Part shown: positions 1 to 64,000 of the stretch, piece by piece
Layout: each line of letters opens with the position of its first letter
Position numbering within the stretch: the stretch's first letter is position 1
From: Methylococcaceae bacterium
GTDB lineage: Bacteria > Pseudomonadota > Gammaproteobacteria > Methylococcales > Methylomonadaceae
DNA length: 64,000 bases
Direction of reading: 5' to 3'
Assembly: GCA_947505105.1 (NCBI GenBank)
Contig: CANNKG010000004.1
Coordinates: forward strand, 1-64,000
The notes under the pieces: generated by a model
The model's input: only the letters and a program-made list of their open reading frames with translations
Database searches by the model: none
Told to the model about the DNA's origin: nothing
Translations under genes and position numbers: made by a program

Positions 1-149
1 GTCTTTTTTTATTTATCTTATAAACCCTTCCTTATTGTAGCTGTCACCCTATTTTGTAAAATACAAAGAAACATTTCACTGCGCTCTTTAGAGAGCTATT
101 TGTCTGAGCATTTACTTGTTATCCTTGGTTTTAAGGGAAACACTCATGG
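1..149. other. intergenic edge, no gene seen
   Basis: AT-rich stretch downstream of the minus-strand hybrid kinase gene. I see no ORF, no clear hairpin with a T-run and no recognisable RNA gene. It may belong to the 3' region of the kinase transcript. Confidence 0.5.
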
Positions 150-3100
150 TTATGAGGATAATTTTTGTTCAAGAAATTGCTTCAATAGCAAGGTATAGCG
201 TTTAATATCTTCGAGTACGGCAGTTATTTCTGTAAACTTTTTATTCTGGGCATCGTGTTCGGCTTTAATCAAGATCTGTTCTGGAACGGAAGCCTGAAAT
301 AATGCAAAAATGCCCTTTAAGGTATGCAGCGCTCTGGTTAACACTTCCGCATCTTGTTTCTCCAAAGCCTCAATAATATTAGTTGCGTAGCTTTCGGCGT
401 TGCTGATATACATTTCGGCCATATTGATCAGAATTTCGCGGTCGCCGCCCAATAATTCGAGTGCAGCGTGCCAATTACTGATCGGAAGTGCCTCGGCTGC
501 GGCAGAAGCCTGACCGGCGCGATTTTTATCGGTGATCACCATGTTTTGAGATTTCTGCGCCGACGATTGGCTGGCATCTTCAGCCTTTCGCTGCTGATCA
601 TCTGCAGCGGGTTGTTTGGTTTCGAGTTCGGACCCTTCGGTTTCAGAAAAGTAACGGCCAATCACCTCAAAAAGCTCTTGGGCTTTAATCGGCTTGCTTA
701 AATAGTCGTTCATACCGGACTCTATGGCACGTTCCCGATCGCCTTTCATCGCATTTGCGGTGATGGCGATCACTGGCATTGTAAAACCCAGCTCTCGTAA
801 TTTCCGAGTCGCCGTTAATCCATCCATAATCGGCATTTGGAAATCCATGAGCACCAAATCAAAAGTGTGTTGAGCAAGTTTTTCAAGACACTCTACGCCG
901 TTATTGGCAATCGTAATTTTATGATGTTGTTTTTCGAGCAGTCGGATAGCGAGTTTTTGGTTAATTTCATTATCTTCGGCGAGCAAGATATCGAGTGGCT
1001 TGATAACTTTGAAATGCTGACTGCCTTCATCGCTTGAAAGCGGCTGTGCTACTGGACCTTGGAATACCGTATGAATGGCATCCAATAAATCGGATTGCGA
1101 TGCGGGTTTTGAAATAATACACGCGATCTTGGCGGCGCGATTTCGAGCTTTACTCGCCGAATAAATACTCGAAAGCAGCATAATCACTGGGGCTTCACTT
1201 AAGTTTTGTTTTTGAATCTGCTCAATCAAGGAAAATCCATCGAGATCGGGTAATTCTTCATCAATTAACATTAATTCAGGCGGTTTATCTTGAGGCGATG
1301 GATGTTGTAAATAGGCTAATGCTTCGTCGGCTCGGCTAAAGGCAAAGACTTTCATACCCCAGCGATTAAGGGATTCACAGACCAGATGTTGCATTCGTTG
1401 GTTGTCGTCCACCAAAAGCACGGGCATTGCATTAAGTAACGTTAGCGGGGTGATCTTGGCTGGCGTAGTGCCGGAATTTTGCAGCCAAACCGTAAAATAA
1501 AAGGTGGTGCCTTTACCCAATTGACTTTTTAAGCCAATTTTGCCATGCATCAATTCCACTAATTGTTTGGCAATGCTTAATCCTAAGCCCGTTCCGCCAT
1601 ATTTACGAAAGACTGAGGCATCGACTTGTGAGAATGAGTTGAATACATCTTTTTGGCGATCATCGGGGATACCTATACCGCTATCTTCGACGAAAAATTG
1701 CAGACAGGTATGGTCATCTTTTTGACTTAAAAAACGCACTCGAATAATTATCTCGCCATGTTCGGTAAATTTAATCGCATTACCCATCAAGTTAATAATG
1801 ATTTGTCCTAAACGACCTGGATCACCGATTAATCGTCTTGGAACTTCGGTATCAATGTCGAGTATGGTTTCCAGACCTTTTTGATAGGCACGAATGGCTA
1901 GGTTTTTAATGGTTTGGCGCAGCGATTGTTGGACATCAAATTCAATGTTATCCAATTCAAGTTTTCCAGCCTCGATTTTAGAGAAATCAAGAATGTCATT
2001 GATGATGGTCAGCAGAGCATTGGCCGAGCTTTTGGAGATATTGAGAAATTCGCGTTGTTCAGAAGTGAGCTCGGTTTCGAGCGCCAAATCGGTCATGCCG
2101 ATGATGCCGTTCATCGGGGTGCGAATTTCATGGCTCATGTTGGCGAGAAAGGCGCTTTTGGTTTGATTGGCCATTTCTGCTGCCTGCATCGCTTCATTCA
2201 ATAAGCGTTGTTGTTCTTTTAGATCGGAAATATCTTGAAATACTACGACTGAACCAATGACTCTATTGTTTTCTTGTAAAGGCGCCGTGGTGATCGACAC
2301 CGGGAGGGTAACGCCATTTTTACAGCGAACCCGAGCCTCTATAGTGAAAGTTTGTTCCTGTAATAAATATTGTCGCATATCGATCACTTTATTTTGGAGA
2401 TCGATAAATACCACCAGATTTAAAAGATCTCGCATGATCACTTCGCGTTTTGACCAGCCCAGAATATGTTCTGCCTGTTTATTCCAGAATGAACACAGGC
2501 CTTGCTTATCAATCGAATAGACGCCCTGCGTCATCGTATCGGTCAATTTTTGAATGAAGTTTCTGGATTCCAGAATTTGTTTTTCCAGATTTTTGGATAA
2601 GGTAATATCGGTACGAATTGAAATCAGCTGATAAACGTTTCCTGCTCGGTCCAGAAACGGCACAATGGACGCATAGACCCAATAGGATTTACCGGTATTG
2701 GTTTTACTATGCAGTTCGCCATGCCACACTTGACCGCTACTGGTTTTTTCAATGATATCTGAATACACGGCTTCACTGTTTTCACCGGAATGCATGGTCC
2801 AGTGATTTTTGCCGATCAATTCATCCGCTGGGTATTCGCTAAGTGCGCAAAACTTTTCATTGACGTGCGTAAAATTCCCGGCAGCATCCGAAAAGCTGAT
2901 AATTGCGTGTTGATCGAATGCAAATTTAAGGTTGCTAATATTGGCTTCAGCGGTTTTTAACTCGGATTGTTGATGGCTTAATTTGATCAACAAATAAATC
3001 GCCCAGATACTGACCAGAATTGAAATTATGAACAAAAAACTTTGAATATAAAAAGTCGTTTGTTGGAGTTTTTTAAAATAATCATTGAGGGCGGTTTCAA

Positions 3101-3782
3101 AATTTTGGGTGAGGCTAGTTTGGTTACTATCCGTGGATAATTCCAGCATTTTGAAAATAGCATTATTTTTCTCGATAATGGCATCGGTTTGATTTGTGAC
3201 CTCCTGTACCGTAAATTGTTGATTTGATGGAAATTGGCTAATGTTTTGTTTTAAATCATTATTCAGCGACTGAAGATTGGAGGTGCCGGGGGTAATTTTA
3301 TTCGTGATCGCGGTGTTTAGCGATTGTTCCAATTGCTTGATTATTGAAGAATTTCCGGAAATGTCACGTATTTGTCTTCGAGTGAAATCGATAGATTTTC
3401 TTAAGGTGGTATTGTCAAGATAAAAGTTATTGACCTGTTGCTCCTTGAGTATTAACTTTAAACTGAGTTCGTCAGCGAGTTTGGTTAGCTCAGGAACGCC
3501 AAGTTTTTTTACGGCATAGTCACCCTCGGTAAGAGCGGCATTCAATTGTTTTAAATATTCGGAATTACCCGCAATTTCATTAAAATTACTCGAAATCCCG
3601 AACTGGTAACGCAACAGGTTTTGATTCAGCGCTTGATTGATCAAGGTCAGTTGATGGGTTTTATCCCGTAACCAAGTCTCTTGTTCTGGATTATTGGTTC
3701 GAATTGTATTGAATAAGACACCAAGCACCACAAGCATTGCAACGCCAAGAAAAAGATGCACGTAGGTAAAGTTTACTTTCAT
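150..3782 (-). CDS. BarA-like hybrid sensor histidine kinase (sensor-PAS-PAS-HisKA-HATPase-REC-REC-Hpt)
   Basis: A 1210-residue membrane phosphorelay kinase. An N-terminal transmembrane segment (about 9-25) and a second near 245-268 bracket a long helical, Gln/Asn-rich periplasmic region that looks like a DAHL-type sensor. Two PAS domains follow (about 284-395 and 408-525). HisKA has the H-box SHEIRTPMNG near 550. The ATP-binding domain has an N-box (NLMGNAIKFTEHGE) near 660 and GGTGLGLS near 727. Two receiver domains start near 786 and 930, each keeping the phospho-Asp (LMLIDEELPDLDG and LVLMDFQMPIMDG), and a C-terminal Hpt domain has ALHTLKG near 1148. All relay residues are present, so it should be active. 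The first REC has an unusual EELP after the Asp. No partner response regulator lies adjacent, and the ligand is unknown. The Hpt end suggests onward transfer to an unlinked regulator, as in BarA-UvrY. Confidence 0.9.
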   Translation of the reverse strand: MKVNFTYVHLFLGVAMLVVLGVLFNTIRTNNPEQETWLRDKTHQLTLINQALNQNLLRYQFGISSNFNEIAGNSEYLKQLNAALTEGDYAVKKLGVPELTKLADELSLKLILKEQQVNNFYLDNTTLRKSIDFTRRQIRDISGNSSIIKQLEQSLNTAITNKITPGTSNLQSLNNDLKQNISQFPSNQQFTVQEVTNQTDAIIEKNNAIFKMLELSTDSNQTSLTQNFETALNDYFKKLQQTTFYIQSFLFIISILVSIWAIYLLIKLSHQQSELKTAEANISNLKFAFDQHAIISFSDAAGNFTHVNEKFCALSEYPADELIGKNHWTMHSGENSEAVYSDIIEKTSSGQVWHGELHSKTNTGKSYWVYASIVPFLDRAGNVYQLISIRTDITLSKNLEKQILESRNFIQKLTDTMTQGVYSIDKQGLCSFWNKQAEHILGWSKREVIMRDLLNLVVFIDLQNKVIDMRQYLLQEQTFTIEARVRCKNGVTLPVSITTAPLQENNRVIGSVVVFQDISDLKEQQRLLNEAMQAAEMANQTKSAFLANMSHEIRTPMNGIIGMTDLALETELTSEQREFLNISKSSANALLTIINDILDFSKIEAGKLELDNIEFDVQQSLRQTIKNLAIRAYQKGLETILDIDTEVPRRLIGDPGRLGQIIINLMGNAIKFTEHGEIIIRVRFLSQKDDHTCLQFFVEDSGIGIPDDRQKDVFNSFSQVDASVFRKYGGTGLGLSIAKQLVELMHGKIGLKSQLGKGTTFYFTVWLQNSGTTPAKITPLTLLNAMPVLLVDDNQRMQHLVCESLNRWGMKVFAFSRADEALAYLQHPSPQDKPPELMLIDEELPDLDGFSLIEQIQKQNLSEAPVIMLLSSIYSASKARNRAAKIACIISKPASQSDLLDAIHTVFQGPVAQPLSSDEGSQHFKVIKPLDILLAEDNEINQKLAIRLLEKQHHKITIANNGVECLEKLAQHTFDLVLMDFQMPIMDGLTATRKLRELGFTMPVIAITANAMKGDRERAIESGMNDYLSKPIKAQELFEVIGRYFSETEGSELETKQPAADDQQRKAEDASQSSAQKSQNMVITDKNRAGQASAAAEALPISNWHAALELLGGDREILINMAEMYISNAESYATNIIEALEKQDAEVLTRALHTLKGIFALFQASVPEQILIKAEHDAQNKKFTEITAVLEDIKRYTLLLKQFLEQKLSS

Positions 3783-3825
3783 GTTTTAGATCTCTCGGTG
3801 TAAGGGCATGAATAAGGCATTAGAT

Positions 3826-4863
3826 TTAAACTATAGTCGATTCGAGTTGTTCGTGAGCAATATTTTGATCAATAAAATATTGACGTGCTTGAGTATCATC
3901 TATGGCGCCATACGCGAGCGAAAGCTTGACGTACGCAGCTTCGATTGAGGTATTCCATATCATTCTGGCGCCGGCGTCCAACATTAATTGCGTCGTAATA
4001 TAGGTATTTTCAGATATCAAAGCCGGTGCGAGGTAAAAAGAGATGCCTTGAGCTCGACAATGGCTAATAAATTTGATCAAGCTGTGTTGCTGGCCCCAGT
4101 TATCAGTAATACAGGCGGTTCCTGAATGATAGAGATCATGCACTATCACTTGAACATCCTGTAAATTGAAAAAATTATAGTTTAAACCCGGATAGGGTTT
4201 GATTAAGAGGATACTGGATGAAAACTGTAAACTGGATGGCAAAATATGGGGATTTGCAGTCAGCGAATTAGGAAACGGATTTAGTTCAATGAATTTCTGA
4301 TCATCAAATTCAAGATAAGTCTTATCTTGAATGCTCATGAAGGTATCGTCGAGCGGAAAGCATGAACTTAAGCGACTGCCGAGATGAATTTTGACGTTTT
4401 GCTTTTGATTGCGATAAGCAACAAACACTCCAGTTTGTTGTTTTTGAATAATGAATTCGATCGCCGCATTAAAATTATCCAGACCATTGGCGCGCGAATC
4501 AGCGAGCGTAAAATTACTAGAGACTAATACCAAGGGTAATTTGACTTGAGCATATGCGAAACTTAAAGCGCACGCGCTATAGGCCAAGGTGTCTGTCCCA
4601 TGGGTGACAATAATACCGTCGTATAGGCTATGATCAGTTTCGTCGATAGCGGCAATCAGTTTTTCCCAATGGTTTGGAACCAGATTTTCACTCAGAATTT
4701 CATAAGGCGCCAAGGTTTGAAATTGAATCTCGGAGGCACGCGGGTATTTTTTTCGGTATAGATCAATTAAGGTGTACTGATTGGCTGGATCAGTATTGAT
4801 GACGTGTTTCTCAATGGTCGAACCTATGGTACCGCCAGTAAATATAAGCAATATGTTATACAT
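3826..4863 (-). CDS. L-asparaginase (type I/II asparaginase family)
   Basis: A 345-residue amidohydrolase of the asparaginase/glutaminase fold, converting L-asparagine to aspartate and ammonia. The first catalytic Thr motif is at the N-terminus (FTGGTIGST, residues about 8-16) and the second is VTHGTDTLAYSA near 90-101, giving both conserved threonines plus the Asp of the second motif. No signal peptide is visible, so it is probably the cytosolic form. Only a 43-base gap separates it from the kinase gene downstream on the same strand, and it is divergent from folA. No strong Shine-Dalgarno is seen before the ATG, so translation may be weak. Exact substrate preference (Asn versus Gln) cannot be told from sequence alone. 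Confidence 0.85.
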   Translation of the reverse strand: MYNILLIFTGGTIGSTIEKHVINTDPANQYTLIDLYRKKYPRASEIQFQTLAPYEILSENLVPNHWEKLIAAIDETDHSLYDGIIVTHGTDTLAYSACALSFAYAQVKLPLVLVSSNFTLADSRANGLDNFNAAIEFIIQKQQTGVFVAYRNQKQNVKIHLGSRLSSCFPLDDTFMSIQDKTYLEFDDQKFIELNPFPNSLTANPHILPSSLQFSSSILLIKPYPGLNYNFFNLQDVQVIVHDLYHSGTACITDNWGQQHSLIKFISHCRAQGISFYLAPALISENTYITTQLMLDAGARMIWNTSIEAAYVKLSLAYGAIDDTQARQYFIDQNIAHEQLESTIV

Positions 4864-5007
4864 AATAAATGATATTTTTACTTTGGAGTAAGTTTGTCAA
4901 GATGCATAGATCGGTTCACTTTCGAGATGGCAGTGTTTGAAGACACAGGGTATGATGCAAGGCCTTGATAAAAGTTTGCCCATACACGTAACTTTAACGA
5001 GTCATTT

Positions 5008-5499
5008 ATGAAAATTTCGCTTATTGTGGCCATGGCGAGTAACCGGGTCATCGGTCTTAACAATCAGTTGCCGTGGCATCTTTCGGCAGATTTAAAAAAA
5101 TTTAAGCGCATTACCATGGGACATCCGATCCTGATGGGCCGAAAAACCTTCGAATCGATTGGTCGTCCGCTTCCGGGTCGCACTAATATCGTGATCAGTC
5201 GGGATCCTGATTACCACTCGTCTCAATGTTTAATATTCAATGACATCGCGTCGGCTTTAGCGCATTGTCAAGACGAAGCTGAACTCTTTGTGATTGGCGG
5301 TGCCTCGTTTTATAGCGCCTTATTACCTCAGGCTGACTGTATCTATTTGACAGCAATTCATCAAGATTTTTCAGGTGATACGTTCTTTCCTGAAATATCC
5401 GACCATCAGTGGCAAGAAGTAGCCAGAGAAGATATTACCGATGATCTGACAGTGCCTTTTAGTTACAGTTTTATCACGCTGGCTCGTCTTACCTCATAG
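5008..5499 (+). CDS. folA: dihydrofolate reductase
   Basis: A 163-residue cytosolic enzyme reducing dihydrofolate to tetrahydrofolate with NADPH. Family features in order: the N-terminal strand and Met20-type loop (AMASNRVIGLNNQLPWHLSADL, with the conserved PW and the substrate Asp), the GRKTFESIGRPLPGR NADPH-binding segment near 44-58, and FVIGGASFYSALLP near 94-107. Length matches the chromosomal type I enzyme (about 159-165 residues). The gene stands alone, divergent from the asparaginase gene and convergent with ettA. Confidence 0.96.
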   Translation: MKISLIVAMASNRVIGLNNQLPWHLSADLKKFKRITMGHPILMGRKTFESIGRPLPGRTNIVISRDPDYHSSQCLIFNDIASALAHCQDEAELFVIGGASFYSALLPQADCIYLTAIHQDFSGDTFFPEISDHQWQEVAREDITDDLTVPFSYSFITLARLTS

Positions 5500-5577
5500 C
5501 GAGTGAAACCTGGAAAACTACGCTATTAGGTTTATTACTGACAATTATTGTGTTAATTTTAAGTATAACTGTTATTG

Positions 5578-5640
5578 CCAGTAATTCCAGAAAGCTTCGA
5601 TAATTACTGGACGGAATGGGCAATCCCATCCAGTTGCTAT
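5578..5640. terminator. overlapping inverted repeats between convergent folA and ettA
   Basis: A perfect 9-base inverted repeat, CCAGTAATT at 5578-5586 and AATTACTGG at 5602-5610, has a 15-base loop. The right arm shares ACTGG with a second possible hairpin (ACTGG plus ATGGG pairing with CCCATCCAGT at 5626-5636). The two folds compete for the same bases. It lies between two convergent genes, so a bidirectional transcription end is the likely role. No clean T-run follows, so a standard intrinsic terminator is not proven. Confidence 0.4.
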
Positions 5641-5644
5641 AGGC

Positions 5645-7312
5645 TTAGCTTTCTAATTTTCTGTACTTAATGCGATGTGGATTGTCAGCATCGGTACCGA
5701 GACGACGATGACGATCAGCTTCATAGTCGGCATAGTTACCTTCAAACCAGACGACAGTGCTGTCACCTTCAAAGGCGAGCATGTGGGTAGCAATTCTATC
5801 CAGGAACCAGCGATCATGCGAGATGACGACCGCGCAGCCGGGGAACGCTAATAAGGCTTCTTCTAAGGCTCTGAGAGTTTCAACGTCGAGGTCGTTGGTT
5901 GGTTCGTCAAGCAGTAACAAATTGCCGCCGCTTTTCAGTAGTTTGGCTAAATGGACACGATTACGTTCACCGCCCGATAAATCGCCAATGCGTTTTTGCT
6001 GATCGCCGCCTTTAAAATTGAAGCGACCTAAGTAGGCGCGCGACGGCGTTTCATATCGGCCGACCGTGATCATATCGAGTCCGTCAGAGACTTCTTCCCA
6101 AACAGTTTTTTTATCGTCCATGCTATCGCGTAATTGATCTACATAAGACAATTGGACAGTCTGGCCAAAGATAACCGACCCGGAATCAGGTTGTTCAAGT
6201 CCTGCCATCATGCGGAACAAGGTGGTTTTACCGGCGCCGTTCGGGCCGATGATGCCGACAATGCCACCCGGAGGCAGTTGAAAGCTTAGGTCGTTAATCA
6301 AAAGTCGATCACCGAAGCCTTTCGATAAATTTTCGACATTGATGACAACGTCGCCGAGGCGCGGTCCGGGTGGAATATAAATTTCCTGGGTTTCGTTACG
6401 CTTTTGGACATCGGTAGAGGACAGTTCGTCAAAGCGTGCCAGCCTCGCTTTGCTCTTGGCGTGGCGGCCTTTGGGATTGGAGCGCACCCACTCCAACTCT
6501 TGTTTCATGGCTTTCTGACGGGAAGACTCTTGTTTTTCTTCTTGCAGCAAGCGGGTGCTCTTTTGATCTAGCCAACTTGAGTAGTTGCCTTCCCATGGGA
6601 TGCCTGAACCTCGGTCAAGTTCCAAAATCCAGCCAGCGACATTATCCAGAAAGTAACGATCATGGGTGACGGCGACCACTGTGCCTGGATAATCATGTAA
6701 AAATCTTTCCAGCCATGCGACCGATTCAGCATCCAGGTGGTTGGTTGGTTCATCGAGTAGTAGCATGTCAGGATTTGACAGCAATAGACGGCACAGGGCA
6801 ACCCGGCGTTTTTCACCTCCCGATAGCTTGGTGACATCGGCATCCCATTCTGGCAGACGTAAGGCGTCGGCCGCAACTTCAAGTCGGCGTTCGAGTTCCC
6901 AAGCACCCGCCGCTTCGATTTTATCCTGCAAATCTGCTTGTTCTGCTAAGAGGGCGTCGAAATCGGCGTCGGGCTCGGCAAATGCCTCATTAACAGCATT
7001 AAAGCGATCCAGAATGGCTTTGATTTCAGCAACGCCTTCTTCGACGTTACCGCGGACGTTTTTCGTCGGATCTAGCTGAGGCTCCTGTGAGAGATAACCG
7101 ATTTTAATGCCTTTGAGTGGAATGGCTTCGCCTTCGATTTCTTTGTCCAAGCCGGCCATAATTTTGAGTAGCGTCGATTTTCCTGAGCCATTGAGACCTA
7201 ATACGCCAATTTTGGCTCCTGGAAAGAATGAGAGGGAAATGTCTTTGAGAATGTATTTTTTAGGTGGAATGATTTTTCCAACCCGATTCATTGAATAAAT
7301 GTACTGCGCCAT
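5645..7312 (-). CDS. ettA: energy-dependent translational throttle protein EttA (ABC-F ATPase)
   Basis: A 555-residue cytosolic ABC-F protein that binds the ribosomal E site and gates the first elongation steps according to the ATP/ADP ratio. There are two ABC cassettes without membrane segments. The first has GLNGSGKST near residue 40, [11 protein letters not shown] and [11 protein letters not shown]. The second has GPNGAGKTT near 355, [13 protein letters not shown] and [11 protein letters not shown]. The N-terminal [13 protein letters not shown] block and the exact 555-residue length are typical of EttA rather than Uup or YheS. It is a single gene, divergent from the esterase gene at 7619. 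Confidence 0.96.
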
Positions 7313-7618
7313 AAAATTTTTGATAGAGAAGTAAAAAGGCTATTATTTCACGTTCTTGATGTGAAATTAACCGAAAACGATGATTATATTGTCGGCCTCT
7401 TAATTTCGATAGCAAATTCAGCAATTTTCAATAGGGTCAGTCTATTGTCGGGAAGGGTAAATCGAAGAACGCCTTTAACTCATCCGTGGGGGCTTGACGC
7501 CATCATCCATGCTGCCGATAGCTTTATTGGCTTCAAATTGAGAATTGCTGTAACAAATTTATAATCGTTTAAACTAAGATAAGTGATGATAAGATAATTT
7601 TTTTTTTCGGAATCCATT
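7313..7618. other. divergent intergenic region between ettA and esterase gene
   Basis: 306 bases that must hold the promoters of ettA (leftward) and of the esterase gene (rightward). I see no conserved gene or strong hairpin. The 67-codon ORF at 7361-7564 has no family likeness or ribosome-binding site and was not accepted. A GCCGATA sequence near 7512 resembles a sigma-28 -10 box but lacks a matching -35. Confidence 0.4.
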
Positions 7619-8293
7619 ATGGCTACATTATCTACGATTGTTATCGAGCCTCGTTCCGAACACCGTTTTACGGTGATTTGGCTCCATGGTTTGGGTGCGG
7701 ATGGGCATGATTTTGAGGGTATTGTTCCGCAATTACACCTCGCTGGAAAAGCCTCGATTCGGTTTGTATTTCCCAATGCGCCGGTTCGACCTGTAACTAT
7801 CAATGGTGGAATGCGGATGCGTGCTTGGTATGATATTGCCGGGAGTTCCCTGGAGCGTCAAGTTGATTTTGCGGGTATTACTCAATCTTCCGCAGCGCTT
7901 GACGTGCTGATAGAGCAGGAAGTGACCAGGGGAATTGCACCGGAACAAATTATCTTGGCAGGCTTTTCACAAGGCGGCGTTATTGCGTTACACACCGGCT
8001 TGCGCTACCCCAAGCGACTCGCCGGCATCATTGCGCTTTCAACTTATTTACCCACTTTACCGCAATTAGCGAATGAAGCCTCCAAAGCTAATCAGGATTT
8101 GCCTATTTTTATGGCGCATGGCACCGCAGATCCCATCGTGCCGATTGAAATAGCGAAAAGTGCCTATCATCAACTCGTTGCCCGACATTATCCGGTTCAG
8201 TGGTGGGAATATGCGATGCAGCATAGCGTTTGTGCCCAAGAAATCGAGCATATCAGTCTGTTTATGCAGCATATTTTTAAAATTCAGGAATAA
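7619..8293 (+). CDS. carboxylesterase / acyl-protein thioesterase-like alpha/beta hydrolase
   Basis: A 224-residue serine hydrolase of the phospholipase/carboxylesterase family (EstB/APT type), probably acting on short-chain esters or lysophospholipids in the cytosol. Oxyanion-hole segment WLHGLGADGHDF is near 20-31. The nucleophile elbow GFSQGG is near 113-118. The acid residue lies in AHGTADPIVP near 165-174 and the catalytic His in the segment MQHSV near 200. All three triad residues are present and the length is usual (about 220). It is followed after 6 bases by a secreted protein gene, so the two are probably co-transcribed. Confidence 0.88.
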   Translation: MATLSTIVIEPRSEHRFTVIWLHGLGADGHDFEGIVPQLHLAGKASIRFVFPNAPVRPVTINGGMRMRAWYDIAGSSLERQVDFAGITQSSAALDVLIEQEVTRGIAPEQIILAGFSQGGVIALHTGLRYPKRLAGIIALSTYLPTLPQLANEASKANQDLPIFMAHGTADPIVPIEIAKSAYHQLVARHYPVQWWEYAMQHSVCAQEIEHISLFMQHIFKIQE

Positions 8294-8299
8294 ATTATC

Positions 8300-9355
8300 A
8301 TGCACTTGCGGAAGTTTTTTGTTTTGTTGTTTTTTAGTGGTATTGCTTTTTCGGCTCAAGCCGAGATTGTCAGTGTGCCTATTTTTGCCAGTTATGATTT
8401 GTTGCGTGAACTGATGCTGCGCGAATTGTTTAAAAACCCTGATCATAGCGCAACCGTTAATGCGGATAAACTAGGTTGCACCACCGTTAATTTTGCGAAA
8501 CCGCAAGTCAATGGAATTGAAGGTTTGCTGCAATTGCGGGCTAATGTAGAGGTTAAATTGGGTTTACCTAATTCAGCTAAAAAATGTACCGTATTGAGTG
8601 AATGGTCCGGCAGTACCGCACTTAAAGGAACTCCTGTCGTCGTTGGAAAAGATGCGCTTGCCGTGCAGTTCAAAGTTGTTGATGCTCAAGTATTTGATAC
8701 CGCCGGAATGCCGATGAAGAGTGGTTTAATCAAGCAGGCATTGCAAACGCGTTTGCGGCCATTTTTGGAGCAATACCAATTAGATTTACAGCCTTCCTTA
8801 GCGCGGGCGAAAACCGTTCTTCCTTTATTAACCGAGCATTCTGCCGCGGAATCATTAGCGCGTTCATTGGCAAGTGTGCATCTTGGAACCTTACAAGCCG
8901 AAGCGAGTGGCTTGAAAATCAATGTCGATATGGAGGCATTGAATCCTGCCGTTGCCCAAACTCTTGTGCGAAATAATCCAGCCTCGGCATTGCCTGAGAC
9001 GGCCCAGGAATGGGATAGTGTTCTGAGTTCTATTGTTAAACAATTGACTCATAAAACCAAGTCTCCCGAAATACGTGAGGCACTCCTTGAAGTGCTGCAG
9101 GATGCGCGACAACAATTAAAAAAAACGACCACCGATCGGGATGCCTTAAAAAGCATTTTTATGGCGAGTTGGGATCGTCTGGCACCTTTGGCAAAAACCA
9201 TTGGAGCAAAAGCGCCGCAGCAGGATTTGTTACAACTTTTGGCTTATTTATCGGGCGCTGATTTGTTTAAAACGCTGGAAGCGTTGGAGAAAGTGTTGGG
9301 TGTTGATCTTTCGGCACAAGGATTAACGAAATTAATGCAAACCTTGGATAAGTAA
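8300..9355 (+). CDS. secreted protein of unknown function
   Basis: A 351-residue protein I do not recognise. The N-terminus is a clean signal peptide (MHLRKFF, a hydrophobic core, then a likely cut after SAQA near residue 22), so it should be periplasmic or outer-membrane associated. The N-terminal half is rich in beta-type alternation with two cysteines in the region 52-95 (LGCTTVN, KKCTVLS) that could form a disulfide. The C-terminal half is helical and Leu/Ala rich with no further cysteine. It starts 6 bases after the esterase stop and is probably in the same transcript. No catalytic motif is evident, so a structural or lipid-binding role is possible but unsupported. Confidence 0.75.
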   Translation: MHLRKFFVLLFFSGIAFSAQAEIVSVPIFASYDLLRELMLRELFKNPDHSATVNADKLGCTTVNFAKPQVNGIEGLLQLRANVEVKLGLPNSAKKCTVLSEWSGSTALKGTPVVVGKDALAVQFKVVDAQVFDTAGMPMKSGLIKQALQTRLRPFLEQYQLDLQPSLARAKTVLPLLTEHSAAESLARSLASVHLGTLQAEASGLKINVDMEALNPAVAQTLVRNNPASALPETAQEWDSVLSSIVKQLTHKTKSPEIREALLEVLQDARQQLKKTTTDRDALKSIFMASWDRLAPLAKTIGAKAPQQDLLQLLAYLSGADLFKTLEALEKVLGVDLSAQGLTKLMQTLDK

Positions 9356-9404
9356 TATTGATGAACTTGAGTAATCCTAAAAAGAGCAGTTGAGACCTTA
9401 AAAT

Positions 9405-9530
9405 TCCGTTCGCCCTGAGTTTATCGAAGGGTTGAACGGGATTTTAATGTACCACCGTCTGGGTGAACGCATAGAAAACCGTCCATGCTTCGACTGGGCT
9501 CAGCACGAACTGTTTTCTATGCGTTGAACG
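9405..9530. repeat. nested palindromic intergenic repeat, two family units
   Basis: Two related palindromic units lie in the 230-base gap before ppgK. Unit 1 (9406-9439) begins CCGTTCGCCCTGAG and ends AAGGGTTGAACGG, with CCGTTC pairing GAACGG. Unit 2 is enclosed by a perfect 14-base inverted repeat, AACGCATAGAAAAC (9466-9479) and GTTTTCTATGCGTT (9512-9525). Its core, read on the minus strand, is GTTCGTGCTGAGCCCAGTCG followed by AAGCATGGACGG, a variant of unit 1. Such GTTCG..CTGAGC..TCGAAG units are common dispersed intergenic repeats in proteobacteria. The arrangement looks like a small non-autonomous element or a REP-like element with flanks. Confidence 0.75.
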
Positions 9531-9585
9531 GCGCTTTTTAGGGTAATGCAAGTTTACGTAATTTAAATATTTTTTTGGAATTCAT

Positions 9586-10341
9586 ATGCAAATTTTAGGT
9601 GTTGATATTGGAGGCTCTGGAATTAAAGGGGCGATTGTGGATACCGATACCGGTGCATTGCTCACCGAGCGTTTTCGGATTGAGACACCGCAACCGGTTA
9701 TTCCGGAAGCTGTTGCGGGTAGCTTGGTTCAGTTAGTCGAACATTTTGATTGGCACGGACCGATTGGTTGTGGTTTTCCTGCCGTTATTCAGCATGGCAT
9801 TGCCCGAACTGCTTCGAATATTTCGCCCTTGTTTATCGGCTCACCGGTTGATCAACTTTTTACCGAGGCGACAGGATGCCCGTGCTATTGTTTGAATGAT
9901 GCAGATGCGGCCGGTATGGCTGAGATGCGTTTTGGTGTGGGTGTTGATCATCAGGGCGTGGTTTTGTTAATTACCATTGGCACTGGGCTGGGATCGGTCA
10001 TTTTCACTCAGGGCCAATTATTGCCGAATACCGAATTGGGTCATATCTATTTGGCAAATGGTTACAAAGCTGAGCACTATGCATCTGATGCGGTTCGAAA
10101 AAATGAAGATTTGGGTTGGAAGCGCTGGGGAAAACGATTCAATCAATACTTGCTGACGATGGAAGCTTTATTTTGGCCTGACCTGATTATTTTGGGGGGA
10201 GGCGCAAGTAAAAAATTCGATAAATTTGAAGAAAGCTTGACGATCGTAACACCCGTTATTCCGGCAACTTTTTTAAATCAAGCGGGTATAGTGGGCGCCG
10301 CGCTTTATGCCAAAGCGCGCTTACAAACCTGGCCGAAATGA
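9586..10341 (+). CDS. ppgK: polyphosphate glucokinase (ROK family)
   Basis: A 251-residue ROK-family kinase that phosphorylates glucose with polyphosphate (and usually ATP) as donor. The phosphate-binding motif [13 protein letters not shown] sits at residues 6-18. Further conserved pieces are CGFPAV near 64, LNDADAAG with the catalytic Asp near 104-110, [14 protein letters not shown] near 125-138, ELGH near 148 and [12 protein letters not shown] near 204. Length fits PpgK (about 250) and is shorter than regulatory ROK proteins, with no HTH or zinc motif. It is a single gene preceded by the palindromic repeat, and convergent with the DUF1415 gene only 6 bases downstream. Confidence 0.9.
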
Positions 10342-10346
10342 GCTGA

Positions 10347-10895
10347 TTAACGGGTTGGGTAGCAGCTCAGCAATAAAGTTTTTAACACTTCATTGCCGAT
10401 CTGTCGGGTATAGTCGATATTGCGTTCTGGAATGTGCTCAGGATTGGGAACGGATTTTAGTGCGGCTTCGATTGAGCTTTCTCTCAATAAATGCAACATT
10501 GGATACGGGGATCGATTGGTGTAATTGGCTGCGTCATCTGGTGGTGCGCCATCAAAATAATAATCTGGGTGAAAGCTTGCGAGTTGATAGATACCTTCGT
10601 AACCATGCTCGATCAGCAAGTTTTCAGCCATTGATAGAAAATTAAGATAAGTCTCGAAGTTTTGGTAGCCGATCGGCAAAATAAGTAACGTGGTCTGAAT
10701 TTCTAAATCGCAATCCAGGCGAAAGCATTCCATAATTAATGAGGTGAGGCATTCCATGTCATCTTCAGAATTAATGACGCAATAGCGAATAGTTTTATTG
10801 TCATATTCATGCTTTGCAAATGGACAAATGTTATGTGCAATCACGAACTTACTTAACCAAGCCATGGTTGCTTGGATGACTGGCTCTTGATCCAT
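10347..10895 (-). CDS. DUF1415 family protein
   Basis: A 182-residue cytosolic protein of a conserved but uncharacterised family. Family-like blocks are the N-terminal WLSKFVIAHNICPFAKHE near 14-31, the central LASFHPDYYFDGAPPDDAANYTNRSPYPMLHLLRE near 105-140 and the C-terminal LLSCY. The conserved Cys of NICPFA and the His/Asp/Asn residues of the HPDY..NRSPYP block suggest an active or metal site, but the reaction is unknown. It lies on the minus strand, convergent with ppgK, downstream of a hairpin that separates it from the CBS-domain gene. Confidence 0.85.
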   Translation of the reverse strand: MDQEPVIQATMAWLSKFVIAHNICPFAKHEYDNKTIRYCVINSEDDMECLTSLIMECFRLDCDLEIQTTLLILPIGYQNFETYLNFLSMAENLLIEHGYEGIYQLASFHPDYYFDGAPPDDAANYTNRSPYPMLHLLRESSIEAALKSVPNPEHIPERNIDYTRQIGNEVLKTLLLSCYPTR

Positions 10896-10970
10896 TATTG
10901 CGGCCTATTTCGATGAGAGTTATTGAAACGCTGTATGTGGAGTTAGAGAAATATCACTTACCATGAAACT

Positions 10971-10994
10971 AAAAGCCCCGATATTGGGGCTTTT
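10971..10994 (-). terminator. intrinsic terminator hairpin after the CBS-domain gene
   Basis: A perfect inverted repeat, AAAAGCCCC pairing with GGGGCTTTT around a six-base loop (GATATT). It has a GC-rich core and A/T flanks on both sides, so it can act in either direction. It sits 34 bases past the CBS-domain gene stop on the minus strand. Confidence 0.85.
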
Positions 10995-11027
10995 AAAATC
11001 ATTACACTGTTTGGGTAGCAATACTCA

Positions 11028-11495
11028 TTAGCTGTGACCTGTGCCTTCAGCAATTCTTTTTTCGCGATTTTCGCGTAATTGTTCTAATTTTGAAAATACT
11101 CTGAGAATGTCGGTAGCGGAGACAATACCCACCAATTTACTATTGCTTACGACCGGTAAAGCACCGATTTTATGTTCCGCCATCAGGCCTGCGACTTCTG
11201 AAACTTTTGCGTCAGGGGTTGTTGTAATCACACCGCGGCGCATGATGTTTTGTACGCGGGTACTTACCACATGTAATTCACTGTTTTTTACAGAACTTTC
11301 AATCGCATTTGAATTACTTTTAGGGCCTAATGCTTTATATAAGTCGCGATCCGAGACGATACCAATAACTTTACCTTTTTCGACCACGGGTAGATGGCGA
11401 ATTTTTTCGTAATTAATCAAAAAGAATACTCGATCTATTAAATCGTGCTGTTCTACTGTGAAAACTTTTGTAGTCATTATTTCTTCAACGCGCAT
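11028..11495 (-). CDS. CBS-domain pair protein
   Basis: A 155-residue protein made almost only of two CBS domains: the first starts with MRVEEIMTTKVFTV and contains GIVSDRDLYKAL near 55; the second starts VQNIMRRGVITTTP near 85 and contains LVGIVSATDILRVF near 132. CBS pairs bind adenosyl nucleotides and act as energy or redox sensors. No enzyme domain is attached, so it is a stand-alone regulator. The start was set at the ATG at 11495 because an AGGAG sits 8 bases upstream on that strand; a longer reading frame upstream lacks this. It is monocistronic with a clear terminator. Confidence 0.88.
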   Translation of the reverse strand: MRVEEIMTTKVFTVEQHDLIDRVFFLINYEKIRHLPVVEKGKVIGIVSDRDLYKALGPKSNSNAIESSVKNSELHVVSTRVQNIMRRGVITTTPDAKVSEVAGLMAEHKIGALPVVSNSKLVGIVSATDILRVFSKLEQLRENREKRIAEGTGHS

Positions 11496-11663
11496 TTTAT
11501 AACTCCTGATTGATACAAAATCTGACAAGGATAGGGAAGTTGCGCTATTTTTACAAGAGTTTAATTAAGTGATATAAAATATCCAGTTATTGAGCTATTT
11601 TGCAAGTACATCGACAGTAGATAATTTCTTCACCCTGTGTTTGCTAACTGGTTGTTAAATTGA

Positions 11664-12341
<678 letters not shown>

Positions 12342-12609
12342 TTTTGGCTTAATGTAAGAATTGTGACTGGATCAAATGCCTGGTTTATGTTGAAATTATC
12401 CGCAACTTCAGATTAGTGATTTTATTTAAAATCAATTTGTTGTACTAGACTATTAAGAGCTTTATTTAAAGGCGAACTCATGATGCGCGTAGAAAATGCT
12501 CGAAATAATCGATTACATAAATCTTGAGTGTTGTAGTCTTAAATAACGGACAGCTCGGCTTTTAACAGTATTTTAAAGAGTATTAATTGAGTATAAATGG
12601 AAAGAAATA

Positions 12610-13632
12610 ATGACGAAATTGTATAACGTTGCAGTAGTAGGAGCTACCGGTGCTGTTGGTGAGGCAATGCTGGCTATTTTGGAAGAACGAAATTTTCCGG
12701 TCGGTGAGGTTTTTGCGTTGGCGAGTGAGCGATCGGTTGGAAAAAGAGTTTCATTCAAGGGTGGTACCCTAGTGGTACAAGATTTAGCGAAATTTGATTT
12801 CAGTAAAGCCCAGATTGGTTTATTTTCAGCAGGAGCCTCAGTATCTGCCGAATATGCCCCTAAAGCTGCTGCAGCGGGCTGTATCGTAGTCGATAATACC
12901 TCATATTTTCGTTATCAGGATGATATCCCTTTGGTGGTTCCTGAGGTCAACCCTGAAAAAGTTGGCGATTATAAAAATCACGGCATTATTGCGAATCCGA
13001 ATTGTTCAACTATTCAAATGCTGGTAGCTTTAAAGCCTATTTACGATGCTGTTGGGATTACCCGGATTAATGTATGCACTTATCAAGCGGTTTCTGGAAC
13101 CGGTAAAAAAGGCATTGAAGAGGTCGTAAAACAAACTACGCAATTGTTAAATTTCAAACCGATTGAGACAAATGTTTATCCTAAACAAATTGCCTTTAAT
13201 GTTTTACCACAAATCGATGTGTTTTTAGAAAATGGCTACACTAAAGAAGAAATGAAAATGGTGTGGGAGACTCAGAAAATTTTGGGTGATGCCTCGATTA
13301 AAGTCAATCCTACTGCAGTTCGAGTTCCGGTATTCTATGGTCATTCCGAGGCGGTACATATTGAAACTGGCGCCAAGATTTCAGCTGAAGAAGTTCGGGA
13401 GTTGTTGAGTAAAGCTCCAGGGGTGACTGTGCTTGATACGCGCGAAAATGGTGGTTATCCGACGGCCGTTACTGAATCCGCTGGCCATGATGATGTATTT
13501 GTTGGGCGTATTCGCGAGGATATTTCTCATCCAACCGGTATCGATATGTGGGTGGTGGGTGATAATGTGCGCAAGGGTGCTGCGCTCAATAGCGTTCAAA
13601 TTGCAGAAGTTCTGGTAAAAAATTACATTTGA
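12610..13632 (+). CDS. asd: aspartate-semialdehyde dehydrogenase
   Basis: A 340-residue enzyme that reduces aspartyl phosphate to aspartate semialdehyde with NADPH, the branch point to lysine/diaminopimelate, threonine and methionine. NADP-binding VVGATGAVGEAML is at residues 9-21. The catalytic Cys lies in NPNCSTIQM near 132, the substrate-binding segment YQAVSGTGKKG near 157-167, and VPVFYGHSEAVHIE near 239-252 carries the conserved His. The length and motifs match the Gram-negative enzyme without the E. coli-type insertions. The 268 bases upstream hold no gene, so the promoter is there. It is followed 67 bases later by fimV, the same neighbour as in Pseudomonas. Confidence 0.97.
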   Translation: MTKLYNVAVVGATGAVGEAMLAILEERNFPVGEVFALASERSVGKRVSFKGGTLVVQDLAKFDFSKAQIGLFSAGASVSAEYAPKAAAAGCIVVDNTSYFRYQDDIPLVVPEVNPEKVGDYKNHGIIANPNCSTIQMLVALKPIYDAVGITRINVCTYQAVSGTGKKGIEEVVKQTTQLLNFKPIETNVYPKQIAFNVLPQIDVFLENGYTKEEMKMVWETQKILGDASIKVNPTAVRVPVFYGHSEAVHIETGAKISAEEVRELLSKAPGVTVLDTRENGGYPTAVTESAGHDDVFVGRIREDISHPTGIDMWVVGDNVRKGAALNSVQIAEVLVKNYI

Positions 13633-13699
13633 GCTAAGCTTTAGACAATGTTTGACTATACATGGCTATAAATTTGGTTACTCGCATACAGGAGAGCAA

Positions 13700-16600
13700 A
13701 TGCGTAATTTCACTAAAACTTTAGTTGCTGTTTCATTATTGACAGCCACTAGCGCTTATCCTTTAGGGATTGGCGGTATTAAGTTGCATTCGGCTCTGAA
13801 TCAAAATTTGAATGCTGAAATTGCGTTGGTGACTTCCGGCGAAACGCCTGAGGATATCAGCGTAAAGCTTGCGTCTCCTGCTAAATTTGATGAAGCTGGA
13901 ATTCCTTGGAGCTATTTTCTGTCCAAGATCAAGTTTTCGACTTCCGTGAAACCTAATGGATCGGTGGTGATCAAACTGTCTTCTAATGAAGCTTTAAAAG
14001 AACCTTTTTTGAATTTTCTTTTGGAGGTCAGTTGGCCAAAGGGAAGTTTGTATCGTGAATTTACGGTACTTGTTGATCCTCCCGCCACCTATAAACAGGC
14101 AGTAGTGCCGGTTATTTCTCAGAATGTTGAAGAGAAGCCGAAAGTTCAATACCGTCAGAATGTTGAAACTTCAGTGCCAAAATTCGCACCTTCGGATAAA
14201 TTTGCCGACAATGAACCGGTAACCGATTATGGGCCGGTACGTAAGCGAGATACCTTATGGGGTATAGCAAGTCGTGTTAAAACACAGGATGTCTCTGTCG
14301 CTCAAATGGCAATGGCGATTTATGAAGCTAATCCCGATGCTTTTGCCAAGCCTAATGTTAATCACTTGATTGCTGGCAAAAACCTTAAAATACCTGATTC
14401 TCAAACGATACTAAAATTATCTCAGGTTGAAGCTTTACGACAGTTTAAACAACATAAAAGGGATTGGCGGGAGCAGCAAGCTCTTGAACAACAGGCAAGA
14501 AAAGCTTTACAGGTCAAGAAATCAGTACAAGCTATAGCTGATTCCCAGCAAAAATCACCAGAATCAGCGTCCGAGTCCAGTGTCGATGAGAAAGCAAATA
14601 CTCAGTTGACACTCGAGCCACCAGTAGAAGATGTCGTAAATGGAAAAGCCGTTGTCTCGGCCAATGGTGGTAAAGAAGTCAACCAGAAGGCTCTGAATAA
14701 TGGTGACGATGTTTCTTCAAATGCTTTGAAAAACCAATTAGAATTGGAAAATAAAGGTTTGCAGGAGCGTTTTGAGCGCATTGAGCAGCAATTATCGATG
14801 ATGCAGAAGATGCTCGAACTCAAAGATGAGCAATTGGCTAGTTTGCAAAATCAACAGACTTTTAAGCCTGAGGCCTTGTCTGATGAATTAAAAGAGCCTG
14901 TGGTCAATGCACCTCCGGTCGCTGCCCCAGTAACTCCCGTCGTATCTCCTCAGGAGGGTCAGAAGGAGCCTGTTGTTGCTGATTCAAATAATCCGACCTC
15001 TGAACCTATTCAACCAGCTCCAACAGTCGTTGCCCCGGCTAAAGCGCCTGAAAACGCAGTGCCTCCGGCGAAACCAACGCCTGTTAAACCGAGTCAACCC
15101 GAAGCTACTCCTGCCGACATCAGTGATCCGTATTCCGATTATTATTTATTGCTCGGTGGCTTAGCCGTCAGTATTCTAAGTGGTTTGGGACTGCTTTGGT
15201 GGCGTAAACGCAAGACTGAAGAACGGCTAGATACCGATATGTTTGCGGCATCAAGTCAGATTACTTTGCCTGATGAAGACATTACAGAAGACAAAGAACT
15301 TTCCGTAGCGTTGGTTGATGACAGCTCGGCTTACAATGTCGGTATGGTCGGAGAGAGTGCTTTTTTAAGTGAGTTTACGCCAAGCGAGTTTGACGCCTTC
15401 GAAACGCATCAAACTGAGCTTGATCCAATCTCCGAGGCTGATGTATATCTAGCATATGGTCGTTATCAACAGGCAGAGGATTTGATGCGTCAAGCAATTC
15501 AAGATTATCCCGGTCGTGATGATTGTAAATTAAAATTATTGGAAATTTTTCAAGCAAACGAAAATAAAGCCGCTTTTGATAACTTTATTAAAGATTTAAT
15601 CAATAAAGGTAAGCATAACGACAAAGTATTTTGGAACAAAGTGATCGAAATGGCCGAAGAGCTTAGTCCAGGTTCCGGGGTACTAATTGGTCAGGCGGGC
15701 AATACCCCAATCACGACTGATGCGATGGCTATTATAGCTGAAACGCCGCCAGTCCTCCCAGCCGAGGTTAAAGCAGTCGGCAATCCACTTCAATTTGATT
15801 TGACAACTTTTTCGGTGGATGACGATTTAGGGTTTAGTGATGTTGACTCAAGTACCGATCACACGAACACTACGGAATCTTTTCCGGTACCAAAAGCTGA
15901 GTTAAGTGAGACTTCGATTTCGGTTGATGAACCAAGTTTTCACTCAATTGATTTGAGCAAGAAGGGTGATGAATATTCCTCAGGTTCAACTGGTGCTCCT
16001 GATGATATGCTTGATTTTAATCTGGATTTATTTGCTGGCGATACAACTACTACTGCTAAGGATGTTTCGGTAAACAATTTCAACGAAGATTTTAACAGTA
16101 TCGATTTCGATTTAGATGCGTTTTCGCCAAAATCTACTCCCGCCCAGAAGGAAACGCCAGATTCAAGTTTCTCCGATGATAACAGTTTAGATTTCGATTT
16201 GAGTTCTTTCTCGACTGATAAACCACAAGCGCCTTTTTCGGAATCTGCCCAGGATAATCACGATGTGGCATTTGATTTGAATGCATTTAGTAATCATGAC
16301 GAGGCTCAAGTTGAACAGAAATTTAATGTGGAGTCGGATCAACTAAACATGCTGGAATTTGATCTTACCGGCTTTGATAAAACCGAAGTTTCACCTGTTA
16401 ACGAAAACTCCAAACAACAGAATCGGTCTGATTCGAATGATGAGGATTTATTGAAATTATCCGAAAATACAATCGATTATGAAATGTCAGCGACTATTTC
16501 AGATCTGGAAACGAGTTTACAGAATGATTTGAAAAAATTTAATTTTGAGGGTGAGAATGATAATCTCACTGAACAAACCTTTGATTTGTCTATCGATGAT

Positions 16601-16951
16601 GAAAAATTACTCGAAAATTATGATTTTTCATTGCCGGATTTTCAGATCGAGCAAGAACCTTCACCAGAACCATCAACAGAAATTGATTCAGAATTGGCGA
16701 CCGATGATTTTGATTTTGATTTCGGCTTGCCAAAAATTGATTTGATTGAACAGAAACATACCGGTTCAAAGCACTTTAAGGTAGATGATTTAGCTGATAG
16801 TGATGATACATTGGAAACTCAGCTTAATTTGGCGAATGCCTATATTGATATGGGCGATATTGATACTGCCAGAAGCATTGCCGAGGAGTTATTCAAGGGA
16901 TCTGCTGAGCAGAAAAAAGCAGCCCAAGAAATCTTAAATAAAATTAACTAA
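13700..16951 (+). CDS. fimV: FimV-family polar landmark protein
   Basis: A 1083-residue inner-membrane protein of the FimV/HubP family, which marks the cell pole and recruits type IV pilus, flagellar and chemotaxis factors. Signal peptide (about 1-22), the FimV N-terminal domain ending near 130, a LysM peptidoglycan-binding domain near 178-235 (RKRDTLWGIASRV to GKNLKIPD), a coiled coil near 350-385, a Pro-rich linker, and one transmembrane helix near 481-500 followed by WWRKRKTEERL. The cytoplasmic part is strongly acidic. It contains six copies of a short motif F-D/N-L-x-x-F between about 697 and 892. The C-terminal FimV domain (TLETQLNLANAYIDMGD) starts near 1036. The ATG at 13700 has AGGAG upstream. 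The usual downstream neighbour truA is missing; flagellar genes follow instead. Confidence 0.93.
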   Translation: MRNFTKTLVAVSLLTATSAYPLGIGGIKLHSALNQNLNAEIALVTSGETPEDISVKLASPAKFDEAGIPWSYFLSKIKFSTSVKPNGSVVIKLSSNEALKEPFLNFLLEVSWPKGSLYREFTVLVDPPATYKQAVVPVISQNVEEKPKVQYRQNVETSVPKFAPSDKFADNEPVTDYGPVRKRDTLWGIASRVKTQDVSVAQMAMAIYEANPDAFAKPNVNHLIAGKNLKIPDSQTILKLSQVEALRQFKQHKRDWREQQALEQQARKALQVKKSVQAIADSQQKSPESASESSVDEKANTQLTLEPPVEDVVNGKAVVSANGGKEVNQKALNNGDDVSSNALKNQLELENKGLQERFERIEQQLSMMQKMLELKDEQLASLQNQQTFKPEALSDELKEPVVNAPPVAAPVTPVVSPQEGQKEPVVADSNNPTSEPIQPAPTVVAPAKAPENAVPPAKPTPVKPSQPEATPADISDPYSDYYLLLGGLAVSILSGLGLLWWRKRKTEERLDTDMFAASSQITLPDEDITEDKELSVALVDDSSAYNVGMVGESAFLSEFTPSEFDAFETHQTELDPISEADVYLAYGRYQQAEDLMRQAIQDYPGRDDCKLKLLEIFQANENKAAFDNFIKDLINKGKHNDKVFWNKVIEMAEELSPGSGVLIGQAGNTPITTDAMAIIAETPPVLPAEVKAVGNPLQFDLTTFSVDDDLGFSDVDSSTDHTNTTESFPVPKAELSETSISVDEPSFHSIDLSKKGDEYSSGSTGAPDDMLDFNLDLFAGDTTTTAKDVSVNNFNEDFNSIDFDLDAFSPKSTPAQKETPDSSFSDDNSLDFDLSSFSTDKPQAPFSESAQDNHDVAFDLNAFSNHDEAQVEQKFNVESDQLNMLEFDLTGFDKTEVSPVNENSKQQNRSDSNDEDLLKLSENTIDYEMSATISDLETSLQNDLKKFNFEGENDNLTEQTFDLSIDDEKLLENYDFSLPDFQIEQEPSPEPSTEIDSELATDDFDFDFGLPKIDLIEQKHTGSKHFKVDDLADSDDTLETQLNLANAYIDMGDIDTARSIAEELFKGSAEQKKAAQEILNKIN

Positions 16952-17459
16952 TGTTTTTTTGCTTAGTTTTTAAAGGGTTTGTTGAGCGGTTTCTTCGGAT
17001 AAATGTAAAGTTTTAGAATATTATCAGAGCATATCGTCCATAGACATAGATGATTAAAAATGTTTGTAACAATTGACGTCTATGTGTGATGACGTTTTTT
17101 TTCATTCTTCGCAATAAATATCGTCTCATTTTACTAAATTTCCTTGAAATGACTATTTTGATAGTTGGTGCGAAATTTTCCATATCAATTGATTTTAAAG
17201 TTTGCTTAAATGACTAAGTAGGCCAAACTATGATTTGATGGTATAGCGTACGATTTAGATACGGAAAACGTCGTTTGAATATCCTCACAATAAAAAAACT
17301 TGAGACTATAATAGTCTGTTGCTGATTCTTTGAACCAAGTCAAAGCCAATTGTTGATAATTATTAAACTTTGAATTAGCTTAATTCTTAGGTTTGAGTCG
17401 CTAAAGCTGTGTTTAAAAGCTTATTATTTTTTGATTGAATTTTAACGGGATCGTTTCAC
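16952..17459. other. 508-base intergenic region between fimV and fliL
   Basis: No gene was found. It contains a possible weak terminator for fimV (ACGTC/GACGT followed by eight T near 17077-17102), an inverted repeat CATAGAC/GTCTATG around it, and a promoter-like palindrome at 17304-17316. The length and AT content suggest the main promoter region of the flagellar supercluster. Confidence 0.55.
17284..17316 (+). promoter_or_regulatory. candidate promoter with palindromic -10 before fliL
   Basis: A perfect -10 hexamer TATAAT at 17307-17312 is embedded in the 13-base perfect palindrome GACTATAATAGTC (17304-17316). A weak -35 (CTCACA, 17284-17289) lies 17 bases upstream. A repressor or activator dimer site over the -10 box is one possible reading. 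The distance to the fliL ATG is about 145 bases. Confidence 0.45.
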
Positions 17460-18056
17460 ATGGCTGAACAAAAAGCTAACCACGAAGAGAAAAAATCTTC
17501 CAAGAAGCTTATTATCATAATTATTGCGGTTGTGCTGTTACTATTGGGTGGAGGAGGTGCTGGATATTATTTTTTTATCCATAAGGCAGAATCAACCGGG
17601 GAAGATAAGGCAAAAGGTCATGGTGCCGACAAAAAATCGCTTAAGAAAAATGCTGAAGCCGAACATGAGGTTGAGCATGAAGCTGAATCAGAGCATGAAG
17701 CTGAATCAGAGGAAGGCGATGAAAAAGAGGGTGCCAAAGGGCCGATTTATTTTGATATGACTCAACCTATGAATGTCAATTTCCCTAAAGGAAGTGGCGC
17801 TACGATTGTGCAAATATCGCTATCGTTTCTGGCAAATAGTGAAGCGGTTACCTCGGCACTTAAAAAGCACGAACCTATGTTACGTAACAATCTGATGATG
17901 AAAATCAATGCTCAAAGTCCCGACCAATTGAAAACCAAGGAAGGAAAAGAAGCTTTACGCGTAATCATTCTCGATGAGGTAAATTCCATCCTTGATAAGA
18001 TGGCACACGGTAAACGCGTAAAAGAGGTTTTTTACACTACTTTTGTGATGCAATAA
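17460..18056 (+). CDS. fliL: flagellar basal-body-associated protein FliL
   Basis: A 198-residue single-span inner-membrane protein that surrounds the stator and supports motor torque. Basic cytoplasmic N-terminus, a transmembrane helix at about 19-41 (LIIIIIAVVLLLLGGGGAGYYFF), then a highly charged Glu/His-rich linker with repeated HEAESE units at about 65-90, and the conserved periplasmic FliL domain from about 97 to 198. It is the first gene of the rightward flagellar run; fliM follows 3 bases later. The acidic linker is longer and more repetitive than usual. Confidence 0.92.
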   Translation: MAEQKANHEEKKSSKKLIIIIIAVVLLLLGGGGAGYYFFIHKAESTGEDKAKGHGADKKSLKKNAEAEHEVEHEAESEHEAESEEGDEKEGAKGPIYFDMTQPMNVNFPKGSGATIVQISLSFLANSEAVTSALKKHEPMLRNNLMMKINAQSPDQLKTKEGKEALRVIILDEVNSILDKMAHGKRVKEVFYTTFVMQ

Positions 18057-18059
18057 GTT

Positions 18060-19040
18060 ATGCCAGCTGCAGATTTACTTTCGCAAGACGAAATTGATGC
18101 GCTCTTACATGGTGTTGACGATGGCGCAATTGAGACTGACGCGGATGTCGTCGATGCGCTAGCCACTCGGCCTTATGACTTTAATAGTCAAGAACGGATT
18201 GTGCGTGGGCGTATGCCTACGTTGGAAATGATTAATGAACGGTTTGTGCGTTATTTACGGATCAGTTTATTTAATTTTTTGCGCAGAACCGCCGAGGTTT
18301 CTAATTCCGGTATCCAAATTTTAAAGTTTTCGGAGTATGTTCAGAGTTTATTTGTACCGACTAATTTGAATATTATTCGCTTTTCTCCTTTGCGGGGGCG
18401 GGCTTTGATTGTGATGGAGCCCCGTCTGGTTTTTACCGCCGTCGATAATTTTTTTGGCGGTGGTGGGCAGTTTTATAACAAAGTAGAAGGCCGGGAATTT
18501 ACCCCGACTGAAATGAGGGTCATTACCTTAATTGTCAATATGATCTTTAAGGATCTGACTGAGGCATGGCGTCCTGTGATGGATGTGGAGCTCGGATATT
18601 TGAATTCCGAAGTTAATCCGCAATTTGCTAATATTGTGAGTCCAACCGAGATTGTGGTGATATCGACTATCCACATCGAGCTTGAGGGTGGGGGCGGTGA
18701 TATCAACATTACATTGCCTTATTCAATGATCGAACCCATTCGAGATCTTTTGGATGCGGTTGGAAGTGATCGAGGAGAGGTTGATGGACGCTGGCAAGAT
18801 TCGTTAAAAAAAGAAATTATGCGTTCGAAAGTGACTCTCAATAGTATATTAAGTGAAAAAATATTGTCGATTAGTAATTTGATGCAGTTAAAAAAAGGCG
18901 ACGTTATTCCAATAGATATGCCGGATCAAGTTGTCTTAAGGGCGGAAGGTGTGCCGGTGTTTTTTGGAAAAGTCGGTCTATCGGATGGCAATTATGCCAT
19001 TCAAATCACTGAAAAAATTACTCAAGATACCTTCCTTTAA
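18060..19040 (+). CDS. fliM: flagellar motor switch protein FliM
   Basis: A 326-residue C-ring protein that binds phospho-CheY and sets rotation sense. The N-terminal CheY-binding peptide LLSQDEIDALLHGV is at about 5-18, the middle domain with the GGxG motif (FFGGGGQFYNK) is near 131-141, and the SpoA-type C-terminal domain (LKKGDVIPIDMP near 278) contacts FliN. The length is normal. It is tightly linked to fliL (3-base gap) and upstream of fliN. Confidence 0.96.
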   Translation: MPAADLLSQDEIDALLHGVDDGAIETDADVVDALATRPYDFNSQERIVRGRMPTLEMINERFVRYLRISLFNFLRRTAEVSNSGIQILKFSEYVQSLFVPTNLNIIRFSPLRGRALIVMEPRLVFTAVDNFFGGGGQFYNKVEGREFTPTEMRVITLIVNMIFKDLTEAWRPVMDVELGYLNSEVNPQFANIVSPTEIVVISTIHIELEGGGGDINITLPYSMIEPIRDLLDAVGSDRGEVDGRWQDSLKKEIMRSKVTLNSILSEKILSISNLMQLKKGDVIPIDMPDQVVLRAEGVPVFFGKVGLSDGNYAIQITEKITQDTFL

Positions 19041-19150
19041 GCATCACACTAATTGTGAGCATGACGTTCAGCTCTGAAATATGAATGGCGCGAATCTGTT
19101 ATCTGAGATTAATGTTATCTCAGTATATTTACAAGAATAGGACATAAACC

Positions 19151-19618
19151 ATGAGTGAAGATATATCTGATGACGAATTAGCCGATGATTGGGGTGATGC
19201 CCTTAAAGAGCAGGCAGAAGCCGGAGGCGGTGGTGGCGAAATTGATGCAGATTGGGGAGATGCCTTGCGTGAACAAGCACATGCTGATCGAATCCAAACC
19301 GCTAGGTTTGAAGAGTTTTCTGAAAGTGGCGCAGGACGTTCCTTCCCTGAAGGGGATGAAATCAAGATGGATGTTATCCTGGATGTCCCGGTTACTATCT
19401 CCATGGAGATCGGTCGAACCTTGATCAGCATTCGGAATTTGCTCAAACTTAATCAAGGATCGGTGGTTGAGCTGGATCGCCTTGCCGGTGAACCGATGGA
19501 TGTATTGGTTAATGGCACCTTAATCGCTCACGGCGAGGTGGTTGTTGTTAATGACAAGTTTGGCATTCGTTTAACCGATGTGATTAGCCCTTCTGAACGG
19601 GTTAAAAAACTTGGTTGA
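19151..19618 (+). CDS. fliN: flagellar motor switch protein FliN with duplicated N-terminal motif
   Basis: A 155-residue C-ring protein. The SpoA domain occupies about 75-155 (VPVTISMEIGRTLISIRNLLKLNQGSVVELDRLAGEP, then VNGTLIAHGEVVVVNDKFGIRLTDV). The N-terminal extension holds two near-copies of the same 13-residue segment: DDWGDALKEQAEA at 12-24 and ADWGDALREQAHA at 33-45, separated by a Gly run. FliN proteins usually have one such conserved W-containing segment. The DNA of the copies differs at many third positions, so the duplication is old. A gap of 110 bases separates it from fliM. Confidence 0.95.
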   Translation: MSEDISDDELADDWGDALKEQAEAGGGGGEIDADWGDALREQAHADRIQTARFEEFSESGAGRSFPEGDEIKMDVILDVPVTISMEIGRTLISIRNLLKLNQGSVVELDRLAGEPMDVLVNGTLIAHGEVVVVNDKFGIRLTDVISPSERVKKLG

Positions 19619-19673
19619 TGGTTCTAAAATTAAATTTATGCATAGCTTTGCTACTCCAAAGGATAGCGAATCC

Positions 19674-20129
19674 ATGGCGCAGTTCAAGAAATGTTCTAAA
19701 GTATCGATAGCACTGATATCAAGCTTTCTATGGTCCCCCATCACTCTCGCGCAGGCGGTTGGACAATCGGTGCCGACCATCTCCTTAACCGATAGGCTTC
19801 AGTGGGTATTGGCATTATTGATTGTTTTAGGGTTATTTTTGCTCTGTATCTGGTTTTTGCGTAAATTAGGGACGTTAAACAACTCAATAGATAGCAGGTC
19901 TTTGCGGGTCGTGAGTGGTGTGTCGCTGGGAATGCGCGAAAAAGTTATTCTATTGCAGGTAGGGCGTAAACAACTGCTATTGGCGGTGACTCCCGGTAAT
20001 ATCGAAACCCTTGCGATTCTTGAAGGGGATGATTGTTTGCCACATAAATTTGCGAACACCTTGAATAAATCAAGTCCTAATTTTGCTGAACAATTAAATC
20101 GAATTCTTAAAGGTTCGTCCGATGTCTAA
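19674..20129 (+). CDS. fliO: flagellar biosynthetic protein FliO
   Basis: A bitopic inner-membrane chaperone-like protein needed for assembly of the FliP ring of the export gate. From the ATG at 19674 it is 151 residues: a signal-like N-terminus (about 8-28), a transmembrane helix near 42-62 ([19 protein letters not shown]), then a small cytoplasmic SpoA-like domain ([27 protein letters not shown]). The start is uncertain: the frame is open back to a TTG at 19611 overlapping fliN, and another ATG exists at 19638. The ATG at 19674 was chosen because AAAGGA precedes it and the signal-like sequence then begins properly. Its end overlaps fliP by 8 bases. Confidence 0.88.
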
Positions 20130-20880
20130 GTCAATATTAATGCTTGGAACTCTGGCGATAATGATCGGGCAATTAATGTGTCCAGTATTCGCTGCTACCG
20201 GTGTTCAGGCGGTGACAGTCACCACTAATGCGGATGGTGGTCAAACCTATACGGTGACCATCCAAATACTGGCCTTGATGACGATGTTAACTTTGTTGCC
20301 CGCCATGTTGTTGACGATGACCTCGTTTACACGCATCATGATTGTTCTGGGCTTGCTCAGGCAGGCGTTAGGGACCGGGCAGGCGCCAAGTAATCAGGTT
20401 TTGCTCGGCCTGTCATTATTCTTAACCATTTTTATCATGATGCCGGTCCTGGATAAAGTGAATAATGACGCTGTTCAGCCTTATCTGGCGGAAAAGATTT
20501 CAGTGACCGAGGCGATCGAAAAAGCATCAGAGCCGTTTCGGCTGTTTATGTTAAAGCAGACGCGCGAAGCCGATATTGAATTATTCGTCAGAATCTCGGG
20601 AAAGGGCGATCTTCAAGGACCTGACAATGTGCCGTTCTCTATTCTATTACCTGCCTATGTGACCAGTGAATTAAAAACGGCTTTTCAAATCGGTTTTTTG
20701 ATTTTCGTGCCCTTCCTTATTATCGATTTGGTTGTTGCAAGTGTGTTGATGTCAATGGGGATGATGATGTTATCACCGATGATTATTTCCCTACCTTTCA
20801 AATTAATGTTATTCGTGTTGGCTGATGGTTGGTCTTTGATTATCGAGATGCTTGCGGCCAGTTTCTATGTTACTCAATAA
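20122..20880 (+). CDS. fliP: flagellar export gate protein FliP
   Basis: A 252-residue inner-membrane component of the FliP5-FliQ4-FliR1 gate. A cleavable signal peptide (about 1-22) is followed by four hydrophobic segments. Family signatures are [24 protein letters not shown] near 67-90, [11 protein letters not shown] near 113 and [13 protein letters not shown] near 229-241. The gene overlaps fliO by 8 bases, and fliQ starts 12 bases downstream. Confidence 0.97.
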
Positions 20881-20892
20881 CACGGTACGTTT

Positions 20893-21162
20893 ATGACACC
20901 GGAAACAGTGTATCAAGTCGGTCAGGATGCGATGATTGTGGCGATTAAACTCACCGCTCCGGTGTTAATTCCTTCATTGATTGTGGGCTTAGTGATTGCG
21001 ATGTTTCAGGCCGCCACGCAGATTAATGAAATGACCTTGACCTTTATCCCAAAATTAATTGTGATTGGATTGGTCCTGATGTTTGCAGGTCCCTGGATGT
21101 TGCAGATGTTTCTTGATTATTTCCAGGATTTAATCCGCGATATTCCTTCTCTGATTGGTTAG
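20893..21162 (+). CDS. fliQ: flagellar export gate protein FliQ
   Basis: An 89-residue protein with two transmembrane helices. Conserved blocks are APVLIPSLIVGLVIAMFQAATQINEMTLTFIPKL near 23-56 and FAGPWMLQ near 65-72. The length is exactly as in the family. It is tightly packed between fliP and fliR. Confidence 0.96.
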   Translation: MTPETVYQVGQDAMIVAIKLTAPVLIPSLIVGLVIAMFQAATQINEMTLTFIPKLIVIGLVLMFAGPWMLQMFLDYFQDLIRDIPSLIG

Positions 21163-21166
21163 CCGC

Positions 21167-21943
21167 TTGAATTATACCGAAGCGCAGTTACACGCTATTC
21201 TAGCCGCTTTTTTCTGGCCGTTTCTTAGAATCAGCTCTCTCTTCATTTCCTTGCCGATCTTTAGTATCAATGCGGTTTCGGCACGGATCCGACTATTGTT
21301 TTCGTTGGCGATTACTTTGGTTGTGGCTCCGCTGATCAAGATTCCGCCCGGCCTTGAAATATTTAGTTACGATGGCTTGATGGTGACGATTCAGCAATTG
21401 ATGATTGGTTTAATGAGTGGTTTTGTTTTGCAGATTACGTTTGCGGCGGTGGTTTTTGGCGGGCAGGCGGTTGCATCCGGGATGGGGCTGGGTTTTGCGT
21501 CAATGGTTGATCCTCAAGATGGTCAGCAAGTACCTGTAATTGCACAGTTTTATGTTGTGATCTGCACCTTGCTCTTTCTCGTGATGAATGCTCACCTCTT
21601 GATTATTGAGATGTTGGTTGATAGTTTTAAAACCATTCCGATTGGCCTGGATGGTTTCGATAAAGCTGACTTGTGGATGTTACTTGAGTGGAGTCGACAA
21701 TTATTTTCAGTCGGGTTGTTATTGTCGTTGCCGATGATTGCAAGCTTATTGTTTGTGAATATTAGTTTTGGCGTGGCAACGCGGGCTGCACCCCAATTAC
21801 AAATTTTTTCGGTGGGCTTTCCGGTCACTATTGCGTTAGGGCTGTTTTTGATGTGGATGACACTGCCCGATGTAGTGGCTTTTATTTCAGAGGATATGTT
21901 AACCGATGCTTATGAGTTTATTGGGCAATTGCTCAAATTATAG
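21167..21943 (+). CDS. fliR: flagellar export gate protein FliR
   Basis: About 258 residues with several transmembrane helices; it completes the FliPQR gate. Recognisable blocks are FFWPFLRISSLFISLPIF near the N-terminus, GQAVASGMGLGFASMVDPQ near 100-118 and the C-terminal PVTIALGLFLMWMTLP. No ATG lies at the 5' end: TTG codons at 21155 (overlapping fliQ) and 21167 are both possible. The second gives the family-like N-terminus and spacing, so it is used here. flhB follows after 32 bases. Confidence 0.93.
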   Translation: MNYTEAQLHAILAAFFWPFLRISSLFISLPIFSINAVSARIRLLFSLAITLVVAPLIKIPPGLEIFSYDGLMVTIQQLMIGLMSGFVLQITFAAVVFGGQAVASGMGLGFASMVDPQDGQQVPVIAQFYVVICTLLFLVMNAHLLIIEMLVDSFKTIPIGLDGFDKADLWMLLEWSRQLFSVGLLLSLPMIASLLFVNISFGVATRAAPQLQIFSVGFPVTIALGLFLMWMTLPDVVAFISEDMLTDAYEFIGQLLKL

Positions 21944-21975
21944 CCCTATTCAGCATATTTGATAGGTGAAAGAGC

Positions 21976-23100
21976 ATGGCAGAAGATTCAGATGACAAAA
22001 CCGAAGAACCTACCGGTAAGCGCCTAGAGGATGCTCGCAAAAAGGGCCAAATTGCGCGTTCAAGAGAACTCAACACGCTATTGATGCTGATGGTTAGCGC
22101 GACCTTGTTGTTAATGTTAGGCGCTCAGATGGGACGCGATCTCTTGGCAATCATGAAATATAACTTCTCTCTTGAGCGTGTGGTTATCATGGATCCAGCT
22201 ACGACCCTGATTTTCTTAAAACGTTCTGTTGTGGATGCTTTATTACTGGTTGCTCCGTTTATAGGGGTTTTGTTGGTGAGCGCTTTTGTAGGTCCGCTCT
22301 CCATGGGGGGGTGGAACTTTAGCTGGGAAGCGCTTGAGTTTAATATTGGCAAGCTCGATCCTATTTCCGGTATTCCGCGATTATTTGGAATCAAGGGCGT
22401 CATTGAACTTATTAAAGCCATTATCAAAGTCACGTTAATTTTTATTATTGCTTACTTATTGTTCAAAATGTATTTGCCTGAATTTGTCCATTTAAGTGAC
22501 GAACCTGTGGATCAGGCGATTTTTCATGCCTTAAAAATTATTGCATGGGGATTTTTATGGTTAAGCGCGTCATTACTGGTCGTGGCGACGATTGATGTAC
22601 CTTATCAACTGTGGAGTCATAGCAAGGAATTGAAAATGACTAAGCAGGAAATTCGTGATGAGTCTAAAGAGTCTGAGGGGAGTCCTGAGCTAAAAGGGCG
22701 GATTCGTCGCATGCAGATGGAAATGGCTCAAGGTCGCATGATGGCAGAAGTGCCTAAGGCTGATGTTATTGTAACTAATCCTACGCATTTCGCGGTGGCC
22801 TTGAAGTATGATCCAGGGAAGTCAAGTGCGCCCAAAGTGACGGCAAAAGGGATTGATTTGATCGCCGCTGAAATTCGTAATTTAGCGATAGGCGCCAAGG
22901 TACCCCTCGTCGCCTCACCGCCGCTGGCGCGTGCTTTGTACTATTCTACCGAATTGGAACAAGAAATTCCGAAGGGATTATTCATCGCAGTGGCACAAGT
23001 TTTAGCTTATATTTTCCAGTTAAAAACTGCAAAAGAACAAGGTTGGAATGCTCCGTTGCCGCCTCAGGAAATACCCATACCTAAAGAATATCGGAAATAA
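21976..23100 (+). CDS. flhB: flagellar export switch protein FlhB
   Basis: A 374-residue protein with four transmembrane helices and a cytoplasmic autocleaving domain that switches export from rod/hook to filament substrates. N-terminal DKTEEPTGKRLEDARKKGQIARS is typical. The cleavage motif NPTH (VTNPTHFAVALKYDPG) is intact near residue 268. The C-terminal domain runs to about 374. A shorter relative of this C-terminal domain exists at 51047-51334. It starts with a GGTGAAAGAGC sequence before the ATG. Confidence 0.97.
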   Translation: MAEDSDDKTEEPTGKRLEDARKKGQIARSRELNTLLMLMVSATLLLMLGAQMGRDLLAIMKYNFSLERVVIMDPATTLIFLKRSVVDALLLVAPFIGVLLVSAFVGPLSMGGWNFSWEALEFNIGKLDPISGIPRLFGIKGVIELIKAIIKVTLIFIIAYLLFKMYLPEFVHLSDEPVDQAIFHALKIIAWGFLWLSASLLVVATIDVPYQLWSHSKELKMTKQEIRDESKESEGSPELKGRIRRMQMEMAQGRMMAEVPKADVIVTNPTHFAVALKYDPGKSSAPKVTAKGIDLIAAEIRNLAIGAKVPLVASPPLARALYYSTELEQEIPKGLFIAVAQVLAYIFQLKTAKEQGWNAPLPPQEIPIPKEYRK

Positions 23101-23149
23101 AGTTCGCTTTCTTATTTAAGATATTGAAATCATTATTTATAATGATTGA

Positions 23150-23166
23150 CTGGTGTATTACTTGCA
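23150..23166 (+). promoter_or_regulatory. candidate sigma-54 promoter upstream of flhA
   Basis: The sequence CTGGTGTATTACTTGCAT has GG at 23152-23153 and GC at 23164-23165 with exactly 10 bases between, matching the sigma-54 -24/-12 rule, with TTGC at the -12 element. It lies about 125 bases before the flhA ATG in the only sizeable gap (191 bases) of the fliL-fliA run. RpoN/FleQ control of flhA is known in Pseudomonas; here it is inferred. Confidence 0.6.
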
Positions 23167-23291
23167 TAGAGTTCAAGTTAAATAACGATTCTGGTTCTGT
23201 CGGTCAATAGTCGCCAAAAGAGTCTTTTTTATAAACCAAGCCAGTTTTTGGTATTTTAATTTTAAAAATTAAAAAAATTTGATGGTCTGAT

Positions 23292-25394
23292 ATGGAACTT
23301 GCTCGCGTTACATCAGTTTTAAAGTCCTTAGCCGGTGCTGGATTAGGCGCTCCGTTGGTCATTATCATGATTCTATCAATGGTAATTTTGCCACTTCCGC
23401 CCTTTGTACTTGATATATTTTTTACTTTCAATATTGCGTTTTCGCTAATAATCCTGCTGGTGGTGGTCAACGCGGTTAAACCATTGGAATTTGCCGCCTT
23501 TCCGTCAGTTATTTTGATTGCAACGCTGTTACGTCTTGCGTTAAACGTCGCGTCCACCCGTGTTGTTTTGCTTCATGGTCATAACGGTGGAGCTGCGGCT
23601 GGCAAGGTGATTGAAGCGTTTGGTGAGTTTGTGATTGGCGGCAATTTCGCCGTCGGGATTGTGGTGTTTGCTATTTTGGTGGTCATCAACTTTGTTGTGG
23701 TTACCAAGGGTGCTGGACGGGTTGCGGAAGTCGGGGCGCGTTTTACCCTCGATGCGATGCCGGGTAAACAGATGGCCATTGATGCCGATTTGAATGCGGG
23801 TTTGATCACTCAGGATCAGGCGCGTGAGCGACGCGCTGAAGTCGCGTCAGAAGCAGATTTTTATGGATCAATGGATGGAGCCAGTAAATTCGTGCGTGGT
23901 GATGCGGTTGCCGGTATTGTCATTTTATTTGTAAACATGATTGGCGGACTCGTGATCGGCGTCACCCAGCATGGAATGACGGTCTCCGATGCCGGCTCCA
24001 TCTATGTCTTGTTAACCATTGGTGACGGCTTGGTTGCTCAAATTCCATCGCTGTTGCTCTCTACCGCGTCCGCGATAGTCGTCACTCAGGCGCGCGGTAC
24101 CAGCGTCAATATCAGTGAACAGATTGGCGCTCAGCTTTTTCAAAACCCTAAAACCCTGATGATTACGGCGGGAGTGATCGCGATGCTGGGGGTTATTCCC
24201 GGTATGCCTAATCTGGTCTTTCTGCTGCTTGCCTCAATGTTGTTTGGCATGGCTTATTGGATGATCAATAAACGAAAACAGGCGTCGATGTCTCCCAGTG
24301 TTACGCGCGAAATCAGTAACCTCCCTCAACAGCTGATGCCGGAGGTCAAGGAGCTGGGCTGGGATGATGTTATGCCGGTGGATAGTATCGGGCTCGAAGT
24401 GGGCTATCGATTAATTCCCCTAGTCGATAAAAATCAGGGTGGGCAATTAATGACGCGCATTAAGGGGGTGCGCAAAAAACTTTCTCAAGAATTAGGCTTT
24501 TTAGTGCCTTCGGTGCATATCCGCGATAATCTGGATTTATCTCCAACGACCTATCGCATCTCGCTGATGGGCGTATCGGTAGGTGAAGCTGAAATCATGC
24601 CCGATATGGAAATGGCGATTAATCCGGGCCGGGTTTTTGGCAGTTTGCAGGGGAATCCTTGTCGTGATCCAGCGTTCGGCTTGGAAGCGGTCTGGATTTC
24701 ACCCACGCAAAAAGATCATGCGCAAACCTTAGGTTACACCGTCGTCGATCCAGGCACGGTGGTCGCGACCCATTTAAGTCATATTCTGCAATCGCATGCT
24801 CATGAATTATTCGGCTATGAGGAGGCTCAGCAATTACTTGATAATTTAGCCAGATCAGCGCCAAAACTCGTCGAAGATTTAGTGCCAAAAACCATTCCGT
24901 TGGGTATTTTGGTCAAGGTATTACAAAATATGTTGCAAGAAAGCGTACCGATCCGGGATATGCGGAGTATTGCCGAGACTTTGATAACTTTTGGTTTGAA
25001 GAGTCAAGATCCTGACGTTTTGACCTCGGCGGTCAGAGCGGCCTTAGGGCGACTAATTATTCATGAAATCAACGGGATGAATCAGGAATTACCGGTCATT
25101 ACCTTGGCCCCTGAATTGGAACAGTTGTTGCATAAATCATTGCATACAGCTGGTGAAGGCGGTGCAGGTATTGAACCGGGTCTTGCTGAACAAATGCATA
25201 AATCATTGGAAGAAAGTACGCAACAAATGGAAATGGATGGACAAGTGGCGGTGCTCCTGGTGTCATCTTTCCTAAGACCTTGGTTGGCAAGATTTGTACG
25301 ACATTCGATTTCAGGATTACATGTTTTAGCCTACAATGAGATTCCTGAAGATCGGCAAGTCAAAGTGGTGTCAACCGTTGGCCAGCGTGCATAA
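23292..25394 (+). CDS. flhA: flagellar export apparatus protein FlhA
   Basis: A 700-residue protein: eight predicted transmembrane helices in the first 330 residues and a large cytoplasmic ring domain after that. The FHIPEP-type signature is present as LARVTSV..PLVIIMILSMVILPLPPF at the N-terminus and RVAEVGARFTLDAMPGKQMAIDADLNAG near 141-168. The C-terminal domain includes VPSVHIRDNLDL near 406. Length matches the family (about 690-705). It has its own candidate sigma-54 promoter; flhF follows after 18 bases. Confidence 0.97.
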   Translation: MELARVTSVLKSLAGAGLGAPLVIIMILSMVILPLPPFVLDIFFTFNIAFSLIILLVVVNAVKPLEFAAFPSVILIATLLRLALNVASTRVVLLHGHNGGAAAGKVIEAFGEFVIGGNFAVGIVVFAILVVINFVVVTKGAGRVAEVGARFTLDAMPGKQMAIDADLNAGLITQDQARERRAEVASEADFYGSMDGASKFVRGDAVAGIVILFVNMIGGLVIGVTQHGMTVSDAGSIYVLLTIGDGLVAQIPSLLLSTASAIVVTQARGTSVNISEQIGAQLFQNPKTLMITAGVIAMLGVIPGMPNLVFLLLASMLFGMAYWMINKRKQASMSPSVTREISNLPQQLMPEVKELGWDDVMPVDSIGLEVGYRLIPLVDKNQGGQLMTRIKGVRKKLSQELGFLVPSVHIRDNLDLSPTTYRISLMGVSVGEAEIMPDMEMAINPGRVFGSLQGNPCRDPAFGLEAVWISPTQKDHAQTLGYTVVDPGTVVATHLSHILQSHAHELFGYEEAQQLLDNLARSAPKLVEDLVPKTIPLGILVKVLQNMLQESVPIRDMRSIAETLITFGLKSQDPDVLTSAVRAALGRLIIHEINGMNQELPVITLAPELEQLLHKSLHTAGEGGAGIEPGLAEQMHKSLEESTQQMEMDGQVAVLLVSSFLRPWLARFVRHSISGLHVLAYNEIPEDRQVKVVSTVGQRA

Positions 25395-25412
25395 CATGAG
25401 TGGAGTCGCACG

Positions 25413-26912
25413 ATGAAAATTAAACGTTTTTTTGCAGCAGATATTCGTCAAGCCATGAAAATGGTCAGAGATGAGTTAGGTTCAGATGCTGTTATCATGT
25501 CAAACAAGTCGGTAGATGGCGGGGTTGAAATTATTGCTGCCCGTGATTTCGACGAACAAGTGCTGGAAAAGAAAATTCCGGCTGAAACGCATGCACCACT
25601 TAATAAAGGGCCGACTAAAACAATGCCGGATCTGCCTGATTATTCTGCTGAAAAAGAGCGTTTACATATCGTTCAAAGTCCTAGAAAACGTGACGCCAAT
25701 AATCAGACACCACCACGTGCGGCGCGACGGGAAGTTGACCAATATTTAGGATATGCCGAAAAAATGCCCTTAAAACGCATGGATAGCGCCGAAAGTGAAT
25801 ACGCTCCCAAAGCTACTAAACCGCTCAATGACAAATTGAATCAAATTGCTTCCACAGATTCTAATTTTTATGCTGACAGTGTTCGGCCGATGCCTCCTAA
25901 ACGGGAAGTAAAACCTGAAGTTAGAACGGTAAATTTTAAAGCAACTCCTGTGAAAAATTCGCCAGAAAAAACTGATTTTGAGTCTGAACGACTGCTCGAT
26001 CAAATGCGTAAGGAATTTAGACAATTAAAATTGTCCATGGAAATGCGGCTTTCTGAAGTCGGTTTTGCTCAAGTTGCCTCTACCAATCCAGTTCGTCTTG
26101 ATTTATTAAGACGTTTTGCCGGTATGGGTATTTCCAAAAAATTAAGTCTAAAATTGGCAAATCGTTTGGGAACCCACGCTAATAGTGATTATGCCTTTGA
26201 AAAAGCTCAGGAAATGATGACCAAGGTGATGCCGATTGCTGATGACAATATTCTTGAATACGGTGGCGTGATCGCTTTAGTTGGCCCCACTGGCGTCGGT
26301 AAAACGACCACTATTGCAAAATTGGCCGCAAAATTTATTTTGAAACACGGATCAAGGCAGGTCGCCTTAATTACCACTGATAATTATCGTATTGCTGCCC
26401 ATGAACAGTTGAATACGTATGGCAGAATTCTGGATGTGCCGGTCAGAAGTGCAGCCAATGCTGACGAATTAAGAAGTTTAATTAACGGTTTTGGTGATAA
26501 AAAACTAATTCTGATTGATACCGCCGGCATGGGGCCACGGGATATGCGCTTAGTTGAACAGCTTAGAACCCTGCAAAAAAATGATGTGCCCATTCGGACC
26601 TACTTAGTCATTTCTGCGACTACCCAATATAAAGGCATGCAGGAAATTATGCGGGCATTTCAAATAGCTGGGCCTGCTTCGTGTATTCTGACCAAAATGG
26701 ATGAAGCTTCTTCAATCGGTGGGGCAATTTCGGCACTGATTGAACAACAATTACCGGTATCGTTTGTGACTGATGGTCAGCAAGTGCCTGAAGATATTCA
26801 TGTTCCACGCGCTCAAGGATTAATAAATCAATGTGTCGCCGATATTGATCAAGAAAATGACTATACTGATAGCGTAAATTACGAAGAATGGGTGGCTGAA
26901 GGTTATGCTTAA
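25413..26912 (+). CDS. flhF: flagellar placement GTPase FlhF
   Basis: A 499-residue SRP-type GTPase that puts the flagellum at the pole. N-terminal MKIKRFFAADIRQAMKMVRDELGSDAVIMSNK is the family signature. A long variable basic linker spans about 70-190, and the NG domain follows with P-loop GPTGVGKTTTIAKLAAKF near 290, DNYRIAAHEQLNTYG near 324 and LIDTAGMGPRD near 368. The linker is longer than in many relatives, making the whole protein rather long. The stop overlaps the flhG start by 8 bases. Confidence 0.96.
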   Translation: MKIKRFFAADIRQAMKMVRDELGSDAVIMSNKSVDGGVEIIAARDFDEQVLEKKIPAETHAPLNKGPTKTMPDLPDYSAEKERLHIVQSPRKRDANNQTPPRAARREVDQYLGYAEKMPLKRMDSAESEYAPKATKPLNDKLNQIASTDSNFYADSVRPMPPKREVKPEVRTVNFKATPVKNSPEKTDFESERLLDQMRKEFRQLKLSMEMRLSEVGFAQVASTNPVRLDLLRRFAGMGISKKLSLKLANRLGTHANSDYAFEKAQEMMTKVMPIADDNILEYGGVIALVGPTGVGKTTTIAKLAAKFILKHGSRQVALITTDNYRIAAHEQLNTYGRILDVPVRSAANADELRSLINGFGDKKLILIDTAGMGPRDMRLVEQLRTLQKNDVPIRTYLVISATTQYKGMQEIMRAFQIAGPASCILTKMDEASSIGGAISALIEQQLPVSFVTDGQQVPEDIHVPRAQGLINQCVADIDQENDYTDSVNYEEWVAEGYA

Positions 26913-27777
26913 ACCATTCGATCAAGCCTCTGGACTACGGAAAATGAGACAAATGAAACCAGTGCGAGTTATGGCGATTACCAGCGGGAAAGGTGGCGTC
27001 GGCAAAACCAATTTATCTACCAATATCGGTATTGCGCTATCTGAAATCGGTAGGCGAGTCGTGTTGCTGGATGCCGATATGGGTCTGGCGAATGTCGATA
27101 TTCTGTTAGGCATGTATCCTGAATTCAATCTTTCCCATGTGTTGAAAGGTCAAAAGAGCTTGAATGAAGTGATGCTTGAGGGGCCTTCCGGACTTAAAAT
27201 TATCCCGGGTGCTTCTGGTTTACAGGCAATGTCCGATTTATCATCAGTCGAACAAGCGGCGATCATTCGCGCATTTAGCGACATTGACCGCGATACCGAT
27301 GTCTTGATTGTAGACACGGCAGCCGGCATCTCATCAAGCGTGGTCAATTTTGCAAGGGCATGCCAGGAAGTGATCGTCGTAGTTTGTGATGAGCCGACCT
27401 CGTTAACCGATGCCTATGCCTTTATAAAATTATTGAATCGCGACTATGGAATAAGTAGTTTTAATATCGTTGCGAATATGGTGCAATCTCCGCAGCAGGG
27501 GCAAGGTTTATTTGTCAAGCTGACCAAGGTGACTGATCGATATTTGGATGTTGCGCTAACTTATTTGGGCGGCGTTCCGTTTGATGAATACTTACGTAAA
27601 TCCGTACAAAAACAAACGCCGGTGATAAAAGCTTTTCCTCAATGTAAATCGGCATTAGCGATCAAAAGTATAGCGCGGGTAGTGGATGCCAGACCTATTA
27701 AAACTCAAGTGGGCGGCTATCTGGAGTTTTTTGTTGAGCGGATGATTCAATATGGCGCTCAAGAGGATGCTGCATGA
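26905..27777 (+). CDS. flhG: flagellar number regulator FlhG (FleN), MinD-type ATPase
   Basis: A 290-residue ParA/MinD ATPase that limits flagellar number and works against FlhF. Deviant Walker A SGKGGVGKTNLSTN near 28-41, LLDADMGLANVDILLG near 54-69 and LIVDTAAGISSSVVNF near 132-147. The 13-residue N-terminal extension before the first strand (with QASGLRKM) fits the FlhF-activating DQAxxLR-type motif of FlhG proteins. It overlaps flhF by 8 bases and fliA by 4 bases (ATGA), so coupled translation is likely. Confidence 0.95.
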   Translation: MLKPFDQASGLRKMRQMKPVRVMAITSGKGGVGKTNLSTNIGIALSEIGRRVVLLDADMGLANVDILLGMYPEFNLSHVLKGQKSLNEVMLEGPSGLKIIPGASGLQAMSDLSSVEQAAIIRAFSDIDRDTDVLIVDTAAGISSSVVNFARACQEVIVVVCDEPTSLTDAYAFIKLLNRDYGISSFNIVANMVQSPQQGQGLFVKLTKVTDRYLDVALTYLGGVPFDEYLRKSVQKQTPVIKAFPQCKSALAIKSIARVVDARPIKTQVGGYLEFFVERMIQYGAQEDAA

Positions 27778-28493
27778 GTGGAATTGCCGCCTATACTTCA
27801 ATCCAGGCGGGTAGTACCGATGAGCAGGTCATTCTTTATGTGCCGCTTGTGAAACGCATTGCTTATCATTTGTTGAGTCGATTACCGGATTCGATTTTAC
27901 TGGACGACTTAATTCAGGCTGGCATGTTGGGATTGCTTGAGGCAATCAAAAATTACGATGCAGCTCAGGGCGCGAGTTTCGAGACTTATGCGGGTATTCG
28001 AATTCGTGGTTCAATGCTTGATGAAGTAAGACGCTCGGATTGGACGCCTCGGTCAGTACACAAAAAAGCGCGCGAGGTTGCCGGTGCCATAAGAACGATT
28101 GAAAGCCAAACCGGACGTGATGCTAGATCTTCTGAAATAGCTGAATGTCTGGGTATCAACATGGACGAGTACGCGCATATTTTGCAAGATTCGCTCTGCT
28201 GTAGGACCTTTAGTGTTGAAGAGCTTGCGCAAGATGGTGATTCGTATGAATTAATGCCTGATTGTGAGGGGCCGGCAGAAGAATTGTTACAGCAGGGTTT
28301 TCAAAACGCGCTGGCTGACGCGATTAGAAGTTTACCTGAACGTGAACGATTGGTTGTATCATTGTATTATGATGACGAACTTAACTTGCGGGAAATCGGT
28401 GAAGTACTCAATATAAGTGAGTCGCGTGTCAGTCAAATCAATAGTCAAGCAATGCTTCGTTTACGTGCTCGGCTTGCCGATTGGTTAGAATAA
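27774..28493 (+). CDS. fliA: RNA polymerase sigma-28 factor FliA
   Basis: A 239-residue sigma factor for late flagellar, motor and chemotaxis genes. Region 2 (LDDLIQAGMLGLLEAIKNYDAAQGASFETYAGIRIRGSMLDEVR, about 42-85), region 3, and region 4 with the HTH LNLREIGEVLNISESRVSQINSQAMLRLR near 204-232. The ATGA overlap with flhG couples it to the polar placement genes. A well-matched target promoter for it is visible at 58105-58130. Confidence 0.97.
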   Translation: MSGIAAYTSIQAGSTDEQVILYVPLVKRIAYHLLSRLPDSILLDDLIQAGMLGLLEAIKNYDAAQGASFETYAGIRIRGSMLDEVRRSDWTPRSVHKKAREVAGAIRTIESQTGRDARSSEIAECLGINMDEYAHILQDSLCCRTFSVEELAQDGDSYELMPDCEGPAEELLQQGFQNALADAIRSLPERERLVVSLYYDDELNLREIGEVLNISESRVSQINSQAMLRLRARLADWLE

Positions 28494-28602
28494 AAAAGAT
28501 CAGCGTAGAAGATTTGAAAAAAAATAATTAATTTTTGCATTTAAGTTTGACTTTTGAATGTTTACGTCTATTTTTTAAATTTTATAGGTTTGGAGAATAA
28601 CC

Positions 28603-28989
28603 TTGGATAAAAATATGAAAATTCTCGTTGTTGATGATTTTTCGACAATGAGGCGTATTGTTAAGAACTTATTACGAGATCTCGGTTTTGTTAATACCGT
28701 AGAAGCAGACGATGGTTTAACAGCGCTTCCTAAATTACAGGCCGGAGGAATTGATTTCCTGGTAACGGACTGGAATATGCCAGGCATGACCGGCTTAGAT
28801 TTATTAAAAGCGGTGCGGGCAGATCCTAAACTGGCTCATTTGCCGGTGTTGATGGTAACGGCGGAAGCTAAACGTGATCAAATTATCATGGCGGCTCAAG
28901 CAGGGGTCAATGGGTATATCATCAAGCCATTTACTGCGGCAACTTTAAAAGAAAAAATCGAAAAGATTTTCGAACGTATCGATGGTTAA
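28603..28989 (+). CDS. cheY: chemotaxis response regulator CheY
   Basis: A 128-residue single receiver domain that carries the signal from CheA to FliM. Acidic pocket [10 protein letters not shown] at about 9-18, phospho-Asp in [13 protein letters not shown] near 57, Thr in MVTAEAK near 87, and Lys in IIKPFT near 109. A TTG start at 28603 is preferred over the ATG at 28615 because TTGGAG lies 7 bases before it and the product then has the usual N-terminal length. It is separated from fliA by 109 bases. Confidence 0.97.
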
Positions 28990-29007
28990 TCTGGCGAGAA
29001 TTTATGC

Positions 29008-29718
29008 ATGAGTGATGATACACGTTTGGGTTTAGCTAAACAGCTAGTGATTGCATTAGAACAAGGTGATGACGCGTCAACCGATCAATTATTGGATGAT
29101 ATTGCCGGGGTGCGTGAAACCCAGTTATTTAGAGAAGTAGGCAAACTGACTCGGCAGTTACACGATGCGTTAGGAAGTTTTGCATTCGATGCAAAAATTG
29201 CCTCAATCACGGAAAATGATATTCCAGATGCTAAAGAACGGTTAAATTACGTTATTTCTATGACAGAACAAGCCGCAAACCAAACTTTAACGGCAGTTGA
29301 AAATTTATTGACGGTTTCTCAGCAGCTCGATTCTGAGGCCTGCATTCTGTCGGGTAAATGGGAGCGGTTCCGGGCGCGAGAAATGCCCTATGAAGAATTC
29401 AAAGAAATGAGTCAGGAAATTACTCAACATTTCAAACAAGCGGATGAAAGATTATTAGAGATCCAAAGTGGCCTCAATGATATTTTGATGGCGCAAAGTT
29501 TTCAAGATATTACTGGACAAATTATTCGTAAAGTTATTGATTTAGTTAAAAATCTTGAAGATAACATGGTCGGAATTATCCGCGTCTCTAGTGCTAAGAA
29601 AGTTCCCAACAAAGATGAATTATTAGGGCCTGTCGTGCCCGGAATTGATGATAAGCAAAATGATGTGGCCAGTGATCAGGTAGATGTTGATGATTTATTG
29701 TCTAGTTTAGGTTTTTAA
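29008..29718 (+). CDS. cheZ: chemotaxis phosphatase CheZ
   Basis: A 236-residue helical protein that dephosphorylates CheY-P. The catalytic segment MAQSFQDITGQIIRKVIDLV, with the active Gln, is near 161-180. A flexible linker follows and the last residues VDDLLSSLGF form the CheY-binding helix. It is placed between cheY and cheA as in other gammaproteobacteria with polar flagella. Confidence 0.96.
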   Translation: MSDDTRLGLAKQLVIALEQGDDASTDQLLDDIAGVRETQLFREVGKLTRQLHDALGSFAFDAKIASITENDIPDAKERLNYVISMTEQAANQTLTAVENLLTVSQQLDSEACILSGKWERFRAREMPYEEFKEMSQEITQHFKQADERLLEIQSGLNDILMAQSFQDITGQIIRKVIDLVKNLEDNMVGIIRVSSAKKVPNKDELLGPVVPGIDDKQNDVASDQVDVDDLLSSLGF

Positions 29719-29732
29719 AAAGGTAGGGAGCT

Positions 29733-31892
29733 ATGGCGATTGACTTGGATGACGAAATTTTACAAGATTTTTTAGTAGAAGCGGGTGAAATTGTCGAATT
29801 ACTCGGTGAGCAACTCGTTGAGCTTGAGCAATCTCCTGATAATCTGGATTTGTTGAATGCGATTTTTCGTGGATTTCACACGATTAAAGGTGGAGCAGGT
29901 TTTTTAGCCATAGAGCCTCTGGTTGCCGTATGTCATAAGGCAGAAGATGTCTTTAACATTTTGAGACAGGGTGATCGGAAAGTTACTCAAAATCTGATGG
30001 ATGTTGTTTTGCAAGTTTTGGATGTTGTCCACGAAATGTTTAATCGTGTCCGTGTCGGAGAAGATCCTGAGCCTGCCAATCCTGAACTATTAGAAGATTT
30101 GCATGCCTTTGCATCGCCCCAGGGATTTGAAGAAGATGCGGTACAGGCAAAATCAGACCCGGAATCCAGCAATGCTCAAACCGGTATCATCGCGCCAACA
30201 AATATTGCTGACGCTGTCGAACAGGAATTTGAATCAATGTTGGAAGTGAATCCTGACCTCAATCTAGGTCAGACACAAACTGACTCCGATGAAATTACCG
30301 AGGCGGAATTTGATGAATTGTTGAATGCTTTAAATGGAAAGGGCGTACCTCCTCGTGCAACTCAGGTAAATGAAACTCCGGTACCAAATGCTTCGGATGA
30401 TATTACTGATGCGGAGTTCGATGATTTTCTAGATCAGCTGCATGGTAAAGGGAAGTTTAATCCGGAAGTTGTTAAGACTGCCGTTCCCATCGGCAAAAAA
30501 AATACAGTGGTTGAAACCGCTCATCAAGCTAAACAATCGACAGCTGCGTCGATTCAGGATAATTCCAAATCATCTTCTCCATCTTCAACGCTATCAGGTA
30601 CCTCTAAAGCTATTCCAAAACCTGAGCCAAGTCTTCATCAGCCAGTCCAGCATGGAGTGAGCGATGATCACATGGTTGATGATATAAATCTGAAAAAGGC
30701 GACCAAAGCGACGCCTCCTCAGGCTGAAAATACCGTGCGTGTCGATACCCAGGTTCTGGACGACATAATGAACATGGTTGGTGAATTGGTGTTAGTGCGT
30801 AACCGTTTTCAAACTTTGAAAGTTTCAGCTGATGTCAGTGAGGAAATGAGTAAGGCGGTGGCGAATCTTGATTTAGTGACCGCTGACTTGCAATTGGCGG
30901 TTATGAAAACGCGTATGCAGCCGATCAAGAAAGTCTTCGGCAGATTTCCACGAGTCGTTAGGGATTTGGCGCGTAGTTTGAACAAAGAAATCAGACTCGA
31001 TTTGATCGGTGAAGAAACCGATCTGGATAAAAATCTGGTTGAAGCATTGGCTGATCCGTTGGTGCATTTAGTCAGAAATGCTGTCGATCATGGTATTGAA
31101 ACTCCCGAAGCACGTGTTGCTGCTGGTAAACCTAGAGAGGGTGTGGTGGTTTTGAAAGCATCCCAAGAAGGTGATCATATTCAATTATCGATCAGTGATG
31201 ATGGCAAGGGGATGAATCCTGAAGTATTACGTAAAAAAGTCGTCGAAAAAGGCTTAATGGATGAAGATAGCGCGGTCAGACTAGACAGAAAAGAATGTTT
31301 TAATCTGATTTTTATGCCCGGATTTTCAACTAAAACTGAAATATCCGATGTTTCAGGACGAGGTGTCGGCATGGATGTGGTGAAAACGCGTATTAATCAG
31401 ATGAACGGCATGGTTGAGGTTGATTCCGAAGAGGGTGTTGGTAGTAGAATTATTATCAAGGTTCCATTAACCCTTGCGATTATGCCTACGCTGATGGTTA
31501 AACTTGGGCATCAGGCATTTGCTCTGCCGTTAGCCAGTGTTTTAGAAATTCTGGACCTGGATCTCAATCATACCAATGTCGTGGATGGGCAGTTAGTGAT
31601 CATGGTCAGACAAAAAGCGCTGCCGATTTTCTATTTGAGTGATTGGTTAATTAATGATCCCAATTATACTAATGATAAGAAACGCATGGGGCATATCGTT
31701 GTTGTCAATGCAGGGGGGCGTCAGGTAGGTTTTGTGGTAGATCATCTCGTCGGCCAGGAAGAAGTGGTGATCAAGGCGTTGGGTGCCAAATTACAAGGTC
31801 TTGATGGGCTTTCAGGTGCTACGATTACAGGTGATGGCAAAATAGCCCTGATTCTGGATGTGCCGGGATTGATGAAACGATATGTAAACTAA
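29733..31892 (+). CDS. cheA: chemotaxis histidine kinase CheA
   Basis: A 719-residue kinase. P1 Hpt domain with the phospho-His in FRGFHTIKGGAGFL near 49; P3 dimerisation helices near 335-400; P4 ATP-binding domain with HLVRNAVDHGIE near 447, ISDDGKGM near 486 and GRGVGMDVV near 542; P5 CheW-like domain from about 580. Between P1 and P3 the linker has two similar acidic segments, EITEAEFDELLNALNGKG near 185 and DITDAEFDDFLDQLHGKG near 222, which could be docking sites. The gene is packed 14 bases after cheZ and 17 before cheB. Confidence 0.97.
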   Translation: MAIDLDDEILQDFLVEAGEIVELLGEQLVELEQSPDNLDLLNAIFRGFHTIKGGAGFLAIEPLVAVCHKAEDVFNILRQGDRKVTQNLMDVVLQVLDVVHEMFNRVRVGEDPEPANPELLEDLHAFASPQGFEEDAVQAKSDPESSNAQTGIIAPTNIADAVEQEFESMLEVNPDLNLGQTQTDSDEITEAEFDELLNALNGKGVPPRATQVNETPVPNASDDITDAEFDDFLDQLHGKGKFNPEVVKTAVPIGKKNTVVETAHQAKQSTAASIQDNSKSSSPSSTLSGTSKAIPKPEPSLHQPVQHGVSDDHMVDDINLKKATKATPPQAENTVRVDTQVLDDIMNMVGELVLVRNRFQTLKVSADVSEEMSKAVANLDLVTADLQLAVMKTRMQPIKKVFGRFPRVVRDLARSLNKEIRLDLIGEETDLDKNLVEALADPLVHLVRNAVDHGIETPEARVAAGKPREGVVVLKASQEGDHIQLSISDDGKGMNPEVLRKKVVEKGLMDEDSAVRLDRKECFNLIFMPGFSTKTEISDVSGRGVGMDVVKTRINQMNGMVEVDSEEGVGSRIIIKVPLTLAIMPTLMVKLGHQAFALPLASVLEILDLDLNHTNVVDGQLVIMVRQKALPIFYLSDWLINDPNYTNDKKRMGHIVVVNAGGRQVGFVVDHLVGQEEVVIKALGAKLQGLDGLSGATITGDGKIALILDVPGLMKRYVN

Positions 31893-31909
31893 ATTGAGTT
31901 AATCTCAAA

Positions 31910-33052
31910 ATGACCATTAAGGTGTTAGTCGTTGATGATTCGACTTTTGTCTGTAAGATAATCAAAAGAATTCTCGAAGAAGATCCCGAATTTTCTGTCG
32001 TCGGTTTTGCCGCTAATGGTCAGGAAGCAATTGTAAAAACGGCTTCTTTGGCACCCGATGTTATCACGATGGATGTTGAAATGCCGATCATGGATGGGAT
32101 TAATGCGGTGAAAAGGATTATGGCGGAATGTCCTACTCCGGTGTTAATGTTGTCGGCCATGACCCAGGTGGGCGCTAAAGCTACCTTTGATGCCTTGAAT
32201 GCAGGGGCAATTGACTTTCTTCCCAAGCAACTAGACGATATTGACCGCAATCATGAAAATGCTAAGCAGCAATTAAGACTCCGTGTGCGGACAGTTGCAG
32301 CGACGGCATCCGTGGTTCGTAAACGCAAAATCTTGACCTCATCGAATTCGATGATGGTAAATTCATTTAATCCTCCGTTTAATTCTGTCTCGCTTTCATT
32401 GAAAAATGGCGTTCGGAATTTTACACCGGAAGCGACAAAGTCGATTTCAAATAGTCCGTATGCTTCTCCGTTAGTGTTGTCCAATATGAAACTGTTAGTG
32501 ATTGTTGCGTCAACCGGTGGGCCGGTGGCTATTCAAAAAATATTAGTCGCATTGCCCTCAAGATGTCCAGTACCTGTGCTCTTAATTCAACATATGCCGG
32601 CAAATTTTACGCGTAGTTTTGCGGAACGCTTGGATAATGTCTGTCAAATTCGGGTTAAAGAAGCTGAACATGGCGATATTTTGGAACCAGGGAGCGCTGC
32701 GTTAGCCCCTGGTGGTATGCAATTGGAAATTAAATCCAGCTCTGGTAAATGTCGGGTTGAATTGCGTCCAAAAAGTTCAAGTGATATATATGCCCCTTGT
32801 GCGGATATCACCTTAACCTCAATTGCCGAGTATTTTCCGGGGCAATCATTGGCCATTATTTTGACGGGTATGGGCGCTGACGGTAAAGAGGGAGCTGCAA
32901 TGCTTAAACGAGGCGGTGCTACGATTTGGGCTCAAAATGAAGCCAGTTGCACTATCTATGGGATGCCGAAAGCGGTCATCGATGCTCGATTAGCCGATAA
33001 AGTATATGATCTGGATGATATCGCTGTGGCGTTTAAAAGAATAACGTCATGA
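31910..33052 (+). CDS. cheB: protein-glutamate methylesterase CheB
   Basis: A 380-residue adaptation enzyme: a receiver domain (VVDDSTFVCK, phospho-Asp in VITMDVEMPIMDG near 56), a linker, and the methylesterase domain with the catalytic Ser in VASTGGPVAI near 200, His in LIQHMPANF near 227 and Asp in GMGADGKEG near 323. It overlaps the start of motC by 4 bases. No cheR is in the window, so the matching methyltransferase must be elsewhere. Confidence 0.96.
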   Translation: MTIKVLVVDDSTFVCKIIKRILEEDPEFSVVGFAANGQEAIVKTASLAPDVITMDVEMPIMDGINAVKRIMAECPTPVLMLSAMTQVGAKATFDALNAGAIDFLPKQLDDIDRNHENAKQQLRLRVRTVAATASVVRKRKILTSSNSMMVNSFNPPFNSVSLSLKNGVRNFTPEATKSISNSPYASPLVLSNMKLLVIVASTGGPVAIQKILVALPSRCPVPVLLIQHMPANFTRSFAERLDNVCQIRVKEAEHGDILEPGSAALAPGGMQLEIKSSSGKCRVELRPKSSSDIYAPCADITLTSIAEYFPGQSLAIILTGMGADGKEGAAMLKRGGATIWAQNEASCTIYGMPKAVIDARLADKVYDLDDIAVAFKRITS

Positions 33053-33801
33053 ATTTTCTAAGTGTTATAGGGATCGTTCTCGCTTTCGGGGCAATTTTGC
33101 TCGGAAATATGCTGGACGGTGGGCATGTGAGTGCTCTTATCAACTGGCCTGCCTTGATCATTGTGTTCGGCGGTACGGTGGGTGCGGCATGTTTGCAATT
33201 TTCACCGAGTATTTTTCTTAAAAGTTTGAAAATCTCAGGGCGAGTTTTTTTTCCGCCCAAGTTGATGCTGGAAGAACAAATCCAAAAAATTGTGAAATGG
33301 AGCTTAATTGCTCGTAAAAACGGCTTACTTGATTTGGAACGTGCAGTAGACCAGGAAAAGGATAGTCTGGCTAAAAAAGGCCTACAATTATTGGTGGATG
33401 GTAATGAACCAGGAATGATCAAGGATGCGCTGTTGATTGAACTGGAAATCAAGGAGTATTCCGATCTGCAAGTAGCCAAAGTGTATGAAGCTATGGGCGG
33501 CTATGCGCCAACCATCGGGATTATCGGAGCAGTCATGGGTTTAATTCACGTCATGCAGAATTTATCCGATCCGGCGCTGTTAGGGCAAGGGATTGCCACC
33601 GCTTTTGTCGCGACGATTTATGGCGTAGGTTCGGCGAATTTGATTTTTTTACCGATTGCTCAACAGTTAAAGAGTCAAGCGCATGCCTTGTCTCAGGCCA
33701 GAGAGATGATCATTGAAGGGATCGTGGCGATTGCGTTGGGTGAAAATCCGCGTAATATTGAACTCAAATTAACGGGTTTTTTAACCGACGATTCTCATTG
33801 A
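33049..33801 (+). CDS. motC: flagellar stator protein MotC (MotA family)
   Basis: A 250-residue inner-membrane protein with four transmembrane segments (about 1-22, 30-50, 150-170, 180-205) and a cytoplasmic loop carrying charged residues that touch FliG. Signature YAPTIGIIGAVMGLIHVM near 151-168 with the conserved prolines. Named MotC by its place after cheB as in Pseudomonas; by sequence alone it is a MotA/PomA family protein. It starts within the cheB stop (ATGA). Confidence 0.93.
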   Translation: MNFLSVIGIVLAFGAILLGNMLDGGHVSALINWPALIIVFGGTVGAACLQFSPSIFLKSLKISGRVFFPPKLMLEEQIQKIVKWSLIARKNGLLDLERAVDQEKDSLAKKGLQLLVDGNEPGMIKDALLIELEIKEYSDLQVAKVYEAMGGYAPTIGIIGAVMGLIHVMQNLSDPALLGQGIATAFVATIYGVGSANLIFLPIAQQLKSQAHALSQAREMIIEGIVAIALGENPRNIELKLTGFLTDDSH

Positions 33802-33825
33802 ATCTAGCGAATACCGGGATTAAAT

Positions 33826-34785
33826 GTGGCAAGGCAACGACGGCGTAAATCGGTGGAAGAAGCGGAGCACAACGAACGTTGGATGGTGTCGTATGCTGAT
33901 TTTATTACGCTATTATTTGCGTTTTTTGTGGTGATGTATTCCATCTCTTCCGTGAATGAAGGCAAATACCGGGTCCTAACCGATTCTTTGGGGGAGGCAT
34001 TTGCGGTAGGTTCCGAACATGAGCGGACTCCAAAAAATAATAATCCACTTGGTTTGGATTCTGAAGACAGTATCGATATTCAGCCGATCAAATTGGATGA
34101 GCCGCCCGTCGATAAACAAACCAACGCCTTGAGTGAGGAAATATTGAAGGAGCGAGAATCTCTTCAAGCCGTTTCCGGACAATTACAGGAAGTGTTGACT
34201 GATTTTATTGAACAAAAATTGGTGGATGTTAAAAAGCATGATTTCTGGATCGAGTTGGAAATGAATTCCGAGTTATTGTTTTCCAGTGGTGAATCTGAGT
34301 TGTCAAAACAAGCGTTACCGATTGTGAATAAAGTAGCGCAAGTAGTGCGGGTTTTACCGAATATGTTGAGTGTCGAAGGCTATACCGATAATCTGCCGAT
34401 CAACACGATCAAATTTCCCTCCAATTGGGATTTAGCAGCGGCACGGGCAAGTAGCGTGGTAAAAGCCTTAATTGCCCAAGGCGTCGATCCGACCAGATTA
34501 TCTGCGGTTGGCTATGGAGAATTCCATCCTGTAGCCGATAACGAAACAGTAGAGGGACGCTTTAAAAATCGGCGCGTGGTCTTGTTATTGATGTCACGCG
34601 TAATTTCACGTTATGGCACCAATGATCAGGAACGGGCAAGAATGTTGAACTTGGACGCTAATCCCAAGTCTGAATTACCTATAGGTATGGTCAAGCCATC
34701 GGAGGCAAAAATGGTTCTTCCTATTGACAAACAAGCTGTTCAGGAAATGCCGGGCGCATACGTCAGTCGATTTTCCAAAAAATAA
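33826..34785 (+). CDS. motD: flagellar stator protein MotD (MotB family)
   Basis: A 319-residue protein with one transmembrane helix near 24-43 holding the ion-binding Asp (SYADFITLLFAFFVVMYS), a periplasmic plug/linker region, and an OmpA-like peptidoglycan-binding domain near 150-265 (VEGYTDNLPINT, NWDLAAARA, GYGEFHPVADN). The C-terminal extension of about 50 residues past the OmpA domain is variable. It starts with GTG at 33826. It pairs with MotC. Confidence 0.93.
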   Translation: MARQRRRKSVEEAEHNERWMVSYADFITLLFAFFVVMYSISSVNEGKYRVLTDSLGEAFAVGSEHERTPKNNNPLGLDSEDSIDIQPIKLDEPPVDKQTNALSEEILKERESLQAVSGQLQEVLTDFIEQKLVDVKKHDFWIELEMNSELLFSSGESELSKQALPIVNKVAQVVRVLPNMLSVEGYTDNLPINTIKFPSNWDLAAARASSVVKALIAQGVDPTRLSAVGYGEFHPVADNETVEGRFKNRRVVLLLMSRVISRYGTNDQERARMLNLDANPKSELPIGMVKPSEAKMVLPIDKQAVQEMPGAYVSRFSKK

Positions 34786-34828
34786 CCAGAAGCAAACTGA
34801 AGTTAACTTGAAATAAACGGACTGATTT

Positions 34829-35635
34829 ATGAAAATATGGGCTGTTTCAAATCAAAAAGGCGGCGTCGGCAAAACGACCACCGTGATCGCTCTGGGAGGA
34901 TTATTATCCTCCTGGGGATTCAGAACATTATTGATTGATCTTGACCCCCATGGCGCATTAACTAGTTATTTCAAGATGAATCCCGATGAAATTGAGGGTA
35001 GTGTTTATCATCTGTTTCACGATGCCAGTGTTAAAAAATCACCGGTAACGCCTGAACCCTATATCGTGCGGACTGAATTTGCGGGCCTGTCGATCTTGCC
35101 GGCATCAACGGCAATGGCGACCCTGGATCGACAAGTCGCTTCGATGGTAGGGATGGGATTGGTCATCGCCAATGCGCTAAAAAAAGTCTCGGATCAATAT
35201 GACTATGTGATTATCGATAGTCCGCCCATGTTGGGTGTTCTGATGATTAATGCGTTGGCTGCGTGCGAACGCTTGATTATGCCAGTTATTGCCGAATTTC
35301 TGGCCTTGAAAGGCCTGGAGCGGATGTACAAAACCTTAAAGATGGTTTTTAACTCACGCAAAATCGCACCGCGCTATACCATTGTGCCCACGATGTTTGA
35401 TAAACGCACTATCGAAGCAAGAGAGAGTCTGCAGCATTTGCATACCCACTATTCTGAATCTTTGTGGCCTTCAGTCATTCCGATTGATACCAAATATCGG
35501 GATGCAAGTCGTTTGGGAATTCCTGGCCCCTTGTATGTTCCTACTAGCAAAGCATCCGAAGCTTACGCCGATTTGTTGGAATTCCTGTTACAGGATATCC
35601 AGACGCCGTCTCATAAACTCGGGATGTCGGTGTGA
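34829..35635 (+). CDS. parC: ParA-family ATPase ParC for chemotaxis array placement
   Basis: A 268-residue ParA-like ATPase: Walker A NQKGGVGKTTTVIALG near 8-23, DLDPHGALTSYF near 38-49 and VIIDSPPMLGVLMINAL near 126-142. In Vibrio and Pseudomonas the gene at this position (between motD and the CheW-like parP) localises chemotaxis arrays to the cell pole, which supports the name here. It overlaps parP by 4 bases (GTGA). Confidence 0.9.
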   Translation: MKIWAVSNQKGGVGKTTTVIALGGLLSSWGFRTLLIDLDPHGALTSYFKMNPDEIEGSVYHLFHDASVKKSPVTPEPYIVRTEFAGLSILPASTAMATLDRQVASMVGMGLVIANALKKVSDQYDYVIIDSPPMLGVLMINALAACERLIMPVIAEFLALKGLERMYKTLKMVFNSRKIAPRYTIVPTMFDKRTIEARESLQHLHTHYSESLWPSVIPIDTKYRDASRLGIPGPLYVPTSKASEAYADLLEFLLQDIQTPSHKLGMSV

Positions 35636-36501
35636 GTGCGATAACGCCCCCCAACGAAATTCTGGAGCAGAGTCTTGCTCTGGAATTGTATCTTAAGTTG
35701 CTCTTGACCGAAGAAACCGAAGAAATCGAAGATGAGCCTGAACCGTTACCGGAGCTTGAGTCCGAACCTGAATACAGATCTGCGTCTAAATCGACTCTCA
35801 CCGAACCGATAGTCGTTGTTCAGCCATTGATCAAGCCCTCAATAAGCCCCAAACCTCTTGAACTTCCGGTTCCATCGACGCTTACGACGTTGGCAGTCGA
35901 AAAAAAACCATCGATGTCGTTGTCAACTCTGGATCTAACGCTTACGACAATCATTGAGGCACCGCCAGAAGAAATAATAACGCCTGTACCGATCGTAAAA
36001 CCGATTCCTGTCAAGGTGCCGGAAGTTAAACCGATTAGGCCTTTATCAATCATGCCGGAGTGGTCTCGTGGAGAATTTCAAGCCTTGTTTTTTCGCGTCG
36101 AGCATTTGATTTTGGCAACGCCTTTAACAGAATTATCCAGAACCATACTTTTTAATCGTAAACCGACTAAAATTCCTATTCAACCTTCATGGTTCTTGGG
36201 ATTATTGGAACATCAGGGAACTAAAATCGGGATTCTTGATACCGGTCAACTCATTTTTGGCAAATTACGGGGCGCTAATCGGGATTTGGAGGAGCGTCCT
36301 TTTACCAGCTTGTTGATCAGTGGTGACGGCAAATGGGGCTTGGCCTGTGATGAAGTGTTGGCGATCAGTAAAATTATTCCGGATAAGGTTCGTTGGAGAA
36401 CTTTCCGTAAAAATCGACCTTGGTTAATTGGTACCGTGATTGATGAATTAACAGCTGTGGTAGATATTACTCAGTTGTTACCAAGAAAAAAATCGAACTA
36501 A
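35632..36501 (+). CDS. parP: ParP-like coupling protein with C-terminal CheW-like domain
   Basis: A 289-residue protein: an acidic, Pro-rich low-complexity N-terminal half (about 1-135, with many LP/EPE and PIVKPIPV stretches) and a C-terminal CheW-like (AIF) domain from about 145 (WSRGEFQALFFRVEHLILATPLTELSRTI) to the end. ParP proteins link ParC to CheA and receptors. It starts with a GTG overlapping the parC stop. The disordered N-terminus is probably the ParC-binding tether. Confidence 0.88.
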   Translation: MSAITPPNEILEQSLALELYLKLLLTEETEEIEDEPEPLPELESEPEYRSASKSTLTEPIVVVQPLIKPSISPKPLELPVPSTLTTLAVEKKPSMSLSTLDLTLTTIIEAPPEEIITPVPIVKPIPVKVPEVKPIRPLSIMPEWSRGEFQALFFRVEHLILATPLTELSRTILFNRKPTKIPIQPSWFLGLLEHQGTKIGILDTGQLIFGKLRGANRDLEERPFTSLLISGDGKWGLACDEVLAISKIIPDKVRWRTFRKNRPWLIGTVIDELTAVVDITQLLPRKKSN

Positions 36502-36583
36502 AAATTCGAAAAAATCATGATTTTGGGCTACTATTGCTCAATAGTGGATTAACATTAATGGCTATGTACTCGGGAATAACACC

Positions 36584-37051
36584 ATGGAATCAAAACAAAA
36601 TGATCCTGTAATGCAGTGGGTAACTTTTCGGTTAGGCGACGAAAAGTATGGAATTAACGTCATGCAGGTACAGGAGGTCCTCAGAATTACCGAAATTGCA
36701 CCGGTTCCTGGCGCACCTTTTTATGTCTTAGGAATCATCAATTTGCGTGGTAATGTGGTGACGGTAATCGACACTCGCAATCGCTTTGGTTTGCCGCCTA
36801 AGGAAACCGATGATGCTTCAAGAATTGTTATTATTGAGACTGAAAATCACATTATTGGCATTATGGTAGATAGTGTTGCGGAAGTCGTTGAGTTGCGGGC
36901 TTCAGAAATTGAAACCGCGCCGAATGTCGGTAATGAAGAAACCTCGAAATACATTCAGGGCGTTACAGGTCGAGATAATGAATTGTTGATTTTAGTGGAT
37001 CTAAATAAATTTCTCAGTGATGAGGAAAAAGTCGAATTAGATATGTTTTAG
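36584..37051 (+). CDS. cheW: chemotaxis coupling protein CheW
   Basis: A 155-residue protein with one CheW domain linking receptors to CheA. Conserved pieces are YGINVMQVQEVLRITEIAPVPGAP near 23-46, GIINLRGNVVTVIDTRNRFGLP near 50-71, and MVDSVAEVV near 94. It has an 82-base upstream gap containing an imperfect hairpin (CTACTATT/AATAGTGG) of unknown meaning. Confidence 0.96.
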   Translation: MESKQNDPVMQWVTFRLGDEKYGINVMQVQEVLRITEIAPVPGAPFYVLGIINLRGNVVTVIDTRNRFGLPPKETDDASRIVIIETENHIIGIMVDSVAEVVELRASEIETAPNVGNEETSKYIQGVTGRDNELLILVDLNKFLSDEEKVELDMF

Positions 37052-37206
37052 ACTGTCGGAATATCAGCAGTCCAAGCCGGATGTTTCAGGGAAAGCAGCG
37101 CTGGTCGAATTGTCTTTAAATTAAGCTTATTTAGAGATAGTCTAATTGATAGTACTTTGGCATTATTATGGGTCTAAATTCTGAATAAAAATGGGGATAT
37201 TATCAA

Positions 37207-37386
37207 ATGGTTAATGTAGAGCCGATATTCCCGTTATTTGCGATAAATAAAGTGCTTAAAGTCATTAAAAAGCAGAAGTACCCACTTTCGAATCGACCGT
37301 TATCACAGCAATCAAAAAAATCACCACCAGAGACGCCAGAGTCTGAAAATGATCAACAAATTCAGCATATTGATGAAATTGTATAA
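37207..37386 (+). CDS. small coupled ORF, 59 residues, unknown function
   Basis: An ORF too short for usual gene lists. It begins with ATG at 37207 after GGGGAT (spacing about 8) and ends with TAA whose last base starts the ATG of the DUF2802 gene (TAATG), a strong coupling signal. Product: hydrophobic start with PIFPLFAINKVLKVIKK, then a basic Lys/Gln/Ser/Pro-rich middle and an acidic end (QHIDEIV). It has no recognised domain. Its place in the chemotaxis operon and its coupled stop suggest it is expressed and may act with the DUF2802 protein. Confidence 0.6.
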   Translation: MVNVEPIFPLFAINKVLKVIKKQKYPLSNRPLSQQSKKSPPETPESENDQQIQHIDEIV

Positions 37387-37778
37387 TGGTTGATATTTTT
37401 TTAGGCATATACAGCGTACTCTTGCTTCTTGTAGTGATTGTTCTGATTTGGCTGGTTTACGATCGATTCAAGCTCAAAAAGGAGATTGACGCGCTGACTG
37501 ATTCAGTGAATCGGAATAATAGGGATATTTCAGGGCTTTGCTCGGCTGCGATCACGATAGACACTCGGATGACCGAAGGTGCTGATCAATTAAACGCCGC
37601 TCTTCAAAAAATCAATGATCTACAGCGCACCGAATCAACGGCTCAACCTTATTATAGTGTCATCCAAAAAATACGCGCGGGTGCGACTGTTGCTGATCTG
37701 ATGCAAAACTCAGGATTAAGTCGAGATGAGGCGGTGTTATTAATCCGTTTGCATGGCAACCCGCAGTCAAAAAAATAA
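37386..37778 (+). CDS. DUF2802 family membrane-anchored protein
   Basis: A 130-residue protein with an N-terminal transmembrane helix (about 3-23, FLGIYSVLLLLVVIVLIWLVY), a coiled coil (about 28-85), and a C-terminal helix-turn-helix-like segment (GATVADLMQNSGLSRDEAVLLIRLHG, about 97-122). The family commonly closes polar flagellar/chemotaxis operons (as after cheW in Pseudomonas), but its role is unknown. It overlaps the 59-codon ORF by one base. Confidence 0.85.
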   Translation: MVDIFLGIYSVLLLLVVIVLIWLVYDRFKLKKEIDALTDSVNRNNRDISGLCSAAITIDTRMTEGADQLNAALQKINDLQRTESTAQPYYSVIQKIRAGATVADLMQNSGLSRDEAVLLIRLHGNPQSKK

Positions 37779-37844
37779 CTGTGCTGCATACTGCAATTTA
37801 ACATCAGCAGCATTGAATTTTTTATAGACTTTTAGCTTTTATTT

Positions 37845-38312
37845 ATGGAATTTCCTTCTCGTGCCAATCATTTCCAGATGCACCATGCCGAATTACTCAG
37901 ATTCAGCTTTTTGCAGTGGACGGGTAACGATTTATTAGATCGACAACTCGATGCTTTAGCGTTTGCAGAGCAACTGTTCTATGCGCCATTTGCGGTGCTT
38001 TCGCATAATACCGCTTCCGACCCTCTATTTAATTATGCCAATAGTAAAGCCCTCGAATTGTTCGAGCTCGATTGGGAGAGCTTGTTGGCTCTGCCGTCGC
38101 GCTATTCGGCAGAACCTATTAACCGAGATGAACGAGCTCAGTTATTGGAAAATGTCACGCGAGATGGTTATATTAAAAACTATCAAGGCATTCGGATTTC
38201 CAGCACTGGTCGACGTTTTCAAATCAGTGATGCAGTGGTGTGGAATTTGGTTGATGGTGAACAACACAAATGCGGACAAGCTGCCTATTTTAAACATTGG
38301 CTTTATTTATAA
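37845..38312 (+). CDS. MEKHLA-domain protein (PAS-related)
   Basis: A 155-residue cytosolic protein whose whole length matches the MEKHLA domain, a PAS-like fold. Recognisable features are the LLRFSFLQWTG start, YAPFAVLSHNTASDPLFNYANSKALELFELDWE near 46-77 and PSRYSAEPINRDERAQLLENV near 84-104. Ligand and partners are unknown. It starts 66 bases after the DUF2802 gene on the same strand and may be the last gene of the cluster. Confidence 0.82.
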   Translation: MEFPSRANHFQMHHAELLRFSFLQWTGNDLLDRQLDALAFAEQLFYAPFAVLSHNTASDPLFNYANSKALELFELDWESLLALPSRYSAEPINRDERAQLLENVTRDGYIKNYQGIRISSTGRRFQISDAVVWNLVDGEQHKCGQAAYFKHWLYL

Positions 38313-38466
38313 ATGCGCATAAAAGCCATTCGATCATTTCAAGCAATTTTTCGATCGTGCGTATCAGGAATTCTCAATTTTGGACAGTCTATAGTGGTTT
38401 CAAATTCAGAATTGCTGCGTGCGAATAAAATTTCAAAATTTCTAACAAAATACAAAGTGAATAGAC

Positions 38467-39003
38467 ATGAAAACTAAAGCGAGACGGCATGGTCTGGTCT
38501 TGGTGCATACCGGTGAAGGAAAGGGGAAATCCTCAAGTGCTTTAGGCATGGTGTTCCGCGCCGCTGGCTGGGGAATGCGCGTTTGTGTTATCCAATTTAT
38601 CAAAGGGCAATGGCAAACCGGGGAACAAAAAGCCGCAGCGCGCTTTGAAAATATTGAGTGGCACTCGTTAGGCGATGGTTTTACCTGGGATACTAAAAAT
38701 CCTGAGCAAGATATTAAAACCAGTCAGGAAATTTGGGAGTTTAGTAAACAAAAAATTCGTTCTGAAGCCTATGATTTGATCCTACTCGATGAAATTAACT
38801 ATTGTTGTGGGTATCAATGGATCTCGGGACAGGAGATTGCCGACTTTATTACTCAAGAAAAACCGAATTGGATGCATTTGATTCTGACCGGGAGAACTGC
38901 TGCTCCTGAAGTGATTGACATCGCGGATACCGTGACGGAAATGCATCTAGTCAAGCATGCGTTTTCTCAGGGAATCAAGGCTGAACAAGGGATAGAATTT
39001 TAA
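38467..39003 (+). CDS. cobO: cob(I)yrinic acid a,c-diamide adenosyltransferase
   Basis: A 178-residue ATP:corrinoid adenosyltransferase (CobO/BtuR family), which attaches the adenosyl group in coenzyme B12 synthesis or salvage. P-loop HTGEGKGKSSSALGM near 14-28, CVIQFIKGQW near 40-49 and LILLDEINYCCGY near 104-116, with the family residues for ATP in the reversed orientation. It is about 15 residues shorter than E. coli BtuR, missing part of the N-terminal cap. No other B12 gene or cobalamin riboswitch is visible here. Confidence 0.9.
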   Translation: MKTKARRHGLVLVHTGEGKGKSSSALGMVFRAAGWGMRVCVIQFIKGQWQTGEQKAAARFENIEWHSLGDGFTWDTKNPEQDIKTSQEIWEFSKQKIRSEAYDLILLDEINYCCGYQWISGQEIADFITQEKPNWMHLILTGRTAAPEVIDIADTVTEMHLVKHAFSQGIKAEQGIEF

Positions 39004-39098
39004 TCTTGCCTGAATGATCGGGGTAGCATAGAATCATCGCTGCTTGAGCATGACATTGTTGAAGCACAAATCAATTAAATAACTATTGGGGAAATGCA

Positions 39099-39467
39099 AT
39101 GGGTGAATCACAAAAAATTATTGCGGCGGTGATCGGGGTATTTGTCGTTGGATTTTTATTAGTTGGGATTAGCAAAGAACAAGAGTCTGAAGTCAATCCC
39201 GAGAAATCAAAACTGATTACTTACGCCTCAATGCAAACTATGGCTAACCAAAAATGTCCTCCATTAATTGAAGAGCATACAGGTTCTAAAGTGTTCTTTC
39301 CAACAACTGTCGATAGCGACAAAGATACGTTTGTCACTATGAATTGGAAAGGCGAAAACGACGATAAATTTAAAACCGCCTCTTGCACGTTAAGATTGCA
39401 AACTAGCGGTATCGGTGTTTCAAAATTAGTGGTCGATGATAAAGTCATTATTGACAGAGAAAAATAA
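39099..39467 (+). CDS. small membrane-anchored protein of unknown function
   Basis: A 122-residue protein with an N-terminal transmembrane helix or uncleaved signal (IIAAVIGVFVVGFLLVGI, about 6-23) and a soluble domain, probably periplasmic. It holds two cysteines (QKCPPL near 52 and ASCTLRL near 91) that could form a disulfide. A GGGGAAATGCA sequence stands before the ATG. I do not recognise the family. The DUF3530-like gene follows on the same strand. Confidence 0.7.
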   Translation: MGESQKIIAAVIGVFVVGFLLVGISKEQESEVNPEKSKLITYASMQTMANQKCPPLIEEHTGSKVFFPTTVDSDKDTFVTMNWKGENDDKFKTASCTLRLQTSGIGVSKLVVDDKVIIDREK

Positions 39468-39574
39468 CAATAACTGCCCAACGCGAACATTCCTGAAATT
39501 CAATTGTTACCTCTACTTTCATGAAATGTTCGACGAGGAAGTCAGTTCAAAAACGCATTACCATACCCAAAATC

Positions 39575-40492
39575 ATGATGCCGGGCAAAACTTGTGTTTT
39601 GCCCCTAAGCAAAGCTAAGATTTATGTTCTAATCATTGGCATCGTTGCAACTAGTCTGAGCTTAGCTTCAGATCAGAAACGCGAACAAAGCTATCAACAA
39701 GACATGCAGTTTCTTAAAGTTGGCGAATTGGTCAGTTTAGAAGCCAATAAGCAAAACTTTAGCGCCATTTATACGGGCGCACCAAAAAATTCCAATCACA
39801 ATGCCGCGTTAATTCTTCATGACATGGGTGCTTATCCTGATCAGCAGTTAGTCGTGCGTGAATTACGTAGCGAACTCCCGCAACACCAATGGAGCACGTT
39901 GTCGCTACAAATGCCAGTGCGAGAAGTCGGAACTTCGGTTGAAGATTACTACGCGCTATTTCCTGAAGCGGTCCAGAGAATTCAGGTCGGCATCGACTAT
40001 TTAACCAAACTTGATCTGCAAAATATTGTGTTGGTGGGTTACGGTCTTGGCGCGCTTATGGCCGTTTATGCTGTTAGTGAACAAAATATAGAGGCGAAAG
40101 CTTTAGTGGCGATTAGTTTGCCTGTGGCTAAAAGTGAGCATCCTAACGCACAAACCTTGGCCATGTTGAAAAAGCTCAACGTACCTTTGTTAGATATTTA
40201 TGCCGAAAAAGATTTGCCTGATGTGATCGCTAGTGCTCAGTTCAGGCGTTTGGCTATAAAAGATAATTCAAATTCCCGGCAGATGACCTTGTTGGCGGAA
40301 GATCATAATTTTCTGAATCAGAACGGACTGTTGGCGAAACGGATTCAGAGTTGGTTAACGCGGACATTGTCAGCAATCGAGGCTGAAAAACAGCCAGCGC
40401 CAGTTGCACAAACGCAGTCAGAACTTCAGCCAGTATCACAACCACAGTCTCCACCCCCGGAAGCCCCAACGACAAAAGCGACTGGGAATTGA
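39575..40492 (+). CDS. DUF3530-like periplasmic alpha/beta-hydrolase-fold protein
   Basis: About 305 residues. A signal peptide (basic start, hydrophobic YVLIIGIVATSLSLA) leads into an alpha/beta-hydrolase-type domain: AALILHDMGAYPDQQ near 75-89, LSLQMPVRE near 110, and a nucleophile-elbow-like turn VLVGYGLGALMA near 152-163, where the usual Ser is replaced by Tyr-Gly-Leu. That loss makes a normal serine hydrolase activity unlikely, as seen in the DUF3530 family. The C-terminal tail is Pro/Gln/Ala rich and disordered. The start is uncertain; the frame is open to an ATG at 39521, but neither start has a clear ribosome-binding site. Confidence 0.75.
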   Translation: MMPGKTCVLPLSKAKIYVLIIGIVATSLSLASDQKREQSYQQDMQFLKVGELVSLEANKQNFSAIYTGAPKNSNHNAALILHDMGAYPDQQLVVRELRSELPQHQWSTLSLQMPVREVGTSVEDYYALFPEAVQRIQVGIDYLTKLDLQNIVLVGYGLGALMAVYAVSEQNIEAKALVAISLPVAKSEHPNAQTLAMLKKLNVPLLDIYAEKDLPDVIASAQFRRLAIKDNSNSRQMTLLAEDHNFLNQNGLLAKRIQSWLTRTLSAIEAEKQPAPVAQTQSELQPVSQPQSPPPEAPTTKATGN

Positions 40493-40525
40493 TTTCGTCT
40501 CATTCTTCGTCGTCTTTGAGCACTA

Positions 40526-43435
40526 TTAAGGCGTTTGATAATCTTCAATAGGTGGGCATGAGCACACCACATGCCGATCGCCATAAACATTGTCGATTCG
40601 GCCAACAGGAGGCCAATATTTGTCATCATCCTGAGCATGATTCGGAAAAAATGCCTGTTGTTTTGAGTACGGAAGTTTCCACTCGTCGATCAGTAAATGA
40701 TGCGTATGCGGCGCATTGCGCAGTAGATTATTGTGAGGGTCGGCAAGACCGTCTTCAATCGCTTGAATTTCCTGACGGATGGTAATCAATGCCGAGCAAA
40801 ACCGATCAAGTTCTGCCTTGTTTTCACTTTCGGTCGGTTCGATCATCAAGGTATCAGGAACCGGAAACGCCACGGTTGGGGCATGAAAGCCAAAATCGAT
40901 TAAGCGTTTGGCAATATCTTCGACCGTGACGTTACAAGTCTTTTTGAATTCCCGACAATCAATAATGCACTCATGAGCCACCCAACCATTTTTGCCGGTA
41001 TAGAGAATAGGGTAGTGCGGCGCTAATTGCTTAGCAATATAGTTGGCATTCAAAATGGCGGTCAAAGTGGCCCGTTTTAAGCCGGCAGCACCCATCATGG
41101 CGATGTAGGCCCAGGAAATGGTATAGATGCTGGCTGACCCCCAGGGGGCTGCCGAAACCGTCCCTACAGTGCCGTGTGGTCCTTTGGCGGGATTCACCCC
41201 GGCAACCACCGGATGCTCGGGCAAAAAAGCAGCCAGATGAGCGCAAACGCCGATCGGGCCAGCGCCCGGTCCACCGCCGCCATGAGGAATTGCAAAAGTT
41301 TTGTGTAAATTGAGATGGGCAACATCGGCGCCGATTTTTCCCGGACGGCATAAACCGACCAGCGCATTGAAGTTTGCACCATCGAGATAAACCTGGCCAC
41401 CATATTCATGAATCAAGGCGCAGATTTCCCGAAATGCTTCCTCATAAACCCCATGCGTAGAAGGATAGGTAATCATCAAAGCGGCGAGGTTCGTTTGATG
41501 GTCAAGGATTTTAGTGCGCAAGTCGCTCAGGCTGATGTTGCCGTTTTCATCACACTCGACAATCACGACTTTCAAGCCAGCGAGAATCGCGCTGGCTGGA
41601 TTAGTGCCATGTGCCGAGGCTGGAATCAAACAGATATCGCGCTGACCTTGGCCGTTGACCTCATGATATTTGCGAATCACCAGCAAGCCCGTATATTCAC
41701 CTTGAGATCCAGCATTCGGTTGCAAGGAAAAAGCCGCAAAGCCGGTCAAATCGCAGAGCATGTCTTCCAGTTCGGTGAACATTTGCTGATAGCCCAAGGT
41801 TTGATACAAGGGGGCGAATGGATGCAGGCCATTAAACTCATGATAGGAAATCGCCTGCAAAGCGGTAACCGCATTAAGTTTCATCGTGCAGGAGCCTAGC
41901 GGGATCATTGAGCGATCAAGCGCGATATCCCGACGCGCCAGTCGGCGCATGTAGCGCATGATTTCAGTTTCGGAGTGGTATAAATTAAAGGTGGGATGTT
42001 CAAGAATCGGATCTGAACGCAAGAGCGATTCAGGCAGACATTCGTCAATTTCGGCGTCGAGTCGATTAATGTCGGGAATTTCGGCGGACGCTGAGGCAAA
42101 TACTTGCCAAACTTCGCGTAAGGTTTTACGCGTCGTCGTTTCATCGAGAGAGATGCCGAGATGATCCTGATCAATAAATCGAAAATTGATATTGGCTTCG
42201 CTGGCGCGTGCCGTAATTTGTTTTGCGCGATTGGGAGTATGGATCAATAAGGTATCGAAGTAACGAGTATTCAACACCGAGTAGCCTAATTGTTTGATAC
42301 CGGTTGCTAGAATTTGAGTATAACGGTGGACTCGACCTGCAATCAGGCGAAGTCCCGCAGCGCCATGATATACCACATAAAAACCTGCAATAACGGCGAG
42401 TAACACTTGAGATGTGCAGATGTTACTGGTCGCTTTATCTCGACGGATATGCTGCTCGCGGGTTTGCAGGGTCATTCGGAAAGCAGTTCGACCATGCGCA
42501 TCTTTGGAGACGCCGATAATGCGACCCGGCATTGAGCGTTTATATTCATCGCGGGTCGCAAAAAACGCGGCATGTGGACCCCCATACCCCATCGGAACGC
42601 CAAAACGCTGAGAATTACCCACGACAATATCGACACCAAACGCGCCCGGTGCTTTAAGCAAGACCAGACTCAGCAGATCGGTCGCTACGGTGACCAAAGC
42701 GGATTTCTGGTGGGCAAATTGCGCTAAGGCGCTTAAATCAGGTATTTCGCCCGTAGAATTGGGATATTGGGTCAACACAGCGAAGAACTCAAAATCCAGG
42801 TGAATCGGGTCTTGATAGACATCGGTGACGATGACCTTAAAGCCCAGCGATTTGGCGCGGGTCTCAACAACCGCAATCGTTTGGGGATGGCAGTTTTGAT
42901 CGACCAATACCGTGTGGCTTGAGTTTTTTGATAGGCGCTTGGACATGCTGATTGCTTCGGCTGCCGCGGTTGCTTCATCTAAAAGCGAAGCATTCGCCAG
43001 TTCCATGCCGGTTAAATCCATGATCATTTGCTGGAAGTTCAGAATTGCTTCAAGACGTCCCTGGCTGACTTCGGCCTGATAAGGTGTATAAGCGGTATAC
43101 CAGCCCGGATTTTCAAGCACATTGCGTTTGATAACGGATGGCATCAAGGTGTCGTAATAGCCCATGCCTATCAGCGAGGTAAAAACTTTGTTACGTGAGC
43201 GTATTTTTCGCAGATATAGATTAATCGCGTTTTCACTAACAGTTTCAGTCAGTTTTAATGATTCCTGATTCAGAATACTGGTTGGAATCGCCCGTTCAAT
43301 GATGTCATCTAGTTCCTGTAAACCCAGTTCAGCAAGCATGGCAGAGGTTTGTTCAGTCGTAGGACCAATATGGCGGGTGATAAAATTACCACGCATTTCG
43401 AGTTCGGTGAGACTAATGGGCGATTTGCGGTTCAT
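40526..43435 (-). CDS. gcvP: glycine dehydrogenase (decarboxylating), P protein
   Basis: A 969-residue fused P-protein that decarboxylates glycine and hands the aminomethyl group to the H protein. The N-terminal half has [17 protein letters not shown] near 15-31 and [24 protein letters not shown] near 275-298. The C-terminal half has the PLP-lysine in [18 protein letters not shown] near 697-714. The length is typical of the single-chain bacterial form. It overlaps gcvT by 4 bases. No gcvH is in the window, though the three are usually together. Confidence 0.97.
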
Positions 43436-44514
43436 TTGCGGTAATGATGAGGTAAAAAGGGGAGGGAAGTAACACTGACGTAAATTTTATGTTCGCGAAC
43501 TTGAGTCAGTATTAGGGTGCCGGGTTTAGCGTAATCCCGATCAACATAGGCCAGGGCAATCGGTTTGTGGAGACTGGGACTAAAGCAACCACTCGTGACT
43601 ACCCCAACCTGTTCGGTATCTTCATTATAGAGAATCGCGCCATCGCGGACTGGAATCTTACTTGCAACATTAAGCCCGACCAGAATTTTGTTAGGCCCTT
43701 GATTCAGCTGATTCAAGATTTTTTCGGCTCCTGGAAAATGAGTGTGATTTTTCTTAATCAGCCAAGTGAGGTTAGCTTGTGCCAGAGAGATATTTTCTGA
43801 GAGTTCATGTCCATATAAACAAAGACCGGCTTCCAATCTAAGGCTGTTACGCGCAGCGAGTCCAATCGGTTCGATATTGGGTGAATTCAACAATAGCCGA
43901 GCCAAGCGTTCGGCAAATTGCTGGGCAACCGATATTTCAAAACCATCTTCACCGGTATAACCACTACGACTAATGAAACAGGGGATATCGGCTATTTCGG
44001 TGCTGCAGGAGTGTAAAAATTTTAATTCGGCGGTTACTGGCGCAAAATTTTGCATGACTTTGGCGGCTTTCGGTCCTTGAATTGCGAAGAGCGCCTGGTC
44101 GGCAAGCTCAATAAACTCACAATCATGAGATAAGTTTTGTCTTAAGTGATCGTACACTTTATTTTTGCAGGCCGCATTGATGGTCAGCATATAGCCTAGG
44201 TTGGTTTGCGTCACAATGATGTCGTCGATGACTCCACCCAGTTTATTCGTCAATACCGTATATTTTTGTTGCCAAGGTTTTAGGCCTACGATATCACTCG
44301 GGGTTAATTTCTCGAGCTCGGCGGCAGTGTTATCGCCAATGATTAAAGCCTGTCCCATGTGGGAAACGTCAAAAAAACCGACCTGATTGCGGCAATGCAG
44401 ATGCTCTTCAATAGTTCCTTTCACATAATGAATCGGCATTTGGTAACCGGCAAAACTGACCATTTTCCCGCCTAGTTCCACATGGAGGTCATATAGTGGC
44501 GTACGTTTAAGCAT
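43432..44514 (-). CDS. gcvT: glycine cleavage system aminomethyltransferase, T protein
   Basis: A 360-residue enzyme transferring the methylene unit to tetrahydrofolate, releasing ammonia. N-terminal [28 protein letters not shown] is typical, followed by FDVSHMGQ near 47-54, the folate-binding [13 protein letters not shown] near 156-171, and [21 protein letters not shown] near 200-220. It is first in the gcvT-gcvP operon with ATGA coupling. The 170 bases upstream hold no recognisable glycine riboswitch. Confidence 0.96.
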
Positions 44515-44651
44515 ATTGGTTACAATTTCTCAAAATATTGATTTTCGTTAGTTTAGCTCGTCCACAGGTATAAGCCAAGTGATTGTTAGGGGCGATTTAG
44601 TTGATTATCAAATAATAAATATTTTCATTTTTATCAATAACAGTAATTGAA

Positions 44652-44674
44652 AAACCTAAATGCCTTGGAGGTTT
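44652..44674 (-). terminator. weak hairpin after the Trp-rich protein gene
   Basis: On the minus strand AAACCT and AGGTTT enclose an 11-base loop and are followed by a short T-run (TTTTTC). It stands 10 bases past the stop of the 44684-44899 gene, so it is a plausible but weak intrinsic terminator. Confidence 0.35.
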
Positions 44675-44683
44675 ATTATCTGG

Positions 44684-44899
44684 CTACTGCCAGCCCATCA
44701 ACCAGCAAGATGAATCTTTCAAATCTCGCCAATTGATTGCATAAATTTTATGATTAATTACCGCTTCCAGTTCGCAGGCAATAATGGAATTATCCTCCGC
44801 CAGGAGTAATTTGGTCACCAGAAAGTGACGTTCCCGTTGTTTAGGTGCGACAGCGGTCCATTTCGAAAGTAATAACTTACTTGGATTGATGCGATTCAC
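44684..44899 (-). CDS. TIGR02450-type Trp-rich small protein
   Basis: A 71-residue protein of a conserved Trp-containing family of unknown role: NRINPSKLLLSKWTAVAPKQRERHFLVTKL at the start, then INWRDLKDSSCWLMGWQ at the end, with the spaced tryptophans. The GTG at 44899 was chosen because it falls 2 bases after the stop of the preceding DCC-family gene and yields the family start (NRINP). A longer frame overlapping the neighbour exists but has no family likeness. It forms a two-gene operon with the DCC protein. Confidence 0.8.
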   Translation of the reverse strand: MNRINPSKLLLSKWTAVAPKQRERHFLVTKLLLAEDNSIIACELEAVINHKIYAINWRDLKDSSCWLMGWQ

Positions 44900-44901
44900 G
44901 A

Positions 44902-45285
44902 TCACTCTCTGATGGGTTGTTTGCCAGTCAAGGTCAATCGATAGCGTGCGAAGATTTGATAGCAATATTCCATGATAGGCAGCAATAAAGGAATTCGTTC
45001 GACCATGATGGCAAGATGTCGATAAAATGGCAATTGTTTCCAGACTTGAATAAAGCCCTGGATGCCTGATAGCACTTGTTGCTGCTCATCAAGCACATGC
45101 AAGCGAGCCATCGTCTGTTGGTAGGTCAATCCGGCTTTTTTCAACGCTTCTTGGTCTTTCGAAATATCTACCCAACGAATCTTACCTGCTTTATCAAGCT
45201 TTTTCATGGTATTGATTTCGAGATTGCAAATTGGGCATTCACCATCGTGGAAACAGGTTACTTTAGGGATAGAGGTTGTTGGCAT
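44902..45285 (-). CDS. DCC-family thiol-disulfide oxidoreductase-like protein
   Basis: A 127-residue protein of the DCC family (DUF393). The motif CFHDGECPICNLEINTMKKLDK near 10-31 has the CPIC pair after the D-G start, as in the family; further on are WVDISKDQEALKKAGL near 38 and MARLHVLDEQQQVLSGIQGFIQVWKQLP near 59-86. A thiol redox role is assumed for the family, with no proven substrate. Upstream partner of the Trp-rich gene. Confidence 0.85.
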   Translation of the reverse strand: MPTTSIPKVTCFHDGECPICNLEINTMKKLDKAGKIRWVDISKDQEALKKAGLTYQQTMARLHVLDEQQQVLSGIQGFIQVWKQLPFYRHLAIMVERIPLLLPIMEYCYQIFARYRLTLTGKQPIRE

Positions 45286-45684
45286 TTAATAATCTTTAGA
45301 TGGGGTATATTCCCTTACCCAGTTAATTGATAGATCTTCAAGTGTATCCTCAGCTTGCCGGAAAGCAATATCCAAGCGGCATTATTAAATAACGTTAGAA
45401 CTTCGCAAGTGGTATTGACTGAACTTGATCATCATAAAAAATAGAAAAATGAAATATTTTTACACTTTTAAGACTGAACTTACCATATATAAATTCGCTT
45501 TGTAAAACCCAAAAAATCTTTTAGCAACTATAATTTTGTATTAAGGAATAACTAATTCGTTCAATCTGAATTTCTAGTATGGTGGTCTCTATGCAGTTTT
45601 TTGGGTGAAAGTTTTTTTTAGAAATTATAGTGGATCACAAACCATGCTAAGTCTCAACCTTGAAATTTTTCGAGGTCTGCGTTA
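45286..45684. other. 399-base divergent intergenic region
   Basis: AT-rich leader region between the DCC-family gene (leftward) and the sensor diguanylate cyclase gene (rightward). I see no conserved ORF or strong hairpin. A TATAAT lies near 45528 (ACTATAATTTT) and could be a -10 box for the rightward gene, giving a leader of about 150 bases. Confidence 0.4.
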
Positions 45685-48513
45685 ATGACACATCGAAACC
45701 TAGTCAAAGCGAAAAAGCGCCGATACATCGGTGCTTTGTTGATGTTGTTGCTTGTTTTTAGCACAACTGCGATTGCTGATCAGGCTTTGGAAGTGATCGA
45801 CTTTCAACTGCGTTGGCATCATCAGTTCCAATTTGCGGGATATTATGCGGCGCTTGAAAAAGGTTATTACCGTGATGAAGGTTTCGAGGTTCATGTGCAT
45901 GAAGCTGATGTGGGGAAAACGCCTGTTGAAGAAGTACTGTTGGGACGCGCGCAATACGCTGAGTCAAATAGCGAAATTTTATATGCACGACTTCAGGGCA
46001 AGCCGGTCGTTGCGTTAGCGGCGATTTTTCAACATTCCGCGTCGGTTTTATTGGCGCGTCGAGATACCGGTATCTATTCGGCTCACGATTTGATCGCTAA
46101 GAAAGTGATGCTGTTAAATGCGCAGACGGATGCCGATTTTCACGCGATGTTTTTGCATGAGGGAATTCAGCCCGACGCTATCGAAATTATGCCTAGTAGT
46201 TATGATTTTGAAGATTTGATTTCGGGTAAGGTCGCGGCGTTTAATTCTTATCTGACCAACGAGCCTTTTATTTTAAAGCAACGTGGTATTGACTATACCG
46301 TTATCAACCCGAGTACCTATGGTATCGACTTCTACAGCGATATTCTGTTTACGACCGAGCAGGAAATTCAACAGCATCCCAAAAGGGTTGAGGCCTTCAC
46401 GCGTGCGACCTTAAAAGGTTGGCAATATGCGATGGCGCATCCCGATGAAATTATAGAGTTACTCATTACTAAATATCATGTGCCTAAGACGAGAGCGCAT
46501 CTGAAATTTGAAGCCGAAACCATGAAAACCCTCATTCTGCCTGATCTGGTGGAGATAGGGCACATGAGTCAGGGGCGTTGGCAGCGGATGGCCAATGCTT
46601 TCATTGACGTTGGAATGGGTAATAAAAATTTTTCGCTAGAGGGCTTCATTTACAATCCGATGCCTAACCGTTTACCTAATTGGGTGATTCCAGTTCTGAT
46701 CTGTAGTTTTTGTCTATTGGTCGTAGTGTTAGCAGTTACCCAATATTTGCATCGACTCAATCGCCGCCTCGCAAAAGCCGATGCGGAATTACGGGCGACT
46801 AATAGCGCCTTATCGGCAGAAATTGAAGTACGCAAACGTTCCGAAGTGGCACTGCTTGAAAGCGAAGAGCGGTGGCAGTTTGCGATTGAAGGAGCGGGCG
46901 ATGGCGTATGGGATGTTAATTGGGAAACCCAAATCACCGTGTTTTCTAAACGCTATCAGGAGATGCTGGGTTTTGCAGAGGGTGAACTGAAACCGGTTGC
47001 AAGTGAATGGCTGGAGCGTATTCATATCGATGATCAAGCGCGCGTTTTGCAAAATATGCATGACTATCTCGATGGCCTATCTTCTGTCTATGCTGTTGAA
47101 CAACGCTTGCGCTGTAAAGATGGCAGTTACAAATGGATTTATGCGCGTGGTAAGGTGGTAAGTTACACGGCTGAAGGCAAGCCATTACGACTGGTCGGGA
47201 CACATACGGATATTTCCGAGCGTAAGCAGTTGGAAGAGACGATGTTTTTTAGACAGTTTAGTTTTGATCATGTCGAAGAGAATGTCTTTTGGATTGATAG
47301 TCAGTGCCGAATTTTAGATGTTAACGAATCCGCTTGTCGGAGAATCGGTTATTCGCGTGAAGAAATACTTACGATGACGGTCTCGGACATTGATCCAAAT
47401 TTTCCTTTCGAAATATGGCCTGAACACTGGCAAGCCTTAAAGCGCGAAAAAACGCTTCGATTTGAATCATTGCAAAAATGTCGTGACGGAAAAATTTCGC
47501 CGATAGAAGTCGTTGCCAATTATTTTGAATACGCGGGAACAGAGTATAACTGCGCACTCGTTCGAGATATTACCGAACGTAAAAAGCAAGAAGATACTCT
47601 GATAGAATCGGAAACGCGGATGCGTATGCTGTTCGAAATGACCAGTGATGCGGTTATGGTTTTGGATGAGCAAGGTTTCTTCGATTGTAACCATGCAACG
47701 CTAAAGATGTTTGAGTGTTCATGTAAAGAAGTGTTTTTGACCAAGCACCCTGCTGATTTATCTCCACTCAAGCAGCCAAATGGCGATGATTCATTTACCT
47801 TGGCAACTCAACATATCCAAAAGGCTTGGCGTGAGGGTAGTGATCGTTTCGAGTGGGTGCATAAACGTAGTGAAACTGGCCAGCTTTTTACGGCCGAAGT
47901 TTTGCTGAATGCAATGAATTTGAACGGTAAAGCCGTTCTTCAAGCAGTGGTCCGGGACATTACCGAGCGCACTCTTCTATTGCAGGAACTCGAACGACAA
48001 GCGCACATCGATTACCTGACTGGGATCAATAATCGGGCCTATTTCATGCAGTTGGCAGAATTAGAGTTGGCACGAGCGATCCGTTATAACAGTAAGTTAG
48101 CCATCTTTATGGTGGATATGGATCATTTTAAGAAAATCAATGATACTCACGGGCATAAATCTGGTGATTTAGTGCTAAAGAAATTTGCAGAAATATGTCT
48201 GCAAATTCTTCGAGAGGTTGACATCATTGGCCGTCTAGGTGGTGAAGAATTTGCAATATTGCTCCCTGAAACTAATGAAGATAAAGCCTTTGAAGTTGCT
48301 GAGCGATTGAGAGAAACGATTGCCCAGACTAAAGTCCCGATTGAAAATGGCCTGCCTTTGAATTTTTCAATCTCAATTGGGGTCTCATCGCTAAAATCCA
48401 AAGAGCAAAATTTAGATGAATTGCTTAGTTTGGCGGATCAGGCACTTTATACGGCCAAAAACTCCGGTCGCAACCAAACTCGTCGTTTTCATGACCTCGA
48501 TGCAAAGCCGTAA
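45685..48513 (+). CDS. sensor diguanylate cyclase with THI5/NMT1-like periplasmic domain and three PAS domains
   Basis: A 942-residue membrane signalling enzyme. Signal peptide (about 14-32), a periplasmic NMT1/THI5-type solute-binding domain (about 38-310: VIDFQLRWHHQFQFAGYYAA, then YFxDEGFEV-like start and ILYARLQGKPVVALAAIFQH), a transmembrane helix near 332-352, a coiled coil, three PAS domains (about 390-512, 516-630, 639-765), and a GGDEF domain (about 772-935) with GRLGGEEFAILLPE near 849. The GGEEF signature is intact, so c-di-GMP synthesis is expected; no EAL domain is present. The binding domain resembles thiamine-pyrimidine precursor/riboflavin-type binders, so a small ligand is probably sensed. 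Confidence 0.93.
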   Translation: MTHRNLVKAKKRRYIGALLMLLLVFSTTAIADQALEVIDFQLRWHHQFQFAGYYAALEKGYYRDEGFEVHVHEADVGKTPVEEVLLGRAQYAESNSEILYARLQGKPVVALAAIFQHSASVLLARRDTGIYSAHDLIAKKVMLLNAQTDADFHAMFLHEGIQPDAIEIMPSSYDFEDLISGKVAAFNSYLTNEPFILKQRGIDYTVINPSTYGIDFYSDILFTTEQEIQQHPKRVEAFTRATLKGWQYAMAHPDEIIELLITKYHVPKTRAHLKFEAETMKTLILPDLVEIGHMSQGRWQRMANAFIDVGMGNKNFSLEGFIYNPMPNRLPNWVIPVLICSFCLLVVVLAVTQYLHRLNRRLAKADAELRATNSALSAEIEVRKRSEVALLESEERWQFAIEGAGDGVWDVNWETQITVFSKRYQEMLGFAEGELKPVASEWLERIHIDDQARVLQNMHDYLDGLSSVYAVEQRLRCKDGSYKWIYARGKVVSYTAEGKPLRLVGTHTDISERKQLEETMFFRQFSFDHVEENVFWIDSQCRILDVNESACRRIGYSREEILTMTVSDIDPNFPFEIWPEHWQALKREKTLRFESLQKCRDGKISPIEVVANYFEYAGTEYNCALVRDITERKKQEDTLIESETRMRMLFEMTSDAVMVLDEQGFFDCNHATLKMFECSCKEVFLTKHPADLSPLKQPNGDDSFTLATQHIQKAWREGSDRFEWVHKRSETGQLFTAEVLLNAMNLNGKAVLQAVVRDITERTLLLQELERQAHIDYLTGINNRAYFMQLAELELARAIRYNSKLAIFMVDMDHFKKINDTHGHKSGDLVLKKFAEICLQILREVDIIGRLGGEEFAILLPETNEDKAFEVAERLRETIAQTKVPIENGLPLNFSISIGVSSLKSKEQNLDELLSLADQALYTAKNSGRNQTRRFHDLDAKP

Positions 48514-48746
48514 TTCTTAGTTCATAGACAATTCACAACGATTTATTTAATGTTAAACTTCATCCAGTTGTTTCCGGAATGGCGTATGGGGTTCAGGGAT
48601 TTATCGGTTTCCATTCTTGGGGATGAGCATTATTTCAGCGCTTGGCAAAAACGCACCATCAGCTTTCTTGAATTAGCCAATGATGCTCGGGTGTGTTTTG
48701 CATTCATTACCGCGTTCAGAAAAAACTTTAGTTAGAGGAATGTCGC

Positions 48747-49256
48747 ATGTCGCACTTGATTTTTCTGTGTATAGCTTTGTGGTTGGTCGCACCCGTTCAG
48801 GCAGGAACCAGTATCGCTGTTTTAGATTTTGAACTGCGTGATTTGACGCTTGATCCAGGTATTCCAAAGGAAATTGAACGAACGGCTTCGATTAAAAAAA
48901 TATTGGTCGGCGAGTTGGAAAGGGCCGGTTATCGCATGGTGAACATTGACTTGAAGGCGCAACATCAGGCTAATGCGGGCTTTGGTTATTTGTTCGATCA
49001 TGCTGATGTCGCGGCAGTGCTTGGGAAAGCTGTAGGTGCAGAATATGTTTTGGTTGGGCGTCTGCATAAGCCGAGTTTCCTGTTTGCATATTTAATGGGA
49101 CATTTGGTGAGAACTCGGGATGGGCAGGTGATTGGCAACTATATTGTTGAGACTAAGGGCGGCGATAAAAAACTCACCTTGAAAGCTGTTGAAAGCTTGA
49201 CGGTCAAAATCGATGGCCAGCTCGACCAGCGTTATACGCCACCCGATCCGCATTGA
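48747..49256 (+). CDS. DUF2380 family secreted protein
   Basis: A 169-residue exported protein with a signal peptide (about 1-19, LIFLCIALWLVAPVQA). The mature domain starts GTSIAVLDFELRDLTLDP and continues with ILVGELERAGYRMVNID near 52-68, AEYVLVGRLHKPSF near 97-110 and GGDKKLTLKAVESLTVKID near 138-156, as in DUF2380 proteins and related TolB-like penicillin-binding-activator folds. Function unknown. AGAGGA lies before the ATG. Its end overlaps the convergent PLP-enzyme gene by 25 bases. Confidence 0.8.
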   Translation: MSHLIFLCIALWLVAPVQAGTSIAVLDFELRDLTLDPGIPKEIERTASIKKILVGELERAGYRMVNIDLKAQHQANAGFGYLFDHADVAAVLGKAVGAEYVLVGRLHKPSFLFAYLMGHLVRTRDGQVIGNYIVETKGGDKKLTLKAVESLTVKIDGQLDQRYTPPDPH

Positions 49257-50218
49257 GCTAAAATGCCGCTGCGGCGGCCTTGTAAGCCCCCGGTGTGAAT
49301 TGCAATGATTCGCTGGCCTTTTTTAAAATATCCTTGGGCAATTAAGTCGTAGACACCAAAGAGCATTTTCCCGGTATAGAGCGGATCGAGAGCGATGCTG
49401 GTCAGCGTTTCAAAGCGGTGCATAAACATCAGCAATTCGTCGTTGACTTCGGCAAAGCCACCAAAATGGTAAGCGTGATTAATCTCCCAATCATTGCCTT
49501 CGGCGTTTGCAGACATGCGAGCGACATCGCTGTTTAAAAAACCGGCATTTTTGAGCGCTGCAAAGCCGATAACTTTGGCCGAGCTGGGCTTTTTCGTCAA
49601 CAAACCGGCCAAAGTCGCACCCGTGCCGCAGGCCACGCACAGAGAATCAAACTTCAGAGTAATTTCGTCAAGCAACTCTGCGACGCCTTGCTGTGCATAA
49701 GTTCCCGCGCCGCCTTCCGGTAACCAATAGTGTCCTGCCTGAAGCTTCGGTAAAGCATTCCAGTCTTGATAAAGCCTAAGTTGTCGATATTCGCTACGAC
49801 TGACAAATTCGAGCTGCATACCCCAGTCATGTAGGTCTTGGAGTGTTGGATTCAATGGGGATACCAACTCACCGCGCACAAAAGCTTGCGTGTTAAGGTT
49901 GAACTGAGACCCTGCGAAAGCTAGGGCGTGAAGGTGGTTCGAGTAGGCACCGCCCATGCTGATCAGCGTGTCGCAGCCAAGGGCTAAGGCATGGCGCAAG
50001 GCATATTTGAGTTTGCGCCATTTATTGCCGGAGATGATCGGATGCAGTAAGTCGTCGCGTTTGAGCCAGAGTTCAATTTGATAGGGCTCCAGCCACGGGT
50101 CTTCAATGCGCTGGAGCGGTGAAGCTTGAAAATTGCAGGCTTTGACACCTGCCGCGAAAGCGGCCTCGAACGAATCAGAAAATGAACTATTGGCTGGCGA
50201 GTCGGCCAATCGCTTCAC
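49232..50218 (-). CDS. D-cysteine desulfhydrase / ACC deaminase-like PLP enzyme
   Basis: A 328-residue fold-type II PLP enzyme. IELWLKRDDLLHPIISGNKWRKLKYAL near 48-74 carries the PLP lysine, SMGGAYSNHLHALAFAG near 87-103 the substrate loop, and VACGTGATLAGLL near 195-207 the phosphate-binding turn. The family includes D-cysteine desulfhydrase and 1-aminocyclopropane-1-carboxylate deaminase; sequence alone does not decide between them, and the shorter DcyD-like C-terminus favours the former. The ATG overlaps the end of psd by 32 bases on the same strand. Confidence 0.82.
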   Translation of the reverse strand: MKRLADSPANSSFSDSFEAAFAAGVKACNFQASPLQRIEDPWLEPYQIELWLKRDDLLHPIISGNKWRKLKYALRHALALGCDTLISMGGAYSNHLHALAFAGSQFNLNTQAFVRGELVSPLNPTLQDLHDWGMQLEFVSRSEYRQLRLYQDWNALPKLQAGHYWLPEGGAGTYAQQGVAELLDEITLKFDSLCVACGTGATLAGLLTKKPSSAKVIGFAALKNAGFLNSDVARMSANAEGNDWEINHAYHFGGFAEVNDELLMFMHRFETLTSIALDPLYTGKMLFGVYDLIAQGYFKKGQRIIAIHTGGLQGRRSGILAQCGSGGV

Positions 50219-51050
50219 CCATGTTCACGGCTTTGCCGGCAATAAAATCTGCTTGCCATTCCACTGCATCTTTGCCGAACAGAACGATAATGGTCGAACC
50301 CATGTTGAAACGGCCCATTTCCTGGCCTTTCTCGAATTCGGCGACTGGGGTTTCGCTATTTGATGAATAGCGCCAGTTCCGGACTGTTTCGATGGTCGGC
50401 GGGGTGACAACGCCATGCCAAGTGGTTTCGATGCTGGAAACAAAAATTGCGCCCACCAAAACCAATGCCATAGGGCCTGCCGGGGTATCGAACAGACAGG
50501 CGACGCGCTCGTTACGGGCGAACAAGCCCGGCACATTTTCAGTGGTCGCTTGGTTGACGCTGAACAGACGGCCCGGAATGTGGACCATTTCGGTTAACAA
50601 GCCGCCGAGCGGCATGTGCAGGCGATGGTAATCTTTGGGCGACAAGTAGATGGTCGTAAATAAGCCGTTATGGAATGGTTGGGCGCGTTCGGCATCACCG
50701 CCTAGTAAATCAATCGCGCTGAAGCTTTTGCCTTTCGCCTGGAAAATTTCACCTTCGACGATCGCACCAGCTTGGCTGACTACGCCATCGGCAGGCGAAG
50801 TGATCGAGTTTCGGGCTTGATCAATCGGGCGCACGCCGGGTTTAAGCGCGCGGGTAAAAAAGTCGTTAAAACTCGGATAAGCATTAAGATCCGGGTTGGC
50901 CGCTTCGCTCATATTGACTCCGTAATGCCGGATAATCTGTTGGATAAACAGATTTTTCCAGGTCACGTTTTTGGAATGCGTCAATACGCTCATCATTTGA
51001 GATAAGCTGTGGTGCGGCAATACATATTGAAGTTGAGTCAGTAAGTTCAT
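50187..51050 (-). CDS. psd: phosphatidylserine decarboxylase proenzyme
   Basis: A 287-residue inner-membrane enzyme making phosphatidylethanolamine. Early blocks are YPSFNDFFTRALKPGVRPID near 64-83 and ITSPADGVVSQ near 88-98, then YHRLHMPLGG near 140 and GAIFVSSIETTWHG near 200. The self-cleavage site is the GST of RFNMGSTIIVLFG near 249, where Ser becomes the pyruvoyl group (MGST in place of LGST). The ATG at 51050 was chosen because it overlaps the stop of the FlhB-like gene as ATGA and gives the normal length. Confidence 0.95.
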   Translation of the reverse strand: MNLLTQLQYVLPHHSLSQMMSVLTHSKNVTWKNLFIQQIIRHYGVNMSEAANPDLNAYPSFNDFFTRALKPGVRPIDQARNSITSPADGVVSQAGAIVEGEIFQAKGKSFSAIDLLGGDAERAQPFHNGLFTTIYLSPKDYHRLHMPLGGLLTEMVHIPGRLFSVNQATTENVPGLFARNERVACLFDTPAGPMALVLVGAIFVSSIETTWHGVVTPPTIETVRNWRYSSNSETPVAEFEKGQEMGRFNMGSTIIVLFGKDAVEWQADFIAGKAVNMGEAIGRLASQ

Positions 51051-51334
51051 AGATCGGTTTTTGATTCGGGTGTTTTGCCGCTTAAGCAATAGGCAAAAGC
51101 AATCACTTCGGCAACGGCAAGGTAAAGTTCACGCGGAATTTCTTCGCCCAGCGGAACCTGAGCTAAGATTCGAGCCAATTCCGGTTCGGTTTGTAAAGGG
51201 ATGTTGTGTTGTTCGGCAATCGCCAGAATTTGTTCGGCGGTGAGTCCTGCCCCTTTGGCAGTAACTTTCGGCGCATTCTTACCATCATACTTTAAAGCGA
51301 CTGCGATATCGGTATGGTAGTAAGTCTTGGCCAT
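51047..51334 (-). CDS. stand-alone FlhB C-terminal-domain homologue
   Basis: A 95-residue protein that aligns with the part of FlhB after the cleavage site. HTDIAVALKYDGKNAPKVTAKG here matches THFAVALKYDPG..APKVTAKG of the FlhB at 21976-23100; later IPLQTEPELARIL and GEEIPRELYLAVAEVIAFAY match IPLVASPPLARAL and EIPKGLFIAVAQVLAYIF. The autocleavage NPTH is absent (YYHTD at the place), and there are no membrane segments. Such free FlhB-C proteins (FlhX/YlqH-like) are thought to adjust export specificity. It is coupled to psd, away from other flagellar genes. Confidence 0.9.
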   Translation of the reverse strand: MAKTYYHTDIAVALKYDGKNAPKVTAKGAGLTAEQILAIAEQHNIPLQTEPELARILAQVPLGEEIPRELYLAVAEVIAFAYCLSGKTPESKTDL

Positions 51335-51346
51335 GGTCAGTTCCGG

Positions 51347-51736
51347 CTACGGTAGATTGACCAGTACCGGCGGCTGCCAGTTTTCAGCGCGGTGTTCAAC
51401 GATCACCGTGGTGTAGATGCCGCCGCGGACATTGAATTCGGCGCGCACGCGTATAAAATTGGGCGCAATCGCCTCAACCAAATGATTTAAAATTTCATTG
51501 GTGACAGCTTCATGAAACGCGCCGCGTTCACGAAAGGTCCACATGTAGAGTTTTAATCCTTTCAGTTCGACGCAAAGTTCGCCCGGAACATATTCAATCA
51601 TGATCTTGGCGAAGTCCGGTTGCCCGGTTTTTGGACAAAGACAGGTAAACTCGGGAATATCGATACGAATTGTGTAATCGCGCGCGGGTTGTGGATTGAC
51701 AAACGTTTCCAGATCGGAACTTGGGCGGGTAGTCAT
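51347..51736 (-). CDS. queF: NADPH-dependent 7-cyano-7-deazaguanine reductase QueF
   Basis: A 129-residue T-fold enzyme reducing preQ0 to preQ1 in queuosine synthesis. The catalytic Cys and Asp sit in [17 protein letters not shown] near 29-45, and the NADPH/QueF motif in [26 protein letters not shown] near 57-83. It is the short unimodular type, like Bacillus QueF and unlike the long E. coli form. It is first of a three-gene leftward run queF, FlhB-C, psd. Confidence 0.95.
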
Positions 51737-51832
51737 AATTATTAAACGCTCCTGATGAATAAAAAAGTCGAATATATTGTCAATATCGGGAATAATATTT
51801 GCTTGTGTCTTTTATCGGGTATTCTACCAGTT

Positions 51833-54800
51833 ATGCAGCTGGAAAAAATCAAGCTTTCGGGTTTTAAATCTTTTGTCGATCATACCGTCATCCCCATCAG
51901 CGGTAATTTGACCGCTATTGTCGGGCCAAACGGCTGCGGCAAGTCGAATATCATAGACGCGATTCGTTGGGTGATGGGCGAGAGTTCTGCCAAGCATCTA
52001 CGCGGTGGTAGCATGGCCGATGTCATTTTTAACGGTTCGGTCGGTCGAAAACCGGTCAGTACCGCAACGGTTGAATTAGTCTTCAATAATACCAATAACA
52101 AACGTGGCGGCGCTTATGCGCAGTATGACTCGATTTCTATTAAGCGGCAAGTAAGCCGGGACGGAACCTCGATCTATCTTCTCAATGGCTCCCGCTGTCG
52201 GCGCAAAGACGTCACCGATTTATTTCTCGGCACGGGTTTGGGCGCTAGAAGTTATGCAATTATCGAGCAGGGGACGATTTCGCGAATGGTCGAATCCAAA
52301 CCCGAGGATTTGCGCATTCATATCGAAGAAGCGGCGGGGATTTCCAAGTACAAGGAACGACGCCAGGAAACCGAAACGCGCATGAATGCAACGCGCGAGA
52401 ATCTCGAACGTCTGACCGACTTGCGCGACGAAGTGGCTAAACAGCTCACGCACTTACAAAAGCAGGCTACAAAGGCCGAGCAATATACCGAACTTAAAAA
52501 GCAGGAACGGCGGTTTAAGCTCGAATTGCTGGCGATGCGCTGGCAGGCCCATCACCGGGCCGCTGAACAGCGCGAACATAACTTACAGATTGTCGCTAAG
52601 GAACATAATCAGCTGTTCGTCATTGTGCGCGACCTCGAAGCACGTATTGTACAAGAACGCAGTGAATACAAACAGTTGCAACAACAGCTCGAACAATGCC
52701 AAGGTGATTATTACGAAGTGTCTGCCGAAGTCGGGCAACTTGAACAATCGATTCGGCATCATGAGAAGGATCACGAACAGACCTTGCTCGAAATTTCGCG
52801 TCTCGAACAGCAGGCTGAACAATCTTCTGCGGATTTGGAAAGCGACATTGAAGCGCTTGAAGATATCCGTAGCGAATTGTTATCGCTCGAAGCAACGTTG
52901 GAAACCGCAAAGCTACAGCAGGAAAGTAGTCTCGAAGACCTGCAAAAAATTCAACAGCAACATCGAGAATGGCAAGAGCAGTGGGAGCATTTTCGGAGCG
53001 AAACTGCGCGCCATAGCGGTCAAAAAGACGTCCAGCAGGCCAAAATTGCCCAGTTTGAACAGCAAAATCGGCAATTGCAAAGTCGTCTTGAACGCTTGCA
53101 GTCTGAGCGTAACGAGCTGTTAGCCAACGATTTGACGGAAGAGCAAGAACTGCTTGATGAACGGATTGCCGAATATCACGAGCAACAGGCGCAATTACAG
53201 TTGGATCTCCAAGAGCTGTTAGGGCAAATGGCGCAGCAGCGCGAGCAATTAAAAACTGCTCAAACCGAGTTGCGTGACAAACAGTCCGGCGCCCATGCCT
53301 TGCTTGGCAAAATAACTTCACTCGAACTGTTGCAGCAACACGCGATGGGTAAAGATAATAAAAAATTATTGCTCTGGTTGCAAAATTTGGGGCTTAACGA
53401 CCAACAACGGCTGGCGGAAGTCCTTGTTGTTGAGGAAGGTTGGGAGCTTGCGCTTGAAACCGTGCTTGGCAGTTTTCTGGAAGCGGTCTGCATTGAAAGC
53501 GCCGATGCTTTGCTGGCAGGGCTTAATCAACTGACCGATGAATCGGTCAGTATCGTTGAAACGGCACATTCAGCGCCGTTATCGCCTAAAATATCGGCAG
53601 AATTGGTGGCTTTGGCAACGAAAATCAATGCGCCGTTTCCGCTCCAAGGCTTATTGAGCGGCATATACTGCGCAGCGGATCTCGATAGCGCCCGGCAAGC
53701 GTTGAACCAGCTTGCGGTGCATGAATCGATCATTACGCTCGACGGGATTTGGATTGGTCGCGGTTGGTCAAAAATAGTACGTGCACCAGATGCCAAGCAA
53801 GGGGTTTTGCAGCGTGAGCAAAATTTGCGCACCTTTAAACAACAACAAGCGCAACTTGACAACGAAATTGAGAGCTTGACCGAGACCATTCATTCGCTTG
53901 AAAACCAATTAAAGGCTGCCGAACTGTCGCGCGACTCTCTGCAACAACAAGAAAAATCGGTAGTCGTCGAATTGTCCAAAGCGCAGTCACAGTTGAATGT
54001 GTGCACGACTAAAATGCAACAGCAACAACGCCGCCTTGAGCAACTTGAAGATGAGATTGACGATTTAATGGCCGAGAGTAGCGAATATGCGGAATCGCTA
54101 CTGACTGCCGAAACTCTAAAACACAATGCTGATGCAGCTTTAGCCAACTTAACCGATCAACAGCAGGTTTTGGAAAATCAGCGTCAGCACATTCAACAGC
54201 AGCTAAGTGTTGCCGAGCAGGCTCTCCAGACCTCCCGACAATTGGTGCATGAGCAAAGCGCACAGAAAGAATCATTACGGGCCTCAGAAAATTTAACCTT
54301 AAAACAGATAGAACGGTTAAAATTAGTTCAACAACAGACGGAAGAGCGCCGGACCGAGTTGAAAAAAACTCTCGAAGATTTACTCTTGCCGATGGATGAT
54401 CAGCGCTTTGAGCTGGAACAACTGGTTGAGAAGAAGCAAAGTGCCGAACATACTTTACAGGGGCAGCGGCATAATTTGCAGAAAGCCGAACAATCGGTGA
54501 ACGAGTTTCAGGAACAAATGATCAGAGCCCAGCAGGAGCTCGATAAATTTAAAAGCCAGCTCGAAAAAATCCGTTTTGAGCAACAAGAATCGGAAGTCCG
54601 ACAACAAACGGTAACCGAGCAGTTGCAGGAACTTGACGCTGATGTGGCGGAAATTTTAAAAGAACTTTCCGAAGATGCTGAAGAAGCCCTTTGGAAAGCG
54701 CGGCTTGAAAAATTGACGACGCAGATTGCTAATCTAGGTTCAATCAACCTGACGGCGATTGATGAATTTAAAGCGCAATCAGAGCGGATGGCGTTTCTGA

Positions 54801-55348
54801 CCGATCAGCATAATGATTTAATGAATGCTCTGGAAACTCTGACACAGGCAATCGGTAAAATCGATAAAGAGAGTCGGCTGCGTTTTAAGGAAACTTTCGA
54901 TAAGATCAATAGCGGGCTGCAATTAAAATTTCCGAAATTATTCGGTGGCGGCAGGGCATATTTGGAACTTAACGATGAGAATGTATTAGAATCGGGGGTG
55001 AACATCATCGCCCAACCCCCCGGAAAACGAAACAGTTCAATTCATCTGTTATCGGGCGGTGAAAAGGCGTTGACGGCTGTTGCATTGGTCTTCGCAATTT
55101 TCGAACTCAATCCGGCGCCTTTTTGTTTGCTGGATGAAGTCGATGCGCCTTTAGATGATGCGAATGTCGGGCGATTTTCGCAAATGGTGGCCGAAATGTC
55201 GGAAACCGTACAGTTTTTATACATTTCGCATAATAAAGCGACAATGGAAATTGCAAAACAGTTGGCTGGGGTTACCATGAAAGAACCGGGAGTTTCCCGA
55301 ATGGTAGCGGTAGATATTGAAGAAGCGGTGAGTTTGGCAGAACAATAA
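51833..55348 (+). CDS. smc: chromosome segregation ATPase SMC
   Basis: An 1171-residue condensin-like ATPase. N-terminal head with QLEKIKLSGFKSFVDHT and Walker A GPNGCGKSNIIDAIRW near 31-46, a long Gln/Glu-rich coiled coil, a hinge near 500-660, a returning coiled coil, and a C-terminal head with LLSGGEKALTAVALVFAIF near 1069 and Walker B FCLLDEVDAPLDDANV near 1096. The ATG at 51833 was chosen because the family begins at this MQLEKIKL; an upstream in-frame ATG at 51755 adds 26 residues without family match. The stop shares TAATG with zipA. Confidence 0.95.
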   Translation: MQLEKIKLSGFKSFVDHTVIPISGNLTAIVGPNGCGKSNIIDAIRWVMGESSAKHLRGGSMADVIFNGSVGRKPVSTATVELVFNNTNNKRGGAYAQYDSISIKRQVSRDGTSIYLLNGSRCRRKDVTDLFLGTGLGARSYAIIEQGTISRMVESKPEDLRIHIEEAAGISKYKERRQETETRMNATRENLERLTDLRDEVAKQLTHLQKQATKAEQYTELKKQERRFKLELLAMRWQAHHRAAEQREHNLQIVAKEHNQLFVIVRDLEARIVQERSEYKQLQQQLEQCQGDYYEVSAEVGQLEQSIRHHEKDHEQTLLEISRLEQQAEQSSADLESDIEALEDIRSELLSLEATLETAKLQQESSLEDLQKIQQQHREWQEQWEHFRSETARHSGQKDVQQAKIAQFEQQNRQLQSRLERLQSERNELLANDLTEEQELLDERIAEYHEQQAQLQLDLQELLGQMAQQREQLKTAQTELRDKQSGAHALLGKITSLELLQQHAMGKDNKKLLLWLQNLGLNDQQRLAEVLVVEEGWELALETVLGSFLEAVCIESADALLAGLNQLTDESVSIVETAHSAPLSPKISAELVALATKINAPFPLQGLLSGIYCAADLDSARQALNQLAVHESIITLDGIWIGRGWSKIVRAPDAKQGVLQREQNLRTFKQQQAQLDNEIESLTETIHSLENQLKAAELSRDSLQQQEKSVVVELSKAQSQLNVCTTKMQQQQRRLEQLEDEIDDLMAESSEYAESLLTAETLKHNADAALANLTDQQQVLENQRQHIQQQLSVAEQALQTSRQLVHEQSAQKESLRASENLTLKQIERLKLVQQQTEERRTELKKTLEDLLLPMDDQRFELEQLVEKKQSAEHTLQGQRHNLQKAEQSVNEFQEQMIRAQQELDKFKSQLEKIRFEQQESEVRQQTVTEQLQELDADVAEILKELSEDAEEALWKARLEKLTTQIANLGSINLTAIDEFKAQSERMAFLTDQHNDLMNALETLTQAIGKIDKESRLRFKETFDKINSGLQLKFPKLFGGGRAYLELNDENVLESGVNIIAQPPGKRNSSIHLLSGGEKALTAVALVFAIFELNPAPFCLLDEVDAPLDDANVGRFSQMVAEMSETVQFLYISHNKATMEIAKQLAGVTMKEPGVSRMVAVDIEEAVSLAEQ

Positions 55349-56118
55349 TGGATAAAGAACTTTTAAGAATTGTAATTATTGCAACTGGTCTGGTTGTGAT
55401 CATGGGCATGTTGTTGTGGGGCTATATCAGGAATCAGCGTGTCAGTCGTGACATGAGCTATTTTGATGACAACGAAAGCCCACCTGGTCCATCGAAACAA
55501 AACTTTTCGATGACGGATTATCCCGAAGCGGAAGATGATTTCGAATTGGAGATCGTGCCGTTGGGTTCGGCGCGTTATGCCGAGGAAAAGCAGGATGATA
55601 GTCATTCTCAAGCCGACCCTGCAATTAAACCGACTGGGTCAGTCAAAGCAACGCCGGTTCAGGAACATAAGCCTACACCTGTCAATCATGTGCCAGAGGT
55701 GAATTTGCGGGAACATTTACCGCGCTTGGTGCAATTTAGCATTGTTGCTAAAAATGATTATGGTTTTAACGGTGCTGACCTCTCGGCAGTTTTTAGCATG
55801 GTGGGTCTTGAATACGGCAGCGTTAAAATTTATGAACGTCTCGATATCAACCGGCTGGTGGATTTTTCGGTCGCCAATATCGTCAATCCAGGCACTTTTC
55901 CTGAAGGCGATGCGGAAATGGCAGGTTTCTATACGCCGGGCATTACTTTTTTCATGCAGCCACGCGAATTGCCGGACCCGATCTTGGTTTTTGATGATTT
56001 GGTGCGCACGATTAATTTAATTGCCAAAGAACTGGATGGACAGAAATGGGACGCCGAGCGCAAGCCTCTAAATGATTTCAGTTTGAAGCAGATTCGTAAG
56101 AGCTTGCAGGGGAGTTAA
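55348..56118 (+). CDS. zipA: cell division protein ZipA
   Basis: A 256-residue inner-membrane protein tethering FtsZ. N-terminal transmembrane helix (LLRIVIIATGLVVIMGMLLWGYIRNQRVSR, about 4-33), a charged/Pro-rich linker, and a C-terminal FtsZ-binding domain from about 118 (LVQFSIVAKNDYGFNGADLSAVFSMVGLEYG to the end). It is coupled by TAATG to both smc upstream and the ligase-like gene downstream, as in other gammaproteobacteria. Confidence 0.93.
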   Translation: MDKELLRIVIIATGLVVIMGMLLWGYIRNQRVSRDMSYFDDNESPPGPSKQNFSMTDYPEAEDDFELEIVPLGSARYAEEKQDDSHSQADPAIKPTGSVKATPVQEHKPTPVNHVPEVNLREHLPRLVQFSIVAKNDYGFNGADLSAVFSMVGLEYGSVKIYERLDINRLVDFSVANIVNPGTFPEGDAEMAGFYTPGITFFMQPRELPDPILVFDDLVRTINLIAKELDGQKWDAERKPLNDFSLKQIRKSLQGS

Positions 56119-58067
56119 TGCTAAACTCCGAACAGTTGACATTATTGGCGGATAGTCCATTCGCAGATAATTTAAGTGTTACCCAGATCAATCGCCTAGC
56201 CGAATCAGGTGATGCCGGTGAACTCAATGATTCGGAACTGATTGCCTTTCTTGAAATCGCCAATTTCTTCTATCGGAGTGGCCTGCCGATAATCAGCGAC
56301 CACCTTTACGATCATGTGTTTTTGGCTGCTTTGGCAGAGCGTCAACCTGAGCATCCGTTTTTACATAGCGTCGAAGCGGAACCGCTGCTTAACGCTAAAA
56401 CTGTTGATTTACCCGAGCAAATGCTTTCAACCGAGAAAGCTTATACGCTGGAGCAAATTGAACGCTGGTTGCAGCGTATTGCGAAAGTTGCCGAAGAACT
56501 GAGCATTGATTATCGTGAAGTACAATTTCGAATGACGCCTAAACTTGACGGTTATGCGGCCTTTGACGACGGAACGACCTTATACACGCGCGGCGATGGA
56601 CGACGCGGCACCGATATCAGCCGAGTTTTTGAGCGTGGCTTGAAAGTCGCCGGCAATGGTCAACGTGGTCAGGGACCCGGTGAGATTGTCGTCAATCAGA
56701 ACTATTTTAACAGTCACCTTGCTGAGCATTTTGAAAATGCCCGGAATTTTCAAGCTAGTATCATCAAAGAGAAAGACCTCGACGAACACGCGCTGGCGGC
56801 GATCCAGCAACAGGCTGCCGTGTTTTATCCCTTTGCTCAGTTGCCGACATGGCAGGGCGTGGACAGCACCTTAATCAGTGAATTCGAGGCTATTGTTGAG
56901 CGTATGCTGGCAGCAGTCGAGTTCGATGTTGATGGAGTGGTGCTGGAAGTCGTCGATGTGCGCATCAAGCAGACGATGGGTGCGACACGGCATCATCATC
57001 GTTGGCAGATTGCCTTCAAAAACAATACTGAAATGGCTGAAGTCAACGTACTCAGCGTGACTCCGCAAACATCGCGTTCCGGTCGGGTTAACCCAGTCGC
57101 GGAACTTGAACCGACTAAATTAAGTGGCGCGTTAATTTCAAGAGCAACCGCGCATCATTACGGCATGGTACGAGAACAGGGTATCGGTCCCGGTACTTTA
57201 ATAGAGCTGACTCGTTCAGGTTTGGTGATTCCGAAAATCGAACGGGTTCTCGTGCCGCAGATGCCGCAGATTCCAGAACATTGCCCCAGTTGCCACAGCG
57301 AATTAACCTGGGATAGTGATTATCTTTATTGTTTGAATACCAGTCATTGTCCGGCGCAAATCGAAAATAGCATGGAACATTTTTTTCGAACCCTGGCCAA
57401 TGTTGACGGCTTCGGTCAAAAAACCATCGAAAAACTTCATTCCGTCGGCATTGCCTCGGTTTATGCTATTTATCAGTTGAGTTTTGAGCAATTACAAGCG
57501 ATGGGCTTTGGCGATAAAACCTCGCAAAACCTGCTCGACCAATTACAACGCAGTCGAACCGAAGCAATTGAAGATTGGCGTTTTCTTGGGGCATTCGGAA
57601 TTCATCGGATGGGGCTTGGTAATTGTGAACGCCTGTTACAACATCATCGCTTGCTGGACATCTTTGCGCTGACGAGCACTGAGATCGTAGCGATTGAAGG
57701 TTTTGCCGAAAAAACTGCAGAAGCAATGTTAGTGAGTCTGGCAAAAATTAAAGAGGATTTTCTGCAAATTTATGCGTTAGGCTTTACCCTAAAACAAACC
57801 CCGCTATTGTCCGAACAGCAGGCGATTCAAGGTATATTTGCCGGAAAAACCTTGGTTTTTACCGGTACCATGGAGCAGGGAACGCGTGAAGCGATGCAGA
57901 AGCAGGCCAAACTTTTGGGGGCAAAGGTGGCGACGTCTGTTACGGGTAATACGCATTACCTAATCGCGGGTGATAAGGTCGGTATGGCGAAAATCACTGC
58001 CGCGCGCGAAAAGGGCGTTACGGTTTTAACCGAAGCCGAATATTTGACGATGCTTTCCAACGTTTGA
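56118..58067 (+). CDS. divergent NAD-dependent DNA ligase-like protein (LigA position)
   Basis: A 649-residue protein with LigA architecture: an Ia-like start, adenylation domain, OB fold, zinc finger (CPSCHSEL and CLNTSHCPAQ, near 388-415), HhH repeats, and BRCT (about 570-649). The active-site KLDG (MTPKLDGYAAF) is present near 142 with RGDG near 159. Several usual catalytic positions differ: DGVVLEV replaces DGVVIKV near 273-279 (the Lys is Glu), NARNFQASIIKEKD replaces NPRNAAAGSLRQLD, FFYRSG replaces the YH of domain Ia, and GRRGTD replaces GTTGED. K of IAFK near 301 is kept. It stands where ligA normally sits, coupled to zipA. It may be a true but divergent ligase or a paralogue with other function. 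Confidence 0.75.
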   Translation: MLNSEQLTLLADSPFADNLSVTQINRLAESGDAGELNDSELIAFLEIANFFYRSGLPIISDHLYDHVFLAALAERQPEHPFLHSVEAEPLLNAKTVDLPEQMLSTEKAYTLEQIERWLQRIAKVAEELSIDYREVQFRMTPKLDGYAAFDDGTTLYTRGDGRRGTDISRVFERGLKVAGNGQRGQGPGEIVVNQNYFNSHLAEHFENARNFQASIIKEKDLDEHALAAIQQQAAVFYPFAQLPTWQGVDSTLISEFEAIVERMLAAVEFDVDGVVLEVVDVRIKQTMGATRHHHRWQIAFKNNTEMAEVNVLSVTPQTSRSGRVNPVAELEPTKLSGALISRATAHHYGMVREQGIGPGTLIELTRSGLVIPKIERVLVPQMPQIPEHCPSCHSELTWDSDYLYCLNTSHCPAQIENSMEHFFRTLANVDGFGQKTIEKLHSVGIASVYAIYQLSFEQLQAMGFGDKTSQNLLDQLQRSRTEAIEDWRFLGAFGIHRMGLGNCERLLQHHRLLDIFALTSTEIVAIEGFAEKTAEAMLVSLAKIKEDFLQIYALGFTLKQTPLLSEQQAIQGIFAGKTLVFTGTMEQGTREAMQKQAKLLGAKVATSVTGNTHYLIAGDKVGMAKITAAREKGVTVLTEAEYLTMLSNV

Positions 58068-58104
58068 GAATATCAACGATTCAGCTCTTTTTTTTCAAGT
58101 GCGA

Positions 58105-58130
58105 TCAAGAATACGTTAACCATGCCGATA
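58105..58130 (+). promoter_or_regulatory. sigma-28 (FliA) promoter of the YjfB-family gene
   Basis: TCAAG at 58105-58109, 14 bases, then GCCGATA at 58124-58130. This fits the FliA consensus TAAAG/TCAAG-N14-GCCGATA in both boxes and spacing. The expected transcript start is near 58137, followed by GGAGG (58145-58149) and the ATG at 58158. Confidence 0.8.
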
Positions 58131-58157
58131 GCTATGGAAAACGTGGAGGATGATAAG

Positions 58158-58343
58158 ATGATTGACTCAATTTCAGGTGTTGCCAATCTGGCGATGGTAA
58201 TGCACCAGCAAAAAACCGCTCAAGATGTAGAAATTGCGGTGATTAATAAAGTTCAGGATGTTCAAAAACAGCAAGGCGAAGCGGTGTTGCAGTTGCTCGA
58301 TTCAGCCTCTGTTCCGGCTACGACGATTGATGTCAGAGTCTAA
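58158..58343 (+). CDS. YjfB-family putative motility protein
   Basis: A 61-residue protein starting MIDSISGVANLAMVMHQQKTA, the signature of the YjfB putative motility family; the rest is one amphipathic helix followed by LQLLDSASVPATTIDVRV. It has no signal peptide or membrane helix. The ATG at 58158 was chosen over an in-frame ATG at 58122 because the latter lies inside the sigma-28 -10 region and because GGAGG stands 8 bases before 58158. The FliA promoter makes it a late flagellar-class gene. Its role in motility is unproven. Confidence 0.85.
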   Translation: MIDSISGVANLAMVMHQQKTAQDVEIAVINKVQDVQKQQGEAVLQLLDSASVPATTIDVRV

Positions 58344-58348
58344 GGGTA

Positions 58349-58408
58349 GGGCGCGTCTTTACGTTTCTTCACATCTTCAATAGAGACACGCCCAGTAATC
58401 TAGATTAC
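58349..58408. terminator. inverted repeats between convergent yjfB-like gene and icd
   Basis: GGGCGCGTCT (58349-58358) pairs with AGACACGCCC (58384-58393) with one mismatch around a 25-base loop. A 14-base perfect palindrome GTAATCTAGATTAC (58395-58408) follows and covers the icd stop codon. It is likely a shared transcription end, though there is no long T-run. Confidence 0.4.
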
Positions 58409-59631
58409 CGAAGGCGCTGTTCAAGGTTGCCTTGAATAGCGCTCAAAAATGCTTCGGTAGTTAGATAATGAGAATCCTGAAGTTGATCTCCGTAAATGCA
58501 TACGGCGAGATCTTTAGTCATCTGACCTGCTTCAACGGTAGTAACGCACACTTCTTCAAGTTTTTTGCAGAAAACCGCCAAATCAGGATTATTGTCAAGT
58601 TTGGCTCTAAATGCCAAGCCGCGAGTCCAGGCAAAAATTGACGCAATTGGGTTAGTCGAGGTTTTCTGACCTTGTTGATGCATGCGATAGTGGCGAGTCA
58701 CGGTACCGTGGGCGGCCTCGGCTTCCATACATAATCCATCCGGCGTTACCAGGGTTGAGGTCATTAGCCCGAGCGAGCCAAACCCTTGAGCGACGGTATC
58801 GGACTGGACGTCACCGTCATAGTTTTTGCAAGCCCAGACAAATTCACCATGCCACTTTAAAACGCTGGCGACCATATCATCAATCAGTTTGTGTTCGTAA
58901 TGAATGCCTTTTTCAATAAATTGGCTTTTATACTCAGTTTGATAAATCTGTTCGAAAATGTCTTTAAAATGCCCATCATATTGTTTCAGAATCGTGTTTT
59001 TTGTCGAGAGATACAGTGGCCAGCCGCGATCGAGAGCAACTTTGAAACAACTGTGAGCAAAGCCTTTGATTGAGGCATCTGTATTAAACATCGCCAAGGC
59101 GATGCCATCGTCTTCAAAATGATGGACTTGAAAGCTTTGCGCCGGACTGCCATCATCCGGCGTGAAGCTAATATTTAAGATACCTTTGCCTTTTACGACA
59201 AAATCGGTCGCTTGGTATTGATCCCCGTAGGCGTGGCGACCGATGCAAATCGGGTGCGTCCAATTGGGCACAAGGCGCGGTACGTTGTTGCAAATAATCG
59301 GTTCACGAAACACCGTGCCGTCGAGGATATTGCGAATCGTGCCATTGGGGGATTTGTACATGCGTTTCAGATTGAATTCTTTAACGCGCGCTGCATCGGG
59401 CGTAATGGTGGCGCATTTGATGCCAACGCCGTGATGGCGGATGGCTTTGGCGGCGTCTATGGTAATTTTATCATCGGTGGCGTCACGCTGTTCGATACCT
59501 AAGTCGTAATATTCGATCGGAAGATCGAGAAATGGCAGGATCAGTTGCTGTTTGATGACCTGCCAGATGATACGGGTCATCTCGTCGCCATCTAATTCAA
59601 CTATTGGATTTTTCACACTAATTTTTTTCAT
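58405..59631 (-). CDS. icd: NADP-dependent isocitrate dehydrogenase, type II (eukaryotic-like)
   Basis: A 408-residue TCA-cycle enzyme forming 2-oxoglutarate and NADPH. It is the homodimeric type found in eukaryotes and some bacteria, not the E. coli type: N-terminal [18 protein letters not shown], then [41 protein letters not shown] near 74-114 with the Ser/Asn/Arg substrate set, [23 protein letters not shown] near 274-296 with metal-binding Asp, and [12 protein letters not shown] near 310-321 for NADP. The ATG at 59631 follows AAAGGAAAG; a 12-residue upstream extension was rejected. It is divergent from mtnB. Confidence 0.95.
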
Positions 59632-59855
59632 ACACTTTCCTTTAATATGGAATTTGGTTAAGAACATTCATGGCCGACCACGTACAGCACTATAAATATA
59701 ATTGTAAAATATAACTAGATATTTTGATTTGAGAGCAAATGATCCGTGTGAATGAGATGGGGTTTCGGTTAAGCTGTGTGAATTCAGACAATAACCGCTA
59801 TAATATTTTGTTGATTGACGCTGATTTACAAAGGGTAATACATTGAATAGCAAAC

Positions 59856-60473
59856 ATGAACTATAGCAATGAATTCTATCGTCTGGCTCAAGAATTAATT
59901 GCCGCAGGGCGGTTTATCGATCAAAAAGGCTGGGTACCGGCAACGAGTGGCAATTTTTCGGCCCGTTTGCTTGATGGCACCATTGCGTTAACGGTATCGG
60001 GAAAGCATAAGGGGCAACTAAACCCTGAAGACCTGATGCTGGTTGATATTAACGCCCATGCGCTTGATGGCAAAAAACCTTCTGCAGAGGTGCTGTTACA
60101 TACTCGTTTATACCAGCGATTTCCAGGGGTGAACGCGGTTTTGCATCCCCATTCGATGAGTGCAACGCTGGTGTCAAAGTTGTTTACACAGGCGTTGATT
60201 CTCGAAGATTACGAATTATTGAAAGCTTTGCCGACGATTACTACCCACGCGAGCCGGGTGATTATCCCGATTTTTGAGAATGATCAAGATATTTCAAGGC
60301 TTTCTGCATGTGTAGATCAATATTTTGATCAGCATGCCGATGTCTGCGCATACATTATTGTGGGACACGGCTTTTATACCTGGGGAGGATCGGTGCAGGA
60401 GACATTACAATTCGTCGAAGCACTGGACTTTCTGTTTGAATGTGAATTGCGATTATATAGAGTTAAAAATTAA
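59856..60473 (+). CDS. mtnB: methylthioribulose-1-phosphate dehydratase
   Basis: A 205-residue zinc aldolase-II-family enzyme of methionine salvage, dehydrating methylthioribulose 1-phosphate. GWVPATSGNFSARL near 27-40 and SGKHKGQL near 48-55 form the substrate site; PSAEVLLHTRLYQRFPGVNAVLHPHSMSAT near 74-103 contains the catalytic Glu and the two zinc histidines; the third is in YIIVGHGFYTWG near 166-177. It is the first gene of mtnB-mtnD-mtnC, sharing TAATG with mtnD. Confidence 0.96.
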   Translation: MNYSNEFYRLAQELIAAGRFIDQKGWVPATSGNFSARLLDGTIALTVSGKHKGQLNPEDLMLVDINAHALDGKKPSAEVLLHTRLYQRFPGVNAVLHPHSMSATLVSKLFTQALILEDYELLKALPTITTHASRVIIPIFENDQDISRLSACVDQYFDQHADVCAYIIVGHGFYTWGGSVQETLQFVEALDFLFECELRLYRVKN

Positions 60474-61033
60474 TGACTATTCTGACAATTTATGCCGAAA
60501 ATAACCCTGATCATGGTGAAACCTTTACGGATTACGCCAAAATTAAGGAACAACTAAGCGCTCTGGATGTTGAATTTGAACGATGGAATGCTCACACCGT
60601 CTTACCTGCGGCAGCGGATCAGGCTACAATCCTGGAGGCGTATAAAAAGTCCATTGATAAATTAAGTAAACAATACACTTTTAAATCAATTGATGTGATC
60701 AGTGTCCATCAGGATCATCCGGAACGAGATAATTTACGCCAAAAGTTTTTAGCCGAACATATTCACGATGATTTTGAAATCCGGTTTTTTATTCAGGGTA
60801 AAGGTTTGTTTTACCTTCATATTGACCAGAAAGTGTATGCAGTGTTGTGTGAACATGGCGATTTGATTAGCGTGCCGAGTAATACCCCTCATTGGTTTGA
60901 TATGGGGGCAGAGCCTGATCTTAAATGCATTCGTTTATTTACGATAAAAGAGGGCTGGGTGGCAAGTTTTACGGGGAGCACAATTAGCCAAAGCTTTCCT
61001 AGTTTAGATGAATTTGTTGCGGCGCATTCATGA
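60473..61033 (+). CDS. mtnD: acireductone dioxygenase
   Basis: A 186-residue cupin that cleaves acireductone in methionine salvage; the bound metal (Fe or Ni) sets the products. Metal ligands lie in EHIHDDFEIRFFIQGKGLFYLHI near 96-118 (two His and Glu) and TPHWFDMG near 139-146 (third His). It is between mtnB and mtnC and overlaps mtnC by 4 bases (ATGA). Its length is normal for the bacterial enzyme. Confidence 0.95.
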   Translation: MTILTIYAENNPDHGETFTDYAKIKEQLSALDVEFERWNAHTVLPAAADQATILEAYKKSIDKLSKQYTFKSIDVISVHQDHPERDNLRQKFLAEHIHDDFEIRFFIQGKGLFYLHIDQKVYAVLCEHGDLISVPSNTPHWFDMGAEPDLKCIRLFTIKEGWVASFTGSTISQSFPSLDEFVAAHS

Positions 61034-61716
61034 TTAAAGCGATTGTCACCGATATTGAGGGCACTACGACGTCGCTGAGTTTTGTCAAAAATATCTTGTT
61101 CCCCTATGCTAGAGACCATCTTGCCGAGTTTGTATCAAGCCATCAGATTCAAGCGGAGCTTCAACAGATTATCGCGGAAGTGGTCAAGGAAGTTGGGCGA
61201 GAGTTGACCCTGGATGAAGTGATTGAGCAACTTATTGAGTGGAGCGATCAGGATAAAAAAATAACCCCGTTAAAGAGTGTGCAGGGATTGCTCTGGGAAG
61301 ATGGCTATCGACGAGGCGCTTTCGTGAGGCATCTTTACCCGGATGTTTTGCCTAATTTGCACCAATGGCATGCCAAAAATATTGCGTTGTATGTCTATTC
61401 ATCCGGGTCGGTATATGCGCAAAAGTTGCTGTTCGGGCACACAGTTGAGGGCGATGTAACATCGTTATTTAGCGGTTACTTTGATACTCGAATCGGTGCT
61501 AAACGAGACCTTCAGGCTTATGTACGCATTGCTGAACAACTTCAATGTGTTCCAGAGCAACTATTGTTTTTATCGGATATCAAAGAAGAATTGGATCCCG
61601 CCAAAGCTGCAGGTTTTAAGACAGTTTGGATATGTCGAGATAGCGTTCTTAATCCAAATGCCGAACATGTCCAAGTCGCCAGTTTTGACGAGATCGTGCT
61701 TTCGTGTGAAGCCTAG
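61030..61716 (+). CDS. mtnC: enolase-phosphatase (2,3-diketo-5-methylthio-1-phosphopentane enolase/phosphatase)
   Basis: A 228-residue HAD-family bifunctional enzyme feeding MtnD. The HAD nucleophile is in IVTDIEGTTTSLSFVKNILFPYA near 4-26, the second motif in YVYSSGSVYAQKLLFGH near 120-136, and the third acidic motif in LLFLSDIKEELDPAKAAGFKTVW near 177-199. It is the last gene of the three-gene operon; mtnA and mtnP are not in the window. Confidence 0.95.
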   Translation: MIKAIVTDIEGTTTSLSFVKNILFPYARDHLAEFVSSHQIQAELQQIIAEVVKEVGRELTLDEVIEQLIEWSDQDKKITPLKSVQGLLWEDGYRRGAFVRHLYPDVLPNLHQWHAKNIALYVYSSGSVYAQKLLFGHTVEGDVTSLFSGYFDTRIGAKRDLQAYVRIAEQLQCVPEQLLFLSDIKEELDPAKAAGFKTVWICRDSVLNPNAEHVQVASFDEIVLSCEA

Positions 61717-61744
61717 ATTTTTAGTCCGGAAAGTGCAAGGCAAG

Positions 61745-62250
61745 TTAAATATAAGAACCTTCTGTATCTTTTATCCAGACTAAATCCGGAACGCTATGAA
61801 TCAATCCTTCCCGCATCCGAGATAGTCGAAGTGACATGCTCAGCAGCCAGATAACGACTAAGGCTCCGAGCGTAAAGGTAACGAGGGAGAATATTACCCA
61901 GTTTCGATGATCGTGCCAAATGTCGCGCCAGTTGATCCGGGGCAAGTGATTGTAAGGCGGTAGACGCAAACTACGCATCATCTCCTGAACCGGTTCATAA
62001 TCTTTGGGGGCGGTAAAACCAAAATACCAATACTGCGCGTTGCTTCATTATCATCTTCAAGTTCCGGAAGCGCCGCAGTAATCAGTTCCGCCAAACGATA
62101 TTTTCACTGCGGCATTGCCGTCGCCAGTCATTCGGGGTAAATTCGGGTTGAAATCGCTTGGGGAAATTCTCGGGTGTGTTGTTGATTCAAGACTCGGAGT
62201 GGCGTTGCATCCAATTTACCTTCGCTTTTCCGTATGAGTAGTATTGTACA
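61745..62250 (-). pseudogene. relic of a PhnD-type sensor protein (solute-binding, TM, PAS start)
   Basis: On the minus strand the translation from about 62250 reads IRKSEGKLDATPLRVLNQQHTREFP and ISTRIYPE, then stops, a further stop after AMPQ, then KYRLAELITAALPELEDDNEATR, and after a frame change the phrase DYEPVQEMMRSLRLPPYNHLP, a transmembrane helix (WVIFSLVTFTLGALVVIWLLSM) and the opening of a PAS domain (LIHSVPDLVWIKDTEGSYI) followed by a stop. This is the C-terminal part of a PhnD-like binding domain plus linker of a sensor kinase or cyclase. Two in-frame stops, at least one frameshift and loss of both ends show a decayed gene. Confidence 0.8.
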
Positions 62251-62643
62251 ATTCAAATTGTAGACTGATATGCAGATAGTCTTAGATGAAAATTATAAAT
62301 TTATTAGTTAACCTTACATTCCGCACCAAAATTATTTAGTATTTGAATACTCGATATCAAAGTTTTTAAACGTGGAAAGCGAAAGGAAACTAGCATCAAC
62401 ATAAAAGCGGTGGTTTGAATTCTGCATTTATGGGAAGATTATTGACAAATATGGGGTATTGAGCAAGGTTTGGATGTGCCAAAGTTAAAAATGGCAAAAG
62501 AAATATGCTCAATGATTTACCTTAATGAATCAAAGATTGACACGCTATCTCTCGTTACCATGAGGGGCTGGAGTTTTCTGGTGAGTGTGCTTAAATCAGC
62601 CAAAGCTTAGCACCAGCTGTATTCGAACAAACAACGGATTCCA
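62251..62643. other. non-coding remnant region before the terminal sensor gene
   Basis: About 390 bases without a supportable gene. Short open stretches near 62510-62610 have no known likeness. Together with the adjoining decayed sensor gene, this looks like a degraded stretch rather than a regulatory region, apart from the last 60-100 bases, which should hold the promoter of the gene at 62644. Confidence 0.4.
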
Positions 62644-64000
62644 ATGAATAGGCGCTTGATTCTTTCTGTTTTCTTTCTTCTCCTGCTGGTTCCCGTCCTG
62701 ACGACCATTTATTACCGAATCCAAGCCACAGAGACTGAGCGAGACAATCTTAACAATCTCTCCAATGTTGTCCTTGCTAAAGCCAAGGTCATCCGTCGCT
62801 GGATGACGGAAAGAGAAGGTGATAGCCTGATATTTAGTGAATCGCTGAATATTAGGGCTCGCATCAAGAAACTATTGCAACAACCTACTAATCCGGAGCA
62901 TCGAAATATTCTCCAGTCGCGTTTGGAACTGATGCTCTTAGCCTATGATTACGAAGCGGCCATGCTGGTTGATCAGAACCACAAATTGCTCCTTTTCTCA
63001 AAAGGAGACGTCGAAATTTCCAGTACCACGGACGCAACGTTGAAACTGGCTATGACCAGCAAAAAAATCGCCCATTCCGATTTTTATCGCGCATCTTCAG
63101 GAGCTATTTTCATCGACTGGGTGGCTCCCATAATACCTGACGACGTGGAAAAAAATCCGCTTGCCGCTATTATTTTGCGCGTCCACGTCGATCATTTTAT
63201 TTTTCCTGAAATTCAATCCTGGCCGACACCAAGTAAATCGGCACAAATTTTGTTGTTGGAAAAGCTTGGTGAGCAAATGCTTTATTTGAATGCGCCAAAA
63301 TCCTCTGACCTAGTCTTCAAGCAAGACGCGACTGTAGGCAATCTCGAAGCTACAATCCTAGATCAAAACGATGGGGGTCCTAATGTCGGCATCAGTCCTG
63401 ATTATCGAGGCGTGGAAGTGTTGTTCGCGCACAGTCAAGTGGAGGGAACACCTTGGCATTTGATCGCCAAAATCGATCAAGCAGAAGTGTTGAAGCAGGT
63501 TTATGCTACCGTGATGTGGATTGCCGGGGTGACGCTTTTCGCTGTCCTGTTGGTTGGCATGGTATTGACCCGGATATTTCATCAGCAGAACCGGATTCAG
63601 GCACTTAAGCTTCAGGCGCAGCAAGCCAAGGCCGCAAAACAGTTTGAAGTGTTGGGCAATAATATCCCCAACGGGTTTGTTTACCGCTTTCAATTGTCTC
63701 CCTTGGGTGAGCGCAGTTTTGAGTACATCAGCAATGGCATTGGAAAGCTCTTGGGTATTGACTCTAAGCAAGCGCTTGCCGATCCGAATTTGCTATTTTC
63801 GTTGATGGATGAGGAGTCTCGGCGGCACTATGAGATTGAAGAGGTACGTAGTGCCGAATTACTGAGCACTTTTTCAGAGGAGGTCAAATTAAAGCTTCCC
63901 AACGGGCAAACTATATGGTTGCACATTAATTCCCAACCACATCGTCGAGAGGGTAGTGTGATGGTTTGGGACGGGGTTTGTCTGGATATCACTACGAGAA
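62644..64000 (+). CDS. sensor protein, Cache-like periplasmic domain plus PAS (partial, runs off window)
   Basis: An open frame of at least 452 residues continuing past the window edge. ATG at 62644 begins NRRLILSVFFLLLLVPVLTTIYY (transmembrane helix 1, about 2-23). A periplasmic region of about 265 residues follows that looks like a Cache-type sensor (VIRRWMTEREGD, VLFAHSQVEGTPWHLIAKIDQ), then transmembrane helix 2 near 290-311 (WIAGVTLFAVLLVGMVLTRIF), a short coiled coil (QQNRIQALKLQAQQAKAA), and a PAS domain from about 335 (GFVYRFQL, YISNGIGKLLGI, VWDGVCLDIT). The output domain (kinase or cyclase) lies outside. It uses more ATC, CTC and CTG codons than most neighbours. Confidence 0.85.
   Translation, partial: MNRRLILSVFFLLLLVPVLTTIYYRIQATETERDNLNNLSNVVLAKAKVIRRWMTEREGDSLIFSESLNIRARIKKLLQQPTNPEHRNILQSRLELMLLAYDYEAAMLVDQNHKLLLFSKGDVEISSTTDATLKLAMTSKKIAHSDFYRASSGAIFIDWVAPIIPDDVEKNPLAAIILRVHVDHFIFPEIQSWPTPSKSAQILLLEKLGEQMLYLNAPKSSDLVFKQDATVGNLEATILDQNDGGPNVGISPDYRGVEVLFAHSQVEGTPWHLIAKIDQAEVLKQVYATVMWIAGVTLFAVLLVGMVLTRIFHQQNRIQALKLQAQQAKAAKQFEVLGNNIPNGFVYRFQLSPLGERSFEYISNGIGKLLGIDSKQALADPNLLFSLMDEESRRHYEIEEVRSAELLSTFSEEVKLKLPNGQTIWLHINSQPHRREGSVMVWDGVCLDITTR

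Follow-up and report, generated by a model that had tools for sequence, protein, structure and literature searches.

A conserved small gene directly upstream of fipA in Gammaproteobacteria encodes a candidate partner for polar flagellum placement

The window, a 64,000-nucleotide stretch of contig CANNKG010000004.1 from a Methylococcaceae bacterium (assembly GCA_947505105.1), carries a run of flagellar and chemotaxis genes in the order flhB, flhA, flhF, flhG, fliA, cheY, cheZ, cheA, cheB, a motA-type gene, a motB-type gene, a ParA-type ATPase gene, a ParP-like gene, cheW, a small open-reading frame (ORF) and a gene for a DUF2802 protein, with the small ORF near the end of the run (Table 1). Sequence and gene order gave the names of cheA and cheY; the ParA-like product occupies the position of ParC, and its neighbour is labelled ParP-like. 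The host is probably a methane oxidiser, since its genome contains a strong pmoA/amoA-type gene (PF02461, E 1.5e-130). The DUF2802 gene encodes a protein with hydrophobic residues at 4-25 and a single DUF2802 domain (PF10975, 55 bits against a cut-off of 33.5); judged by these features, it is a homologue of FipA and may bind FlhF. FipA was described in 2024 as an FlhF-interacting polar flagellum factor (PMC11620751, available text), and the connection between DUF2802 and FipA had been left unmade in the initial annotation of this locus. Some FipA proteins (alignment A2) show weak similarity to DUF6115 and to the homeodomain-like HTH_23; as these matches are weak only, FipA was not classed as a DUF6115 relative and the similarity was kept as a lead. 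Elsewhere in the window, an ORF at 39099-39467, 5′ of a DUF3530 gene, encodes 122 aa that begin with a hydrophobic stretch and match no Pfam family.

The small ORF begins with an ATG at 37207 and runs for 59 codons to a TAA at 37384-37386, the last A of which is also the A of the fipA ATG. This start and the TAATG junction (37384-37388) are as the initial annotation had described them, and the ribosome-binding site that it reported does exist, as GGGGA at a spacing of 9 nt, although it is weak. The Lys/Gln/Pro-rich middle and acidic tail of the protein likewise held up, while the start, described there as hydrophobic, is only mildly so (V-E-P-I-F-P). The gap between cheW and the small ORF is 155 nt long in the window (37052-37206), compared to a median of 30 nt over 71 loci. 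A separate promoter in this gap was discarded, as the + strand showed no promoter-like site; the two sigma-70-like sites detected are both on the reverse strand (shuffle mean 4.7), and no exact sigma-28-type pattern was found in the window.

Table 1. Coordinates of the small gene, its sequence elements and its operon neighbours in the window
Feature	Position	Strand	Evidence
flhF (SRP-type GTPase)	25413..26912	+	PF00448 E 1.2e-40, position after flhA
flhG (MinD/ParA-type ATPase)	26905..27777	+	gene order and domain search
fliA (sigma-28 type)	27774..28493	+	Sigma70_r2, r3, r4
ParA-like ATPase (ParC position)	34829..35635	+	PF13614 E 5.1e-43
ParP-like protein, C-terminal CheW domain	35632..36501	+	Pfam CheW E 1.7e-10
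cheW	36584..37051	+	Pfam CheW E 1.7e-41
Weak ribosome-binding-like GGGGA, 9 nt 5′ of the small-ORF ATG	37193..37197	+	sequence
Small protein gene, 59 aa	37207..37386	+	homologues upstream of fipA in relatives; profile matches (window row itself in the profiles)
N-terminal element V-E-P-I-F-P (family pattern [ILV].P..P)	37216..37233	+	pattern in 83/113 members
C-terminal element H-I-D-E-I-V, directly 5′ of the stop	37366..37383	+	conserved family C-terminus
TAATG, small-ORF stop/fipA start overlap of 1 base	37384..37388	+	sequence
fipA homologue, 130 aa, N-terminal hydrophobic stretch and DUF2802	37386..37778	+	PF10975 E 9.5e-15

A tblastn search of the window's genome and 60 relatives returned matches just 5′ of DUF2802 in a number of them. 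The DNA before DUF2802 was inspected at 184 fipA loci, 37 from the relatives (38 have DUF2802; G003 was left out, its locus being cut by the contig start) and 147 from the class set (165 DUF2802 genomes, of which 3 are shared with the relatives and 15 were left out). Family members were defined as ORFs of ~ 45-90 codons ending at or shortly 5′ of the fipA start, and such relatives of the small ORF were present directly 5′ of fipA at 113 of the 184 loci (27/37 in the relatives, 86/147 in the other class members). Ninety-two of these were identified by the C-terminal pattern, 20 by E < 0.01 with a profile built from those 92, and one (L242) by eye despite an E of 8.5; L170, with an E of 0.41 and likeness at the N-terminus alone, was scored as lacking the gene. 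As a control, the 184 loci were also read on the reverse strand, where the best E among 4151 ORFs was 0.035, and all 112 forward matches below 0.01 were counted ORFs. The small ORF occurs in 58 of the 86 family codes, 44 solely with it and 14 mixed, leaving 28 solely without.

The small gene is an optional companion of fipA, as it is missing from 71 of the 184 loci, including that of G002 in the window's own genus. Among the 25 loci with named hosts, the 17 with the ORF are all Gammaproteobacteria, Chromatiaceae or Chromatiales, and the eight without it comprise five from Deefgea, Chitinilyticum and Andreprevotia and three others (L257, L259, L268). Mapped on a quick tree of FipA, itself a short protein, presence and absence required 33 changes. 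Where fipA follows cheW without the ORF, 39 of 43 measured loci have at most 90 nt between the two genes and therefore no room for it. Within genus code g110, one genome (G131, L092) has the ORF and another (G260, L099) does not, with cheW and fipA 60 nt apart, a possible case of recent loss or gain. In Vibrio parahaemolyticus, cheW and fipA bear the consecutive numbers vp2225 and vp2224 in the available text of PMC11620751, so that no gene is numbered between them, and the model species of FipA may on this account lack the small gene. When 200 genomes of the phylum were searched with profile A4, G460 (E 2.2e-4) alone among the matches opened resembled the arrangement outside the class. At this locus (L295, 940-1206), a small ORF, proline-rich and acidic with GLDCYA as its end, comes after fliA, and the next gene has a hydrophobic start; in that gene Pfam detected no DUF2802 and only a weak DUF6115 match. 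The arrangement may thus reach beyond Gammaproteobacteria.

Linkage to fipA was also seen in searches of whole genomes. Profile A4 gave 78 matches at E <= 1e-4 in 369 genomes of the class, with E-values that are not independent, as many of these 78 genomes supplied rows of the profile, and 75 of the 78 lie upstream of fipA, sharing contig and strand with the DUF2802 match and standing 159-408 nt 5′ of it. Two further matches (G245, G371) are cut by contig ends, and the G245 contig still shows the beginning of fipA. The sole orphan, G122, is not among the DUF2802 genomes; its ORF follows an flhG-like gene and fliA (L291, ORF end 1423, reverse complement). An earlier profile built from the relatives only (A1) had given 42 matches at E <= 0.001, including two rows of the profile itself; by their coordinates, 41 stood before a DUF2802 match, G245 being the exception. 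Weaker matches to A1 and A4 were scattered over other places in a chance-like manner. G322, another genome outside the DUF2802 set, has the two ends of one family member in different frames (L292, ~ 956-1212, reverse complement), which looks like a decayed copy.

The pattern of substitution was that of a coding sequence. In all 37 congeneric pairs (all pairs from 21 genera with two or more members, those within a trio sharing members and thus not independent), pN was lower than pS, and dN/dS ranged from 0.09 to 0.72 in the 27 pairs that yielded a value. In 11 pairs aligned without gaps from the stop, with 634 codons in total, 75, 59 and 169 differences fell on codon positions 1, 2 and 3; a twelfth pair had been dropped for an identity under 0.6. 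The window ORF and its congener G001 gave a dN/dS of 0.27 at 32% identity, a value near saturation. On this comparative evidence, the small ORF is a real protein-coding gene. The initial annotation had proposed exactly this, a small gene coupled to the DUF2802 gene, with conservation in the gap between cheW and DUF2802 at a dN/dS below 1 as its check and a frame not conserved among close relatives as grounds for rejection; the proposal is strongly supported by the conservation, dN/dS values and constant position described here, and the frame proved to be conserved in close relatives, with the gene itself absent from the congener G002.

The family has a median length of 57 aa (range 46-90) and is most conserved at its C-terminus, where the last six residues of the 113 members contain H in 83, I/V in 104, D in 111, E/D in 109, Y/F in 90 and A/V in 110, and where Asp at -4 and Ala/Val/Ile at -1 occur together in 110. 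This motif, H-I/V-D-E-Y/F-A/V-stop, is nearly invariant and is written in mixed synonymous codons. At the N-terminus, [ILV].P..P was found in 83 of 113 members (shuffle mean 13.6, maximum 24) and P.WP.[RK] in 30 (shuffle mean 0.3). Because the rule for picking start codons gave preference to an ATG, a Shine-Dalgarno match and the N-terminal pattern itself, these counts lean towards [ILV].P..P; the stops are unaffected. The linker between the two ends is variable and charged: the mean net charge is +3.3 over the stretch that starts at residue 11 and extends slightly beyond the middle, and -3.7 over the remainder of the protein. The window ORF has the length and position of the family, Asp at -4 with Ala/Val/Ile at -1, [ILV].P..P and the amino-acid selection; it is a diverged copy that ends in HIDEIV and lacks PxWP. 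AlphaFold with an 18-row alignment returned a pLDDT of 61, a pTM of 0.13 and no secondary structure, the ends scoring slightly better than the middle. The protein is thus likely, rather than proven, to be intrinsically disordered, given the shallow alignment, and as no folded domain was predicted, that reading was discarded.

No known family accounts for the small protein. Pfam-A gave no family over its curated cut-off for the window protein (best E 0.052 among 27 members, the window's and those of 26 relatives), NCBIfam gave none for the window protein and two relatives, and PDB sequences yielded nothing better than E 3.5, in agreement with the initial impression of a protein unlike any domain. 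The ORF was not found as a topic in the open-licence literature, judged by titles and abstract starts among the matches listed, and the available text of the FipA paper (PMC11620751) makes no mention of it. The family is apparently undescribed.

Comparison with known systems offers partial parallels. The small protein has the operon place, the coupled start and the polar-flagellum genomes of FipA in common; however, FipA sits in the membrane and its DUF2802 domain is folded, whereas the small protein has neither a predicted fold nor a DUF2802 match. Proline-rich PxxPx[RK] sequences are ligands of SH3-type domains, and P..P.[RK] is present in 56 of 113 family N-termini (shuffle mean 13.0) but is missing from the window copy. 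We know of no SH3 partner in the FlhF/FipA pathway. The N-terminal EIDAL motif of FliM, which binds FlhG and CheY, is likewise short and acidic, contains I-D and lies in a disordered terminus, a resemblance only, since the family motif, HIDE-Y/F-A/V, stands at the extreme C-terminus and is without Leu-Leu. An N-terminal EIDALL of the FliM type was not found in the small protein family. The available text of PMC12826062 reports that FlhG binds the N-terminus of FliM.

Taken together, we consider it about an even call that, in the FlhF-dependent placement of polar flagella, the small protein serves FipA as a widespread but optional partner and acts as a disordered adaptor. One end, either the proline-rich N-terminus or the C-terminal HIDE-Y-A/V, would bind FipA or FlhF, and the opposite end would bind a second flagellar or polar protein, by which FipA-FlhF would be held where the first basal-body ring forms; the overlap with the fipA start would let the small protein and FipA be made in step. 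Two approaches to the partner were tried and dropped. No FipA alignment column separates genomes with the ORF from those without, the strongest (50/113 vs 8/71) being weak and confounded by ancestry. Co-occurrence with FimV/HubP was uninformative because the FimV C-terminal domain, present in 306 of 369 class genomes, is too common to discriminate.

The close junction with fipA raises the alternative of a cis-acting leader, in which translation of the ORF merely starts that of fipA, through opening of the start site or re-initiation, and the peptide itself is inert. With fipA starts picked by nearness and ATG, a start lies within 60 nt at 108 of 113 loci (none at the other five), and the commonest overlaps are -1 (19 loci, the window included), -4 (15) and -14 (5). 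At the 44 junctions that overlap or abut, fipA never has a Shine-Dalgarno match of at least 4 bases, and in the window a modest hairpin is predicted to enclose the fipA start (-18.2 kcal/mol, z -1.48; 15 of 200 shuffled sequences did equally well), both as a leader would have it. However, 64 members have a gap before fipA, 29 of them with such a match, and the C-terminal residues are kept across the 113 members with all synonymous codons in use. Because these amino acids are conserved with and without overlap, and because a leader alone would need no HIDE-Y-A/V, we regard a purely cis-acting role as unlikely.

The genes that precede the ORF bear on an accessory of the chemotaxis array on the CheW/ParP/ParC side, one of the two roles suggested in the initial annotation, which spoke of a polar array or flagellar function. 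By phmmer with the window proteins, the gene 5′ of the ORF is cheW at 91 of 113 loci, motB-like at 12, fliA at four and parC-like at one, with none found at five; these counts replace those of a rougher signature search (cheW 71, motB 13, fliA 4, unassigned 25). The predominance of cheW, and the place of the window ORF at the end of a parC-parP-cheW stretch, would suit an array protein, but the ORF stays beside fipA when a motB-like gene or fliA precedes it, the orphan in G122 follows flhG-fliA, and at the 71 fipA loci without the ORF the preceding gene is still cheW in 45 (motB-like 13, fliA 5, others 3, unassigned 5). An array role thus seems to us improbable, and a role in FlhF/FipA placement is favoured over it because the ORF accompanies fipA whether the preceding gene is cheW, motB or fliA; of the initial suggestion, the flagellar part is supported by this context. 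Still less probable is a small regulator of flagellar export or of sigma-28, FlgM-like or an export substrate, whose linkage to fipA would be incidental: the protein is small, charged, probably disordered, encoded in a flagellar operon and sometimes directly 3′ of fliA, but it matches nothing in Pfam or NCBIfam and its linkage is to fipA. As for a chance ORF or spurious frame, the short length and the weak ribosome-binding site in the window would fit one, but the conserved position, open frames and codon-like substitution, which extend over 58 of the 86 family codes, together with the reverse-strand control leave it a negligible probability, and it was ruled out.

The FlhF/FipA system is known; the small protein family has no match in the libraries searched. 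A stronger claim, which we hold only tentatively and consider less probable than a FipA partnership as such, is that the FlhF-FlhG-FipA system has a widespread component not described so far, namely this family: a disordered protein whose two terminal binding motifs would tether FipA-FlhF to another protein of the pole or basal body, found in most sampled FipA lineages and absent from the species in which FipA was discovered. How FipA and HubP/FimV act on FlhF is an open question according to a 2025 review and PMC11620751, in their available text. A conserved small protein made with FipA and carrying two mutable motifs would give a direct handle on this action, and it suggests that a part retained in other lineages may be missing from the model species.
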